A stretch of DNA of 51,116 bases from an uncultured Acidobacteriota bacterium. GTDB lineage: Bacteria > Acidobacteriota > Terriglobia > Terriglobales > Acidobacteriaceae. The notes under the pieces were generated by a model that had not been told where the DNA came from, did no database searches, and saw nothing but the letters and a program-made list of their open reading frames with translations. Positions 1 through 51,116 of this stretch are shown piece after piece. Location: assembly GCA_903851035.1 (NCBI GenBank), contig CAINND010000019.1:1-51116 (forward strand), in the 5' to 3' direction. The translations under genes and the position numbers were made by a program. Positions within the stretch are counted from its first letter, which is position 1, and each line of letters starts with the position of its first letter.

Positions 1-908
1 ACCGAACCCACGTCGTTGCCGCCAAAGCGCAGCCCCATCTGGCAGACCTTCAAGCCTTGCGTCACCCAACTGGCCTGCACGTTCTGGAAGTTCGACAGGA
101 AGATGCGGGAGATGGCCAGGGTCTTCAGGTACTCGACGGCCGTGGCTTCCGGCCAGCCGCGCCCGCCCAGCGCCGTGTGCTTGGGCTGGAAGGTCCAGGG
201 GATGAAGGCCGTAAAGCCTCCGGTTTCTTCCTGTAGATCGTAGATGGCCTGGAAGTGGTTGATGCGGTGCTCCACGGTTTCGCCCACGCCGAACATCATG
301 GTGGCCGTGGTCCTCATGCCCAACTTGTGGGCCGTGCGATGCACGTCCAGCCAGTCCTGCGTGGTGCACTTCAGGCGCGCCACCTTGCTGCGCACCTCGT
401 CATCCAGAATCTCCGCGCCGCCGCCGGGGATGGATTGCAGTCCGGCCTCCATCAGCCTGCGGATCGTCTCCTCCAGGCTGATCTCGCTGTACTCGGCGAT
501 GCCGATGATCTCTGACGCCGACAGGCAATGCTGGTGCACCTGCGGAAAGCGTTCGCGAATGCCGCGGAAGAGCCGCTCGAACCAGTCAATCTTCAACTCG
601 GGATTGATGCCGCCCTGCATCAACACGCCGGTGCCGCCCATCTCAACCGTCTCGGCAATCTTGGCGTAGATGGTGTCGAAGTCCAGCAGATAGCCCTTCT
701 CGCGTCCCGGCCCTTTGACCGGCGCGTAGAAGGCGCAGAAGGTGCAGTACTCCGTGCAAATGTTGGTGTAGTTGATGTTGCGGTCGATGATGTAGCTGAC
801 GATGCCGTCGGGATGCAGGCGGCGGCGGATGGCGTCGGCCTCCATGCCTACGCCGATCAAATCGTCGGAGCGGAACATTTCGAGTGCTTGTTCGCGGGTA
901 AGACTCAT
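1..908 (-). CDS. mqnC: Cyclic dehypoxanthinyl futalosine synthase (partial, runs off left edge)
   Basis: This is a radical SAM enzyme of the futalosine route to menaquinone, which cyclises dehypoxanthinyl futalosine in the cytosol. About 302 codons are present and the C-terminus lies beyond the window (the family is usually about 360-380 residues). The cluster-binding CxxxCxxC is visible as C51, C55 and C58 (CTEYCTFC), preceded by RNINYTNI as in MqnC/MqnE/CofH relatives, and followed by glycine-rich MGGTGVLMQGG. An in-frame TAG lies only 9 nt upstream of ATG 908, so the start is well fixed. There is no Shine-Dalgarno; a TAGAAT box ends 6 nt before the ATG. It is divergent from bshC. MqnE or CofG/H are the alternatives, but the overall motif pattern fits MqnC best. 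Confidence 0.88.
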   Translation of the reverse strand, partial: MSLTREQALEMFRSDDLIGVGMEADAIRRRLHPDGIVSYIIDRNINYTNICTEYCTFCAFYAPVKGPGREKGYLLDFDTIYAKIAETVEMGGTGVLMQGGINPELKIDWFERLFRGIRERFPQVHQHCLSASEIIGIAEYSEISLEETIRRLMEAGLQSIPGGGAEILDDEVRSKVARLKCTTQDWLDVHRTAHKLGMRTTATMMFGVGETVEHRINHFQAIYDLQEETGGFTAFIPWTFQPKHTALGGRGWPEATAVEYLKTLAISRIFLSNFQNVQASWVTQGLKVCQMGLRFGGNDVGS

Positions 909-914
909 AGGGAT

Positions 915-920
915 ATTCTA
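915..920 (-). promoter_or_regulatory. -10-like box TAGAAT for mqnC, leaderless arrangement
   Basis: TAGAAT on the minus strand ends 6 nt before the mqnC ATG, and no Shine-Dalgarno is present. Transcription would begin at or next to the A of the ATG. No good -35 is visible at 17 nt. Confidence 0.4.
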
Positions 921-1150
921 CATTCAGCAGCCGATATGGTGCAGGGGCTGGGAGCTCTGGAAGTGGAGCGACTTTCCTGGGTGTCAAATCTGCCTGCCGC
1001 GTCATGCAAGGCCGTGGCGCTGCGGCATCGGCTACAATCGGGAACGGAAGCCGACGGCGGCCTGCATCGTGCGGCGCAGTTGTACATCCAATCAGTATGG
1101 CGCAGCGGAGCGAACTCCGCGGCCCTTGCGGTGAGCGTGTGGAGACCTGT

Positions 1151-2749
1151 TTGAAGACCGAATGTATTCCGTTTACGGCGATCCCGCACAGCTCGCGGCT
1201 CTTCCTCGATTTTCTCTTCGATTTTGACAAGACCAGTGCCTTCTATGCGCACCGCCCGCTGGCCCAGGCCGTGCTGGAACACGCCCGCACCCTCGACTTT
1301 CCCGCCGAGCGCCGCGCCCGGGTGGCCGATGTGCTGGAGCGCCAGAACCGCCAATGGGGTGCCTCCGCGGCAACCCTTGCCTCCATCGAGCGCCTGCGCA
1401 ACGGTGCCGTGGCCTGCATCAGCGGGCAGCAGGTTGGAGTCTTTGGCGGGCCCTTGTACTCGCTGCTTAAGGCCATCTCCGCCCTGCAAATGGCCGAGGA
1501 GCTGACCTCCAAGGGCGTTCCGGCCGTTCCCATCTTCTGGCTGGCTACCGAGGATCACGACCTGGCGGAGATCGCCGCGGTCACCCTCCGCCATGGCAGT
1601 GAGTTGGAGACCTTCACGGCCACCGCCGCCACCGAGGCCGGTGGCCCTGTGGGTCCCATGCCGCTCGCCGAAAGCATCACGGCCATGGTCGAGCGTGCCG
1701 CCGAACTGCTCGGCCCGGGCTGGGTCAGCGACGCTCTGCGCGAGAGTTACCGCCCCGGTGAGAGCTTTGGCTCGGCCTTTGCGCGCCTCTTTACCCGGCT
1801 GCTCAGCGGCACGGGCATGATTCTCGTCGATCCGCTCGACGACCAGCTCCACGCCATCGCCCAACCCATCCTCAGCGCGGCCGCCGAGCGCGCCGAGGAG
1901 TTGAACTCCGCGCTGCTGGAGCGCGGCAAGCAATTGCACAAAGCCGGCTATCACGAGCAGGTTCGCGTCACGCCGGAGAGCACGCTGCTGTTTTCCTTGG
2001 AAGGCAACCGCCGCACCGTGCTGCACCTGGCGGGCTCGGACTTCATGTTGGGCGCCGCACGTCAACCGCGCCAGCAGGTGTTGGACAACGTCCGTCAACA
2101 CCCCGAGCATTACAGTCCCAACGTGCTGCTGCGCCCCGTCGTGCAGGATTACCTCTTCCCCACGGCCGTTTACTTTGGCGGCCCGGCGGAGATTGCTTAT
2201 TTTGCGCAGGCCGGCGTGGTGTATGAAAAATTGCTCGGCCACAGTACACCGGTTCTGCCGCGCTTCTCCGCCACACTCATGTCTGCCGCGATGAGCGCAT
2301 TGTTGGAGCGCTACGACGTTAGCTTCCTCGATCTTTTCCATGGCAACGAGAAGCTCTGCGAGCTGCTGGCCTCGCGCGTACTGCCCGCCGGGCTGCGCCA
2401 GGCTCTCAGCGCCGCGCATCAGTCGCTGGAGTCGAACCTGTCTGCCGTGCGCGCCGAGTTGCAAACGCTCGACCCCACACTAGTGGATGCCGCCGCACGC
2501 AGCGAGCGCAAGATGCGTTACCAGCTAGGCAAAATCGATGCCAAGGCCGCCCGTGCTCAGCTTCGCCGCTCGCCCACCGTGGCGGAAGATGCGCACATGG
2601 TGCTCAGCGGCCTCTTCCCACACAAAGGCCTGCAGGAGCGCACGCTCCCCGGCATCGAGTTCCTCGCCCAGTACGGCCCGGAACTGATTGCCACGCTGAA
2701 AGAAGTCGCCGCCTCGGGCTGCCCGGGACACCAGATCATTCGGCTGTAA
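1151..2749 (+). CDS. bshC: Bacillithiol biosynthesis cysteine-adding enzyme BshC
   Basis: BshC carries out the last step of bacillithiol synthesis, adding cysteine to glucosaminyl-malate. The 532-residue product matches the family's usual length (about 540). Typical segments are the N-terminal ECIPFTAIPHSSRLFLDFL, then VACISGQQVGVFGGPLY, FWLATEDHDLAEI (family HxxxH/EDHD signature) and, towards the middle, YFGGPAEIAYFAQ. The frame is open further upstream (ATG 1097, GTG 1139), but GGAG at 1141-1144 sits 6 nt before TTG 1151, and the resulting N-terminus matches the family, so I prefer TTG. The upstream 242-nt divergent gap to mqnC holds a TACAAT at 1033-1038 without a clear -35. The other bacillithiol genes (bshA, bshB) are not in the window. 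Confidence 0.93.
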   Translation: MKTECIPFTAIPHSSRLFLDFLFDFDKTSAFYAHRPLAQAVLEHARTLDFPAERRARVADVLERQNRQWGASAATLASIERLRNGAVACISGQQVGVFGGPLYSLLKAISALQMAEELTSKGVPAVPIFWLATEDHDLAEIAAVTLRHGSELETFTATAATEAGGPVGPMPLAESITAMVERAAELLGPGWVSDALRESYRPGESFGSAFARLFTRLLSGTGMILVDPLDDQLHAIAQPILSAAAERAEELNSALLERGKQLHKAGYHEQVRVTPESTLLFSLEGNRRTVLHLAGSDFMLGAARQPRQQVLDNVRQHPEHYSPNVLLRPVVQDYLFPTAVYFGGPAEIAYFAQAGVVYEKLLGHSTPVLPRFSATLMSAAMSALLERYDVSFLDLFHGNEKLCELLASRVLPAGLRQALSAAHQSLESNLSAVRAELQTLDPTLVDAAARSERKMRYQLGKIDAKAARAQLRRSPTVAEDAHMVLSGLFPHKGLQERTLPGIEFLAQYGPELIATLKEVAASGCPGHQIIRL

Positions 2750-2793
2750 ATCCCTCGTTGTGTATCCTATGTGGCGTCGTCTCCGACTGGTGC

Positions 2794-2799
2794 TACCAT
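2794..2799 (+). promoter_or_regulatory. -10-like box TACCAT before the 108-residue gene
   Basis: TACCAT ends 9 nt before ATG 2809, and there is no Shine-Dalgarno in between. It resembles the short-leader or leaderless arrangement seen at several other genes here. Confidence 0.25.
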
Positions 2800-2808
2800 A
2801 TTCACGCT

Positions 2809-3135
2809 ATGTCCAAAAAGCAGAAAAGTTCCGTCGAAGATGGCTTTGAGGTGATGTGTCCCTGCTGCGAGGCCTCGCTCAAGATTGATCCCGTCACCCG
2901 CGCCGTCATCACGCACACGCCCAAGCCCGTGGCCCGTACCTTTGCCGACATGGAAGCCGCCGCTCGCGCCATGCGCGAAGGTGACGTGCGCAAGGAATCG
3001 CTCTTCCGCCAATCGGTAGAGGCCGAAAAGAACAAGGCCGACCTGATGGACAAGCGCTTCGCCGAGGCCGTCAAGAAGGCCAAGGAAGAGAAGGACCTGA
3101 CAAAGCCCTTCCTGCGTGACTTTGATTTGGATTAG
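2809..3135 (+). CDS. Small conserved-looking protein with CPCC motif
   Basis: I do not recognise a named family. The product is 108 residues and soluble. Near the N-terminus it has MCPCCEASLKID, a CxCC cluster that could hold half a zinc site or be a redox pair, since no second Cys pair is present. The rest is strongly charged and predicted helical (AEKNKADLMDKRFAEAVKKAKEEKD), ending in an acidic LRDFDLD. The frame extends upstream to 2758, but ATG 2809 begins a typical MSKKQKSS N-terminus. It lies between bshC (60 nt gap) and mazG (102 nt gap). A possible TACCAT box 9 nt before the ATG suggests its own short-leader transcript. Function unknown. Confidence 0.7.
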   Translation: MSKKQKSSVEDGFEVMCPCCEASLKIDPVTRAVITHTPKPVARTFADMEAAARAMREGDVRKESLFRQSVEAEKNKADLMDKRFAEAVKKAKEEKDLTKPFLRDFDLD

Positions 3136-3237
3136 GCACACTTTGAGTGCAATGACACTGTCGGCCTTGGCCGCTACTTTGCGCCAACCCTCCGGCGACG
3201 CTTGCCATCCCAACCCAGCCGCGTAACACTAGAGGGC

Positions 3238-4125
3238 ATGACGACTGGCCAGCGTTTTGAACGTGCGGTGGAGATCATGCATCGCCTGCGGGCTCCCGGC
3301 GGCTGCCCCTGGGACCGCGAACAGACCTTCGACAGCATCACAAAATACACGGTGGAAGAGACCTACGAGGTCCTGGAAGCCATTGAGCAGCGCGACTGGC
3401 AGGAGCTGCCGCAGGAACTCGGTGACCTGCTTTTGCAGGTGCTCTTCTACGCAGAGATGGCCACCGAAGACGGCCACTTCTCCATTGACACCGTTCTCGA
3501 CACGCTCAGCGACAAGCTGGTGCGGCGGCATCCTCACGTATTTGGCGAGGTGGAGGCCAACACCAGCAGTGAAGTGCTGCGCAACTGGGAGGCCATCAAG
3601 CGCCAGGAGCGCGCGCAGAAATCCGATGGCGACGCCGAGGAGCGCAAACCGCTGCTCGATTCCGTCGGCACGGCCATGCCGTCACTGCTCGAGGGCCTGA
3701 AGCTCAGCAACAAGGCGGCGCACGTTGGCTTCGACTGGCCCAACATTGACGGCCTCTTCGACAAGCTTGCCGAGGAGACCGTTGAGTTGCACCGCGAGGT
3801 CGAACGCATTCCGCCGCCGGGTCCGCAGCCCATTGGACGCGGCGTGGCCGGCGCACGTGGCGTGCATCGCGATGCCGAATTACAATCCCGCCTTGCGGAC
3901 GAAGTCGGCGACCTTTTGTTTACCGTGGTCAACCTTGCCCGCTACCTTGAAGTGGATCCCGAGAGCGCGTTGCGGCACACGAATCGCAAGTTCCGCCGCC
4001 GCTTTGGCCACGTCGAAGCCGCGTTGCATGTCGAGGGCAGGGAACTCTCCGACGCCACGCTAGAAGAGATGGAGCGCCACTGGCAGCAGGCCAAAGGCAG
4101 CGACCCCCGCAGCGAGGAGAAATAG
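3238..4125 (+). CDS. mazG: Nucleoside triphosphate pyrophosphohydrolase MazG
   Basis: MazG hydrolyses (d)NTPs to the monophosphate and pyrophosphate, cleaning the nucleotide pool. The 295-residue protein has two MazG repeats. The first has LRAPGGCPWDREQTFDS, then VEETYEVLEAIE and ELGDLLLQVLFYAEMA, the metal-binding EExxE and ExxD helices. The second has AEETVELHREV and DEVGDLLFTVVNLARY. Between the two helices of the second repeat lies a Gly/Pro-rich insert (IPPPGPQPIGRGVAGARG) longer than in the E. coli protein. AGAGGG just upstream serves ATG 3238. The stop is followed after 2 nt by the next gene, so mazG, the GNAT gene and the racemase gene probably form one transcript. Confidence 0.95.
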   Translation: MTTGQRFERAVEIMHRLRAPGGCPWDREQTFDSITKYTVEETYEVLEAIEQRDWQELPQELGDLLLQVLFYAEMATEDGHFSIDTVLDTLSDKLVRRHPHVFGEVEANTSSEVLRNWEAIKRQERAQKSDGDAEERKPLLDSVGTAMPSLLEGLKLSNKAAHVGFDWPNIDGLFDKLAEETVELHREVERIPPPGPQPIGRGVAGARGVHRDAELQSRLADEVGDLLFTVVNLARYLEVDPESALRHTNRKFRRRFGHVEAALHVEGRELSDATLEEMERHWQQAKGSDPRSEEK

Positions 4126-4127
4126 CG

Positions 4128-4904
4128 TTGAGTGAAGATTTCCAGAAGACATTCGGCGGGCTGACGCTGCGCACCTGCCACACCGTGGGCGACTTCCGCC
4201 AGGTGCTGGCCCTGCAAAAAGAGGTCTGGGGCTTTGAAGACGCCGAGCTGGTGCCGGTGCGTATGTTCGTCGTGGGAGAAAAAGTTGGCGGCCATGTACT
4301 CGGCGCCTTCGATGGCAACACGCTGGTCGGCTACAGCTACGGCATCCCCGGCGTTCGCGCGGGCCATGCCTACATCCACTCTCACATGCTGGCCGTGCGG
4401 GAGAACCTCCGCAACAGCGGCCTGGGCCGTGCGCTAAAGCTGATGCAGCGCGAGCTTTGCCAGCGTCAGGGCTTCACGCTCATCGAGTGGACCTTCGATC
4501 CGTTGGAGATCAAGAACTCCTGGTTCAACCTGGAGCGGCTGGGCGCCATTGTGCGCCGCTACGTGGTCAACCAGTACGGCATCACGGCATCGCCTTTGCA
4601 GGGCGGGCTGCCCACGGATCGCCTAGTGGCCGAGTGGTGGCTCAACAGCGATCGTGTTCGCCATACGCTCGAACATGGCCGCCCGGAGAAGATTGACGTG
4701 GTTGAGCGGGTTGCCGTGCCGGCCAATGTTTATGCGTGGAAGTCCGAGCCGGAGACGCGTCACCTTGCGGCCCAGGCGCAGCGCGGCATACGCGATTCAT
4801 TGCAGCAACATCTGGCGGCGGGGCTGGTGGTCACAGGCTACGAGCGCGACGCCGAGGGCAACGGTAGTTTTCTGTTGGGCCGCTGGGATGGCGCTGAGTT
4901 TTAG
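4128..4904 (+). CDS. GNAT-family acyltransferase (COG3375-like), partner of NSAR
   Basis: This 258-residue protein has the GNAT fold signature with VRENLRNSGLGRALKLMQRE as the acyl-CoA binding loop (R/Q-x-x-G-x-G/A form). The following WTFDPLEIKNSWFNLERLGAIV is typical of the COG3375 family, whose genes sit beside N-succinylamino-acid racemase genes. In the described NSAR pathway the GNAT enzyme puts a succinyl group on D-amino acids. The start is TTG 4128, with GAGGAG upstream inside the end of mazG. It is 2 nt from mazG and 29 nt before the racemase gene. Succinyl-CoA use is inferred from the neighbourhood, not seen in the sequence. Confidence 0.85.
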   Translation: MSEDFQKTFGGLTLRTCHTVGDFRQVLALQKEVWGFEDAELVPVRMFVVGEKVGGHVLGAFDGNTLVGYSYGIPGVRAGHAYIHSHMLAVRENLRNSGLGRALKLMQRELCQRQGFTLIEWTFDPLEIKNSWFNLERLGAIVRRYVVNQYGITASPLQGGLPTDRLVAEWWLNSDRVRHTLEHGRPEKIDVVERVAVPANVYAWKSEPETRHLAAQAQRGIRDSLQQHLAAGLVVTGYERDAEGNGSFLLGRWDGAEF

Positions 4905-4933
4905 CCGACTAAGTATTCAGGCAACGGGGTGAA

Positions 4934-6052
4934 ATGATTATGAAGATTGAGGCCATCACGCTGCGGGAGATCCGCATGCCGCTGGTGCATTTCTTTGAGA
5001 CCAGCTTTGGACGCACCACCGAGCGCCGCATCCTGCTGGTGACCGCACACTGCGAGGGCGCGGACGGCTGGGGCGAATGCACCGCTGGCGAGCATCCCTT
5101 CTTCAGTGAAGAAGCAACGGACACTGCCTGGTGGGTGCTGAAGGAATATCTGGCGCCCATGCTGACGGGTCAAACCCTGCTGGGCGGCGGGCGCGAGGCA
5201 GCCTTCCGCATGTACGGCGTGCGCGGGCATCGCATGGCCAAGGCCGCACTGGAGAACGCCGTATGGGATGCCGAGGCGCAGGCCAAAAATGTTCCGCTAT
5301 GGAAGCTGGTCGGCGGCTCACGGCGTGAGCTTGCGGCCGGTGTCAGTATCGGCATCCAAAACACGCACGAGGAACTGCTGAAAAAAATCGCCACCGAGGT
5401 CGCCGCCGGATACCAGCGCATCAAGGTGAAGGTGAAGCCCGGATGGGACGTGGACGTGCTGGCCAAAATCCGCGAGCGTTTCCCGTCCATCATGCTGAGT
5501 TGCGACGCCAACAGCGCCTACACGCTGGATGACCTGGATCATCTCAAACTCTTCGATGATTTTCGCCTGCTGATGATTGAGCAGCCCTTGTGGAGCGACG
5601 AGATTTATCTGCATGCGCTCTTGCAGCACTCGCTGGCCACCAGTCTGTGCCTGGATGAATCCATCCTCTCGGCCCGCCACGCCATGGCGGCCATCGAGCT
5701 GAAGGCCTGCCGCATCCTCAACGTCAAACTCGGCCGCGTAGGCGGCTTCAGTGAGGCCATTCGCGTGCATGACGTGGCCCTGGCCTCTGAGATTCCCGTC
5801 TGGTGCGGTGGCATGCTGGAGAGTGGCCTCGGCCGCGCTCACAACCTGGCGCTCTCCACCCTTCCGGGCTTCTCGCTCCCGGGTGACGTTTCGGCCTCCG
5901 CGCGCTACTGGAAAGAGGACATCATCGAACCCGAGGTTACCGTTTCCGGGCAGGGAACCATCGCCATCGGCGATCAGCCCGGGCGCGGATACGCCCTGCG
6001 GGAAGATTTGATTGAGCGGCTGACCGTGCGCAAGGAGACTTTCCGCGCATAA
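4934..6052 (+). CDS. OSBS/N-succinylamino-acid racemase (enolase superfamily)
   Basis: This is an enolase-superfamily enzyme of the muconate lactonising subgroup, 372 residues. The catalytic lysines are K164 and K166 (IKVKVKPG) and K265 (LNVKLGRVGG). The magnesium ligands are D191 (SCDANSAY), E216 (MIEQPLW) and D241 (CLDESI), so the active site is complete. The sequence resembles the OSBS/NSAR branch often annotated menC. Because the organism carries mqnC, and because a COG3375-type GNAT gene sits directly upstream, I favour N-succinylamino-acid racemase in D- to L-amino-acid conversion over o-succinylbenzoate synthesis. ATG 4934 or ATG 4940 could start it; a GGGGTGAA ribosome site fits either. 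Confidence 0.88.
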   Translation: MIMKIEAITLREIRMPLVHFFETSFGRTTERRILLVTAHCEGADGWGECTAGEHPFFSEEATDTAWWVLKEYLAPMLTGQTLLGGGREAAFRMYGVRGHRMAKAALENAVWDAEAQAKNVPLWKLVGGSRRELAAGVSIGIQNTHEELLKKIATEVAAGYQRIKVKVKPGWDVDVLAKIRERFPSIMLSCDANSAYTLDDLDHLKLFDDFRLLMIEQPLWSDEIYLHALLQHSLATSLCLDESILSARHAMAAIELKACRILNVKLGRVGGFSEAIRVHDVALASEIPVWCGGMLESGLGRAHNLALSTLPGFSLPGDVSASARYWKEDIIEPEVTVSGQGTIAIGDQPGRGYALREDLIERLTVRKETFRA

Positions 6053-6271
6053 TTTCACTATTCCGCAAGCCCGCATAGGAACCATCCGGGTTGCATTGGC
6101 GTAAAATTCGGAAGTAACGAACGTGGCCGTCCTCCCGGGCGTTGCTCCGGGCCGGGCGGTTGGATATAGTCGGTAGTATCCACCGGCAAGTAAGGACGTG
6201 CAGCGCCGCCGCGGCCGGGATTGTTGAGGCGGGCCGTGGCACAGATCAGAATCTTCTAGGGGAGTGTTCCC

Positions 6272-6790
6272 ATGTGGAAATCGCGCATCGATGAGAAGCC
6301 GACGGCTTCTAACAGCCCGCAGCCGCCGGCGCCCGCAGCTCCGGCCAGCACCACCTATCAACCCCGCACCGTGGAGACGCCCAAAATGGAAAGCTATCGC
6401 GCTGACGTCGCGCACATCGGCAAGTCGGTCATCATCAAAGGCGAGCTGAGTGGCAGTGAAGACCTCTATCTGGATGGCGAGGTCGAAGGCAACATCGACC
6501 TGCACGACCACAACCTGGTCATCGGCCCCAACGGCAAGGTGCGCGCCAACGTCTCCGCCCGCGAGGTCACCGTCCACGGCAAGGTGGATGGCAACGTGAC
6601 CGGCGTGGAAAAGGTCGAGCTCAAAAAGAGCGCGGTGCTTGCCGGCGACATCAGCACTCAGCGCATCGTCATTGAAGACGGCGCGTTCTTCAAGGGCGCC
6701 ATTGACATCCGCAAGGCCGAGGTCAAAACGCCGCCCATTACTTCGTACGGCTCCTCCAGCAGTTCCACGCTGCTTGGTGAAGACAGCTAG
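6272..6790 (+). CDS. Bactofilin (polymer-forming cytoskeletal protein)
   Basis: Bactofilins polymerise without nucleotide into filaments that scaffold envelope synthesis and cell shape. The 172-residue protein has a Pro/Ala-rich disordered N-terminus (about 1-45), then a right-handed beta-helix core (about 50-155) with the family's opening IGKSVIIKGELSGSEDLYLDGEVEG and the repeated G-x-V hexad rhythm (VRANVSAREVTVHGKVDGNVTG). A short Ser-rich tail follows. GGGGAG upstream supports ATG 6272. It is separated from the racemase gene by 219 nt, so it probably has its own promoter, although I could not place one with confidence. Confidence 0.92.
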   Translation: MWKSRIDEKPTASNSPQPPAPAAPASTTYQPRTVETPKMESYRADVAHIGKSVIIKGELSGSEDLYLDGEVEGNIDLHDHNLVIGPNGKVRANVSAREVTVHGKVDGNVTGVEKVELKKSAVLAGDISTQRIVIEDGAFFKGAIDIRKAEVKTPPITSYGSSSSSTLLGEDS

Positions 6791-6804
6791 CATTCACTCA
6801 TCAC

Positions 6805-6841
6805 TCCGGCCCCAGTAGCCACGCAGCTGCGCGGGGCCGGA
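6805..6841 (+). terminator. Hairpin between bactofilin and methyltransferase genes
   Basis: A perfect 9-bp stem, TCCGGCCCC (6805-6813) with GGGGCCGGA (6833-6841), encloses a 19-nt loop 15 nt past the bactofilin stop. No T-run follows, so it may be an attenuator, an RNA-stabilising hairpin or a weak terminator. Confidence 0.4.
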
Positions 6842-6864
6842 CTTCTGAATCGGCAAGGTCAATC

Positions 6865-7524
6865 TTGGGGTTCTTCCGCAATCTCATTGGCGGTGATGAC
6901 GCTTCACCCCGCCCGTCGGCGCGCAAGCTGCCGCGCGTGGAGCGCTACAGCACCGGCTTCGAACAGTTTACCCACGCCATCCGCGAGCCCGAGGGGTTGA
7001 ACATCCTCGATCTCGGCCCTACCTCTCCGGCCAACATCGAATACATCACCGGACTTGGTCATCGCGCCGTCAATGAGGACGTACTTTCCGCCGCCTGCAG
7101 CGGACGCTACCTTGCGCCGGGCGAGGAAGAGGGCACCACCATCGTGGACGTGGCCGGCTTTCTGGCCGCCGAACTGCAATATCCCGAAGAGAGTTTTGAC
7201 GCAGTGATTTTGTGGGATGTCTGTGACTATCTGCCCGAGCCGCTGGTCAAGCCCGTGGTGGAGCGCGTGCGCCGCATCACCCGCCATCGCGGCGTTCTGC
7301 TGGCCTTCTTCCATGCCCGCGAGGCCGCCACGCCGGAGGCGGAAACCCACTATTGCCGCTACCACATCCGCAACCATCGCCTGCTGGAGCTGGAACCGGG
7401 CAAGCCCTACCCGTTGCAGCGCACTTTCCAGAACCGGCACGTGGAAAATCTCTTCCGCGATTACGCCTCGATCAAGTTCTTCCTCGGCAAGGAAAACATC
7501 CGAGAAGTCCTGTTGCTGCGCTAG
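6865..7524 (+). CDS. Class I SAM-dependent methyltransferase-like protein
   Basis: A 219-residue protein with a Rossmann-type methyltransferase layout. The LNILDLGPTSPANIEYIT segment takes the place of motif I, with the usual GxGxG reduced to GPTSP. Next is ESFDAVILWDVCDYLPEPL, equivalent to motifs III-IV, and then RRITRHRGVLLAFFHA as motif V. The altered motif I makes catalysis plausible rather than certain. The start is TTG 6865 with AAGG 7 nt upstream; no ATG fits in frame. Its stop codon shares the CTAG tetranucleotide 7521-7524 with the stop of the convergent ABC transporter gene. Substrate unknown. Confidence 0.78.
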   Translation: MGFFRNLIGGDDASPRPSARKLPRVERYSTGFEQFTHAIREPEGLNILDLGPTSPANIEYITGLGHRAVNEDVLSAACSGRYLAPGEEEGTTIVDVAGFLAAELQYPEESFDAVILWDVCDYLPEPLVKPVVERVRRITRHRGVLLAFFHAREAATPEAETHYCRYHIRNHRLLELEPGKPYPLQRTFQNRHVENLFRDYASIKFFLGKENIREVLLLR

Positions 7525-9320
7525 GCCGTTTCCAGTTCTTCTTCCAACAGTTGTTTATCGTGCAGGCTGGTGTAGTAGCCGTTCAAGGCCAGCAACTCCT
7601 CGTGCGTGCCGTACTCAACAATTTTTCCGTGCACCAGCACGGCAATGCGGTCTGCGTTGCGCACGGTGCTGACGCGGTGTGAGATGAAGATGGTCGTGCG
7701 TCCCTGCATCACCTGGCTCAGCCCGTTCAGTATCTCGTCTTCTGTGTGGGTGTCCACGCTGGCCAGCGCGTCGTCCAGGATGAGGATGCGCGGCTCGCGA
7801 ATGACCGCCCGGGCGATGGCCACGCGCTGCTTCTGTCCGCCGCTCAGGGTCAGTCCGCGCTCGCCAACCATGGTCTCGTATTTTTCCGGGAAGCCCTCCA
7901 CGTCCACGGCGATGCGGCTGATGGCGGCCGCCCGTTCAATCTGCTCCGTGGTGGCCTGCTCCACGCCAAAGGCGATATTCTCCCGCACCGTGGCGCTGAA
8001 CAGGAATGTCTCCTGCGGCACAAAGCCGATCTGGCGGCGCAGGGTCTCCAGCGGATATTCGCGGATGTTGCGGCCGTCAATCAGCACCTCGCCATCCACC
8101 GCGTCCAGAATGCGCGGAATCAGCGAAACCAGCGTGGACTTGCCCGAACCCGTCGGCCCGACGATGGCCAGGCTCGTGCCGGCCGGAACCTTCAGGCTCA
8201 CCTCGTGCAGCACCGCCGAGCCCGGTTCCACGCGCAGGCTCAGCATGCCATCCGCCGGGCGCGACTGCCGGTCGTAAGCAAACGTCAGCCCGCGGAACTC
8301 AATCTCGCCGCGAATCTCCGCATCGGGCGCCACGGTAATTTGCGCCGGGTCGTCGGCAATGTTGGGCTTCTGCCGCAGGATTTCGTCAATGCGGCTCATG
8401 CTGGCCGTGCCGCGCTGGAAGATGTTGATCACCCAGCCCAGCGCGATGATCGGCCACGTCAACTGAATCATGTACATGGTAAAGGCCACAAAGTCGCCGG
8501 GAGAAATGTGGTGGCGCAGCACCTCCTGCCCGCCCACAAACAGCACGATGACCAGTGCGATGCCCAGCATCATTTCCAACGTGGGCCACAACATGCCAAT
8601 CAGCCTAGCCAGCGGCAGCGAGCGTTGGATGTAGCTGAGGTTGTCGCGCTCAAAGCCGCGCACCTCGCTCTCCTCCTGCGCGTAGGCGCGGATGAGCCGT
8701 GCGCCGGAAAAGTTCTCCTGGGCGCGCGCGCTGATGTCGCTGAACTTGGCCTGGATGCGCTCAAAGCGTTCGTGAATCCGCGAGCCGAAGTACTGCACAA
8801 TCACGCTGGCGATGGGCAGCGGCAGAAACGCCCAGATGGTCAGCCGAGGACTGATGCGCGTCATGAAGAACAGCGCGAAGGCCGTGAAGACCACCGTGTT
8901 GGCCGAATACATGATGGCCGGGCCCAGCAGCATGCGCACGGCGTTCAGGTCGTTGGTGGCCCGTGCCATGATGTCGCCGGTGCGGGTGCGTCCGTAGAAG
9001 CCGGCATCGAGCGACTCCAGGTGGCGGAAGAGGTCGTTGCGCAGGTCGAACTCAATCTCGCGCGAAATGCCGATGACGATCCAGCGCGTCAGGAACTGGA
9101 AGATACCCTTACCCGCCGCCACCAGCACCAGCAGCAGGCACCAGGTCACAATCTTGTCGTGGGTCACGCCCTGGTACAGGTCGTCCACAATGCGTTTGAT
9201 GATCAGCGGGCTCAGCACAACGATGCCGTTGTTGCACACCACGGTCAGGCTGCCGGCCAAAAAGCCCTTCCAGTAGCGGGTCATGTACGGCATCAGCGGA
9301 CGTAAGGAAGTGGAAGCCAA
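7521..9320 (-). CDS. ABC exporter half-transporter (MdlA/YheI/MsbA-like)
   Basis: One polypeptide of about 599 residues carries an N-terminal six-helix exporter domain (about 15-310) and a C-terminal ATPase. Walker A GPTGSGKST lies near residue 390, the Q-loop at FVPQETFLF, the signature LSGGQKQR near 493, Walker B ILILDD near 515, and the switch His in FISHRVST. The residue after the Walker B aspartate is Asp rather than catalytic Glu, as in MdlA/YheI-type partners of heterodimeric exporters. GTG 9329 is an alternative start, but AGGTGA sits 5 nt before TTG 9320. No second half-transporter is adjacent. The substrate (lipid or drug) cannot be read from sequence. Confidence 0.9.
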   Translation of the reverse strand: MASTSLRPLMPYMTRYWKGFLAGSLTVVCNNGIVVLSPLIIKRIVDDLYQGVTHDKIVTWCLLLVLVAAGKGIFQFLTRWIVIGISREIEFDLRNDLFRHLESLDAGFYGRTRTGDIMARATNDLNAVRMLLGPAIMYSANTVVFTAFALFFMTRISPRLTIWAFLPLPIASVIVQYFGSRIHERFERIQAKFSDISARAQENFSGARLIRAYAQEESEVRGFERDNLSYIQRSLPLARLIGMLWPTLEMMLGIALVIVLFVGGQEVLRHHISPGDFVAFTMYMIQLTWPIIALGWVINIFQRGTASMSRIDEILRQKPNIADDPAQITVAPDAEIRGEIEFRGLTFAYDRQSRPADGMLSLRVEPGSAVLHEVSLKVPAGTSLAIVGPTGSGKSTLVSLIPRILDAVDGEVLIDGRNIREYPLETLRRQIGFVPQETFLFSATVRENIAFGVEQATTEQIERAAAISRIAVDVEGFPEKYETMVGERGLTLSGGQKQRVAIARAVIREPRILILDDALASVDTHTEDEILNGLSQVMQGRTTIFISHRVSTVRNADRIAVLVHGKIVEYGTHEELLALNGYYTSLHDKQLLEEELETA

Positions 9321-9405
9321 AAAGGTCACCTGGGTTTGTCAAACAAAGCTACAGACAATACAAGTTAGATGCGGTGGAAGGCCGCCGGGTCGCAGGGCGC
9401 GCGTT

Positions 9406-11748
9406 TTATGTCGGAACCTTCAGTAGCAGATACCCACCCAGCAGGCCGAAGATGATATCCGAGCCCCACGCCGCCAGTGACGGCGGCAACTGGCTGGCGT
9501 TGCCCATTGCCTCAAAGAATCCGGCGGCCACAAAGTACACAATGGCCACGCCCAGCGCCACGGCGATGCCCGTCAGTGCGCCTTTGCGTCCTGAACTGAG
9601 CGAGAACGGCACGGCCAGCACGGCCATGATCAGCGTGATCACCGGGTAGGCGAACTTCTTCTGCAATTGCACGCGCAGCCGCACCACGTCAAAGCCGCTC
9701 TGCTGCAGGTCGGCGATGTAGTCGCGCAGCTCACTCGAACTCATCTCCTGGCTCTGGTGCACTTCCTTTTTGAAGTAGCCCGGCGGCTCCACCAGGTTGG
9801 GGAAGGTGCTGGCGTCAAACGTCTGGAAGCTCTGGATGGCCGAGCCGCGGAAGCTGCGCTGCCATCCTTGCTCAAACACCCACTTGCCCAGCTCCTGCGA
9901 CCAGTGCGCCCGCGAGGCGTGCACCCGCGAGGTCAGCTCAAAGGTTTTGGGATCGAAGCCGAAGACCGTGATGTTGCCAAAGCTGTTCTGGTCGGCGTCG
10001 AAAAATTCATAATAGTAAATATTGTCGTGCTCGCCGAAGATCCACTTCCGGTCCGGCCGCAGGTAGGTCTGCGCGGGCTTGCCCTTGATCTGGTTGCGCA
10101 GCGTCTCCTGGCGCTGGTTGGCCGCCGGGATGTAGTGCTCGTCAAAAAAGTACAGGGCTGAGCTCAGCATGGCGGCGATGATCAGGATGGGGAAGACCAC
10201 GCGGTAAATGCTGGTTCCGGTGGCCTTCATCGCCGTAATCTCGTTGCTCTTTTGCAGCAGGCCGATGGCGGTCAGCACGGCCAGCAGCACGCTCAGTGGC
10301 GCCATGGTGTAAATCATCTGCGGAGAAACATTCAGCAGGTATTCGCCCACCATCAGCATGGGAATGCGGTTGCGCACGATGTCGCTGAGCAGCTCAAAGA
10401 ACGTGAACACCAGCGTCAGCAGCAGAAACGACGTCAGGATCATCGCCAGGTATGTGGCAAAGTCGCGCAGGATGAGCTGATCGAGCAGCAGGGGATAGCC
10501 CAGGCTGAAGCGCGGCTTCTCCACCTTGGCGGCCTTGGCCTTCGCCTCCGGACTGGGTTGCAAGCGCTCGCGCAGCCCCGTCCACATGGTGCCCATCCAG
10601 CCAAAGTCCAGCACCGTGTGCTCCACCCGCCGCATCAGCACCATTCCCGCCAGCAGGAAAAATCCGTTGGCGGCCCACACGCCTACCCACGGAGCGATAC
10701 GCCCGCCGCGGCCCAGGCTGATGCCCGTCAGCGAGATGAAGTAGTAGAAAAACACGAGCACGATGGTGAGCACGAAGCCCATGCTCTTGCCGCCTTTTTT
10801 CGAACTCAACCCCAGCGGAATGCCGACCAGCGCCAGCACCAGGCAGCTTGTGGGCAGGGCCAGGCGGCGGTGGAACTCCACCAGGTACCAGCGCGCGCGC
10901 ACCGTGGGCGTGTCCTGCTTATTGCGCGGCTTGCCCAGGTTCGCCTCGGGATGATGGCCGCGGTACCAAAGCTCGCGCGTGCTCATCTCGCTCACCGGAA
11001 CCAGCTCGGGCTTGCCCTCGTCCGGGTTGGGAATCGCCATGGGCAGGTCCGTTTCAGCAAAGGTGCTGATCTGGTACTCCTCGGGCTTTTGCGGCTGCAC
11101 CTCCTGCTGCGAGCCGTGGCTCAGGTGCATGTGCAGGGCCGTGGGATCGTCGTTGACGATGATGCCGCTGCGCGCCACCGTGATCTTCGGTGCCGAGGGG
11201 TCGGTCACGTCGGCCAGGAAGACGCCCCTCCACTGCGCCGCGTTGGTGGTGGAGCGCACGTCCTCCACGTACAGCACGGTGTTTTTGAATTCCTCGTAAA
11301 AGACGCGCGGCTGGATTTCAAACGATGCCTGGGTGCTGACCAGCTTTCCCTGCAGCCGGCTCAGCGCGGCCGAACTGGCCGGCGCGATCCACACGCTGTT
11401 CACCACGGCCACCACCCAGGTTACGACCGCAAAGAAGGCCACAATGCGCACGAACATCCACGCGCCCAGTCCGCTGGCGCGCATGGCCGTCACCTCGCTG
11501 TCGGCGGCCAGCCGGCTCAATCCAATCAGGATGCCGACCAGCAATCCCATGGGGATGGTGATGGTGAAGGCAACGGGCAGGGTAAACAGGAAGAGTTCCA
11601 CCACGCTGGGTAGCGGCGCGCTGTCGCGCACCACGATCTCCAGCAGGCGGCCGAGGTCGCGCATGAAGATGACAAAGGTGAACAGGCCCATGCCCATGGC
11701 GGCATGCTGGATCACCTCGCTTAATATGTAGCGCGGGAATATCTTCAC
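9406..11748 (-). CDS. LptF-LptG fusion permease of the LPS export ABC system
   Basis: LptF and LptG are the two inner-membrane permease subunits that, with the LptB ATPase, lift LPS out of the membrane into the Lpt bridge. Here both are joined in one 780-residue chain. The first copy (about 1-385) starts IFPRYILSEVIQHAAMGMGLF and has the family's MGLLVGILIGLSRLAADSEVTAMRASG loop. A charged linker rich in Lys/Ala (about 400-430) leads to the second copy (about 435-780), with LILRDFATYLAMILTSFLLL and LQKSNEITAMKATG. Each half has the periplasmic jellyroll between helices 3 and 4. The start is GTG 11748; no good ribosome site is visible. lptB is not in the window. Confidence 0.93.
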   Translation of the reverse strand: MKIFPRYILSEVIQHAAMGMGLFTFVIFMRDLGRLLEIVVRDSAPLPSVVELFLFTLPVAFTITIPMGLLVGILIGLSRLAADSEVTAMRASGLGAWMFVRIVAFFAVVTWVVAVVNSVWIAPASSAALSRLQGKLVSTQASFEIQPRVFYEEFKNTVLYVEDVRSTTNAAQWRGVFLADVTDPSAPKITVARSGIIVNDDPTALHMHLSHGSQQEVQPQKPEEYQISTFAETDLPMAIPNPDEGKPELVPVSEMSTRELWYRGHHPEANLGKPRNKQDTPTVRARWYLVEFHRRLALPTSCLVLALVGIPLGLSSKKGGKSMGFVLTIVLVFFYYFISLTGISLGRGGRIAPWVGVWAANGFFLLAGMVLMRRVEHTVLDFGWMGTMWTGLRERLQPSPEAKAKAAKVEKPRFSLGYPLLLDQLILRDFATYLAMILTSFLLLTLVFTFFELLSDIVRNRIPMLMVGEYLLNVSPQMIYTMAPLSVLLAVLTAIGLLQKSNEITAMKATGTSIYRVVFPILIIAAMLSSALYFFDEHYIPAANQRQETLRNQIKGKPAQTYLRPDRKWIFGEHDNIYYYEFFDADQNSFGNITVFGFDPKTFELTSRVHASRAHWSQELGKWVFEQGWQRSFRGSAIQSFQTFDASTFPNLVEPPGYFKKEVHQSQEMSSSELRDYIADLQQSGFDVVRLRVQLQKKFAYPVITLIMAVLAVPFSLSSGRKGALTGIAVALGVAIVYFVAAGFFEAMGNASQLPPSLAAWGSDIIFGLLGGYLLLKVPT

Positions 11749-11889
11749 GGCGCGTCCGGAATCGGCACCTCAGGAACGGGAATCATTCCGAGTCTAGCAT
11801 GGGCGTGGGACCCTCCGTGCTGCTATCCTATTGGCCGGTCATCTTGGCATAATTCATCGCAGCCGGCACTTCGGCACTCATCAGGAAAA

Positions 11890-14115
11890 ATGGCGCAAGG
11901 CAGTATTCGACTTCTCTTTCTCTGGCACATGCACCAGCCCTTCTACAAGGACCTGGTCAGCGGTGAATACCGCATGCCCTGGGTGCGTCTGCACGCCCTC
12001 AAGGACTACTACGGCATGGTCAAGCTGCTGGAGGAGTTTCCCGGCGTCCACCAGAACTTCAACATCGTGCCCTCGCTGGTGGCGCAAATCGAAGATTACT
12101 GCTCCGGGCTCTTCAAGGATCCCTTCTGGGATGTGGCCGCTAAGCCGGCCGCCGGGCTCAACCCGCAGGAGCGCGCTTTTGCCCTCAGCTATCTCTTCCA
12201 GGCCCACGGCGAGCGCATGATCGGCCGCTATCCGCGTTATCGCCAGCTCTGGGAGCAGGTTCGCTCCGCCGGCCCCGACCCTTCCAAGGCCGCCATCACA
12301 TTCGGCGAGCGCGACTACCGCGACCTCCAGGTGCTCTCGCAGGTGGCATGGTTCGACGAGTACTTCCAGGACGATCCCGGCGTCAAAGCTCTCGTCGAAA
12401 AAGGCCAGGGCTTTAGCGAAGAAGACCAGCGCTTTGTCATGAGCAAGCAGCATGAGATTCTGAAATCTGTGCTGCCGGCCTACCGCGCGGCCGCCGCCCG
12501 CGGTGCCGTCGAGCTTTCGGCCACGCCCTACTATCACCCCATCCTGCCGCTGCTGTGTGACACCAATGCCGGGCGCGACTCCGTCCCCGGCCTCCCGCTG
12601 CCCAACGAGCGCTTCCGTCATCCCGGCGACGCCGAGGAGCAGATTCGCCGCGCGCTGGATACTCACGAGCGCACATTCGGCGTTCGCCCCACCGGCATGT
12701 GGCCCAGCGAAGGCTCGGTCAGTGACGAGGTTCTGTCCATTGCCGCCGGGCTGGGCGTCAAGTGGATGGCCACCGACGAAGGCGTGCTGGGGCGCAGCCT
12801 GGGCGAGGAATTCGCCCGCTCCGCCGAGGGATTGCTGAAGGCGCCCCAGGCGGCCAAGCTCTACAACATTCACCGCTGGCAGCAGAACGGCCAGCAGATG
12901 GACCTGGTCTTCCGCGATCACCGCATCAGCGACCTTGTCGGCTTTGTCTACGCAGGCATGGGCGCCCGCGAGGCCGCCGCCCACCTGATGAATAACATCC
13001 GCCTGGCCGCCGCCCCGCTCACCGACCAGGGCCGCGACGCCGTCGTGCCCGTCATTCTGGATGGCGAAAACGCCTGGGAGAGCTTTGAGAAGAACGGCCG
13101 CGACTTCCTCCGCCGCTTCTACGATTCGCTCCAGAAGGATTCACAGATCGAGCCCCTCACCATCAGCGAGGCCATCTCCCGCCAGCAGCCGGAGACCTTC
13201 GGCCCCCTGCGCGGCCTCGTCCCCGGCTCCTGGATCAACGCCAACTTCAACGTCTGGATCGGCGCGCCGGAGGACAATCGCAGTTGGGATTACCTCAGCC
13301 AGGCCCGCGACTTCTATGACGAAAATGCCGCCCAGGCCACCCCGGGGCAGCGCGCCCTCGCCTGGGAGGAGCTGCTTATCGCCGAAGGCAGCGACTGGAA
13401 CTGGTGGTACGGCCCCGAGCATCACTCGGCCAACGACCGCGACTTCGACGAGCTCTACCGCAAGCATCTCTCCAACGTCTACACCGCGCTCGGCGGCGTG
13501 CCGCCCGATCATCTCGCGCGGCCCATCAGTGGAGCGATCGCCCGCCCGGCCATGACGCCGCAGACGGCTTATGTGCACCCGGTCATTGACGGCCAAGTCA
13601 GCAGCTACTTCGACTGGATGGGCGCGGCTACCCTGGGCAGCGACCGCCGCGGCGGCAGCATGCATGGCCGTCTATACCTGCTGGATGCCCTGCACGCCGG
13701 CATTGACGAACACAATCTGTACGCACGCCTCGATTTCGCCTCCGCACTGCCCAAGGCGGACCTGCTGGCCACCTTGCACATGGCCCTGCGCCGTGGCGAG
13801 CAAACGCAGGCCAACCTGCAGTTGGAGATGACAATCGGGCAGGGCAGCATCACCTCATGGGAGTTGCGCAACGGTGTGCGCGCGCCGCTGGCCACCAACC
13901 TGGCGCCCAATGGCGTGGAGGCCGCGCACGGCCGCGTGCTGGAAGTAAAAATCCCCATGGCGCTGCTGGGCGCAACCACCGGCGATGCCTTCAACCTGCG
14001 CTTCGTCCTCTATCGCGACCACCTGCCCATGGACGCCCTGCCGCAGGAAGGCTCGCTGGAGATTCAGGTCGTGCCAGAGGATGTGCTCGTGGAATTGGCC
14101 TACGAAGCGAAGTAA
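11890..14115 (+). CDS. Glycoside hydrolase family 57 protein
   Basis: A retaining alpha-glucan enzyme of the GH57 amylase/branching type, 741 residues and without a signal peptide, so probably acting on cytoplasmic glycogen or maltodextrin. The family opening LLFLWHMHQPFYKD is present. The likely nucleophile is E274 in GMWPSEGSVSDEV and the likely acid/base D391 in VILDGENAWESF. WNWWYGPEHHSANDRDFDELYRKH and a C-terminal beta domain (about 555-735) follow, as in the longer COG1449-type proteins. ATCAGGA just upstream of ATG 11890 is the ribosome site, and CATAAT further upstream may be the -10. NikR follows after 27 nt, so the two may be co-transcribed. The exact substrate is not determinable. 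Confidence 0.9.
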   Translation: MAQGSIRLLFLWHMHQPFYKDLVSGEYRMPWVRLHALKDYYGMVKLLEEFPGVHQNFNIVPSLVAQIEDYCSGLFKDPFWDVAAKPAAGLNPQERAFALSYLFQAHGERMIGRYPRYRQLWEQVRSAGPDPSKAAITFGERDYRDLQVLSQVAWFDEYFQDDPGVKALVEKGQGFSEEDQRFVMSKQHEILKSVLPAYRAAAARGAVELSATPYYHPILPLLCDTNAGRDSVPGLPLPNERFRHPGDAEEQIRRALDTHERTFGVRPTGMWPSEGSVSDEVLSIAAGLGVKWMATDEGVLGRSLGEEFARSAEGLLKAPQAAKLYNIHRWQQNGQQMDLVFRDHRISDLVGFVYAGMGAREAAAHLMNNIRLAAAPLTDQGRDAVVPVILDGENAWESFEKNGRDFLRRFYDSLQKDSQIEPLTISEAISRQQPETFGPLRGLVPGSWINANFNVWIGAPEDNRSWDYLSQARDFYDENAAQATPGQRALAWEELLIAEGSDWNWWYGPEHHSANDRDFDELYRKHLSNVYTALGGVPPDHLARPISGAIARPAMTPQTAYVHPVIDGQVSSYFDWMGAATLGSDRRGGSMHGRLYLLDALHAGIDEHNLYARLDFASALPKADLLATLHMALRRGEQTQANLQLEMTIGQGSITSWELRNGVRAPLATNLAPNGVEAAHGRVLEVKIPMALLGATTGDAFNLRFVLYRDHLPMDALPQEGSLEIQVVPEDVLVELAYEAK

Positions 14116-14142
14116 ACTCTCTGCAACAAGGAGAATCCCGAG

Positions 14143-14556
14143 ATGGCCGACCTCATCCGTACCGGCGTTTCCATTGAATCTGATCTGCTGGAAAAGTTTG
14201 ACAAGCTCATTGAGCGGCGCGGCTACGGCAACCGCTCGGAGGCTCTCCGCGATCTCATTCGCGAGGCGCTGGTCAACGATAAGGTCAGCGAGAATCGCCC
14301 CGTCGTCGCCACCCTCTCCATGGTCTATGACCATCACCGCCCGGAGCTTTCCGCCAAGCTCAACGCCGCGCAGCACCACCACCACGGCAATGTGCTGGCC
14401 GCCACCCACGTCCACCTGGACGAGCACAACTGCTTCGAGGTCATCATCATGAAGGGCAAGTCCAATGAGGTAAAACACCTCTCCGACCACATGCTCAGCA
14501 TGAGGGGCGTCAAGCATGGCAAGCTGGTGATGACCTCCACGGACGGGGATTTCTAG
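14143..14556 (+). CDS. nikR: Nickel-responsive regulator NikR
   Basis: NikR is a tetrameric ribbon-helix-helix repressor that binds DNA when loaded with nickel. The 137-residue protein has the RHH domain at 1-45 (LIRTGVSIESDLLEKFDKLI, then RSEALRDLIREAL) and an ACT-like metal domain at 50-137. The square-planar nickel ligands of E. coli NikR (H76, H87, H89, C95) align with H78, H89, H91 and C97 here, in AAQHHHHG and THVHLDEHNC. AAGGAG lies about 9 nt before the ATG. It is immediately upstream of a TonB-dependent receptor gene, separated by a gap containing palindromes, which suggests that the receptor is a target. Confidence 0.95.
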   Translation: MADLIRTGVSIESDLLEKFDKLIERRGYGNRSEALRDLIREALVNDKVSENRPVVATLSMVYDHHRPELSAKLNAAQHHHHGNVLAATHVHLDEHNCFEVIIMKGKSNEVKHLSDHMLSMRGVKHGKLVMTSTDGDF

Positions 14557-14573
14557 GCAGCCCGGCATCGGCC

Positions 14574-14612
14574 CGTATAGCGCATACGAAAAATGAAATA
14601 ATATGCGGCATA
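14574..14612. promoter_or_regulatory. Overlapping palindromes between nikR and the receptor gene, candidate operator
   Basis: Three inverted repeats overlap in this AT-rich stretch: CGTAT (14574-14578) with ATACG (14584-14588), CGCATA (14581-14586) with TATGCG (14602-14607), and TATGC (14602-14606) with GCATA (14608-14612). They lie 70-110 nt before the receptor ATG, a reasonable operator position. They do not match the E. coli NikR operator spacing (two hexamers 16 nt apart), so binding by NikR is inference. Confidence 0.35.
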
Positions 14613-14682
14613 CTTATTGCAAAATCGTGTTACCGATGAAATAATCTTCCTGCGTCCTTTCAGCCAGGGAGATTTATCGCTC

Positions 14683-17178
14683 ATGCACCTCCGGTCGTCT
14701 CTCCTCGCGATCTTTCTTCTCCCCGGCATCCTGTCTGCGCAGCAGGCCACACTCAATGCTCACCAGCACCTCTCCGGAACCATCGTTGACACATCGGGCG
14801 CGGTCATTCCCGGTGCCAGCGTGCAACTTCGCGGCGCGAATGGCTCCGTCCAGGCGAAGATCCGCTCAGACGCCAAAGGCTCCTTCGTTATCCCCGGACT
14901 CGTGGCCGGCAATTTTCAACTCGCCGTGTCTGCCCCCGGCTTTGAGGCCAAAGTAAGTTCCATCACCATCGCTGCCGCCCTTGCATCGGCCCCGCTGCGC
15001 ATCACCCTGGCAGTGGCTGCCGTCAGCGCCAGCATCAACGTGCAGGGCCGCGCCGATGACCTCATCGGCATCGCCGCCTCCGCTACGCAGGGCACGGTGG
15101 GCGCCACGGAGATCGAAGAGCGCCCGATGCTTCGTTCCGGAGAAGTTCTGGAGGCGGTTCCCGGCGTCATCATCACGCAGCACGCCGGCGGCGGCAAAGC
15201 CAACCAGTACTTTGTTCGCGGCTTCAACCTCGACCACGGCACGGACATCGCCATCTTCCTGGACGACATGCCGCTGAACCTGCCTTCGCACGCGCACGGC
15301 GAGGGCTACTCAGACATGAACACCGTCATCCCGGAGTTCGTGAATGGCGTCAGTTACGAGAAGGGCCCGTATTCCGCCGAGGTCGGCAACTTCAGCTCAG
15401 CGGCCTCCGCCCATATGGAATTCTTCAAGACGTTGCCGGAAAACTTTGTCCAGGTCGAAGGTGGCAACTTCGGCTTTGGACGCACCGTCTTCGGCGTCTC
15501 GCAAAAACTTGGCAAGGGCAACCTGCTCTACGGCGGAGAGGCTTATCACGACAACGGCCCCTGGACGACGCATGAAGACAATTTCTTCAAGTACAACGGC
15601 CTGCTCACCTACAGTCAGGGTTCGGACGACCGTGGCTTCAGCATCACCTCCCGCGCCTACCGTGGCACATGGCACTCCAGCGATCAGATCCCAGTGGACG
15701 CCATCCCGCTGGTGGGCTACTTAGGCACGCTGAACCCAACCGATGGTGGCACATCGCAGCGCTACAGCCTGCAGTCGGAGTGGCACCGCCGCCGCGCCAA
15801 CTCCGAGACGAAGATTTCAGCCTTCGGTTTTTATTACGACCTCAATCTGTTCTCTGATTTCACCTACTACCTGATTGATCCCAACAAGGGCGATCAGTTC
15901 GAGCAGCAGGACCGCCGCTGGGTGGCTGGCTTTGACCTTCACCACAAAATTTTCAGCCATTGGTTAGGCCGCCGGGTAGAAAACACCTTGGGCCTCCAGC
16001 TTCGCAACGATTGGGTGCACAACGGACTTTTCCGTACGGAAGAACGCTCGCGCACCGACAAGAATGACATCAACGCCTGCAACGATCAGCCCATCCCTCA
16101 GTGCGGCACCATTCCGAACCTCACGGCCACTCTGCCCGCGGCCACGGATTTGAATCGGTTTACGGACACGATAGGTAGTGTCTACTTCGAAAACAAAATC
16201 CAGTGGACGAGCAAGTTCCGCTCCGTGCTGGCCCTGCGCGGAGACGAAGCTAAGTATGTCGTCACCAACCTGACTCCCACTTATTTCTCTCCATTGTTCG
16301 GCTCGGTCAACTTTCGGCAGCTCAACTCCGGCTCGGCCACCAAGTTCCTGCCCAGCCCCAAAGCAACTTTGATTTACGCTCTCTCGCCCAGGACGGAGTT
16401 CTATCTACAGGGCGGATTCAGCTTCCACAGCAACGACGCGCGTGGCGCAGCGCAAAAGGCGGAGCCGATTTCGCCGGACTATCCATTCCCCACCGCCACC
16501 ACGCCAATCACTCCCCTGGTGCAGACCAAGGGCGGGGAAGTGGGCGTGCGCACCTCGGTCGTTCCCCATCTGCAAAGCACCCTTGCGCTCTGGTATCTGC
16601 ACAGCAACTCCGAGCTGATGCAGGATGGCGATACCGGCGGCACCTCGGCCTCCGATCAGTCCAGCAACCGCTATGGCATTGAATGGGCCAATTACTACGC
16701 GCCCGTCGAACATCTGTCGTTTGATTTCGATATTGCCGACTCCCGCGCGCAATTTACGCAGGTAGATCCGGCCGACGCGGCCTACATCAACGTGTCTGGC
16801 CATTATCCTGTGCAGCTTCCGGGTGGCAAGCTGGTGCCGGAGGCGGTCAAGCTGGTCGTCTCCGCCGGTGCCACGCTACACCAGTACAAGGGCTTTACGG
16901 CCACTCTGCGCCTGCGCTACTTTGGCCCGCGTGAGCTGACCTCGGATGGAATCAACCGCTCGGCGGCTACCACACTGGTCAACGCCAGCGTTGGCTACCA
17001 GTTCAGCAGGAAGTGGGGCATTACGGCAGAAGCATTGAATTTGCTGAACCGCAAAGCAGATGACATCACCTACGCCTACATCTCCCGGATCACGCCAGCC
17101 GCCAACCCGGAATTCACAAACGTATCGCACCCTACCGAGCCGTTCCAGGTGCGCTTTGCCTTGCGCTACCGCTTCTAG
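14683..17178 (+). CDS. TonB-dependent outer-membrane receptor, candidate nickel receptor
   Basis: An 831-residue outer-membrane receptor. The signal peptide ends near ILSAQQA. A carboxypeptidase-regulatory-like domain (about 25-110, LSGTIVDTSGAVIPGASVQL) precedes the plug (about 130-260). The plug has VLEAVPGVIITQHAGGGKAN, FVRGFNLDHGTDIAIFLDD and the unusual LPSHAHGEGYSDMN, and the 22-strand barrel ends in the terminal aromatic RYRF. ATG 14683 gives a clean signal peptide and has AGGGAG upstream; the frame is open to 14617, but that start would put charged residues ahead of the signal. The adjacent nikR and the His-containing plug motif suggest nickel or a nickel chelate, which is inference. 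A terminator follows at 17209. Confidence 0.88.
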   Translation: MHLRSSLLAIFLLPGILSAQQATLNAHQHLSGTIVDTSGAVIPGASVQLRGANGSVQAKIRSDAKGSFVIPGLVAGNFQLAVSAPGFEAKVSSITIAAALASAPLRITLAVAAVSASINVQGRADDLIGIAASATQGTVGATEIEERPMLRSGEVLEAVPGVIITQHAGGGKANQYFVRGFNLDHGTDIAIFLDDMPLNLPSHAHGEGYSDMNTVIPEFVNGVSYEKGPYSAEVGNFSSAASAHMEFFKTLPENFVQVEGGNFGFGRTVFGVSQKLGKGNLLYGGEAYHDNGPWTTHEDNFFKYNGLLTYSQGSDDRGFSITSRAYRGTWHSSDQIPVDAIPLVGYLGTLNPTDGGTSQRYSLQSEWHRRRANSETKISAFGFYYDLNLFSDFTYYLIDPNKGDQFEQQDRRWVAGFDLHHKIFSHWLGRRVENTLGLQLRNDWVHNGLFRTEERSRTDKNDINACNDQPIPQCGTIPNLTATLPAATDLNRFTDTIGSVYFENKIQWTSKFRSVLALRGDEAKYVVTNLTPTYFSPLFGSVNFRQLNSGSATKFLPSPKATLIYALSPRTEFYLQGGFSFHSNDARGAAQKAEPISPDYPFPTATTPITPLVQTKGGEVGVRTSVVPHLQSTLALWYLHSNSELMQDGDTGGTSASDQSSNRYGIEWANYYAPVEHLSFDFDIADSRAQFTQVDPADAAYINVSGHYPVQLPGGKLVPEAVKLVVSAGATLHQYKGFTATLRLRYFGPRELTSDGINRSAATTLVNASVGYQFSRKWGITAEALNLLNRKADDITYAYISRITPAANPEFTNVSHPTEPFQVRFALRYRF

Positions 17179-17565
17179 TTGCATTGATTCACTGTTCCAC
17201 CTGTGCGGAGGGCCGGGGATTCACCTCCCGGCCCTTATCTTGCTGCGTCAACAGATGGCTCTAATCCACTAGCCATCGCCCGACTTATCAGCGAACTTCT
17301 TTCTCCCTCCTGCAAACCACCCGGAAGGGCCATTACTTTAGTTTTCGCATTCTGCGCTTAATACACGCAATATTCATCTTCGCAGAGCAACTTTGTACAG
17401 AAGCATGGTGTTAGCTCACACGAAAGTGGAGAGTGCCGCCGCGGATGGCGTACCCCGCCCGCCGTGCCGCCTGCCCCTCTCCGGATATTTCATGTAGTCC
17501 CATGGAGCATTGCAAAATTCAGCCCGCGGCCTTGCCGGTTGCGGTTCTTAGGGGGAAGTGAGTCG
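17179..17565. other. Intergenic region of 387 nt after the receptor gene
   Basis: It holds the receptor terminator at 17209-17238, then an AT-richer patch around 17330-17395 that could carry the promoter of the downstream lipoprotein gene, and finally GGGGGAAG before ATG 17566. I see no convincing -35/-10 pair, small gene or structured RNA. Confidence 0.5.
17209..17238 (+). terminator. Intrinsic terminator after the TonB receptor gene
   Basis: AGGGCCGGG (17209-17217) pairs with CCCGGCCCT (17227-17235) around a 9-nt loop, 31 nt past the stop. The following tract is short (T, A, T-rich), so efficiency may be moderate. Confidence 0.65.
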
Positions 17566-19566
17566 ATGAAAACAAAGGCACTTCACATCCTGGCCGGCCT
17601 GTTTATCGCCAGCCTTCTTTTCGCCGTCGCCTGTGGCGGTGGCAGCAGTTCATCCTCAACACCAGCCAACCAGACCGGCACCGTCCACGTCTTAATCAGC
17701 GACGATCCCACCGAGGACTGGGCGACCATTGGGGTCAAAGTGATGAGCATCTCCCTGGTTCCCCAGGGTGGCGGCACGGCGGTTCCTGTGTACACCGCGC
17801 CCAGCACTCCGCCCATGATCAACCTCGTCCAGCTCGATCAGCTCAGTGAAATTCTCGGCAACACCACGATTCCCGTCGGCACATACAGCCAGGCGCAGCT
17901 CACCCTCAGCGCCAACAACAACGGAACCACCTGCGACGTGGAACTGGTGGTCTCGGGCGATCCGGCCGCAGGTTTCGATCTTCCCGCCGGCACCGTGGTG
18001 CCCTGCAGTCAGATTCAGATCGTCGGTGCCACCGGCAGCGCCGGCAGCATGACCGTCCCGCTCAATGTGAACCTGCCTACGCCGCTGACTGTGACCGCAA
18101 GCAGCTCCAACGCTCTTGATCTCGAGTTCGACCTCAACCATCCTGCTCTCATCGTGGAGCATGATCCGGCCGGTGCCACGGCCCCAACCTGGGCTGTCAA
18201 CTTCAGCGGCCCGGTACGTCATCACCCGCGTGCCGACCTGACGAAGGTTCTCCTGCGCCACACCTACGGGCAGGTGCAGTCCGTCTCTTCGGATAACACC
18301 TCGATCACCATTGACAAGGCCTTCCCTGTTTATCCCGTCACATCGCCGGAGACGGCCACCGTCAGCACCACGGCCCTCACCATCCTTGCCGATAGCACCA
18401 ACGGCACCATCGTTTACGACCTGGATGGCACCGGCAGCGTGAAGACCGTTACCAACTTCTCAACCCTCGCCAGCGCACTGCCCAACATGTATGTCCGCGT
18501 CGCCGCCCGTTACAGCACCAGCGGAACGCTCACGGCAACGCGCATCTATTACGGCAGCACCTTCAACGAGGTATGGAATAACCCCGAAGGCCACGTTCTG
18601 CACGTCAACACCACCACCAACGTCATGCACATCACCACCGAGGATGGAAAGGCGACGGCCCTGAAGATTGGGCCCAACACCAACTTCTACTTCGGCTCCA
18701 GCAACACGGCGCTGAATACCAGCGGCGGCGGGCAGACGTTCTTTGGCGGCACCACTCCGGGCGGGCTGCCCAACGTGGCGCGCGGCTTCAAGGTCAACGC
18801 CACCATCGATCCGGCTTCGACGGTAAATCCGCCCGTGGCCCTCACCGTGGAAATTGACATTGCCCGCTACGGCGGCACCATCACCAACCCCGGCAGCACG
18901 GGCTTCACCTACACCCGCACCTTCGCAAACAAAGATGGCCGCGGTGGTATCGACAATTACTCCGGCATGCTGGATTACATCAGCTCCAGCAGTGCCAACA
19001 CCGACCAGGAGGGCAACGCCGTCTCCGGCTTCTACTGGTGGGACTTCACCTATCCCACGCTGGCCGATACCGGCAGCAGCGCCGTCAGTGACTTCGTCAG
19101 CGCCACCAACGGATCGGTGAACTTCGGCGGAACCGTCGGCACGCTCAGGACGGTTGGTGTCAGCGAATCCACTTGGAACGATCCTGCTGTTGCCAATAGC
19201 TGGAGCGCCAATTGGGCCGTGCTGCTGCCTGTTCCGGCGCCCATTGGAGCCGTCACCACGGCTTTCAACTCCAGCAACAACACCTTCATCTACGAGGTGC
19301 CGAACACAGTGACCGTCACCGGGGCAAGGCCCGCTAATGCCGTCGGTCCGGCGCTGCCCGTCACCGTGGACCTGTCGAGCGACACGCTGATCTATGAGAT
19401 CAACCGTGCCAGCGGCGTCATCACCATCAGCACGCCCACGCTCAGCCAGGCCGGCAGCGCGCTCACGGTGGGCGTACCGGTCAAGGTCTATGGCATCCCG
19501 CAGTCGGATGGCAGCATCAAGTGCTACTCACTGCTCTTCTACACGGGAGCCGCTTCCACCAAGTAG
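17566..19566 (+). CDS. DUF4382 lipoprotein
   Basis: A 666-residue exported lipoprotein. The N-terminus (MKTKALHILAGLF...) is a lipoprotein signal with lipobox AVAC, lipidated at C23 and followed by a Gly/Ser linker. Residues about 37-185 form a DUF4382 domain (TGTVHVLISDDPTEDWATIGVKVMSISLV), an Ig-like beta domain common in acidobacterial and bacteroidete surface proteins. The remaining 480 residues are Thr/Ser/Asn-rich beta-strand sequence with several VTVDLSSDTLIYEI-like repeats, and no catalytic motif that I recognise. GGGGGAAG supports ATG 17566. It is likely a cell-surface protein of unknown function. A strong terminator follows. Confidence 0.82.
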   Translation: MKTKALHILAGLFIASLLFAVACGGGSSSSSTPANQTGTVHVLISDDPTEDWATIGVKVMSISLVPQGGGTAVPVYTAPSTPPMINLVQLDQLSEILGNTTIPVGTYSQAQLTLSANNNGTTCDVELVVSGDPAAGFDLPAGTVVPCSQIQIVGATGSAGSMTVPLNVNLPTPLTVTASSSNALDLEFDLNHPALIVEHDPAGATAPTWAVNFSGPVRHHPRADLTKVLLRHTYGQVQSVSSDNTSITIDKAFPVYPVTSPETATVSTTALTILADSTNGTIVYDLDGTGSVKTVTNFSTLASALPNMYVRVAARYSTSGTLTATRIYYGSTFNEVWNNPEGHVLHVNTTTNVMHITTEDGKATALKIGPNTNFYFGSSNTALNTSGGGQTFFGGTTPGGLPNVARGFKVNATIDPASTVNPPVALTVEIDIARYGGTITNPGSTGFTYTRTFANKDGRGGIDNYSGMLDYISSSSANTDQEGNAVSGFYWWDFTYPTLADTGSSAVSDFVSATNGSVNFGGTVGTLRTVGVSESTWNDPAVANSWSANWAVLLPVPAPIGAVTTAFNSSNNTFIYEVPNTVTVTGARPANAVGPALPVTVDLSSDTLIYEINRASGVITISTPTLSQAGSALTVGVPVKVYGIPQSDGSIKCYSLLFYTGAASTK

Positions 19567-19597
19567 GGAACTCCTGAACGAAGTATGCGTCACTTGG

Positions 19598-19624
19598 CCG
19601 CCGCTCTCCGGAGCGGCGGTTTTT
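19598..19624 (+). terminator. Intrinsic terminator after the DUF4382 gene
   Basis: CCGCCGCTC (19598-19606) pairs perfectly with GAGCGGCGG (19611-19619) around a TCCG tetraloop and runs straight into TTTTT. This is a textbook rho-independent terminator. Confidence 0.92.
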
Positions 19625-19766
19625 CTTGCCGTCCAGTGGGCTTCCACCTTTGCCTGTCGCGCATCTAAACTTACATGGGACGGATCGTTGCACGCCGGAG
19701 TACAGCCGGGTGGATCATTCCACACTGGCCGTAAGCCGACCGTCACCGCGAGGAAGGTATCGACCG

Positions 19767-20699
19767 ATGAAGAAGCTGATTGTGCTCGTTCTGTTGCTGA
19801 TGACTGCCCTGGCCGCGCCGCTCGTTGCGCAAACGCCGCCGCGCGCGCTCATCGTCGTCGCCCATCCGGATGACGAATCCTGCTTTGCCGCCACGGTTTA
19901 CCAGATCACGCACAACCTGGGTGGCATCGTGGATCAGTTGGTCATCACCAATGGAGAAGGCGGCTATCGCTACTCCCTGCTGGCGGAAGACCTGTACGGC
20001 GTGGCCCTCACCGATGAAAAGACCGGACGCGCCGCCCTGCCGGAGATTCGCAAGCGCGAGCTGCTCGACGCCGGACGCATCCTCGGCATTGCCAACCACT
20101 ACTTCCTCGACCAGCGCGACGTGCGCTACACCCAGGACGTGGACGAGGTGCTGGATACGCACTGGCAGAAGGGCGTGGTTGAACCCGAGGTGCGCCGCCG
20201 CCTGGAAAACGGTAACTACGACTTCGTATTCACCCTCTTTCCTACCCCGGAGACTCACGGCGGACACAAGGCATCCACCTTTACCGCCCTCGATGCCGTC
20301 CAGAACATGGAAGGCCGCCGCCCCGTCGTCCTCGGCTGTCAGGACGCCAAGCGCGACGCCCCCAGGCAGCCCAGTTGGACCGGCTACCATAGCCCCCGCC
20401 ACCCGTTTTCTTCGCTTCCGGAGCTCTACCAGACCGACCGCGCCGTCAAGTTCGGCTTCAATGACGGGCTCAGCTACCAGATCATCGTCAACTGGATGGT
20501 GGCCGCGCATAAATCGCAGGGCGCCTTCCAAGCTGGAGTGAGCGGTTACGATTTGGAGCAGTTCGTCGTCCTGGAGGCCGGGGCAGAGCGCGCCAGGGAG
20601 CGCGCCAGGGGGCTTTTCGAGGCCCTGGCAGCCCGCGCCGCCCATCCCAAGGGGGTTGCCCCCACCCCGGCCCCCGCGGAGGCTCCAGCGCAACATTGA
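19767..20699 (+). CDS. Secreted PIG-L family deacetylase
   Basis: A zinc-dependent N-acetylglucosamine-type deacetylase of the LmbE/PIG-L family, 310 residues. A signal peptide (MKKLIVLVLLLMTALAAPLVA) is followed by VVAHPDDES, with H33, D35 and D36 as the catalytic and zinc-binding AHPDDE motif, and later by PETHGGHKAST, which supplies the third zinc ligand. The C-terminus is Ala/Pro-rich. Because it is exported it is unlikely to be the bacillithiol deacetylase BshB, which works in the cytosol; an extracellular glycan or glycolipid substrate is more likely. GAGGAAGG precedes ATG 19767. A bidirectional terminator separates it from the convergent M48 gene. Confidence 0.88.
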   Translation: MKKLIVLVLLLMTALAAPLVAQTPPRALIVVAHPDDESCFAATVYQITHNLGGIVDQLVITNGEGGYRYSLLAEDLYGVALTDEKTGRAALPEIRKRELLDAGRILGIANHYFLDQRDVRYTQDVDEVLDTHWQKGVVEPEVRRRLENGNYDFVFTLFPTPETHGGHKASTFTALDAVQNMEGRRPVVLGCQDAKRDAPRQPSWTGYHSPRHPFSSLPELYQTDRAVKFGFNDGLSYQIIVNWMVAAHKSQGAFQAGVSGYDLEQFVVLEAGAERARERARGLFEALAARAAHPKGVAPTPAPAEAPAQH

Positions 20700-20750
20700 T
20701 GTCAGGTTACTGACGCTTGCGGCAGTAAATTGTCGCCTCCAGAGCAATGC

Positions 20751-20776
20751 AAAAGGCCCGCCGAAGCGGGCCTTTT
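20751..20776. terminator. Bidirectional intrinsic terminator
   Basis: AAAAGGCCCGC (20751-20761) pairs perfectly with GCGGGCCTTTT (20766-20776) around a CGAA tetraloop. The stem starts with A4 and ends with T4, so it works for both the plus-strand deacetylase gene and the convergent minus-strand M48 gene. Confidence 0.92.
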
Positions 20777-20794
20777 GTTGGTTCTTACAAAGCG

Positions 20795-22567
20795 CTACTT
20801 GGCGGGCTGGCTCTCTGCCGGAACCACCGCCGTTGTGCTGACCGCGTTCGTCGGCGGAGCTGGTGCAGGCACCGGCTCCGGTGTGGCAACCGCCGGAGCA
20901 TTCGCCGGGGCCGCCGCCTCGTCACTGATGCGGGTCAGGTGCGGGAAGACCGGTGTTACCTCAAAGGGCATCTTCTCGCGTGCCGTCAGCAGTTGCACCG
21001 CCTTCGCCTTGTTGATCTCGATGCGGTTGCTCCAGGGATCGACGCGGATGCGTCCACCCAGGGGCAGGGCCGCCACCTGCGTCACCTTTTGCGGCTCCAG
21101 CTTGGGAGCCGAGGTGGTCAGGTCCTTCATGCGCAGTTCGCTGGCGTTCACCAGCGAGTTGCCCATGTCGCTGCGGATCAGGTGGCTCAGGGCGCCGCGG
21201 CGCGCGTCCACCTGGCGCAGAAAGAGTCCGACCGTATCCAGCTTGTCCTTGTAGGGTGAATTCTGCAGCAGCGCGATGGCCTTGGCGTCGGCTTCCTTTT
21301 CCTGCTCCGGCGTGCGCGTAAAGTGCATGCGGCGCAGCAGTTGCTGGTCGGTCACCAGCGAACGGTCTTTGTAGGCGAAAGTCGTGTCCGTGGGGTGGCT
21401 GCTCACGATGTGTCCCAGTTCGTGTGCCAGCACCGCCGCCAGGGAAGCTTCATCCGGCAGCACGTCCAGCAGGCCGCTGCTCACAAAGATGGTGTGGCCC
21501 ACGCTGAAACTCTCAATGGGAGAGGTCAGCAGCACGCGGCAGCGCACTTCGGGCTGGATGTCCAGGTTGTTGGTGATCTCCAGGTTGTTGATCACCGTGT
21601 TCAGCACCTTGTCGACTTCGCCGGTCTTGGCCAGCATGCCGCCAATTTCCAGGCGCTCGGCCACGTTGTCCTCGGCCTGGCGCTGCCAGGCGCGCTCGGC
21701 GGCCACGGGAGTCATATCCTGGGCCTTTTCGCTGTTGTCCTTTACCTGGCTCTGGTCATCCACCAGCACTTCGGTGAACTCGTTTTCGGCGTGGCCCTTG
21801 CCCACGTTGTAGCCCCAGATGCGGGTCTCGGCCTTGTAGCTGCCGCCCTTCTGCACGCCGGCAACGTCCTTGTCCTCGCTGTAGATGTAGGCGGGCAGCC
21901 AGATGCCGGGGCGCATGTTCAGCCGCCAGGTGTCAAAGTGCATGTACTCGCCCTTGGAGGCGTGGGTATAGGTTCCGTTGAAGCGCACAATGTTGAGGTC
22001 GCGGTCTTCCACCCAGATGCGGCCCATGAAGCGGCCTTCGCCGCTGCCCTTGCGGGGCATCACGTCAATCACAATGCAGCGCAGGTCACCCAGGAACTCG
22101 CGGCCCTGGTAGTCGAATGTGTAGTGCGCGCGATCCAGTCCGCGCAGGTCCATCAGCATCATCCAGGCAAAGCCCTGGCCGATGAACTCCGTCTTGTACT
22201 CCTTGGTCAGCCCGTGCATCATGCGCGAGAGCAGTCCCGGCGCGGGATGAAAGCTGGCGTCCTGCAGGGTACGGTTGAAGCTGACGCGGGTCAGGAAGTA
22301 CTGGTCGCCGTAAGGCACCGTGCCCAGTTCCTTGTCCGGATGCATGTACTGGAGGTAGGTCTCCACCAGCGGCGTGTAGGTGCGCAGCGCCTTGGTGTTT
22401 TCCGCCTCGCGCGCCAGCGTGCGGTCAATTACGCGCTCAAAGGCGGCATTCGGCGCAGCAGGCGGCGCCACCGGAGGCTTACCGGCAAATCCGGCGCCCG
22501 CCAGTGCCAGTGCACATCCCAACACTCCCAACACATTCAAAACTTTGGCTTTCATTCGTCTATCCAT
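20795..22567 (-). CDS. Exported M48-family metallopeptidase
   Basis: A 590-residue secreted zinc peptidase. A signal peptide (about 1-29) is followed by a large N-terminal domain (about 40-260). That domain resembles outer-membrane lipoprotein-sorting or DUF-type beta sheets (IVIDVMPRKGSGEGRFMGRIWVEDRDLNIVRF). The M48 catalytic domain has H382, E383 and H386 in HELGH and E425 in the QEKEAD third-ligand motif. The C-terminus (about 545-590) is Ala/Pro-rich and disordered. GAGGA lies 5 nt before ATG 22567. It is downstream of the TonB-like gene on the same strand, 21 nt away, so the two probably form an operon. An envelope quality-control role is inferred from family and context. Confidence 0.87.
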   Translation of the reverse strand: MDRRMKAKVLNVLGVLGCALALAGAGFAGKPPVAPPAAPNAAFERVIDRTLAREAENTKALRTYTPLVETYLQYMHPDKELGTVPYGDQYFLTRVSFNRTLQDASFHPAPGLLSRMMHGLTKEYKTEFIGQGFAWMMLMDLRGLDRAHYTFDYQGREFLGDLRCIVIDVMPRKGSGEGRFMGRIWVEDRDLNIVRFNGTYTHASKGEYMHFDTWRLNMRPGIWLPAYIYSEDKDVAGVQKGGSYKAETRIWGYNVGKGHAENEFTEVLVDDQSQVKDNSEKAQDMTPVAAERAWQRQAEDNVAERLEIGGMLAKTGEVDKVLNTVINNLEITNNLDIQPEVRCRVLLTSPIESFSVGHTIFVSSGLLDVLPDEASLAAVLAHELGHIVSSHPTDTTFAYKDRSLVTDQQLLRRMHFTRTPEQEKEADAKAIALLQNSPYKDKLDTVGLFLRQVDARRGALSHLIRSDMGNSLVNASELRMKDLTTSAPKLEPQKVTQVAALPLGGRIRVDPWSNRIEINKAKAVQLLTAREKMPFEVTPVFPHLTRISDEAAAPANAPAVATPEPVPAPAPPTNAVSTTAVVPAESQPAK

Positions 22568-22588
22568 GTCCGTCCTCGGCAGCTGTCG

Positions 22589-23656
22589 CTAGGAGAGCTG
22601 GAAAATCACATGCAATGTTGCGGTGGAATCCACCGGGTGGCCATCGCGCAGAGCGGGCGTAAACTTCAACCCCTGTACGGCGCGCTGGGCCGCCTCGTCC
22701 AACCCATAGCCCAGGCCGCGGATCACGCTCAGCACCCGCACCCTGCCATCGGCGGCAAACACAACGTTGAGCAGAACCTCTCCCTCGACCCGCTTCTCAC
22801 GCGCTTCTCGCGTGTACACCGGCTGGGGCTTACTCTGGATGGCGACCGGCTGGTTTGCCGGCACGCTCGAAGTTGATGCGCGCTGCGTGGGCGCGGCCGC
22901 CGGCGCCTGGTTAAAGCCGGCGCCCGTGCTCTGCACCCGGCCCTGACCGGCATTGCCGCCGCGTCCGCCGCCGCCCTGCACGGCCGTGCCGTTGCCAAAG
23001 CCCGCGCTGCTGACGGTGCCGCGTTGTCCGCGTGCTCCGCCCGTGCCGTTGCCGTAGCCCGGTCCACCGGGCAGATCAAACGATCCGGCGGCTGCGATAT
23101 TCGATTTTCCCTTGGCGTTGGGGTTCACCGGCACGCCATTCGGATCTCCGAAGCCGCCGGTCTGCACCTTGCTGGGGGCCGTGTTCGGCAGCGTGACGGC
23201 GGCCGAGCTGCCGCCAAAATTCGTGGAAGCCACCACCTTCGGCGTCACATGCGGGCCGGGCAGGGCATTCAATACTTTGCTGTCAAAGCGCGGAGCCGCC
23301 GTCTGCTCCACCTGCAACTCCGGAACGCTGATGCGCTGGATGCGTTGCGGGCGCTGCACGGCGATCATCGGCGTCTCGATCTTGGCTGGCACCGGCGGCA
23401 GCAGGTCCTTGATTGGCCGTGGCTGCGGGCGCACCGTCTTCACCACCTCCGGCGGTTTTGTAACCAGCTCCGGAGTGGGCGCCACCAGGTCGATGTGGCT
23501 GATCTGCGTGTTGATGAACTGCGGCGCGGTGATCGCCAGATACAGCATCACCAGCACCAGCGCCGACTGCACGCTGAAGCTGGCCGCGAGCGAGCCGATC
23601 CCTGCCGTCGGGCGCTGTTCGAGGCTGGCAAAACTGGGAATGCCGTATGTGCTCAT
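22589..23656 (-). CDS. TonB-family energy-transducer protein
   Basis: An inner-membrane protein of 355 residues with one transmembrane helix (about 24-45, SVQSALVLVMLYLAI). A long periplasmic Pro/Gly/Asn-rich linker (about 60-265) includes a glycine-rich stretch. The C-terminal TonB domain (about 275-355) has YTREAREKRVEGEVLLNVVF, VRVLSVIRGLGYGLDEAA and LKFTPALRDGHPVD. TonB proteins transmit ion-motive force to outer-membrane receptors, such as the one at 14683. The frame is open upstream to 23767, but ATG 23656 begins a normal MSTYGIPSF N-terminus. The M48 gene follows after 21 nt. Confidence 0.87.
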   Translation of the reverse strand: MSTYGIPSFASLEQRPTAGIGSLAASFSVQSALVLVMLYLAITAPQFINTQISHIDLVAPTPELVTKPPEVVKTVRPQPRPIKDLLPPVPAKIETPMIAVQRPQRIQRISVPELQVEQTAAPRFDSKVLNALPGPHVTPKVVASTNFGGSSAAVTLPNTAPSKVQTGGFGDPNGVPVNPNAKGKSNIAAAGSFDLPGGPGYGNGTGGARGQRGTVSSAGFGNGTAVQGGGGRGGNAGQGRVQSTGAGFNQAPAAAPTQRASTSSVPANQPVAIQSKPQPVYTREAREKRVEGEVLLNVVFAADGRVRVLSVIRGLGYGLDEAAQRAVQGLKFTPALRDGHPVDSTATLHVIFQLS

Positions 23657-24039
23657 ATCGTTCTCAATCTTTCCTTCGCTGCCCACCACTGCATCCCTGA
23701 CCTCGTTTTGCCCGGTCAGGCTTGGGAAAGAATGTTGGCGGCTCATTGCAGGTGTACCCCTGTGCACCCGAATGAAACCGGTGTGAACCGTTCAGTTGCC
23801 CAATTGTATGGTGAAGCCCATGAATAACCAAACCCAAGTCACCAAATTGACAACCCGTAGTCTGCGTATCCCGCGTTGCTATCCGGCGGGCCATTCCACA
23901 TCGCTGCATTCCGGCGCCAATCGCGCCGATAAAACATGCCGGAAGAGGCAACTCCCAACTCCCGGCACTGTGCGAATCTTGCTGTGTCCACGGTGCAGGG
24001 TCAAGTTACGCTCGGGCATCCACCACGGGAATTCGGTGG
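23657..24039. other. Intergenic region of 383 nt before the TonB-like gene
   Basis: No convincing gene is present. On the minus strand a TTGGTT (23826-23831) and TACAAT (23803-23808) are 17 nt apart and could drive the TonB-like gene with a leader of about 140 nt. A TTGACA at 23848-23853 on the plus strand faces no gene. The stretch next to yjbQ is featureless. Confidence 0.35.
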
Positions 24040-24453
24040 TTACTCGCCGATTACCTTGATCAGCACGCGCTTCTTTCTCCGTCCGTCAAACTCCGCGTAA
24101 AAAACCCGCTGCCACGTTCCCAGGTCGAGTCTTCCGCCGGTCACCGGAACAATCACCTGGTGATGCACCAGCATGGACTTCAAGTGCGCGTCGCCATTGT
24201 CCTCGCCGGTCTGGTGATGCCGGTAGCCGGGATCGCGCGGAGCCAGCTTTTCCAGCCACTTTTCAATGTCTTCAATCAATCCGTCTTCGTTGTCGTTTAC
24301 ATACACGCCGGCCGTAATGTGCATGGCGGAGACCAGTGCCAGCCCCTCCTGAATGCCGCTCGCGCGCACCGCCTTTTCAACCTGCGGTGTGATGTGGATG
24401 TATTCGTGTTCGCGTTGGGTGCAAAAGGTGAGGTATTCGGTGTGCGATTTCAT
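24040..24453 (-). CDS. YjbQ/UPF0047 family protein
   Basis: A small cytosolic protein of 137 residues of the YjbQ family, a trimeric beta-sandwich for which a thiamine-phosphate synthase side activity has been reported in some members. Recognisable segments are [34 protein letters not shown], the conserved [19 protein letters not shown] (His and Glu residues forming the metal or anion site), and the C-terminal [25 protein letters not shown] 24459 is two codons earlier in frame, but ATG 24453 is preferred. It has no Shine-Dalgarno, and a TACACT box ends 6 nt before the ATG. Physiological role uncertain. Confidence 0.9.
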
Positions 24454-24459
24454 GACCAA

Positions 24460-24465
24460 AGTGTA
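24460..24465 (-). promoter_or_regulatory. -10-like box TACACT for yjbQ, leaderless arrangement
   Basis: TACACT ends exactly 6 nt before ATG 24453 and no Shine-Dalgarno is present, so the transcript could start at the ATG. Confidence 0.4.
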
Positions 24466-24492
24466 TGACGAAAGTACACTGCGCCGGACAGC

Positions 24493-24521
24493 AAAAGGGC
24501 GCGGAGTTTCACTCCACGCCC
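24493..24521 (-). terminator. Intrinsic terminator after ftsK
   Basis: Read on the minus strand, GGGCGTGGAGT (24521-24511) pairs with ACTCCGCGCCC (24507-24497) through an 11-bp stem with one G-U pair and a 3-nt loop, then TTTT. It lies about 20 nt past the ftsK stop. Confidence 0.88.
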
Positions 24522-24541
24522 TCTGAAAAATTTACCGTAGA

Positions 24542-27019
24542 TTAAGAATTCTCCATCTCGCTGATCCAGTCAGGAGGCTTCAGAATCTCGCGCGGCTTCG
24601 GTCCATCGGCCGGGCCCACAATGCCGTCGCGCTCCATCAGGTCAATCAGGTGGGCGGCACGTCCGTAACCCACGCGCAGACGGCGTTGTATCAGGGAAGT
24701 GCTGGCCTTGCCAAACTCGAAGACCAGCCGCACCGCGTCGTTGTAAAGCGGATCGTTGTCGTCGGCTGCTTCGCCATCCAATCCCATGTCGTCGCCGCGG
24801 CTGTTGCCTTCGTCCTTGGGAGCGGCCAGGAAGCCGTGCTGATAGTCGGCCGTCGCCTGCGCCTTCCAGAACTCAACGGTCGCCGCGATCTCTTTTTCCG
24901 TGACAAATGGTGCGTGCACGCGCAGCACGCGCGAGCTGCCGCTGGGCAGGTACAGCATGTCGCCGCGTCCCAGCAGGCTCTCCGCGCCATTTGCGTCCAG
25001 AATGGTGCGCGAGTCAATCTTGGTTGCCACGCGGAAGCTCATTCTGGCCGGGAAGTTAGCCTTGATCAGTCCGGTAATCACGTCCACCGAGGGCCTTTGC
25101 GTGGCCAGCACCAGGTGGATGCCGATGGCGCGTGCCATCTGCGCCAGCCGGGTGATGGACTCTTCCACGTTCGCGCCGTCCACCATCATCAGGTCGGCCA
25201 ACTCGTCCACGATGATGACGATGTATGGCAGCGGCTTTTCTTCCGAGCCATCTTCGAAGAGCGATGGCGTAAAGCCTTCGTCGAAGAGCTTGTTGTACTG
25301 ATCGATGTTGCGCACGCCTTTTTGCGCCAGCAGCTTCAACCGGCGCTCCATCTCGCGCACGGCGTTGCGCAGGGCGTTGCTGGCGAGCTTCGGCTCACTG
25401 ATGATGGGCGTATACAGGTGCGGAATGCCGTCGTAGTTGCCCAACTCCACGCGCTTCGGGTCCACCAGGATGAGCCTCACCTGGTCCGGCGTGCTCTTGT
25501 AGAGCATGCTCATGATGAAGGCGTTGATGGCCACGCTCTTGCCGCTGCCCGTGGAGCCGGCAATCAGCAGGTGCGGCATGGCGTTCATCTCGGTCACCAT
25601 CAGGCGGCCGTTGATGTCCTTGCCCAGGGCCAGCGACAAGCGGCTTTTATTGGAGACAAACTCCGGGCTCTCAATCACCTCGCGCAGCCAGATGGTCTCG
25701 CGCTTGTCGTTCGGCACCTGGATGCCAACAGTGCTCTTGCCCGGCACGCGCTCAATCAGGATGCTCTCCGCGCGCAGCGCCAGGCACAAATCCTCCTGCA
25801 GGTTGACGATGCGGCTGTACTTGATGCCGGCCTCGGGCTTGAACTCAAAGGTCGTCACTACCGGCCCGGGATTAATCTGCACCACCGTGCCCAGCACGCC
25901 GAACTCCTCGCACTTCAGGGTCAGCACCTGCGCCAGGTCCTTCAACTCTTCTTCGTCGCAGGATTGCCTTGCCTCCGGCCGCTGCAGCAATGTGCTGCTG
26001 GGCAGCCGCCACGCGCCCTGCTGCTTGGGCATGGTTGTGCGAGCCACGGCCTTGCCGGTATCGGCGCGGGTGCCAATGGAAATATCTTCCGCCGCTTCAC
26101 GCATCTGGCGGCCGCCGGTGGCTTCGGCCTGCACACGCTCAATGCCGCTCAACTCGCGCTCGGCGCTGGAATCAGCATTCGCCGCGCGCATACTCTTTGC
26201 CGCCGTACGGCGCGGGGCCGGGTCGGCGAAGGGATCTTCACGCCGCGCACCGCGCGGTAGCGGTGTGTCTTCAATCACCGCCGCCGGAGGCCGCGTGATG
26301 ATGGTCTGCCGCGGAGTGCTCTCGGCGTTCTTCTCTGCCAGACGCTCTTCCTTCAGCCGCGCCTTCTCCACCAACTTCTCCTGTTTCAGTGCCTTGGCCT
26401 CCGCGCGCGCCCGGGCGCGATTGGCCTTCCACTCGGCGTAGCGGTCTAGAACCGCGGAGGTGAAATTAAAGCGGGTCTTCATCCACATGCGGCTGTTACT
26501 TAAGCTGAAAGCCGTGGCCAGGTACATCGCCGCGCATAAGGCGGCCAGCGTCACAATCCACGCGCCAACCGTATTCAGATAATGCAGCAGCAGGTCGCCC
26601 ATCAGGCGGCCCAGCAGGCCTTCCACGGGCACGGCTTGAAAGCGCAGGTGCCAGGGCAGCAGCCCCAGCATCGCCGAGCCAAAGACGATCAGCCCAGCGG
26701 CTCCGCCCACCCGCACCCAGGGATTCTCCACCGTATGCGTGCGCATCCAGCGCAGCGCCAGCAGCAGCAACATCACCGGCAACAGGAAGGCCACCACGCC
26801 CAGCGATTGCAGCACCATGTCGCTGGCGTAGCTGCCCACCGGGCCAATCCAGTTATGCGGCTGGTGCGCGGGCGCCGAGGTGTTCAGCGAGCGGTCGAAC
26901 GGAGAATAGGAGGCCAGCGCCAACATGGCCAAGGCCGATACGGCCACAAGCAGCAGCCCGATCAGCTCGTTGAGCCGCCGGCTCTGCGTCGGAATAAACA
27001 ACCGGGAGAGAAACGTCAT
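24542..27019 (-). CDS. ftsK: DNA translocase FtsK
   Basis: FtsK anchors at the division septum and pumps chromosome ends through it using ATP. The 825-residue protein has four or so N-terminal transmembrane helices (about 15-175), a charged Lys/Glu/Ala linker (about 195-340), and the alpha-beta motor domain with Walker A GSTGSGKS at about 488-495, LILVDPKRVELG and Walker B IVIIVDELADLMM. A C-terminal winged-helix gamma domain (about 755-815, LIQRRLRVGYGRAAHLIDLMERDGIVG) reads polar KOPS sites. ATG 27019 opens MTFLSRLFIPTQ; the frame is also open 13 codons upstream. uppP lies upstream on the same strand. A terminator follows at 24493. Confidence 0.95.
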   Translation of the reverse strand: MTFLSRLFIPTQSRRLNELIGLLLVAVSALAMLALASYSPFDRSLNTSAPAHQPHNWIGPVGSYASDMVLQSLGVVAFLLPVMLLLLALRWMRTHTVENPWVRVGGAAGLIVFGSAMLGLLPWHLRFQAVPVEGLLGRLMGDLLLHYLNTVGAWIVTLAALCAAMYLATAFSLSNSRMWMKTRFNFTSAVLDRYAEWKANRARARAEAKALKQEKLVEKARLKEERLAEKNAESTPRQTIITRPPAAVIEDTPLPRGARREDPFADPAPRRTAAKSMRAANADSSAERELSGIERVQAEATGGRQMREAAEDISIGTRADTGKAVARTTMPKQQGAWRLPSSTLLQRPEARQSCDEEELKDLAQVLTLKCEEFGVLGTVVQINPGPVVTTFEFKPEAGIKYSRIVNLQEDLCLALRAESILIERVPGKSTVGIQVPNDKRETIWLREVIESPEFVSNKSRLSLALGKDINGRLMVTEMNAMPHLLIAGSTGSGKSVAINAFIMSMLYKSTPDQVRLILVDPKRVELGNYDGIPHLYTPIISEPKLASNALRNAVREMERRLKLLAQKGVRNIDQYNKLFDEGFTPSLFEDGSEEKPLPYIVIIVDELADLMMVDGANVEESITRLAQMARAIGIHLVLATQRPSVDVITGLIKANFPARMSFRVATKIDSRTILDANGAESLLGRGDMLYLPSGSSRVLRVHAPFVTEKEIAATVEFWKAQATADYQHGFLAAPKDEGNSRGDDMGLDGEAADDNDPLYNDAVRLVFEFGKASTSLIQRRLRVGYGRAAHLIDLMERDGIVGPADGPKPREILKPPDWISEMENS

Positions 27020-27183
27020 AGTGGCAGTCAGGGCGATGGGAGTAGAGCACGACGGCAAAAGGCCATTCGCGCGCCTCCAGTCAACGCCAAAGCACGTCTA
27101 GTATGACGCAGGTCGTCCACCCCGGGGGCGGCCAAAGCCGTCCGGGGAGTGACCTTTCAGATACCTTTCCGGGGAGGGAAAAA

Positions 27184-28053
27184 TCAGCCCTTCAGCGTCC
27201 ACCACAGCACGCCCGCGCCCAGCGCGATGCGATACACCGCAAAGGGAACAAAGCCGCGCGTCCGCACCCAGTGCATGAACCAGGCCACCACAAAGTAGGC
27301 CACCACAAAGCTGACGGCAAATCCGATGCCGAGCGTGATCCAGTCCTGCCCGGTCAGCGCCAGGTGGCCGATGGCCGCCGCCTCGCCGTGATGCGGCCGC
27401 AGGCTGCGGAAGAGGTCGTAACAGGTGGCCACAACCATCGTTGGAATGGAGAGGAAGAAGCTGAACTCCAGCGCCGACTCCCTGGTCATGCCGGCAATCT
27501 GCCCGGCAGCAATGGTGGACATGGAGCGCGAGGTGCCGGGGAAGAGCGCCGACAAGGTCTGGCACAGGCCGATCCAGATTGCCTGCCCCGGTCCCATCTG
27601 CTCCACATGCGCCGTTTCGCTGTGCAACGTACCGCGCGCGTACAGCGCATCCACCACCCACATCACCACGCCGCCAATCAGCAGCGCGGAGCCCATGATG
27701 ACCAGGCTCTCCAGGTGCTTGCCGATGACCTTGGTCAGCAGAAAGGCCGGAGCCGCCGTGCACACAAAGGCCAGCATCACCAGCGTCAGCGGATGGTTGA
27801 AGACCGTGCGCTCGCCGCGCTCACCCTGCGGAAAGGTGGAGAAGAACCTGGCAATGCGCGCGCGGAAGTAGATCGGCAGCGTCAAAATGGCGCCCAGTTG
27901 AATGACGATGGCAAACATCTTCCAGTAGCCGTCGTCCAGGGCAAGGCCCATCAGACTCTGGCAAAGGCGCAGGTGCGCCGTCGAACTGACGGGCAAAAAC
28001 TCCGTCAGACCTTCCACAATTCCGAGGATGAAAGCTTGAATGTAGGGATGCAT
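27184..28053 (-). CDS. uppP: Undecaprenyl-diphosphatase UppP/BacA
   Basis: An integral membrane phosphatase that recycles the lipid carrier undecaprenyl diphosphate for peptidoglycan and O-antigen synthesis. The 289-residue protein has about eight helices. Its diagnostic motifs are EGLTEFLPVSSTAHL near residue 14 and FPGTSRSMSTI near residue 190, the two halves of the inverted-repeat active site with the catalytic Glu, Ser and Arg. ATG 28053 lacks a clear Shine-Dalgarno; a TACACT box ends 12 nt before it. It is followed by ftsK, 164 nt downstream. Confidence 0.95.
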   Translation of the reverse strand: MHPYIQAFILGIVEGLTEFLPVSSTAHLRLCQSLMGLALDDGYWKMFAIVIQLGAILTLPIYFRARIARFFSTFPQGERGERTVFNHPLTLVMLAFVCTAAPAFLLTKVIGKHLESLVIMGSALLIGGVVMWVVDALYARGTLHSETAHVEQMGPGQAIWIGLCQTLSALFPGTSRSMSTIAAGQIAGMTRESALEFSFFLSIPTMVVATCYDLFRSLRPHHGEAAAIGHLALTGQDWITLGIGFAVSFVVAYFVVAWFMHWVRTRGFVPFAVYRIALGAGVLWWTLKG

Positions 28054-28065
28054 GGCAGTAGAGCC

Positions 28066-28071
28066 AGTGTA
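28066..28071 (-). promoter_or_regulatory. -10-like box TACACT upstream of uppP
   Basis: TACACT ends 12 nt before ATG 28053, giving a predicted leader of about 5 nt. No Shine-Dalgarno is visible. Confidence 0.3.
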
Positions 28072-28091
28072 CCAGTTTTGCCTGCCCGCAC

Positions 28092-28433
28092 TTACACCAG
28101 CAGGGAGAGCGCCTTGCAGTTGCGTACCAGGCTCTGGCGGTCCAGTTCACTGATTTCAACAAACTCAATGCCGTACTCGTAGCGGATGTGGTTGCGCACA
28201 ACGCCCTGCACCGTTACCGGCTGGCCGTAGGGCACCGTCAGCTTCAGATGCAGTTCCTCGCCGGGACGCAGCTCGCTGGCCACAAACAGCCGCGTGCCGC
28301 CCTCGCTGATGTCGTAGCAGGTGCCGCTCAGGAAGTGCTCAATGCCATTGCGCGTCAACTTCAGTGAGGCGCGCAGCTTCACCTGGTATCGCGGCCAGCG
28401 CCGGTGTTCTTTCTGCTTGGCTTCCGGTGTCAA
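28092..28433 (-). CDS. PilZ-domain protein, putative c-di-GMP receptor
   Basis: A single PilZ domain of 113 residues. The c-di-GMP binding motifs are both intact: RRWPR (RxxxR) near residue 11, and DISEGG ([D/N]xSxxG) near residue 41. A beta-barrel follows (LKLTVPYGQPVTVQGVVRNHIRYEYGIEF). The frame is open to a GTG at 28553, but GGAGA lies 7 nt before TTG 28433 and the resulting MTPEAKQKEHRRWPRYQ N-terminus is what single-domain PilZ proteins look like, so I start there. The partner it regulates is not apparent. It lies 38 nt upstream of uppP on the same strand. Confidence 0.85.
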   Translation of the reverse strand: MTPEAKQKEHRRWPRYQVKLRASLKLTRNGIEHFLSGTCYDISEGGTRLFVASELRPGEELHLKLTVPYGQPVTVQGVVRNHIRYEYGIEFVEISELDRQSLVRNCKALSLLV

Positions 28434-28677
28434 ACAGTTCTCTCCAAAAGATGTATTAGTGCGCGCTTTACCCAAGCCGTGGAAATTGGAGTGTTGCCAT
28501 CCAATCCATTTTGGGATGCAGTCAGGATAGACAATTCGGGATGGATTCTCCACCCCTCGAAGGTGTCACTCTAGGTACGGATGGGGCCCTCCCAATGTTA
28601 CCTGCGGGGCATTCTGGACTTGTGGGGATATCGGGCCCTATCCGGCTAACCACATTCAATATGAATATCCTATGAAA

Positions 28678-29667
28678 TCAGCGAGCCACCGTAGTTTCTT
28701 CCATCCCCATCACGCGTGCCACCAGCGCGGGCTCGGCGTTGCCGCCGCTGATGATGGCCACCGTGCGGCCACTGGCAGGCAGCTTATCGCGATGAAAGAG
28801 CCATGCCGCCGTGGTCACCGCTCCGCTGGGCTCGGCCATCAGGCGCGCACCGGTCAATATCCAGCGCATCGCCCGCAGAATCTCGTCTTCGCTGACGGTG
28901 ACGATGCCGTCCAGATAGGCCGTAAGGTGCTCCAGGTTGAGCCGTCCAATGCTCTGCGTGCGCAATCCGTCGGCCACCGTGCTGGCCGCCTGCGCGGCTG
29001 GAATGCTGACCTGCCGCCCCTGTCGCAGACTCTGCTCGGCGTCATTGGCCAGTGCGGGCTCTACGCCAATCACCCGGGCGCGGCTGCCGCTCAGCTTGAT
29101 GGCCGCGGCCACGCCCGACGAAAGTCCTCCGCCGCCCACCGGAACCAGCACCAGTTCAACCTCAGGCAACTGCTCCAATATCTCCAGCCCGCAGGTGCCC
29201 TGCCCGGCGATGATCGCCGCATCGTCATAGGGTGGAATCACCACATAACCATGCGCGGCGGCCAGCTCAAGAGCCTTTTCGCGGCGTTCGTCGCTGCCGT
29301 CGCCCACGGTCACAATCTCCGCGCCCAGGGCGGCCGTGGCCTCGCGCTTCACCCGTGGCGCGCCAGCGGGCATCACCACCACGGAGCGACACGAGAGAGC
29401 GCGCGCCGCATAGGCCACGCCCTGCGCATGGTTTCCGCTGGAATACGTAATGACCCCGCGCGATCTTTCATCCGGAGTAAGCTGCGCGATCTTGTTGTAG
29501 GCACCGCGCAGTTTGAAGCTGCCAATCGGTTGCAGGCTCTCGGCCTTCAGATAGAAATGTTCGCCGCCGTCGCCGTTGCTAACTCCATAGCAGCGCACCA
29601 GCGGAGTCCTTTCGGCCACGCCCTGCAACCGTTCGCTGGCATCCTGTATATCTCTCAGGGAAATCAT
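28678..29667 (-). CDS. Threonine/serine dehydratase-like PLP enzyme
   Basis: A fold-type II PLP enzyme of 329 residues that deaminates L-threonine or L-serine, or racemises serine. The PLP lysine is K52 in GSFKLRGA. SSGNHAQG binds the substrate carboxylate, VPVGGGGL binds the cofactor phosphate, and IISGGNAE lies near the end. There is no C-terminal ACT regulatory domain, so it is the short catabolic or serine-racemase-like form rather than feedback-controlled IlvA. It starts at ATG 29667 with GAGAG upstream. The alpha/beta hydrolase gene ends 30 nt upstream on the same strand, so the two may be co-transcribed. Confidence 0.9.
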   Translation of the reverse strand: MISLRDIQDASERLQGVAERTPLVRCYGVSNGDGGEHFYLKAESLQPIGSFKLRGAYNKIAQLTPDERSRGVITYSSGNHAQGVAYAARALSCRSVVVMPAGAPRVKREATAALGAEIVTVGDGSDERREKALELAAAHGYVVIPPYDDAAIIAGQGTCGLEILEQLPEVELVLVPVGGGGLSSGVAAAIKLSGSRARVIGVEPALANDAEQSLRQGRQVSIPAAQAASTVADGLRTQSIGRLNLEHLTAYLDGIVTVSEDEILRAMRWILTGARLMAEPSGAVTTAAWLFHRDKLPASGRTVAIISGGNAEPALVARVMGMEETTVAR

Positions 29668-29697
29668 CGTTCTCTCTCAGCCTCTATCGTGCAGCTT

Positions 29698-30885
29698 CTA
29701 TCTCGCAGGTCCGGCATCCAGCCCATCCATCATCGCGGCCATCCAGTGGATCAGCCGCCACTGGTCAATCCAACTTGAGCCGCCAACCTCGACGTGCCCG
29801 ATTGCACGGCTGATGAGTACGCCCTGCGCTACGCCCGCTGGCAGGTCCTGTTGCAGCCACAGGGTCTCCGTGGGTGGCACCACGTTGTCGCCCGCGCCAT
29901 GCAGCAGGTACACCGGCGTGTGCACGCGGCTCAGGTAGTAGTGCGGGCTGGCGGCGTCGAGTTCAGGCTGCACGGCGGCCAGTCCGCGCTCGGCGTCGGC
30001 CACAAGGCTCTTCGTGTCATGCGCAAAGAGCTGTTCCATGCGTGCCTGTCCCGCCGGACTCAGTTTGGCGGCCTCGGCATGTGCGCCGCGAACGTTTTCC
30101 CACAGCAGGGTGCGCAGGGTCAGCCGCGCCTGCGGCACATCCTCCGGCGCAAAAAAGCTCGATGCGTGCGAGTAGGCCGTGACCAGCGCGCCGTACTCAT
30201 GCGCCTTCATCTTCAGCACACGCCCGTCCGGCGCCACCGCTTCATTGGTGTTAAAGAACTGCAGCACGCGGCCCAGGTCATCGTGCGCGCCAATGGCCAC
30301 CACGCAATCCAAATGCTTCTGCACCGTGGGATCGGCGGCGGCGATCAAACTCATGCCTCCGGCAAAGCTCAATCCCAGCAGCCCCACCTTCGGCGCGCCG
30401 CTGCGCTCTACCAAATCCTTCACGGCATCGCCAATCACCACCGCGGAGTGTTCTTCCACGTTGTAGTCGGCCAACTCGTCCACCTGCGGAGTCATCACCA
30501 GGAAGCCATGCGAGGCCAGGGCGCGCGCGAATCGGCGCAGCCGCGGCTCCTCCATTCCAAAGTGGTGCACGCCATGCACCACCACCACCGGCGCCGGATT
30601 GGCAATGCCCACCGGTAGGTAGAGCCTTGCCGTCCGCATCTGAGTGCCGCTGGCAAAGCTGGTCACCTGCTCCAGCACGGGGTTGGCGTCAAAGTCGCTC
30701 AGCGCCGAGCGCGGCATATCGGCAATCACCATCAAGGCACTGGCCGCGCGCAGGTGGCTGTACACGGCAGGTGCCAGCAGCAATCCGGCCAGCACAAGAA
30801 AGGGAAAGGTCATCCACAGCGCGCTCCAGTTGCGGGGCTCGCGCGCGGTGTTTGTTGAAACGCCTCGTGGAGAAAAAAAGGCCAT
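29698..30885 (-). CDS. Membrane-anchored alpha/beta hydrolase (dienelactone hydrolase-like)
   Basis: A 395-residue hydrolase with one N-terminal helix (about 25-45, MTFPFLVLAGLLLAPAVYSHL) that anchors it, the catalytic domain then facing the periplasm. PVVVVHGVHHFG supplies the oxyanion region. The nucleophile is the Ser of LGLSFAGGM, the acid probably the Asp in LHGAGDNVVPP, and the base the His in RAIGHVEVGG. ATG 30885 is chosen because a TACAAC box ends 6 nt before it and there is no Shine-Dalgarno; the frame is open to 30963. Substrate unknown; esters or lactones are usual for the fold. Confidence 0.8.
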   Translation of the reverse strand: MAFFSPRGVSTNTAREPRNWSALWMTFPFLVLAGLLLAPAVYSHLRAASALMVIADMPRSALSDFDANPVLEQVTSFASGTQMRTARLYLPVGIANPAPVVVVHGVHHFGMEEPRLRRFARALASHGFLVMTPQVDELADYNVEEHSAVVIGDAVKDLVERSGAPKVGLLGLSFAGGMSLIAAADPTVQKHLDCVVAIGAHDDLGRVLQFFNTNEAVAPDGRVLKMKAHEYGALVTAYSHASSFFAPEDVPQARLTLRTLLWENVRGAHAEAAKLSPAGQARMEQLFAHDTKSLVADAERGLAAVQPELDAASPHYYLSRVHTPVYLLHGAGDNVVPPTETLWLQQDLPAGVAQGVLISRAIGHVEVGGSSWIDQWRLIHWMAAMMDGLDAGPAR

Positions 30886-30891
30886 AACAAG

Positions 30892-30897
30892 GTTGTA
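30892..30897 (-). promoter_or_regulatory. -10-like box TACAAC for the hydrolase gene, leaderless arrangement
   Basis: TACAAC ends exactly 6 nt before ATG 30885 and no Shine-Dalgarno is present. Confidence 0.35.
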
Positions 30898-30995
30898 CCC
30901 CGCCGCCGCCCGGCTTGCAAAGCCCAGGGAGGTTGCGGGGTACTGGATTTCACCGGATCGCAATCAAAGATTACGCCCGTTTCAGATGTGCGAGC

Positions 30996-32711
30996 CTAAA
31001 CTTCGACGATCACAGGAATGATCAGCGGACGGCGCTGTGTGCTGCGGCTGATGAAGCGCTTCAGGTCGGTGCGAATCTTTTCCTTAATCACGCCCGGGTC
31101 GCTGATCTCTTCCGCCGTGGAGCCTTCGAGCGTACGGCGCACGGCTGCCCGCAGCTCACCGGCAAAGGCCTCGTCGTCGGCCGCTCCGGCAAAGCCGCGC
31201 ATCACAATCTCAGGATCGGCCTCGAGTTCACCGGTCAGCTTGTTTACGGCCAGCACGGGCATCACAAAGCCGTCCTCGCTCAGGTGTTTGCGGTCGCGGA
31301 TGATGAGCTCTTCCACCACGTCGGAGTTCGAGCCGGAGTCGATGCAGACCCTGCCCACGCTGGCCTTGCCCACCTTGCGCGCGCCCAGCTCGTCGAACTC
31401 CAATATGTCGCCGGTCTCAATCATGATGACCTGCCCGACTGCGCCCTTCATGGTGCCGGCCATCGCCGCGTGCTGCTTCAGCTGGCGGTACTCGCCATGC
31501 ACGGGGATGAAATATTTCGGCCGCACCAGGTTGATCAGCAGCTTCAGCTCTTCCTGGCTGGCGTGTCCGCTGACGTGTACCGGCGGATTCGATCCATCGG
31601 AGTAAATCACGTGCGCGTCGCGCCGGAAGAGATGGTCGATGACGCGATAGATCGCCTTCTCATTGCCGGGGATGATGCGCGAGCTCAGCACCACCGTGTC
31701 ACCAGCTTCAATCTTGGCGTGGCGATGATTGTCCACCGCCGCGCGGCTCAGTGCGCTCATCGGCTCGCCCTGCGTGCCGCTGATCATCACCAGCACCTGC
31801 TCCGGCGGAAAGTCGCGGATCTGCCCCGGGCCGATCCACATATTCGATGGCAGGTCGATGTAGCCCAGGTCCTGCGCAATCTCCGTGCTGTCGGTCAGGC
31901 TGCGGCCCACCAGGGCGATCTTGCGCTTGAACTGGTGCGCCATCTCCGCCGCCAGCTTGATGCGGTGGATAGACGACGAGAAGCAGGAGATAAACAGCCT
32001 GCGCCGCGCGTGCTGGAAGATTTCTTCAAAGCGCGGCTTCACCGCCCGCTCGCTTGGCGTGTATCCGGGCCGCTCAACGTTGGTGGAATCCTGCAACAGC
32101 GCCAGCACGCCCTCCTTGCCGTATTCGGCAAAGGCGTGCAGGTCGAACATGCGGTTGTCGGTGGGCGTCAGGTCGATCTTAAAGTCGCCGGTGTGGATCA
32201 GCACGCCCAAGGGCGTGTGCACGGCCAGCGAGACGGCGCCGACAATCGAGTGCGTCACCTGGATGGGGTTGATGGTGAAGGCCCCAAGCTGGAAGCGCTT
32301 GCCGGGGATCATCTCGTTCAGCTCGGCGTTGTCCAGCAGGCCGTGCTCGGCCAGCTTGTCTTCAATGCAGGCCAGCGTCCATTCGGTGCCATAGATGGGG
32401 ATGTTCAGTTCGCCGATCAGCCAGGGTACGCCGCCGATGTGGTCTTCGTGTCCGTGGGTCAGCAGAAGGCCGCGAACCTTGTCGCGGTTTTCCTTCAAAT
32501 AGGTCAGCGCCGGGACGACCACGTCCACGCCCAGCAGGTCGTCTTCGGGGAACATCATGCCGGCGTCAATGACGATGATGTCGTCATTCCAGCGCACGGC
32601 CATGCAGTTCATGCCGAACTCGCCCAGGCCGCCAAGCGGCACAATGTGTAATTTTCCCGTTTGTTTCACTTTATTCGACCTGTTATCAGAACGCTTCGCT
32701 GCATCAGCCAT
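30996..32711 (-). CDS. rnj: Ribonuclease J
   Basis: A metallo-beta-lactamase/beta-CASP exo- and endoribonuclease for mRNA decay and rRNA maturation, 571 residues. It has the LGGLGEFGMN opening, the zinc motif HGHEDH (H86, H88, D90, H91), HTGDFKID, the beta-CASP motifs FISCFSSSIHRI and VISGTQGEP, and IPVHGEYRQLKQHA (His of motif C). A C-terminal dimerisation domain follows (about 455-571). GTG 32729 is in frame upstream, but ATG 32711 starts a normal MADAAKRSD N-terminus. A TAGCAT box with an upstream TGC ends 8 nt before the ATG. It is divergent from the EcsC-like gene. Confidence 0.94.
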   Translation of the reverse strand: MADAAKRSDNRSNKVKQTGKLHIVPLGGLGEFGMNCMAVRWNDDIIVIDAGMMFPEDDLLGVDVVVPALTYLKENRDKVRGLLLTHGHEDHIGGVPWLIGELNIPIYGTEWTLACIEDKLAEHGLLDNAELNEMIPGKRFQLGAFTINPIQVTHSIVGAVSLAVHTPLGVLIHTGDFKIDLTPTDNRMFDLHAFAEYGKEGVLALLQDSTNVERPGYTPSERAVKPRFEEIFQHARRRLFISCFSSSIHRIKLAAEMAHQFKRKIALVGRSLTDSTEIAQDLGYIDLPSNMWIGPGQIRDFPPEQVLVMISGTQGEPMSALSRAAVDNHRHAKIEAGDTVVLSSRIIPGNEKAIYRVIDHLFRRDAHVIYSDGSNPPVHVSGHASQEELKLLINLVRPKYFIPVHGEYRQLKQHAAMAGTMKGAVGQVIMIETGDILEFDELGARKVGKASVGRVCIDSGSNSDVVEELIIRDRKHLSEDGFVMPVLAVNKLTGELEADPEIVMRGFAGAADDEAFAGELRAAVRRTLEGSTAEEISDPGVIKEKIRTDLKRFISRSTQRRPLIIPVIVEV

Positions 32712-32719
32712 AACTATCG

Positions 32720-32725
32720 ATGCTA
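32720..32725 (-). promoter_or_regulatory. Extended -10-like box (TG-C-TAGCAT) for ribonuclease J gene
   Basis: TAGCAT is preceded by TGC, as in extended -10 promoters, and ends 8 nt before ATG 32711. No Shine-Dalgarno lies between. Confidence 0.35.
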
Positions 32726-32782
32726 GCACACCACGGCGGTGGACCCGGCATCCCGCCGCTTTGCATGGGCCGCCCGCGGAGC

Positions 32783-32788
32783 TACACT
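32783..32788 (+). promoter_or_regulatory. -10-like box TACACT for the EcsC-like gene
   Basis: TACACT ends 8 nt before ATG 32797, and TTGCAT (32761-32766) lies 16 nt upstream as a weak -35. No Shine-Dalgarno is visible. Confidence 0.4.
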
Positions 32789-32796
32789 GTTACCCT

Positions 32797-33498
32797 ATGG
32801 CCGCAGGCAACGACAATCCCGGCTGGCTCGCCCGCCGCGCGGAAGGCGCCTTCCAGAAGGCTCTCAGCCGCGCTTACCAGACCGTGCGCGTCCGTCCGGA
32901 GGAGTACCTGCTGCACCTGCGCGCCGCTCACGCGCTGCCCGTGGCAACCTTCGATGGCATGTTCACCCTGCCGGTTGAAGAGCTCGACTCCATTGCCCGC
33001 CAGACCGTGCGCGGCAGCATGAAGATGGCCGGAGCCGAAGGCGCGGGCCTCGGTCTGGGAGGCTTCTTCACGGTTGTCCCCGATGTCGGCCTGCTGGCGG
33101 CCATCACGCTCCGCATGCTGCAAAAGCTCAGCCTCGTCTATGGATTCGAATTCAACACCGAGGAAGAAGTCGCCGAGCTTTGGATTGCCGCCGCCACTGC
33201 CGCCGGAGTGGACCTTGGCCGCGATGTGCTGGAGAAGACTCTGCTGCGCAGCTTCGTGGAGAAGGTCATCGGGCGCATCGCCCGCCGCTTTGGACAGGAG
33301 TTCGCCGAAAAAGCCGTGGCCCGCGCCGTGCCCGTCCTCAGCAGCGTCGTGGGAGCGGTGCTTAACTACTACTTCGTCCGCGCCTGGGGCAGGCGGGCCA
33401 TCGCGCACTTTCAACAGCGCCACCTGGAAGAGCGCACCCGCCGCACCGCCCTGGCCGCGCAAAGCGATGCACTACAGCTACCCGCCGCCCGCAGTTAG
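32797..33498 (+). CDS. EcsC-family protein
   Basis: A 233-residue protein of the EcsC family, whose members are peripheral or membrane-associated proteins of unclear biochemical role. It has FTLPVEELDSIARQTVRGSMKMAGAEGAGLGLGG, an amphipathic/glycine-rich segment, and then FTVVPDVGLLAAITLRMLQKLSLVYGF, a conserved hydrophobic stretch. A second hydrophobic segment near residue 190 (VLSSVVGAVLNYYFVRAWGRRAI) precedes a basic tail. It is divergent from RNase J and convergent with the TPR gene, overlapping its stop by 4 nt (33495-33498). Function unknown beyond family membership. Confidence 0.83.
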   Translation: MAAGNDNPGWLARRAEGAFQKALSRAYQTVRVRPEEYLLHLRAAHALPVATFDGMFTLPVEELDSIARQTVRGSMKMAGAEGAGLGLGGFFTVVPDVGLLAAITLRMLQKLSLVYGFEFNTEEEVAELWIAAATAAGVDLGRDVLEKTLLRSFVEKVIGRIARRFGQEFAEKAVARAVPVLSSVVGAVLNYYFVRAWGRRAIAHFQQRHLEERTRRTALAAQSDALQLPAARS

Positions 33499-34316
33499 CG
33501 GATCGCCACCGGCGGCTTCTTCATCAACTCCACAAAGCGCGGGTCCTCGCGCAGACGTTCAAATTCCTTGTCGCGGTACACGCGCTGGATGTGTGGATAG
33601 CCTTCTTCCATGGCCGCCTGCAAAAAGTGCAGCGCCTGTGCCGCGTCGCCCGCTCCGGCAAACAGCCGCGCCATCATGTATTGAAACTCGGCGTGGTCTG
33701 CCGGTGACACAACTCGCGCGCTGATGCCGTTGGCCGCGTTGCGTTCGAAGAAATCCGGGTCCAACGCGTAGGTCTTGCGGAACTCCTGCATGGAGCGTCC
33801 GAAGTCCTTCGCGTCCATCAGCGCGGCGGCCAGGTTGCCGTGGAAAGACGACACATCGGGCTTGAGCGCGATCGCCTTTTCGTAGCTGTGCATGGCGTCT
33901 GGCAGGCGGCGAAGCATGTAGTAGCCCACGCCGAGGTTGTTCCACGCCTCGGCCAGGCGGGCGTCCTTGCGCACGGCCTTGCGGGCGTTGCGCACCGCCT
34001 CCTCCGGATGGTGCTGCAACAGCTCGGTCACGGCGGCTTTGTTGTAGTAGTCCCCGGTGGGCTTTTTGCGGATGGCCGCGCGATAGCACTCCAGCGCCGC
34101 CGCGTAGTCCTTGGCCGCGCGCAGACGGTCGCCGGTTTCGTCCAGCACAGCAGGGGTCATGTTGCGCATCTCATCTGCCGTCGGAGCCGTCACCACGGCG
34201 CGTGCCGGTGGCGCAGCCTGCGGATTTTCCTGCGGAGAAGTTGTCTGCGCCCAGCCGGCCAGAGCGGCCAGCAGCAATGCTCCACCCAGCGACAGTTGCA
34301 AACGGCTCAAGGTCAT
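33495..34316 (-). CDS. Exported tetratricopeptide-repeat protein
   Basis: A 273-residue secreted or periplasmic protein. A signal peptide (about 1-24, ending LAGWAQ) precedes a Pro/Ala linker and then tandem TPRs: RLRAAKDYAAALECYRAAIRKKP, AEAWNNLGVGYYMLRRLPDAMHSYEKAIALKP, and SFHGNLAAALMDAKDFGRSMQEFRKTYALDP. A C-terminal helical pair ends PRFVELMKKP. TPRs are protein-docking surfaces; the partner cannot be read here. Its stop overlaps the end of the EcsC gene. The class A PBP gene lies 81 nt downstream on the same strand reading order. Confidence 0.85.
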   Translation of the reverse strand: MTLSRLQLSLGGALLLAALAGWAQTTSPQENPQAAPPARAVVTAPTADEMRNMTPAVLDETGDRLRAAKDYAAALECYRAAIRKKPTGDYYNKAAVTELLQHHPEEAVRNARKAVRKDARLAEAWNNLGVGYYMLRRLPDAMHSYEKAIALKPDVSSFHGNLAAALMDAKDFGRSMQEFRKTYALDPDFFERNAANGISARVVSPADHAEFQYMMARLFAGAGDAAQALHFLQAAMEEGYPHIQRVYRDKEFERLREDPRFVELMKKPPVAIR

Positions 34317-34397
34317 GGCGCACCCCCGGCAGCGGGCGCAATCATTCCGCGCCCTGCGAACGCAGTGAGTATAAGCTGAATCCGCTCGGCTGACCCG

Positions 34398-36974
34398 CTA
34401 CTTTTTACCGCTGTCCTTGTCGTCGTCGCTGCCAAAGATGCGGTTCCAGATGCTCTTTTTCTTTGGCTCCTGCGCCGGCGGTGGCGGAGTCGGCGCCGGC
34501 AGGGGAGCGGGGCGTGTCGCAGGTCCGGTGACCGCGCGCTTCTGCGCCGGCTGGTTTACCGCCGGAGGCGCTTCGCCCGGCAGCCCCAGCGCCTTTTGGA
34601 TGATGTTGCGGCGGTCGCTCTGCTCGCAGGTCTGCTTCGGCTCCGTGCCATCGATAAATGCGGCCGTGAAGCCATCGGGACAGCTCAGCGTGCTCAGCAG
34701 ATTTGTGTTTTTGTCCAGCGTCACCAGGGTCACGCCCGCCGGGGTAGTAAAGTCCTGGGTGTTGCTGTACTGCGGCAGCCGGACGGCCTTCTTCATGAAC
34801 TCCGCCCAGATCGGTCCGGCCGTCACGCCGCCGGCCAGCTTCAGGTCGCTGTAATCGTCGTAGCCCACCCACACTATGCACAGCAGGTTGCTGGTAAAGC
34901 CCGCAAACCAGCCGTCGTGCGAGGTTCCGGTCTTGCCCGCCGCCGGAGCGGTAAATCCGCGTGCCCGTACCGTGTAACCCGTGCCGTGGTCAATCACGTT
35001 CTGCATCATGTTGGTGATGACGGCGGCCACCCGCGGGTCCAGCACCGGCCGCGCCGTGGTGTGGTAATCCTCCACCACATCGCCGTTGGCTGCCCGCACG
35101 GAGTGCACCAGCAGCGGGTCCATGTGCACGCCGTTGTTGGCCAGCACCGTGTAGGCGCCCGCCATCTCCAGCGGGCTGGCGTCGTAGGCGCCCAGGGCCA
35201 CCGCCGGAGTCCCGCGCGCGCTCACGATGCCGGCGTCGCGCGCCAGGGCCGCTACCTTGTCAAAGCCAACCATCTCACCCATCTTGATGGTCGCGTTGTT
35301 CAGGCTCATCTGCAGCGCGAAGCGCGCGGTCACCATGCCGTGATACTCGTCGTGATAGTTGCGCGGGTCGTAGGTTTTGCCGTCGAACTCAAAGGTCGTC
35401 GGCGCGTCGTCAATCTCCGTCACCTGCGTGTACACCGGGTCGCCCGGCTGCGCCGTCAGTCCCGTATTGATGGCCGTGGAGTACACAAAGGGTTTGAAGA
35501 TTGATCCCGTGGGCCGCTTGGCGATGGCGTGGTTCAACTGGCTGAAGCCGTAATTGCGTCCGCCCACCAGGGCCAGAATCTCGCCGGTGTGGGGATCGAT
35601 GGCCACCAGCGCCACCTGCGGCGTCGGTCCGGCGATCTTCGTCTCCTGCACGGTGGCGGTTTTGCCCGTGCCGATCTTTACCCGCCGCGTGCGCTGCTTC
35701 GCCACCTGGTCGTCCACCAGCTTGATGCCCTCGGCCACGGCCTCGGCGGCCGCGTGCTGCAAATCAGGATCAATCGTGGTGTACACCCGGTAGGCGTTCT
35801 CGTTCAGTTCGCTCTCCGGATGGTTTTTGCTCAGGCTATCCTTCACCAGGTCCACAAAGTACGGAGCGTCGCTGGCTTCCACATTCGGAGGAGCCAGCTT
35901 CAGGGCCGTTGCCTTGGCCGCATCCGCCTGCTCGCGCGTGATGGCTCCAATTTCCACCATCGCCTCCAGCACCGTGTTGCGCCGCTCCAGCGCCCGCTCA
36001 GGACGCTTGTACGGGTTCCACAGGTTGTTGGGCGACTGGATCATGCCGGCCAGCAAAGCCGCCTCCGGCAGCGTGATCTCCTTGATGTCCTTGCCGAAGT
36101 AGCTGCGCGAAGCCTCTCCAAAGCCGTTGATGGAAAACGAGCCGCGCTGCCCCATGTACTCCTGGTTGGCATACAGCTCGAAGATCTGCTGCTTGTTGAA
36201 GCGGTGCTCCAACTCGATGGCGATCACCAGCTCCTTGGCCTTGCGCGAAATCGATCGCTCGGAGGTCAGGAAGAAGCTGCGTGAAACCTGCATGGTGATG
36301 GTGGAGGCTCCGCGCCGTCTGCCTGAACCCACGGCGTCGCGCACCGTCTGCGCCACCAGGCTCAGCCAGTTCACGCCGCCATGCTCAAAGAACTTGCGGT
36401 CTTCAATGGCCACCACGGCATCCACCATGGGTTTGGGGATGTCTTCGTAGCGCAGAATCTGCCGCTTGGTGCGCTCCTGCCCCTGGAAGAGCGCGGTCAG
36501 CAGTTCGGGCTCCAGCTCGTAGGTGTCCAGGGCCGTGCCCGCGTTGGGGCCGGTGCCGGTGATGCGGTCCACCCGTCCATCTGAACCTTGGTAGATGCGC
36601 GCGCCGTCCGTGGAGTGGTAGCTCTCCGCGCCGGGCTGGATTTCAATCCCGCCATTCAGCAGGTGGAAGGTGCCCATCGGCGAGTCGCCCTTGGTCGAGC
36701 TGTCCACATAGCCCGAGCGCCGCAGCAGCGTCGCAATCTGCGCGGGAGACATTTTGTCTCCCGGATGCACCGCCACCGGCCGGGCGTAAATCTTCGCCGA
36801 GCTGGAAAATATCTGCCCGCTCATCTTGTCGTTGATGATCTTGTCGAACTTGATGTAGTAGAAGGCGAACACCGCGCCAAAGAGAATGGCCACAAAGGCC
36901 ACCACGGCAAACAGCGCGCGCCAGGGACGGAAGCCGCCCTGGGAGGAACCCGGAATTTTCAGTTTGATGGCCAC
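34398..36974 (-). CDS. Class A penicillin-binding protein (PBP1b-like)
   Basis: A bifunctional peptidoglycan synthase of 858 residues with one N-terminal transmembrane helix (about 20-42). A UB2H-like regulatory domain follows (about 55-150, IYARPVAVHPGDKMSPAQI), as in PBP1b. The glycosyltransferase (about 170-345) has EDRKFFEHGGV with the catalytic Glu and RRGASTITMQVSR. The transpeptidase has SxxK in TGSIFKPF, SxN in SLNNATI and KTGTS. The C-terminus (about 790-858) is Pro-rich then highly charged (DDDKDSGKK). The start is GTG 36974 with GGGAG 7 nt upstream. The lipoprotein activator LpoB would be expected only in gammaproteobacteria; none is seen here. Confidence 0.93.
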   Translation of the reverse strand: MAIKLKIPGSSQGGFRPWRALFAVVAFVAILFGAVFAFYYIKFDKIINDKMSGQIFSSSAKIYARPVAVHPGDKMSPAQIATLLRRSGYVDSSTKGDSPMGTFHLLNGGIEIQPGAESYHSTDGARIYQGSDGRVDRITGTGPNAGTALDTYELEPELLTALFQGQERTKRQILRYEDIPKPMVDAVVAIEDRKFFEHGGVNWLSLVAQTVRDAVGSGRRRGASTITMQVSRSFFLTSERSISRKAKELVIAIELEHRFNKQQIFELYANQEYMGQRGSFSINGFGEASRSYFGKDIKEITLPEAALLAGMIQSPNNLWNPYKRPERALERRNTVLEAMVEIGAITREQADAAKATALKLAPPNVEASDAPYFVDLVKDSLSKNHPESELNENAYRVYTTIDPDLQHAAAEAVAEGIKLVDDQVAKQRTRRVKIGTGKTATVQETKIAGPTPQVALVAIDPHTGEILALVGGRNYGFSQLNHAIAKRPTGSIFKPFVYSTAINTGLTAQPGDPVYTQVTEIDDAPTTFEFDGKTYDPRNYHDEYHGMVTARFALQMSLNNATIKMGEMVGFDKVAALARDAGIVSARGTPAVALGAYDASPLEMAGAYTVLANNGVHMDPLLVHSVRAANGDVVEDYHTTARPVLDPRVAAVITNMMQNVIDHGTGYTVRARGFTAPAAGKTGTSHDGWFAGFTSNLLCIVWVGYDDYSDLKLAGGVTAGPIWAEFMKKAVRLPQYSNTQDFTTPAGVTLVTLDKNTNLLSTLSCPDGFTAAFIDGTEPKQTCEQSDRRNIIQKALGLPGEAPPAVNQPAQKRAVTGPATRPAPLPAPTPPPPAQEPKKKSIWNRIFGSDDDKDSGKK

Positions 36975-37073
36975 CTGTACGCTCCCGCGTATTGTATGAC
37001 ACGGCCGCCGGGGGAGAAAACAATGGCGCCGGCCCGCCGCGCTCTTTTCCGCACGATCCGCACGGCGCCCTGC

Positions 37074-37421
37074 TTATTTCATTACGTCACTGTTCTTCGA
37101 GCCGGTCTTAAAGTGCAGCATAAAGGGATACCCCGGCATATCGATCTTCACATCGTAGTTGGCCGTAATGCTCAGGGTAGAGGCCGTGCGATCCACGGTA
37201 ACGTCGGTCGGTTCCAGCGTCACGCCGCACTCATCCGCCTTCTGCACCACAATCGCCGGCAGTTCAGGATCGCTCTTTGGCTGGTATGTGTACACAATTG
37301 CCGTCTGGTCCAGCATCCGGCCCAGCTTGTAGTCGGCCCAGTACGCCGGCAGAATCTTGTACAGCACAAGTCCGCCCAGCAGCAGCAACAACACAATAAA
37401 GATGGATCGCAATTCCTTCAT
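37074..37421 (-). CDS. Small membrane-anchored protein of unknown function
   Basis: I do not recognise a named family. The 115-residue product has one N-terminal transmembrane helix (about 5-27, SIFIVLLLLLGGLVLYKILPAYW) and a small external domain with alternating polar/hydrophobic strands (ITANYDVKIDMPGYPFMLHFKTGS). The layout resembles small pseudopilin-like or DUF4845-type proteins, but I cannot assign it. GGAG lies 5 nt before ATG 37421. It starts 8 nt after the proS stop on the same strand, so it is almost certainly co-transcribed with proS. Confidence 0.75.
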   Translation of the reverse strand: MKELRSIFIVLLLLLGGLVLYKILPAYWADYKLGRMLDQTAIVYTYQPKSDPELPAIVVQKADECGVTLEPTDVTVDRTASTLSITANYDVKIDMPGYPFMLHFKTGSKNSDVMK

Positions 37422-37429
37422 GACTGCTC

Positions 37430-39220
37430 CTACGCCCGCGGGTTGTACAGGGCGCGCACGTGCTCCAGCACCCCGGCCATGGCCACTTCCGTTTTCTTCG
37501 ATCCCGCGCGCTCCACCACTTCCACCTTGCCCTCGGCCAGCAGCTTGCCGATGTTGACGCGGTAGGGAATGCCCACAAGGTCGGCGTCCTTGAACTTCAC
37601 GCCCGGACGCTCGTCACGGTCGTCCAGCAGCACGTCGTAGCCGGCGGCTTCCAGCTCGGCGGCAATCTTTTCCGCCGCCTCCACTATCGCCGCGTCCTTC
37701 ATCACCGTCGGCACCACCACCACGGTGAACGGAGCAATCGACGGTGCCAGCCAAAAGCCGTTGTCGTCGTGGTTCTGCTCAATGCAGCTGGTCAGGATGC
37801 GCTCCACGCCAATCCCGTAGCTGCCCATGATGATGACCCGCTCCTTGCCGTTTTCGTCCAGCACGGTGGCGCCCATGCTCTCGCTGTACTTCGTCCCCAG
37901 CTTGAAGATGTGTCCAATCTCCACGGTCTTGCCCAGTTTCAATGGCGCGCCGCACTTCGGACAGCCTTCGCCTTCCACCACGTTGCGCAGGTCGGCCACG
38001 GTAGTTACGTCAAAGTCCACGCCGCGGTTCAATCCCACAAAGTGATGCTCGGCCACGTTCGCTCCGCCCACAAGATTCTTGCGGCCATCCAGAGCCTTGT
38101 CCATCAGCACGACGAAAGCTTTGTCGTCGCCCGCATATGCGGCCTTGCCTTTTTCCTCCGCCAGCGTAACCTGCGGCAATCCCACGGGGCCCAGGTATCC
38201 GGCGGGAGAGCCAAAGTACTTCACAATCTCTTCTTCCTGCATGGGACGGAACTCGCGTCCGCCAATCGCTCCGCCCAGCTTCGCCTCGTTCATCTGGTCG
38301 TTGCCGCGCATCAGCACCAGCAGCGGACGATAGAACGGCTGGCCCTTCACCTCGTCCGTCATCACATAGGCCAGCGACTTCATGTTGTTGTTCACCGGAA
38401 CCTTGAGGAAGGCCGCCACGTCGTCAATGGTCTTCGTCCCCGGCGTAAGAATCTTTTCGCGCGCGCCGCTGGCCGTCGCCGGCTGATCGGCTTCCACCGC
38501 CAACTGGCTCGTGGCCTTCTCCAGATTGGCCGCATAGCCGCATTTTCCGCAGCTTGCCACCAAATCCTCACCGGCGTCGGTGTACACCATGAACTCCTGC
38601 GACTGCGATCCGCCCATCGAACCCGAGTCGGCTTCGACGGCGACAAACTCCAGCCCGCAGCGTTTGAAGATGCGGCGATACGCGGCGTCGTGCAGATCGA
38701 AACTCTTGTCCAGCCCCTCGCGCGTCAGGTCGAAGCTGTACGAATCCTTCATGGTGAACTGCCGTACGCGCAGCAGTCCGCTCTTCGGCCTCGGCTCGTC
38801 GCGGAACTTCGTCTGTATCTGGTACCAGATCTGCGGAAGCTGCTTGTAGCTGCGCAGCTCCTTGCGCGCAATGTCCGTCATGATCTCTTCGTGCGTCATG
38901 CCCAGACACAAGTCGGCGCCCTTGCGGTCCTTCAGGCGGAACATGTTGTCGCCCATCACCGACCAGCGGCCGCTCGCCTCCCACACCTCGCGAGGATTCA
39001 GCGCCGGCAGGTACAGCTCCTGCCCTATGGTGTCCATCTCCTCGCGCACAATGCCCGTAATCTTGAGGATGGTCCTCTGTGCCATGAACAGGTAGGAGTA
39101 GATTCCGGCGGCCAGTTGACGAACGTATCCGGCGCGGATGAGGAACTTGTGGCTAGCGACTTCGGCGTCGGCCGGAGCCTCGCGGAGCGTGGGGATAAAC
39201 AGCTTGGACCAGCGTTGCAT
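37430..39220 (-). CDS. proS: Prolyl-tRNA synthetase
   Basis: A class II aminoacyl-tRNA synthetase of 596 residues charging tRNA-Pro. Motif 1 lies in [16 protein letters not shown], motif 2 in [26 protein letters not shown], and motif 3 in [17 protein letters not shown]. Between motifs 2 and 3 the bacterial editing insertion (about 225-385) is present, so this is the bacterial type with Ala-tRNA(Pro) editing. The C-terminal anticodon-binding domain (about 475-590) includes [28 protein letters not shown] 39220 opens [14 protein letters not shown], the usual start. An extended -10 lies about 39 nt upstream. Confidence 0.96.
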
Positions 39221-39258
39221 AAAGATGATGGATTCCCGTCTTGAAGTGGTGAAACTTC

Positions 39259-39264
39259 ATTGTA
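39259..39264 (-). promoter_or_regulatory. Extended -10 promoter TG-C-TACAAT for proS
   Basis: On the minus strand TACAAT is preceded by TGC (extended -10) and lies 38 nt before ATG 39220. No consensus -35 is present, which extended -10 promoters tolerate. Confidence 0.45.
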
Positions 39265-39381
39265 GCAAGGCTGTGAGGAAAGAAGCAGTTGTGAGGAAAT
39301 TGTGACGCAAAGTTCGGTGTCTGAAATCTCAGTAATTTCGTGGGATAATCGAGAGTCAACGTAGTTCTGAGCAAGGCTGTG
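39264..39381 (+). repeat. Short direct repeats between proS and the orphan gene
   Basis: AGCAAGGCTGTG occurs at 39264-39275 and again at 39370-39381 (12 of 12 bases). TGTGAGGAAA occurs at 39272-39281 and 39290-39299 (10 of 10). Confidence 0.7.
39321..39349 (+). promoter_or_regulatory. Sigma-70-type promoter for the orphan gene at 39403
   Basis: CTGAAA (39321-39326, 4 of 6 matches) and GATAAT (39344-39349, 5 of 6) are separated by exactly 17 nt. Transcription would begin near 39356, upstream of both possible starts. Confidence 0.5.
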
Positions 39382-39402
39382 CTTACTGAAGATTACAACA
39401 AA

Positions 39403-40302
39403 ATGGCAAATGCAGCTTGGCCTTGGGCTGCCGCGTTTTCGCGTCGGCTTCACGAATTGCGCCCTCAACCTTTTTGCGGATCCCACCTCTTATTTGGTTC
39501 GGACTACAGCGGCGGTCACGCTTCTAGTCGATATAACGTATATGGGTTCGTAATCGCGGACGCTGATGCGTCTCTGGACTGGCCAGTTGAGTGTCAAAAA
39601 GTAAGGTCCGGCTTTCTGGCAGATGGTCGGCGCATGGGGTTCAAAAACCTGAACGATGCCCATCGCCGAAATGCGCTAATCCCATTTCTAAGTGCCTCGG
39701 AATCACTTGTGGGGAATGTAGTTACGGTCGCGGTAACGAAGGAGCTACGTCATCTCTCGTCTTACCAGAATGCAATAGATGTTTGGAGGAAAACAAATAG
39801 CCTGCAAGCAAAATGGAATCCCGGGGCTTTTGAGCAGATGGCCAGAATCGCTCATTTTTTTTCATTGCTTGTGGCAGCATGGTCCACTCCGGGCGCAAAT
39901 GTGTCATGGATAACCGATGAAGACGAGATAGTAGCAAATGCTGAGCGACTTACCGACGCACAAGAGTTTGCCGCGCGACTTGCTGGAATTTTCCTCCCAC
40001 ATAATCTTGGAGAATTCATGATGAATACTCCAGCTGTAGTCAATAATCATTCTGCATTTGAAGACTTCCTTGCAATTCCAGACTTAGCGGCAGGGATGAT
40101 AGGAGAGATATTGACAACAACTCCAGTGTATGAACCCGGGGCACAGAATGTGTTTAGATATGCTCAACTCACAGAGAAATCGGAGATCATCTCCGATTGG
40201 TTTTGGCATCATTTAGGGACATTAAAAAAGACATGTATCCTCATTGAACGTGCTGAGAATGGGAAATATGGTGTAGGGCGTCTGGATATGCAACTTCGAT
40301 AG
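39403..40302 (+). CDS. Orphan protein of unknown function, AT-richer than its neighbours
   Basis: I do not recognise this 299-residue protein. It has no signal peptide or transmembrane helix. Near the N-terminus FGSDYSGGHASSRYNVYGFVIAD has an acidic residue in a predicted beta strand followed by small residues, reminiscent of RNase H-like or DUF3800-type openings, but that is only a resemblance. Later segments are FLADGRRMGFKNLNDAHRR, VTVAVTKELRHL and PHNLGEFMMNTPAVVNNH. Base composition and codon use are clearly AT-richer than proS and metK on either side, pointing to recent acquisition. ATG 39403 is used; GTG 39379 is also in frame. It has its own promoter-like sequence and repeat-rich flanks. 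Confidence 0.72.
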   Translation: MANAAWPWAAAFSRRLHELRPQPFCGSHLLFGSDYSGGHASSRYNVYGFVIADADASLDWPVECQKVRSGFLADGRRMGFKNLNDAHRRNALIPFLSASESLVGNVVTVAVTKELRHLSSYQNAIDVWRKTNSLQAKWNPGAFEQMARIAHFFSLLVAAWSTPGANVSWITDEDEIVANAERLTDAQEFAARLAGIFLPHNLGEFMMNTPAVVNNHSAFEDFLAIPDLAAGMIGEILTTTPVYEPGAQNVFRYAQLTEKSEIISDWFWHHLGTLKKTCILIERAENGKYGVGRLDMQLR

Positions 40303-40357
40303 GTTAGGCAGGGCCTTTGGGCGGCTGGCCCATCCTCTCGAATCTACTCTGGGGATG

Positions 40358-40393
40358 CCCCACCCTTGTCGCAGGTTTTTGCGACAGGGTGGG
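40358..40393. repeat. Hairpin repeat, family A (copy 1)
   Basis: CCCACCC (40359-40365) and TGTCGCA (40367-40373) pair with TGCGACA (40380-40386) and GGGTGGG (40387-40393), a 14-bp stem with one bulged T and a 6-nt loop. The outer CCCCAYCCTT and AGGGTGGG ends recur at 50196-50231 with a different inner stem. Confidence 0.7.
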
Positions 40394-40473
40394 TAGAAGG
40401 CAGGGTGCTGAAGATAGGCGGGTGGCCCATGCAAGCCATCTGCTGGCTGCCGCGGGGCCTTGCCCTTGCTCTC

Positions 40474-40510
40474 AACTTTGAAACTTTGAAACCTTGCAAC
40501 CTTGAAACCT
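40474..40510 (+). repeat. Tandem octamer repeat AACYTTGA, about 4.6 copies
   Basis: The units run AACTTTGA, AACTTTGA, AACCTTGC, AACCTTGA, AACCT without interruption. Confidence 0.85.
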
Positions 40511-40701
40511 ACTCCTGCACTTCCCGCTCACCCCCGCCCTATCCCCATTCACTGCCATATGTTGCGCTCAGGCGTTGTTCGCGTTGTTGCCCCGCCTGTG
40601 CAGCATTTACACTAAACAGCAAGCTATCCTCCGGAATCCCGGCTTGTTGCACCCTCTCCTGTCCTGGATCGCAGCGGAAATAGCTATAGGAGGCAATAAC
40701 C

Positions 40702-41871
40702 GTGTCAAAGAACCGCTTTCTCTTCACTTCCGAGTCGGTGACCGAGGGGCATCCCGACAAGATCGCAGATCAGATCTCCGACGCCATTCTCGACGCCTGC
40801 CTTGAGCAGGACCCTTACAGCCGTGTCGCCTGTGAAACACTGACCTGCACCGGCCTCGTCGTCATCGCCGGAGAGATCACCACCAAGGCCTACGTGGACT
40901 TCCAGTCGGTGGTGCGCGGCGTTGTCAGCTCCATCGGTTACGACAACGCGCTCTACGGCTTCGACTCCAACACCTGCGCCGTCATCAGCAGCATCAACAA
41001 GCAGAGCCCCAACATCGCCCAGGGTGTGGATACCGGCGGCGCCGGCGACCAGGGCATGATGTTCGGCTACGCCACCAATGAGACGCCTGAGCTGATGCCC
41101 ATGCCCATCAGCCTGGCCCACAAGCTGGCGCACAAGCTCACCGACGTCCGCAAGAGCGGCAAACTCCCGTACCTCCGCCCGGACGGCAAGAGCCAGGTCA
41201 CCGTCGAATACGACGAAAGCGGTAAGCCTCTCCGCATTGACGCCGTTGTCATCAGCACCCAGCACGCCGAATCGGTCACCACCGAGCAGCTCCGCGAGGA
41301 CATCCTGAAGTACGTCATTCAGGCCACCCTGCCGGCCAACCTGCTGGATGAACACACCAAGTACCACATCAACCCCACCGGCCTATTCGTTATCGGCGGA
41401 CCCATGGGTGATACCGGCCTCACCGGCCGCAAGATCATCGTGGATACCTACGGTGGCATGGGACGCCACGGTGGCGGAGCCTTCAGCGGCAAGGATGCGA
41501 CCAAGGTCGATCGCTCGGCGGCCTACATGGCGCGCTACATCGCCAAGAACATCGTCGCCGCCGGCCTGGCCGACCGCGCCGAAGTGCAGCTCGCTTACGC
41601 CATCGGCGTCGCCGAGCCGGTCAGCGTGCTGGTGGAAACATTCGGCACCGGCAAGGTCAGCCGCGAGGTGCTGGAGGAAGTGGTTCGCAAGAACTTCCAG
41701 CTCACGCCCAAGGGCATCATCGAGAGCCTGAACCTGCGCCGCCCCATCTTCCAGAAGACCGCCGCCTACGGCCACTTTGGCCGCACCGGAGACGAGTTCA
41801 CCTGGGAGAAGACGGACAAGGCCGCTGCCCTGAAGGCCGCTGCTGAAACCGTCGCCGCCGCAGCCAAGTAA
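40702..41871 (+). CDS. metK: S-adenosylmethionine synthetase
   Basis: MetK joins methionine and ATP to make SAM, the methyl donor used among others by the methyltransferase at 6865 and the radical SAM enzyme MqnC. The 389-residue protein has the standard three-domain layout, with [25 protein letters not shown] at the N-terminus, [16 protein letters not shown] in the ATP-binding region, and the glycine-rich [19 protein letters not shown] near residue 260. The start is GTG 40702, fixed by a full AGGAGG at 40688-40693, 8 nt upstream. A strong terminator follows at 41939. Confidence 0.97.
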
Positions 41872-41938
41872 CAGCAGCGATGTAAGAGAAGCAACGCCGA
41901 GCGAGCGCGAGTTCGCAAAGCAACAAGCATCAAAAGGG

Positions 41939-41970
41939 AAGGGCGTCGCGCATGCGGCGCCCTTTCTGAT
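41939..41970 (+). terminator. Intrinsic terminator after metK
   Basis: AAGGGCGTCGC (41939-41949) pairs with GCGGCGCCCTT (41954-41964) around a GCAT loop, with one T-G pair, then a T-rich tract. Confidence 0.85.
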
Positions 41971-41996
41971 TTTACTTCTGCTTCGTTTTTTTGTTT

Positions 41997-42032
41997 TGCT
42001 TTGATTTTGATTTTGCTTTGATTTTGATTTTG
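41997..42032 (+). repeat. T-rich tandem repeat built on TTTGAT
   Basis: The 17-nt unit TTTGATTTTGATTTTGC is present about twice, itself made of TTTTGA-type hexamers, directly before the solo TGTCAT repeat. Confidence 0.75.
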
Positions 42033-42035
42033 TAG

Positions 42036-42074
42036 TGTCATCCTGAGCGAAGCGTAGCGGAGTCGAAGGATCCC
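42036..42074 (+). repeat. TGTCAT-family repeat (family B), solo copy
   Basis: It starts TGTCATCCTGAGCG and continues to AGTCGAAGGATCCC. The ATCCT near the left end can pair with AGGAT near the right end. The TGTCAT..GAGCG and AGTCGA blocks are shared with the two copies flanking the GIY-YIG gene. Confidence 0.75.
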
Positions 42075-42143
42075 TATCATGCCCACATTGAGGTAAGCTG
42101 ACAAGGTCACCTGCCAACGACGCAAACCTTTAGGAGTATTTGC

Positions 42144-42515
42144 ATGATCCCCGAAAAACTATTGGAAGTGATGAAGCAGGATGGCGTGGTGGCCATTGCA
42201 ACCCTGGGCGCGGATGGACCGCACATGGTCAACACCTGGAACAGCTATCTGCGCGTCACCGAAGATGGACGCCTGTTGATCCCCGTCGGCTACATGCATC
42301 GCACGGAGGCGAACATTGCTTTCAATCCGCAGGTGTTAATCACCCTGGGAAGCAGCAAGATTAAAGGCCTGCAAGGCCCGGGCACCGGTTTCCTGATTAA
42401 GGGGAAGGCCGCGCTGGTGACTTCCGGCCCGGAGTTTGATCTTCTGAAGGCAGCATTCAAATGGCTGCGCGCCACCATGGTCGTTACCATCGAGTCGGCC
42501 ACGCAGACGATTTAA
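42144..42515 (+). CDS. Pyridoxamine 5'-phosphate oxidase-like split-barrel protein
   Basis: A 123-residue FMN-binding split-barrel protein of the pyridoxamine 5'-phosphate oxidase/flavin reductase fold. MKQDGVVAIATLGADGPHMVNTWNSYLRVTEDGRLLIPVG is the typical opening, with hydrophobic strands alternating with turns. The following IAFNPQVLITLGSSK and GTGFLIKGKAAL strands complete the barrel. It is too short to be PdxH itself and probably binds flavin or F420 in a redox role that cannot be specified. AGGAG lies 8 nt before ATG 42144. A terminator follows directly. Confidence 0.85.
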   Translation: MIPEKLLEVMKQDGVVAIATLGADGPHMVNTWNSYLRVTEDGRLLIPVGYMHRTEANIAFNPQVLITLGSSKIKGLQGPGTGFLIKGKAALVTSGPEFDLLKAAFKWLRATMVVTIESATQTI

Positions 42516-42542
42516 GTCTGCTAAGCGACAAGAAACTAAATG

Positions 42543-42572
42543 AAAGGGCACCGCGCAGGCGGCGCCCTTTTT
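42543..42572 (+). terminator. Intrinsic terminator after the split-barrel gene
   Basis: AAAGGGC plus CCGC (42543-42554) pairs with GCGG plus GCCCTTT (42559-42570) with one A-C mismatch and a GCAG loop, then TT. Confidence 0.85.
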
Positions 42573-42611
42573 GTGGTGTCGCAATCATTCAGCCGTGGTG
42601 TCTCAATCGTT
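42573..42611 (+). repeat. 17-nt direct repeat beside the GIY-YIG unit
   Basis: GTGGTGTCGCAATCATT (42573-42589) recurs 22 nt on as GTGGTGTCTCAATCGTT (42595-42611), 15 of 17 bases identical. Confidence 0.7.
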
Positions 42612-42622
42612 AAGTAAGAGAG

Positions 42623-42680
42623 TGTCATGGCGAGCGGAGGACGCATTCATGCGTCCGTAGTCGAGCTACCTTTTGTTTTC
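42623..42680 (+). repeat. TGTCAT-family repeat (family B), left copy flanking GIY-YIG
   Basis: The ends are TGTCATGGCGAGCG (42623-42636) and AGTCGAGCTACC plus TTTTGTTT (42659-42678). Between them a perfect hairpin, GGACGCAT with ATGCGTCC and a TC loop (42639-42656), forms the centre. The right copy at 43050-43113 has the same ends in inverted orientation. Confidence 0.85.
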
Positions 42681-42743
42681 CCATCACAAACGCAAGCGGC
42701 GCAGGTCACTGCCAGATAGGTATCACAAACCGAAAATTCCAGC

Positions 42744-43085
42744 ATGAACCGCGAGCACCGCTGTTATGTGTACATCATGCAGAGCGTATCCCGGCGCGTG
42801 CTCTATATCGGTGTTACCAGCAATATCGAGAAGCGGGTCTTTGAACACAAGAACCATCTCGTCGAAGGGTTCTCCGCAAAATACAACACCACGCGACTCG
42901 TGCTTCTGGAACGATACAGTGATATCCGGACAGCGATCGCACGCGAGACGCAACTGAAAAAATGGAACCGGGCAAAAAAGAATTGGCTCATCGATCAGAG
43001 CAACCCGCATTGGCAAGACCTGGCGGAGGGGTGGGGTGAGAAGCAGGAAGAAACAAAAGGTGGCTCGACTCAGGGGGAGCGATAA
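42744..43085 (+). CDS. GIY-YIG nuclease (COG2827/UPF0213-like) inside an inverted-repeat unit
   Basis: A single-domain GIY-YIG nuclease of 113 residues. The GIY element is YVYIMQS (8-14) and YIG is YIGVTS (21-26). R31 and H35 in KRVFEHK and the metal-binding E68 in RETQLKKWNR complete the active site, so the enzyme should be active. The family (COG2827-type) is small and widespread, of uncertain role. The last residues from about K105 (GGSTQGER) and the stop codon are encoded by the right-hand flanking repeat at 43050-43113. The left repeat ends about 64 nt before ATG 42744. No good Shine-Dalgarno is visible. Gene and repeats therefore form one compact unit, like a minimal mobile or domesticated element. 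Confidence 0.9.
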   Translation: MNREHRCYVYIMQSVSRRVLYIGVTSNIEKRVFEHKNHLVEGFSAKYNTTRLVLLERYSDIRTAIARETQLKKWNRAKKNWLIDQSNPHWQDLAEGWGEKQEETKGGSTQGER

Positions 43086-43113
43086 ATCCACTCCCCCGTC
43101 GCTCGCCATGACA
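43050..43113 (-). repeat. TGTCAT-family repeat (family B), right copy, inverted
   Basis: Read on the minus strand it begins TGTCATGGCGAGCG (43113-43100), then a hairpin GGGGGAG/CTCCCCC, then AGTCGAGCCACC and TTTTGTTT. Ends match the left copy in 14 of 14 and about 11 of 12 bases; the central hairpin differs completely. Confidence 0.85.
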
Positions 43114-43191
43114 GGGTTTATTAAGCTGGTAAAACGACTATGCCCGGGTTCCCAATTCAGCCTGCCTCCGGCTTGCGCGGAGTAATCGAGA

Positions 43192-44892
43192 TTACGCTTC
43201 CCCCACTTCGCTCTCCCGCACAATCTCCGCCGCGCGATCCAGAGCCTCCTGAATATTCGAGCAGATGTTCTCCGGCCCGATCTTCTCTTCAAACACCTTC
43301 TGGTGGATGAGTTTTGCCGGATGTTCTTTTGCGCCGCACAGCAGCAGATGGCGTCCGCTCTGGCGCACGCGGTCGGCCAGGTGTTCAATCTCGCCCAGGC
43401 CCGTGCTGTCGATGGCACTCATGCCCCTTAGTCGCAGGATGATCACCTTGGGCAGCTTGGGCAGCGCGCGCAGAATGACCTCCAGCTTTTGCGCCGCGCC
43501 AAACAGCAGTGCGCCCTGCACGCTGAAGACCTCGACGTAATCCGGGATGTGCTTGTCGTGCAGTACGTGCGCGCGTCCGGTCAGGATGTAGTCCTTCGTA
43601 ACCGGCGCAACGGTGGTGGTCTCCGCCACGTTGCGGATGAAAGTGAGCGCGGCCAGCACCATGCCGAATTCCACGGCCGTCGTCAGGTCAGCCATCACCG
43701 TCAGTCCAAAGGTGACCAGCCACACGGCCACGGCGCTCTTGTTCACCCGCAGCAGCCGCCAGGTCTCTTCCCACTGGCCCATGTTGTAGCTGACGACAAA
43801 TAGGATGGCCGCCAGCACCGCCAGCGGAACGTAGCTTGCGAGCGGCGCGGCAAACAGCAGAATGCCCAGCAGCGTGACCGAGTGGATGATGCCCGCCATC
43901 GGCGTCTTGGCACCGCTGCGGATGTTGGTGGCCGTGCGCGCAATGGCCCCGGTGGCGGGCAGTCCGCCGAAAATTGGCGACACAATGTTGGCTACGCCCT
44001 GGCCGATCAGTTCCACGTTGGAGTTGTGCCGGTCGCCGGTCATGGAGTCGGCCACCACGGCCGACATCAGCGATTCGATGGCCCCCAGCATCGCCACCGT
44101 CAACGCCGGAGCGATCAGCGGCAGCACCATGGCCACGTGGAACTCAGGAACCTCAAGGTGAGGCAGTCCGGAGGGGATTCCGCCAAAGCGCGTGCCGATG
44201 GTTTCCACCGGAAGATGCAGCAGGGCCGCGGCGGCCGTGCCCAGGCCGAGCGCGACAATGTAGCCGGGAATGCGCTTGGTCACCCGCGGCGTCAGCAGGA
44301 TCAGCGCCAGCGAGCCCACGGCCAGCAGCGTCGCTGGAGTTGAGAAAGTTGTGGCGTGCGCCGCCAACTCCTTCATGCGGGCAAAAAACTCGCCGGGATT
44401 ATGCTCCAGCCGCAGTCCGAAGAAGTCGCGAAGCTGCGTGCTGGCAATCAGCACGGCGATGCCATTGGTAAAACCCATCACCACGGGTCGCGGAATGAAC
44501 TGCACGGCCTTGCCCATGCCGGTCACGCCCATGATGACCAGCATGACGCCGGCCATCATCGTGCACAGAAACAATCCGTGGATGCCGTGTTTGGCCACGA
44601 TGCCGGCAACGACGACAACGAATGCTCCGGTCGGTCCGCCAATCTGCACCTTACTGCCGCCCAGCAACGAGATCAGAAATCCCGTCACCACGGCGCAGTA
44701 AATGCCCGCCTGCGGAGTCAATCCGCTGGCGATGGCAAAGGCCATGGCCAACGGCAGCGCCACCAGTCCCACGGTGACGCCCGCGGCCAGATCTGCGTAG
44801 AAAGTCTGTCGGTCGTAGTCCTTCAGGCAGAGAACGGATTTCGGAAGATAGTTGTGCCAGTGGTGTTGCGTAAGATGTTGCGCAAAATCCAT
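43192..44892 (-). CDS. SulP-family anion transporter with STAS domain
   Basis: A secondary anion transporter of the SLC26/SulP family, 566 residues. The membrane part (about 25-430) shows the 7+7 inverted repeat, with DLAAGVTVGLVALPLAMAFAIASG, the TGAFVVVVAGI loop, and VANIVSPIFGGLPATGAIARTATNIRSGAKTPMAG, the family signature. A cytoplasmic STAS domain follows (about 450-550), with VIILRLRGMSAIDSTGLGEIEHL. Substrate could be sulfate, bicarbonate or another oxyanion; the sequence does not decide. ATG 44892 lacks a Shine-Dalgarno; TATCAT ends 6 nt before it. It is divergent from the alkyltransferase-like gene. Confidence 0.93.
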   Translation of the reverse strand: MDFAQHLTQHHWHNYLPKSVLCLKDYDRQTFYADLAAGVTVGLVALPLAMAFAIASGLTPQAGIYCAVVTGFLISLLGGSKVQIGGPTGAFVVVVAGIVAKHGIHGLFLCTMMAGVMLVIMGVTGMGKAVQFIPRPVVMGFTNGIAVLIASTQLRDFFGLRLEHNPGEFFARMKELAAHATTFSTPATLLAVGSLALILLTPRVTKRIPGYIVALGLGTAAAALLHLPVETIGTRFGGIPSGLPHLEVPEFHVAMVLPLIAPALTVAMLGAIESLMSAVVADSMTGDRHNSNVELIGQGVANIVSPIFGGLPATGAIARTATNIRSGAKTPMAGIIHSVTLLGILLFAAPLASYVPLAVLAAILFVVSYNMGQWEETWRLLRVNKSAVAVWLVTFGLTVMADLTTAVEFGMVLAALTFIRNVAETTTVAPVTKDYILTGRAHVLHDKHIPDYVEVFSVQGALLFGAAQKLEVILRALPKLPKVIILRLRGMSAIDSTGLGEIEHLADRVRQSGRHLLLCGAKEHPAKLIHQKVFEEKIGPENICSNIQEALDRAAEIVRESEVGEA

Positions 44893-44898
44893 CTATCT

Positions 44899-44904
44899 AT
44901 GATA
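44899..44904 (-). promoter_or_regulatory. -10-like box TATCAT for the SulP gene, leaderless arrangement
   Basis: TATCAT (5 of 6 matches to TATAAT) ends exactly 6 nt before ATG 44892, with no Shine-Dalgarno. Confidence 0.45.
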
Positions 44905-45007
44905 ACGCCGCATGGCAAGCGGCGTCGGTGAGGCACGTACGTCGCCACAAAAAATGTCGTACACTGCCGTCATCCGCGCCGCAGCGAACGCGCCGCAGGG
45001 AGACCGT

Positions 45008-45394
45008 GTGAAACCAGCAAAAAAGCCGCCGACGCCCGCGCAACACTCCATGTTTCAAGACATGCTGCGCACCATCGCCCGCGTGCCGCGCGGCAAGGTC
45101 AGCACCTACGGAGACATCGCCTACGCCGCGGGCTATCCCGGCGCGGCGCGGCAGGTGGCATGGGCCTTGCACGGCCACGGAGCGACCGTCCCCTGGCAGC
45201 GCATCGTCGGCGCCGGCGGCAACATCCTGCTCACCGGCGAGCATGGCTTCGAGCAGCGCCTACGATTGCAATCCGAGGGCGTCAGCTTCCTCGGCATGAA
45301 GGTGAACATGGCCGCCCACCGGCACAGCTTCTTTCCAGCCACTCCTCCCAGGAAGGCAACAAAGAAGAAAAGTAAGAAGCTGGCTAAACGATGA
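45008..45394 (+). CDS. Alkyltransferase-like (ATL) protein
   Basis: A 128-residue protein with the DNA-binding domain of O6-alkylguanine-DNA alkyltransferase: FQDMLRTIARVPRGKVSTYGDIAYAAGYPGAARQVAWALHG is the helix-turn-helix with the Arg finger. Where the enzyme has the acceptor PCHRV, this protein has PWQRI, with W63 in place of the cysteine. It therefore cannot transfer alkyl groups and should, like other ATLs, bind lesions and pass them to nucleotide excision repair. A Lys-rich tail (KKKSKKLAKR) ends it. The frame is open to 44912, but AGGGAG lies 5 nt before GTG 45008. UvrA/B are not nearby. Confidence 0.92.
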   Translation: MKPAKKPPTPAQHSMFQDMLRTIARVPRGKVSTYGDIAYAAGYPGAARQVAWALHGHGATVPWQRIVGAGGNILLTGEHGFEQRLRLQSEGVSFLGMKVNMAAHRHSFFPATPPRKATKKKSKKLAKR

Positions 45395-45604
45395 ATAAAT
45401 GGTAATTAGTGAAACAGATATAAATGCTTACTTCGTCATTGTAAACTCAGTAAATAAATTCCTGTCTTCAGCCACAGGGTTCTGCCGAAGAACGGTATAT
45501 CCCATGTTGTGGTAATTCTGCCCGCTACACCTGGCGAATATTTACAATTTGCGCCCCACTCCGGCAGTAGAATTCCCTCGGCAACCGGCCACTAGGAGAA
45601 AAGT

Positions 45605-45946
45605 GTGAAGGTACTTGTATCGGTTCTTATCCTGACCTTGTTGTTGGTGCCTTGCGTTTTTGCTCAGTCTAATCAGTCGGCAGGCGCACAAGGCAAGGCA
45701 ATTCAAAACAATGTCCCCAACACGCAACGCGGTTCGATGGAGAATCAGAAACAACAGTCGGGTGTCGGCTTTGACACAAAGGCCTCCAGTTCGACTGCCG
45801 TGAAGAGCTCAAGCGGCACGTACACAAACCAACAGGCAATCAACACCTACAAGGCGCAATCCGCGGCGGAACAGAAAGCCACGGCGCAAAAGTATCCGGC
45901 GGTCAGCAAGACTCCGCCCCCATCTCCTACACCGCAGAAAAAGTAA
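45605..45946 (+). CDS. Small secreted protein of unknown function
   Basis: I do not recognise this 113-residue protein. A signal peptide (about 1-21, KVLVSVLILTLLLVPCVFAQ) is followed by a Gln/Asn/Ser-rich, low-complexity mature part (QSNQSAGAQGKAIQNN, KSSSGTYTNQQAINTYKAQ) and a Pro/Lys tail. It lacks conserved-looking catalytic residues and is probably intrinsically disordered. GTG 45605 is fixed by AGGAGAAAA just upstream. The preceding 210 nt is AT-rich and featureless apart from that ribosome site. Confidence 0.6.
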   Translation: MKVLVSVLILTLLLVPCVFAQSNQSAGAQGKAIQNNVPNTQRGSMENQKQQSGVGFDTKASSSTAVKSSSGTYTNQQAINTYKAQSAAEQKATAQKYPAVSKTPPPSPTPQKK

Positions 45947-45970
45947 GCAGACCATCTTTCCAATGGGCCG

Positions 45971-46000
45971 AAAAAAGAGGCGCGCTCAGCGGCGCGCCTC
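45971..46000 (-). terminator. Intrinsic terminator after kdsD
   Basis: GAGGCGCGC (45977-45985) pairs perfectly with GCGCGCCTC (45992-46000), and A6 at 45971-45976 reads as T6 on the minus strand, 22 nt past the kdsD stop. Confidence 0.9.
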
Positions 46001-46021
46001 AGGTGTCTTGGATCGCTTACG

Positions 46022-47008
46022 CTACACCAACTGCATCCCCCACAGATCGTGCAGGTGCAGCACGCCCAGCAGCTCGTTTCCGGCGCCCACCACCATCAGC
46101 GAGGTAATCTTCTTCTGCTCCATCAGGTCCAGCGCGGCGGCGGCAAAGCCATCGGCGGCAATCGTGCGGGGATTCTTCGTCATGCACTCGCCGGCCGTCA
46201 GGTCCAACAGGTCCTTGCCGTGATGCTCCAGCAGACGTCGCAGGTCGCCGTCGCTCAGCACGCCCACCAGCCGCTCGCCTTCGGTCACGGCTGCTATGCC
46301 CAGCCCCTTGCGGCTCATCTCTAAAATCACATCGCCCATTTTCGTCTGCGGAGTCACGCGCGGAACTGAATCGCCGCTGTGCATCAACTGGCTGACCCTT
46401 GCCAGCCGCTTGCCCAGCTTGCCGCCAGGATGCAGGTCGGCAAAGTCTTCCGCGCGGAAGCCGCGGCGCTCGCTCAGCTCCACGGCCAGCGCGTCGCCCA
46501 GGGCCAGCATGGTCGTGGTGCTCGCCGTGGGAGCCAGCCCCAGCGCGCACGCCTCTTTATCAATGGAGCAGTCCAGCGCCACCTCCGCCGCCTGCGCCAG
46601 TGAACTCGCTGGATGCCCATTCGCCGGAGCCAGGCAGTCGCCCGTCAGGCTGATGAGCGGCACGCCCAGCCGCTTGATGGTCGGCAGCAGCTCCAAAATC
46701 TCAGCGGTCTCGCCGCTGGCAGAGAGGGCCAGCACCAGGTCGCCGCGCATCACCATGCCCAGGTCGCCGTGCAAGGCCTCCGCCGGATGCAGATACAGGG
46801 CCGGGGTGCCGGTGCTGGCAAAGGTCGCCGCCAGCTTGCGGCCAATCAATCCGCTCTTGCCCATGCCGGTCACCACCACGCGCCCGGCACAGGCCAATAT
46901 CAGCTCCAGCGCGCGCGCAAACTCGGCCGCCATGGGACCGGCGATGCGGTCGGCCAGCCGGTGCAGCGCTTCAGCCTCAATGCGGACTACGTTTTCGCCA
47001 GTGGTCAT
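46022..47008 (-). CDS. kdsD: Arabinose 5-phosphate isomerase KdsD
   Basis: KdsD (KpsF/GutQ family) converts ribulose 5-phosphate to arabinose 5-phosphate, the first committed step towards Kdo for LPS. The 328-residue protein has an SIS domain (about 30-190), with VVTGMGKSGLIGRKLAATFASTGTPALYLHPAEALHGDLGM and LALSASGETAEI, and then two CBS domains (about 205-328). The length equals that of E. coli KdsD. ATG 47008 is used with GGAAGC upstream; the frame is open 56 codons further without family similarity. The kdsA end at the right edge completes the pathway's next step but one. Confidence 0.94.
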   Translation of the reverse strand: MTTGENVVRIEAEALHRLADRIAGPMAAEFARALELILACAGRVVVTGMGKSGLIGRKLAATFASTGTPALYLHPAEALHGDLGMVMRGDLVLALSASGETAEILELLPTIKRLGVPLISLTGDCLAPANGHPASSLAQAAEVALDCSIDKEACALGLAPTASTTTMLALGDALAVELSERRGFRAEDFADLHPGGKLGKRLARVSQLMHSGDSVPRVTPQTKMGDVILEMSRKGLGIAAVTEGERLVGVLSDGDLRRLLEHHGKDLLDLTAGECMTKNPRTIAADGFAAAALDLMEQKKITSLMVVGAGNELLGVLHLHDLWGMQLV

Positions 47009-47208
47009 TCTGCTTCCGTCAGTGGATGCTCTTTCGCTGGTAATCGTACCACGCGCCGCGCACACATTTCCCGTCCGTCGTGTGTCCAGTGCGCGACTTC
47101 TTCCGCCGGAGTCATGGCGACGCGTTGTCGTCTTCCGGCAATTCTTAACCTTCCCGTCACGCGCAAGGCCGTACAATGTTTTCGCGTATTAATTCCGGGG
47201 GCTTGCAT

Positions 47209-48984
47209 ATGAAATCCATCGCTCGCCGCTTCATTATTCTTTTTGCCGCCATCAATCTTTCTGCCGGATTCTGCCTCGCACAGACCTCATCGCCTTCATC
47301 GCCGGATGCGCAATGGAAGCCGGTGTCTCCGGCAGACGATCCTGCCGTGCCGCTCTTCACAAGTGACACGCAGTTCGTCATGATTCCCGTGGTAGTCACC
47401 GGCAAGGACGGCCAGCACGTCACCGGCCTCGCGAAATCCGCCTTTCATGTCGAAGAGCAGGGCCAGCCGCGCAAAATTGCCGTTTTTGAGGAGGTCACCA
47501 GTCTTGCGCCCAGCCTGACGCTGCGCTCGGCCACGCCCTCTGCGGGACACACGAACTTCACCTTTGCCGACGCCAGGGGCTGGCGCGTCACGGCCATCGT
47601 CCTCGACCTGGTCAACACCCCGCACATCCATCAGCAGGAGGCGCGCCGCACACTCATCTCCTATCTGCAAAAGTCCATTCAGCGCGATGAACCCACCGCG
47701 CTCTTCGGACTGGGCCGCAGCGGGCTGAAACAGCTTCATCCCTTCACGCAGGATCCGGCCGTGCTCGTCGCCGCCCTGCATAAGGTTCAGGCAGAGATCA
47801 GCACCGATGAGATGACGGAAGGCTCGGCCTCCATCATGACCGAGACCACAGCTTCGCTGGACAATAACTCCGTCAGCCAGTCGGCGGACATCATCTCTCA
47901 ATTCATAAAGGATGCGGCCGCCACTGAAGCGGCCTATCAGCAGCGCAACTCCATTCGCACCACGCTCCAGGCCATGGATGAAATCGCCCACGCCTATCAG
48001 GCCGTCCCCGGACGCAAAACGCTCATCTGGGCCAGCGCAGGATTCCCCTTCATGCTCGACGATCCCCAGGCCTTTGCCCGCATGGGAACCGATATGCAGC
48101 AGCTTTACGAGCAGACATGGCGCACCCTCAACGCCGCTTCCATCAGCGTTTACACCGTGGATGTCACCGGCATGAAAGGATTTTCCGGGATCACGCAGGG
48201 CTTTGACGCCTCGCGCCACGGCACGTCCATCAACCCCGGCACCAGCCGCACACGCGCCAGCGCGCCCATGACCATCAAGTACGACAAGGATCTTGAGCGC
48301 CAGCAGACCATGCGCGCCTTTGCCGAAGCCACCGGAGGCACGGCCTGCGTCAACAGCAACGATCTGGAACACTGCTTTGCCCGCGCCGTGGACGACTCGC
48401 GCACCTACTACATGATCGGCTACTACCTTCCGCAGGACGACCAGCAGCCCGGATGGCGCAAGCTGAAGGTCAAGGTGGACGCGCCCGCAGCTCACGTGCG
48501 CGCCCGTGCAGGCTTCTACGTCGGCGCTGCCATCAAGGACAGCCCGCAGCAGCGCCAGCGCGAAATCTCCGAGGCCTTGCGCTCGCCCGTGGAGTACACG
48601 GGAATCCGCATGAACGTCCGCGAGTTGAACTGCGAAGCAACTGCGGCAAAAAACAATGGCGCGGCATCGGCGGCGAAAACTCACTGCCGCTTCGCCGTCG
48701 GCATGCCCGCACGCTCCATCACCGTGGACGCGCACAACGCCAACAATATTGATATGGCCATCGTGGCCATCGCTTTTGACCAGCACGGCAAGTCCGTTGG
48801 CGATGGCGAAAGCCACCTCAGCGGCAAGCTCAAGCAGGAGACGGCCGACAAAATCCGCCGCGCCGGAGCCGCCGTCGAAGTCGGCCTCGACCTGCCACCG
48901 GGCAGCTACAAAATGCGCTTCGCCGCCCGCGACAACCTAAGCGGAGAGCTGGGCAGCGTGGCCTTTGATTACGAGGTGAAATAG
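47209..48984 (+). CDS. Secreted VWA-domain protein of the acidobacterial type
   Basis: A 591-residue exported protein. A signal peptide (about 1-25, ending FCLAQ) is followed by a beta-sandwich strand VMIPVVVTGKDGQHVTGLAKSAFHVEEQGQPRKIAVFEE and then a von Willebrand A-like domain (about 120-430). Its VTAIVLDLVNTP replaces the canonical DxSxS, so metal binding at the MIDAS is doubtful. SISVYTVDVTGMKG, GRTYYMIGYY-like DSRTYYMIGYYLPQDD and VRARAGFYVG complete the pattern common in Acidobacteria. C-terminal beta domain about 440-591. A TACAAT lies at 47172-47177. ATG 47209 is preferred over the frame opening at 47176. Function unknown. Confidence 0.83.
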   Translation: MKSIARRFIILFAAINLSAGFCLAQTSSPSSPDAQWKPVSPADDPAVPLFTSDTQFVMIPVVVTGKDGQHVTGLAKSAFHVEEQGQPRKIAVFEEVTSLAPSLTLRSATPSAGHTNFTFADARGWRVTAIVLDLVNTPHIHQQEARRTLISYLQKSIQRDEPTALFGLGRSGLKQLHPFTQDPAVLVAALHKVQAEISTDEMTEGSASIMTETTASLDNNSVSQSADIISQFIKDAAATEAAYQQRNSIRTTLQAMDEIAHAYQAVPGRKTLIWASAGFPFMLDDPQAFARMGTDMQQLYEQTWRTLNAASISVYTVDVTGMKGFSGITQGFDASRHGTSINPGTSRTRASAPMTIKYDKDLERQQTMRAFAEATGGTACVNSNDLEHCFARAVDDSRTYYMIGYYLPQDDQQPGWRKLKVKVDAPAAHVRARAGFYVGAAIKDSPQQRQREISEALRSPVEYTGIRMNVRELNCEATAAKNNGAASAAKTHCRFAVGMPARSITVDAHNANNIDMAIVAIAFDQHGKSVGDGESHLSGKLKQETADKIRRAGAAVEVGLDLPPGSYKMRFAARDNLSGELGSVAFDYEVK

Positions 48985-49120
48985 GGTGAGCGCAACTCTA
49001 GTGTCTGACTATTGCTGGAACGTATTTTCTTGCTGAGGCCGCTGGCCTGGCATAAACTCCTGCCGGGTCTTTGAAAGGAGCACTACACAAGAGTTATCGA
49101 AAACTTGAAAGGAGCTTGCG

Positions 49121-49708
49121 ATGGAAAGACCACGGCAGAAATTTCCTCAAGTTATCTTGCTCTTTCTCTTGATCACGTTGCTGTCCGTAGTGGCTGTTGC
49201 CCAGGGACAGGGAACTCTTCCCGCACCCGTCGCTGAACTGACGAATCCAGCTAATCCGCATGACGCCGGCATTTATGTTTCTGCAAACAAGAGTTTGGCC
49301 AGGCTGGGCCCCACTCCCTATAAAGTGAGATCCACCACAGGTTTCCTTACCGCAGAGATGGGCGCGCCCATGAAGTGGAAGGGAATTGTCAGCGGCCTGC
49401 ACGCCAATGTACAGGTCACCGACCTTGTTCCAAGCTTCTATTTCTACTCAGCGGGAAATGACCAGTTTGTTCCTGACAACTTCGTGCTGATTAACCTTGC
49501 GGCAAGCGGCGATACGCGGACGACGCCGATTGGGAAAGACATGCGCAAGAGAGAAAACGTCACGTTCACAAGCACCAAGGTTGCACAGGGAGTATTCAAG
49601 GTGACACCGACCGCCCGGCTACAACCCGGCGAGTATTGTTTTATCATCGTCAACCCGGAGAGCTCTCGGAAGACGTTCCTATTCGATTTTGGAGTAGGCG
49701 GCTATTAG
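49121..49708 (+). CDS. Secreted protein of unknown function
   Basis: I do not recognise this 195-residue protein. An N-terminal signal (about 1-28, ILLFLLITLLSVVAVAQ) precedes a mature beta-rich domain with GIYVSANKSLARLGPTPYKVRS, FYFYSAGNDQFVPDNFVLINL and a strand-turn rhythm to the end (LQPGEYCFIIVNPESSRKTFLFDFGVGGY), suggesting a small beta sandwich. One Cys remains in the mature part. GAAAGGAGC lies just upstream of ATG 49121 and also about 48 nt earlier, so the ribosome-site motif is duplicated. It stands alone between the VWA gene and a convergent membrane-protein gene. Confidence 0.72.
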   Translation: MERPRQKFPQVILLFLLITLLSVVAVAQGQGTLPAPVAELTNPANPHDAGIYVSANKSLARLGPTPYKVRSTTGFLTAEMGAPMKWKGIVSGLHANVQVTDLVPSFYFYSAGNDQFVPDNFVLINLAASGDTRTTPIGKDMRKRENVTFTSTKVAQGVFKVTPTARLQPGEYCFIIVNPESSRKTFLFDFGVGGY

Positions 49709-49762
49709 CAGCATGCACTTTGTATCGGCGCAAGTATTCAAGATACCTGCCTGTTGCCCCAC

Positions 49763-50893
49763 TCAAGTTCTCGGCTGGCTTGCGTGGGGCAGTTGCTCGG
49801 CAATGCCCAGCCCTTCACGCACACTGGGCATCGCCAGCAAAAACAGCAGGGGATAGATCTCAAAGTACACGCGCAGCTCCTCTACATATCCGTAGAGCAG
49901 GCTGCCCACAAGCAGTGGCACGCCCACCAGAGCCAGGCTCCAGCGCAACTGTCTTGGCTTGCTGCTCCACCCCTGCGCGCAGAACACTGCCACCACCAGC
50001 GCGATAAACAAGCTCCACGCCGCTGCCAGCGGAGCCACGCTGAAGAGCCGCACGTTTTGGTCCAGCAGGTGGAAGTCCAGCACGCCGCCGCGATTGTGCT
50101 GGTAGCGCAGGTTGATGGCGTAGCGGATGCCAACCCACGCCACGCCAAGCAGCGCCGCATAGCCGATGGCCCACGCCACGCGAGTGAAGCGGGTGCCCCA
50201 TCCTTCCGCCATCTTTTGGCGGAGGGTGGGGTTGTTGACTTGCCCTTCCTCAGCATTCGTTTGAGCATGGGTCTCGCCCCGCAGCCACCGGTAGCCCACC
50301 CACACCGGCAGATACAGCACCGCGGTCTCGCGGTTCACGCTAGCCAGCAGAAACACCACGGCAAACGCCCACGCGTTCTCCGCCTCGCAGGCCAGCAGCA
50401 GCGCCGCTGAGAAAAACAATGTCGGAGGATCGTAGATGTGGCTGTAGTAGGTGAACAGGGCTGGCACCATCATCAGCGCCGCCGCGCCAGCGGCCCACGC
50501 CGCCGTCTCGCTCACCTGGTACACGCGCAGCACCAGCCGGCGCATCAGCAGCGCAAAGCCCAGGTAGAAGCCCCACGTCAGCACCAGCAGCATGGCTTTC
50601 TCAAACGTGTAGCCATGCACGTAGAACTCCGTGGCGAAGCCTTTGCTCAATGCCGCCAGCCACACCTGGTAGTGGAAGAAGTCTCCGGTATGCGCGTCCA
50701 GCCAGCGAATGAGGATCGGCACCAGCGCGCGGCTCACAAATGGACGCACCGCCGTGCCGTTCAGCATCGCCTGCAAACTCATCGTCGGATAGGCGGTCCA
50801 GCTGCTGAAGTCGGCAAACATCCGCGTCAGCAGGTACGCCGCCCAGGCGTAGGCCAGCAGCCACACCGAGCGCGGATTGGGGCCGGTCGTCAT
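49763..50893 (-). CDS. Polytopic inner-membrane protein of unknown function
   Basis: A 376-residue protein with about nine or ten hydrophobic helices spread along its length (VWLLAYAWAAYLL, MLLVLTWGFYLGFALLMRRL, AAALMMVPALFTYY, and more), no signal peptide and no cofactor motif I recognise. The fold could be a GT-C-like glycosyltransferase or a conserved DUF, but the usual acidic loop signature is only suggestive (YDPPTLFF, RETAVLYLP). Residues about 224-237 (NPTLRQKMAEGWGT) are encoded by a family-A hairpin repeat lying in frame within a cytoplasmic-looking loop. ATG 50893 lies close behind kdsA on the same strand and the two may share a transcript. Confidence 0.72.
   Translation of the reverse strand: MTTGPNPRSVWLLAYAWAAYLLTRMFADFSSWTAYPTMSLQAMLNGTAVRPFVSRALVPILIRWLDAHTGDFFHYQVWLAALSKGFATEFYVHGYTFEKAMLLVLTWGFYLGFALLMRRLVLRVYQVSETAAWAAGAAALMMVPALFTYYSHIYDPPTLFFSAALLLACEAENAWAFAVVFLLASVNRETAVLYLPVWVGYRWLRGETHAQTNAEEGQVNNPTLRQKMAEGWGTRFTRVAWAIGYAALLGVAWVGIRYAINLRYQHNRGGVLDFHLLDQNVRLFSVAPLAAAWSLFIALVVAVFCAQGWSSKPRQLRWSLALVGVPLLVGSLLYGYVEELRVYFEIYPLLFLLAMPSVREGLGIAEQLPHASQPRT
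50196..50231. repeat. Hairpin repeat, family A (copy 2), inside a coding region
   Basis: CCCCATCCTTCCGCCA is followed by an imperfect inverted match TTGGCGGAGGGTGGGG. The outer ends match the copy at 40358-40393. It is read through in frame by the membrane-protein gene at 49763-50893. Confidence 0.7.
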
Positions 50894-51116
50894 CTAGCCG
50901 CGCACAGCCCTGTGGATGGCCAGCAGCTCTTCCAGCGTTGCCTTCAGTTTGTCCAGCGGCAACGCGTTGGCGCCGTCGCTCTTCGCCTTCGCCGGGTTGT
51001 CATGCACTTCCATGAAGATTCCGTCGATGCCCGCCGCCACAGCGGCGCGGCTTAGCAGGGGAATGAACTGCGGCTGCCCGCCGGATTGTGCTCCCTGGCT
51101 CGGCAACTGCACCGAG
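50894..51116 (-). CDS. kdsA: 3-deoxy-8-phosphooctulonate synthase, C-terminal part (runs off right edge)
   Basis: KdsA condenses arabinose 5-phosphate with phosphoenolpyruvate to Kdo 8-phosphate. Only the last 73 or so residues are in the window. They match the family's C-terminus: [21 protein letters not shown] carries the Ser-Gly-Gly of the substrate loop, then [18 protein letters not shown] with the metal-binding His region, and the diagnostic [12 protein letters not shown] near the end. The reading frame stays open to the edge. Its substrate is the product of KdsD, encoded 4 kb away. The membrane-protein gene follows directly downstream. Confidence 0.9.

Follow-up and report, generated by a model that had tools for sequence, protein, structure and literature searches.

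The locus lies in a 51,116 nt stretch of DNA from an uncultured Acidobacteriota bacterium, the whole of which is referred to herein as the window. A nikR gene is followed by a gene for a TonB-dependent receptor, with two predicted NikR boxes and a promoter-like site between them (Table 1). The GH57-family gene upstream is possibly co-transcribed with nikR, and the same gene order occurs in a genome of the same genus (G103, locus L058). The genes searched nearest the window receptor encode GH57, NikR, DUF4382/DUF5666 and PIG-L proteins.

Table 1. Positions of genes, domains and predicted regulatory sites within the window
Feature	Position	Strand	Basis or remark
GH57-family glycoside hydrolase gene	11890..14115	+	Pfam Glyco_hydro_57 3e-54; ends 27 bp before nikR
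nikR, nickel-responsive ribbon-helix-helix repressor, 137 aa	14143..14556	+	Pfam, NCBIfam, E. coli NikR alignment
NikR box 1, CGCATAC-N13-ATATGCG, predicted	14581..14607	.	Score 13; contains the first palindrome of the first-pass annotation
NikR box 2, GGCATAC-N13-GTGTTAC, predicted	14607..14633	.	Score 14; best conserved site
Promoter-like site TTGCAA-N17-AATAAT	14617..14645	+	Consensus match only
TonB-dependent receptor, 831 aa, predicted nickel importer	14683..17178	+	ORF list, Pfam, alignment, model
CarboxypepD_reg, N-terminal carboxypeptidase-regulatory-like domain, residues 30-109	14770..15009	+	Pfam
Plug domain, residues 138-240	15094..15402	+	Pfam
SHAHGEGYSDMN motif of the plug, residues 202-213	15286..15321	+	Family alignment

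The NikR protein and the adjacent receptor

Pfam searches identify both an RHH_1 DNA-binding domain and a NikR_C nickel domain (7e-29) in NikR, the latter being matched only once in the genome. Of the two NCBIfam equivalog models for NikR, NF003381 scores 185.6 bits, over its cut-off of 105, and TIGR02793 scores 133.8 bits, below its cut-off of 175.45. Alignment to E. coli NikR (PDB 1q5v) pairs H78, H89, H91 and C97 with H76, H87, H89 and C95, which we take to be the nickel ligands of the E. coli protein, and all four positions are kept. The first-pass annotation, which described a NikR with all four ligands followed by a TonB-dependent receptor, is thus borne out, with reading frames, domains and aligned residues in agreement. 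The N-terminal strand residues of NikR read R-x-G-x-S/A.

The receptor displays CarboxypepD_reg, Plug and TonB_dep_Rec domains in Pfam, and its structure model (pLDDT 77, pTM 0.73) has a barrel fold, giving the plug and beta-barrel of a TonB-dependent receptor. With E <= 0.001 as the cut-off, a search with this model matched 465 PDB chains, of which the 50 listed are TonB-receptor entries, with PqqU/YncD the best. Such a generic fold is uninformative with regard to specificity, and the structure search was set aside as a guide to substrate. By sequence, PDB yields weak BtuB matches only (residues 148-277), plus one adhesin. The plug motif had been called unusual, a description that does not hold within its own family: in SHAHG, H205 is invariant and S202, H203, A204 and G206 nearly so across 28 aligned sequences, from which L026, whose receptor begins off-contig, was omitted. 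As the start of the receptor, ATG 14683 is preferred because the alternative, TTG 14617, falls within box 2; the latter was rejected, as it would put that box inside the gene. In four other loci (L020, L021, L022 and L056), the receptor-proximal site is inside the start of the reading frame as called.

Paired boxes between nikR and the receptor gene

The overlapping palindromes reported earlier for the gap are both present, CGCATA-N15-TATGCG at 14581-14607 and TATGC-G-GCATA at 14602-14612. They also differ, as had been stated, from the E. coli-type operator, since GTATGA-N16-TCATAC is absent from the gap when read by eye. As a candidate operator the palindromes are real, but are only parts of two abutting 27 bp repeats of 7-N13-7 layout, which have base 14607 in common, meet at the junction TATGCGGCATA, and of which the second is better conserved. 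Box 2 overlaps the promoter-like site, found once against 0.3 expected in shuffles, and on sequence grounds a NikR operator is predicted at the receptor promoter.

The gap is 46 % GC, and hence AT-richer than its neighbours, so palindromes might occur there by chance between unrelated genes. Weak sites do arise in this way, with 23 of score 12 observed versus 12.4 in Markov shuffles, and the backwards form of the first palindrome occurs twice in the genome. Whilst exact CGCATA-N13..17-TATGCG is found once (as box 1), this rarity alone therefore proves nothing; the palindrome was rejected as the whole operator, having a single occurrence and being one of two boxes. It is the conservation of the boxes that carries the evidential weight, rather than the rarity of the first palindrome. 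As the sites are kept in both position and sequence across genomes, at orthologous receptors too, an origin by chance is extremely improbable.

Within the genome itself, exact GYATAC-N13-GTGYTAY occurs only twice (about 0.36 expected), once before the window receptor and once before a second receptor of the same family located elsewhere. Matches with one or two mismatches were discarded (42 and 55, versus 92 and 114 for the backwards control). Ahead of nikMQO this genome has no good box, and the same holds for G046 and G103 (best score of 9 in the stretches scored).

Of 18 acidobacterial loci examined, 15 have similar boxes where the receptor gene or a neighbouring nikR begins, two of them via weak sites. 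Upstream sites in L061 (score 13), L060 and L023 (both score 12) have the same offset as box 1. In the same-genus genome G046, nikR and the receptor gene are on different contigs, yet the double box still precedes the receptor gene. Score 13-14 sites number 22 in 517 kb of loci, compared with means of 0.6 (score 13) and 0 (score 14) in ten Markov shuffles; the box patterns were partly built from the same loci on which they were scored. Score 13 is reached by 15 of 45 upstream regions with a spacer of 13, versus at most one when any other length in the range 5-25 is used, a preference that is partly built in, as the half-site list derives from 13-spaced sites.

The boxes might alternatively be bound by another regulator, for example of the Fur/Zur type, with nikR being a chance neighbour. 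This would accord with the lack of a box ahead of nikR itself in the window, and with the separation of nikR and receptor in two same-genus genomes. Against this, the exact palindromic pattern follows the presence of NikR, occurring in 6/15 genomes with NikR and 1/105 without (Fisher 9e-6; backwards control 3/15 and 11/105). Partial NikR matches were noted in G002 and next to the receptor of L032 (residues 77-133 only). The exact palindromic sites precede nikMQO in G084 and G009 and nikR-nikMQO in G030, lie between nikR and the receptor in G083, and appear at another TonB receptor in G103. Conversely, L062, the receptor locus of the NikR-less genome G033, has a poor site only (best score 11). 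A second pattern search gave 4/15 and 6/105 genomes with and without NikR, respectively (p 0.02; backwards control 4/15 and 24/105), which is weak on counts alone. The boxes also agree with a NikR signal from the literature, including its 27 bp geometry (PMC545781). Taken together, this makes recognition by another regulator decidedly improbable.

That signal, from delta-proteobacteria, has a 'reversed' form, GTAACAC-N13-GTGTTAC, with nickel ABC-transporter targets (PMC545781). It shares with the window boxes a 27 bp inverted repeat, a 13 bp spacer and near-identical half-sites, the right half of box 2 being the published half-site GTGTTAC. Unlike the signal as described there, the window has two abutting boxes, an own-genus left half of GCATAC and an outer-membrane receptor as the target.

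Nickel genes around receptor relatives

Contigs on which the receptor family is found carry the labels Acidobacteriota, Verrucomicrobiota, Pseudomonadota and Thermodesulfobacteriota. In Bradyrhizobium, Afipia, Cupriavidus and others, genes for NikR, HoxN or hydrogenase adjoin relatives sharing 36-39 % identity with the window receptor. In Pseudomonadota plasmid records, a nickel neighbour (nikR, hoxN or [NiFe]-hydrogenase) accompanies the receptor in 9 of the 17 examined among the best 25 of 59, the other eight of those 25 being skipped as presumed duplicates, on account of the same species or the same score. The neighbour is nikR in six and hoxN and/or hydrogenase in three more, whilst the remaining 8/17 have no nickel neighbour within +-7 kb. 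In two metagenome-assembled genomes HupE/UreJ and the receptor form one reading frame, and in others HupE/UreJ is adjacent or in frame.

Alternatively, NikR may regulate the receptor but a substrate other than nickel, such as zinc, cobalt or a metallophore complex, may be its main cargo, with nickel serving as the signal or as one cargo amongst several. Znu-type zinc genes do lie beside three distant relatives (L027, L029 and L138): the neighbours include an ABC-3 permease in L027, ZnuA, ABC-3 and an ABC ATPase in the Syntrophobacteraceae-labelled L029, and annotated zinc ABC genes adjoining nikR-receptor in Methylomagnum. Iron-ABC and cobalamin genes are near one relative. Zinc or mixed specificity is thus possible given such homologues. 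A tie of homologues to another substrate, which the first-pass annotation had raised as counter-evidence, nevertheless concerns a few distant members and not the close ones whose surroundings were inspected. The latter have NikR-type boxes and no Znu-type gene among their annotated neighbours; together with the plasmid and HupE/UreJ neighbourhoods, this renders a different main cargo unlikely.

Nickel permease, hydrogenase and urease genes had been reported as lacking, a statement applicable to the window. Elsewhere, the genome harbours NikMQO and the large subunit of a [NiFe] hydrogenase in full length; searches at E 0.001 returned nothing for HupE/UreJ, NicO or urease-alpha. Hydrogenase occurs in 28/105 genomes without NikR, and G103 has NikR and the receptor with no full hydrogenase match.

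A predicted nickel-homeostasis unit

The earlier proposal of nickel uptake under NikR is supported by this comparative evidence, from which we infer NikR binding, repression, nickel as the substrate and a route through NikMQO. Thus nikR and the receptor gene very probably form a nickel-homeostasis unit, predicted to encode an outer-membrane nickel importer under repression by Ni-NikR. With enough nickel in the cytoplasm, Ni-NikR would occupy the abutting boxes (14581-14633) and cover the receptor promoter, silencing it; under nickel scarcity, NikR would be released and the receptor made. Energised by TonB, the receptor would then bring nickel through the outer membrane, probably in complexed form. 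The second family receptor would be under the same control in trans, and the inner-membrane step is probably performed by the genome's own NikMQO, supplying nickel to the [NiFe] hydrogenase.

Counterparts exist in other bacteria. FrpB4 and FecA3 of Helicobacter pylori are nickel receptors repressed by NikR (PMC5385501, PMC7055735), and the likeness, TonB receptor genes under NikR control, is functional only; unlike the window boxes, the H. pylori operator is an AT-rich dyad of TRTTA and TAWTA, 15 nt apart (PMC5385501). A table in PMC7142613 marks Helicobacter FrpB4 as the experimental outer-membrane nickel receptor and lists Bll6948 and Daro_3944 as predicted proteobacterial ones. These last are, by description, similarly nickel-tied TonB-dependent receptors, but the window receptor is from another phylum and has an extra N-terminal CarboxypepD_reg domain. 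Caulobacter ZnuK and ZnuL (PMC4176598) are likewise TonB receptors that serve a transition metal and are under metal control, but are zinc receptors of a Zur/zinc regulon with a different box. Region VIII/cluster 52 comprises predicted Ni/Co receptors (PMC2771747). No paper on NikR-controlled receptors in Acidobacteria appeared among the open-licence literature listed by the searches. Most likely a nickel-uptake system previously predicted in other bacteria is now extended to this phylum.

More tentatively, and rather less likely than not, acidobacterial NikR may read outward-facing, self-symmetric GTRNYAC half-sites in abutting double operators, and control a scattered outer-membrane nickel-scavenging regulon in which several receptor types feed soil-bacterial hydrogenases; in other phyla, the same receptor and its HupE inner-membrane permease may be made as a single polypeptide and separated by signal peptidase. 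Proven outer-membrane nickel receptors are few, and the window locus offers a testable candidate NikR box and receptor family, making the substrate of a widespread family directly testable. It also suggests a possible route by which hydrogenase-using Acidobacteria may obtain their nickel.

Gene arrangement and a double box at the nikR–receptor locus

The regulator and receptor genes run in the same direction across a gap of 126 bp, and ORF and domain searches agree with the first-pass annotation that a TonB-dependent receptor follows nikR. The accompanying claim that this NikR carries four nickel ligands also holds, with alignment to solved NikR proteins revealing that the histidines and cysteine at the E. 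coli ligand positions, which we take to be those that bind nickel, are kept. The 3.26-Mb genome contains only one NikR_C match, that of the window protein. The receptor's closest relatives belong to records titled Acidobacteriaceae, which would place the organism in that group. Side-by-side comparison of upstream regions from relatives yields a repeated 27-bp element of two 7-bp halves and a 13-bp spacer (the box, a candidate NikR operator), present here in duplicate. Of two palindromes previously proposed for this gap, the first stands as box 1, and TATGCGGCATA is the junction of boxes 1 and 2. Because box 2 overlaps a promoter-like site, the simplest model for the window receptor would be repression by occlusion, with NikR on box 2 covering that site.

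Coordinates and context of the features described
Feature	Location	Strand	Remarks
nikR	14143-14556	+	ORF and domain searches
TonB-dependent receptor	14683-17178	+	ORF and domain searches
Box 1	14581-14607		First of two end-to-end copies
Box 2	14607-14633		Second of two end-to-end copies
Promoter-like site	14617-14645		TTGCAA-N17-AATAAT, overlapped by box 2
780-aa ORF	9406-11748	-	By eye resembles a fusion of two LptF/LptG-type permeases
Second receptor of the family	G000:C93:84871-87288		Window's own genome; 64 % identical to window receptor
Palindromic box	G084 and G009		Before nikMQO
Palindromic box	G030		Before nikR-nikMQO
Palindromic box	G083		Between nikR and receptor
Palindromic box and second box	G103		Before dissimilar TonB receptor

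Rodionov et al. 2004 (PMC545781) give the delta-proteobacterial NikR signal as GTGTTAC-N13/14-GTAACAC and also report it reversed, as GTAACAC-N13-GTGTTAC, in Desulfotalea, with a comparable site at nikK of D. vulgaris. The boxes described here belong to this reversed kind, and both halves of the G030 site are identical to the reversed signal. The half-site GTRNYAC is nearly symmetric in itself, and this may be what allows it to flip orientation. NikR-controlled TonB receptors for nickel in Helicobacter, invoked as a precedent by the first-pass annotation, are corroborated by PMC5385501 and PMC7055735; for Proteobacteria, three further sources predict nickel receptors (PMC7142613, table; PMC2771747, region VIII; PMC11247825). 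The acidobacterial receptors, their box and the double operator were not found in the open-licence literature searched.

Recurrence of the box

Boxes were scored from a list of half-sites, a score of 12 being weak. With a spacer of 13, 15 of 45 upstream regions reach a score of 13, versus at most one for every other spacer from 5 to 25, a scan that is only partly independent as the half-site list was drawn from 13-spaced sites. In the loci, which total 517 kb, a score of 13 is reached by 12 sites and one of 14 by 10, where ten shuffles under a first-order Markov model give means of 0.6 and 0; at the weak score of 12, there are 23 sites versus 12.4. Amongst acidobacterial receptor loci, a site scoring at least 12 lies at the receptor start, or at that of a neighbouring nikR, in 15 of 18 (the window, L017-L023, L032, L038, L048, L056, L060, L061 and L063), with L022 and L056 counted on score-12 sites alone. 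For L020, L021, L022 and L056 the receptor-near site falls within the first part of the called ORF; either the true start is further downstream, or the site there is no promoter site. The three loci lacking such a site are L026, where the receptor start is off the contig, L034, at 37 % identity, and L062, from a genome (G033) without a NikR match. None of the remaining 11 relatives has one upstream of the receptor (0/11). Named contigs carry the taxon labels of their record titles, and genomes with G numbers are members of the window's family.

The exact pattern GYATAC-N13-GTGYTAY occurs at only two sites in the window's genome, the gap itself and before the second family receptor; it was written after both were known, and cross-genome tests are therefore fairer. 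The palindromic form GTARYAC-N13-GTRYTAC is found in 7 of 120 family genomes, 6/15 with NikR versus 1/105 without (Fisher 9e-6; as the genomes are related, this and the later p-value do not come from independent trials), with the sites of two of these six (G030 and G083) known before the pattern was written. Its backwards control gives 3/15 and 11/105. Five of the seven distinct sites in NikR-positive genomes are nickel- or receptor-related (the palindromic boxes of the table); two are without explanation (G089:C261 and G103:C82). The GCATAC form occurs in 4/15 versus 6/105 genomes (p 0.02), a count that is weak on its own because the backwards control matches 4/15 and 24/105. More telling is position: five of seven matches in NikR-positive genomes precede family receptors, one is within an ORF and one is unexplained (for G046, the aligned start of L061 replaced a scripted ORF start too far upstream), versus five of six within ORFs in NikR-negative genomes, the sixth overlapping an ORF start. 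Good NikR-type boxes at G103:C82:72268, G103:C46:53173 and G089:C261:20259, all in NikR-positive genomes, have targets not obviously related to nickel.

Nickel functions and the receptor family

The window's genome encodes a full [NiFe]-hydrogenase large subunit, a maturation protease and NikMQO, with no match for HupE/UreJ, NicO or urease-alpha. Tallied by hand from match lists over the 120 genomes, CbiM/NikM is present in 7/15 NikR-positive versus 4/105 NikR-negative genomes, hydrogenase (best E ≤1e-39) in 11/15 versus 28/105, and a window-type receptor (E ≤1e-100) in 5/15 versus 1/105. G103 has NikR, NikM and receptor, but no full hydrogenase match.

Six of 22 named receptor loci include nikR, all labelled acidobacterial (6/11 of those so labelled), with that of L032 being a partial match. 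Plasmid records matching the receptor number 59, of which 17 were opened, five of these stretches being unannotated and judged by tblastn alone. Six carry nikR within ~2 kb (Afipia, beside a hyp cluster; Paraburkholderia, with hoxN; Methylomagnum; Comamonadaceae; Novosphingobium; Polymorphobacter), three further records have hoxN and/or hydrogenase genes within ~6 kb (C. necator pHG1 and two Bradyrhizobium), and no nikR, hoxN or hydrogenase neighbour was found in eight. Counting against a pure nickel reading are ZnuA, an ABC ATPase and ABC-3 at L029, an ABC-3 permease at L027, and annotated zinc ABC genes adjoining nikR-receptor in Methylomagnum. One supported group in the tree (100/100) comprises L062 and the 15 acidobacterial receptors with a box, and the Znu-linked and HupE-linked receptors fall outside it. 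The plug motif SHAHG, initially deemed unusual, is instead a hallmark of the family: THAHG or THGHG occupies its position in 12 of 17 plasmid relatives and THVHG or SNAHG in two, the search string finding no match in three.

At L025:830-3574 and L030:3359-5974, from MAGs labelled Pedosphaera and Methylomicrobium, in that order, the receptor shares one ORF with a nickel/cobalt permease domain of the HupE/UreJ family that precedes it (Pfam E-values of 4e-46 and 1e-49). By eye, the last membrane segment of the permease ends in signal-peptidase-like residues, as if a putative polyprotein, as read from these assemblies, were cut into permease and receptor. At L033 (Methylococcales-labelled), a HupE/UreJ gene is followed directly by the receptor, after which come another TonB receptor and ABC-2 transporter genes, an order that recalls Caulobacter znuK-znuGHI and is the same at L037 by BLAST clusters.

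Plausible control in trans and other receptor types

The double box is kept before a receptor 77 % identical to that of the window in G046, where nikR is on another contig, and G103 keeps GH57-nikR without an adjoining receptor; because nikR and receptor are apart in both genomes, control in trans is plausible. In G103, which is of the same genus, two NikR-type boxes (L098:6849-6907) precede a TonB receptor that BLAST does not match to that of the window at a threshold of 1e-4. In G083, G071 and G089 (L049, L051 and L054), nikR adjoins receptors that are less closely related (26-31 % identity) and have boxes of the same type, and thus more than one type of receptor may be NikR-controlled.
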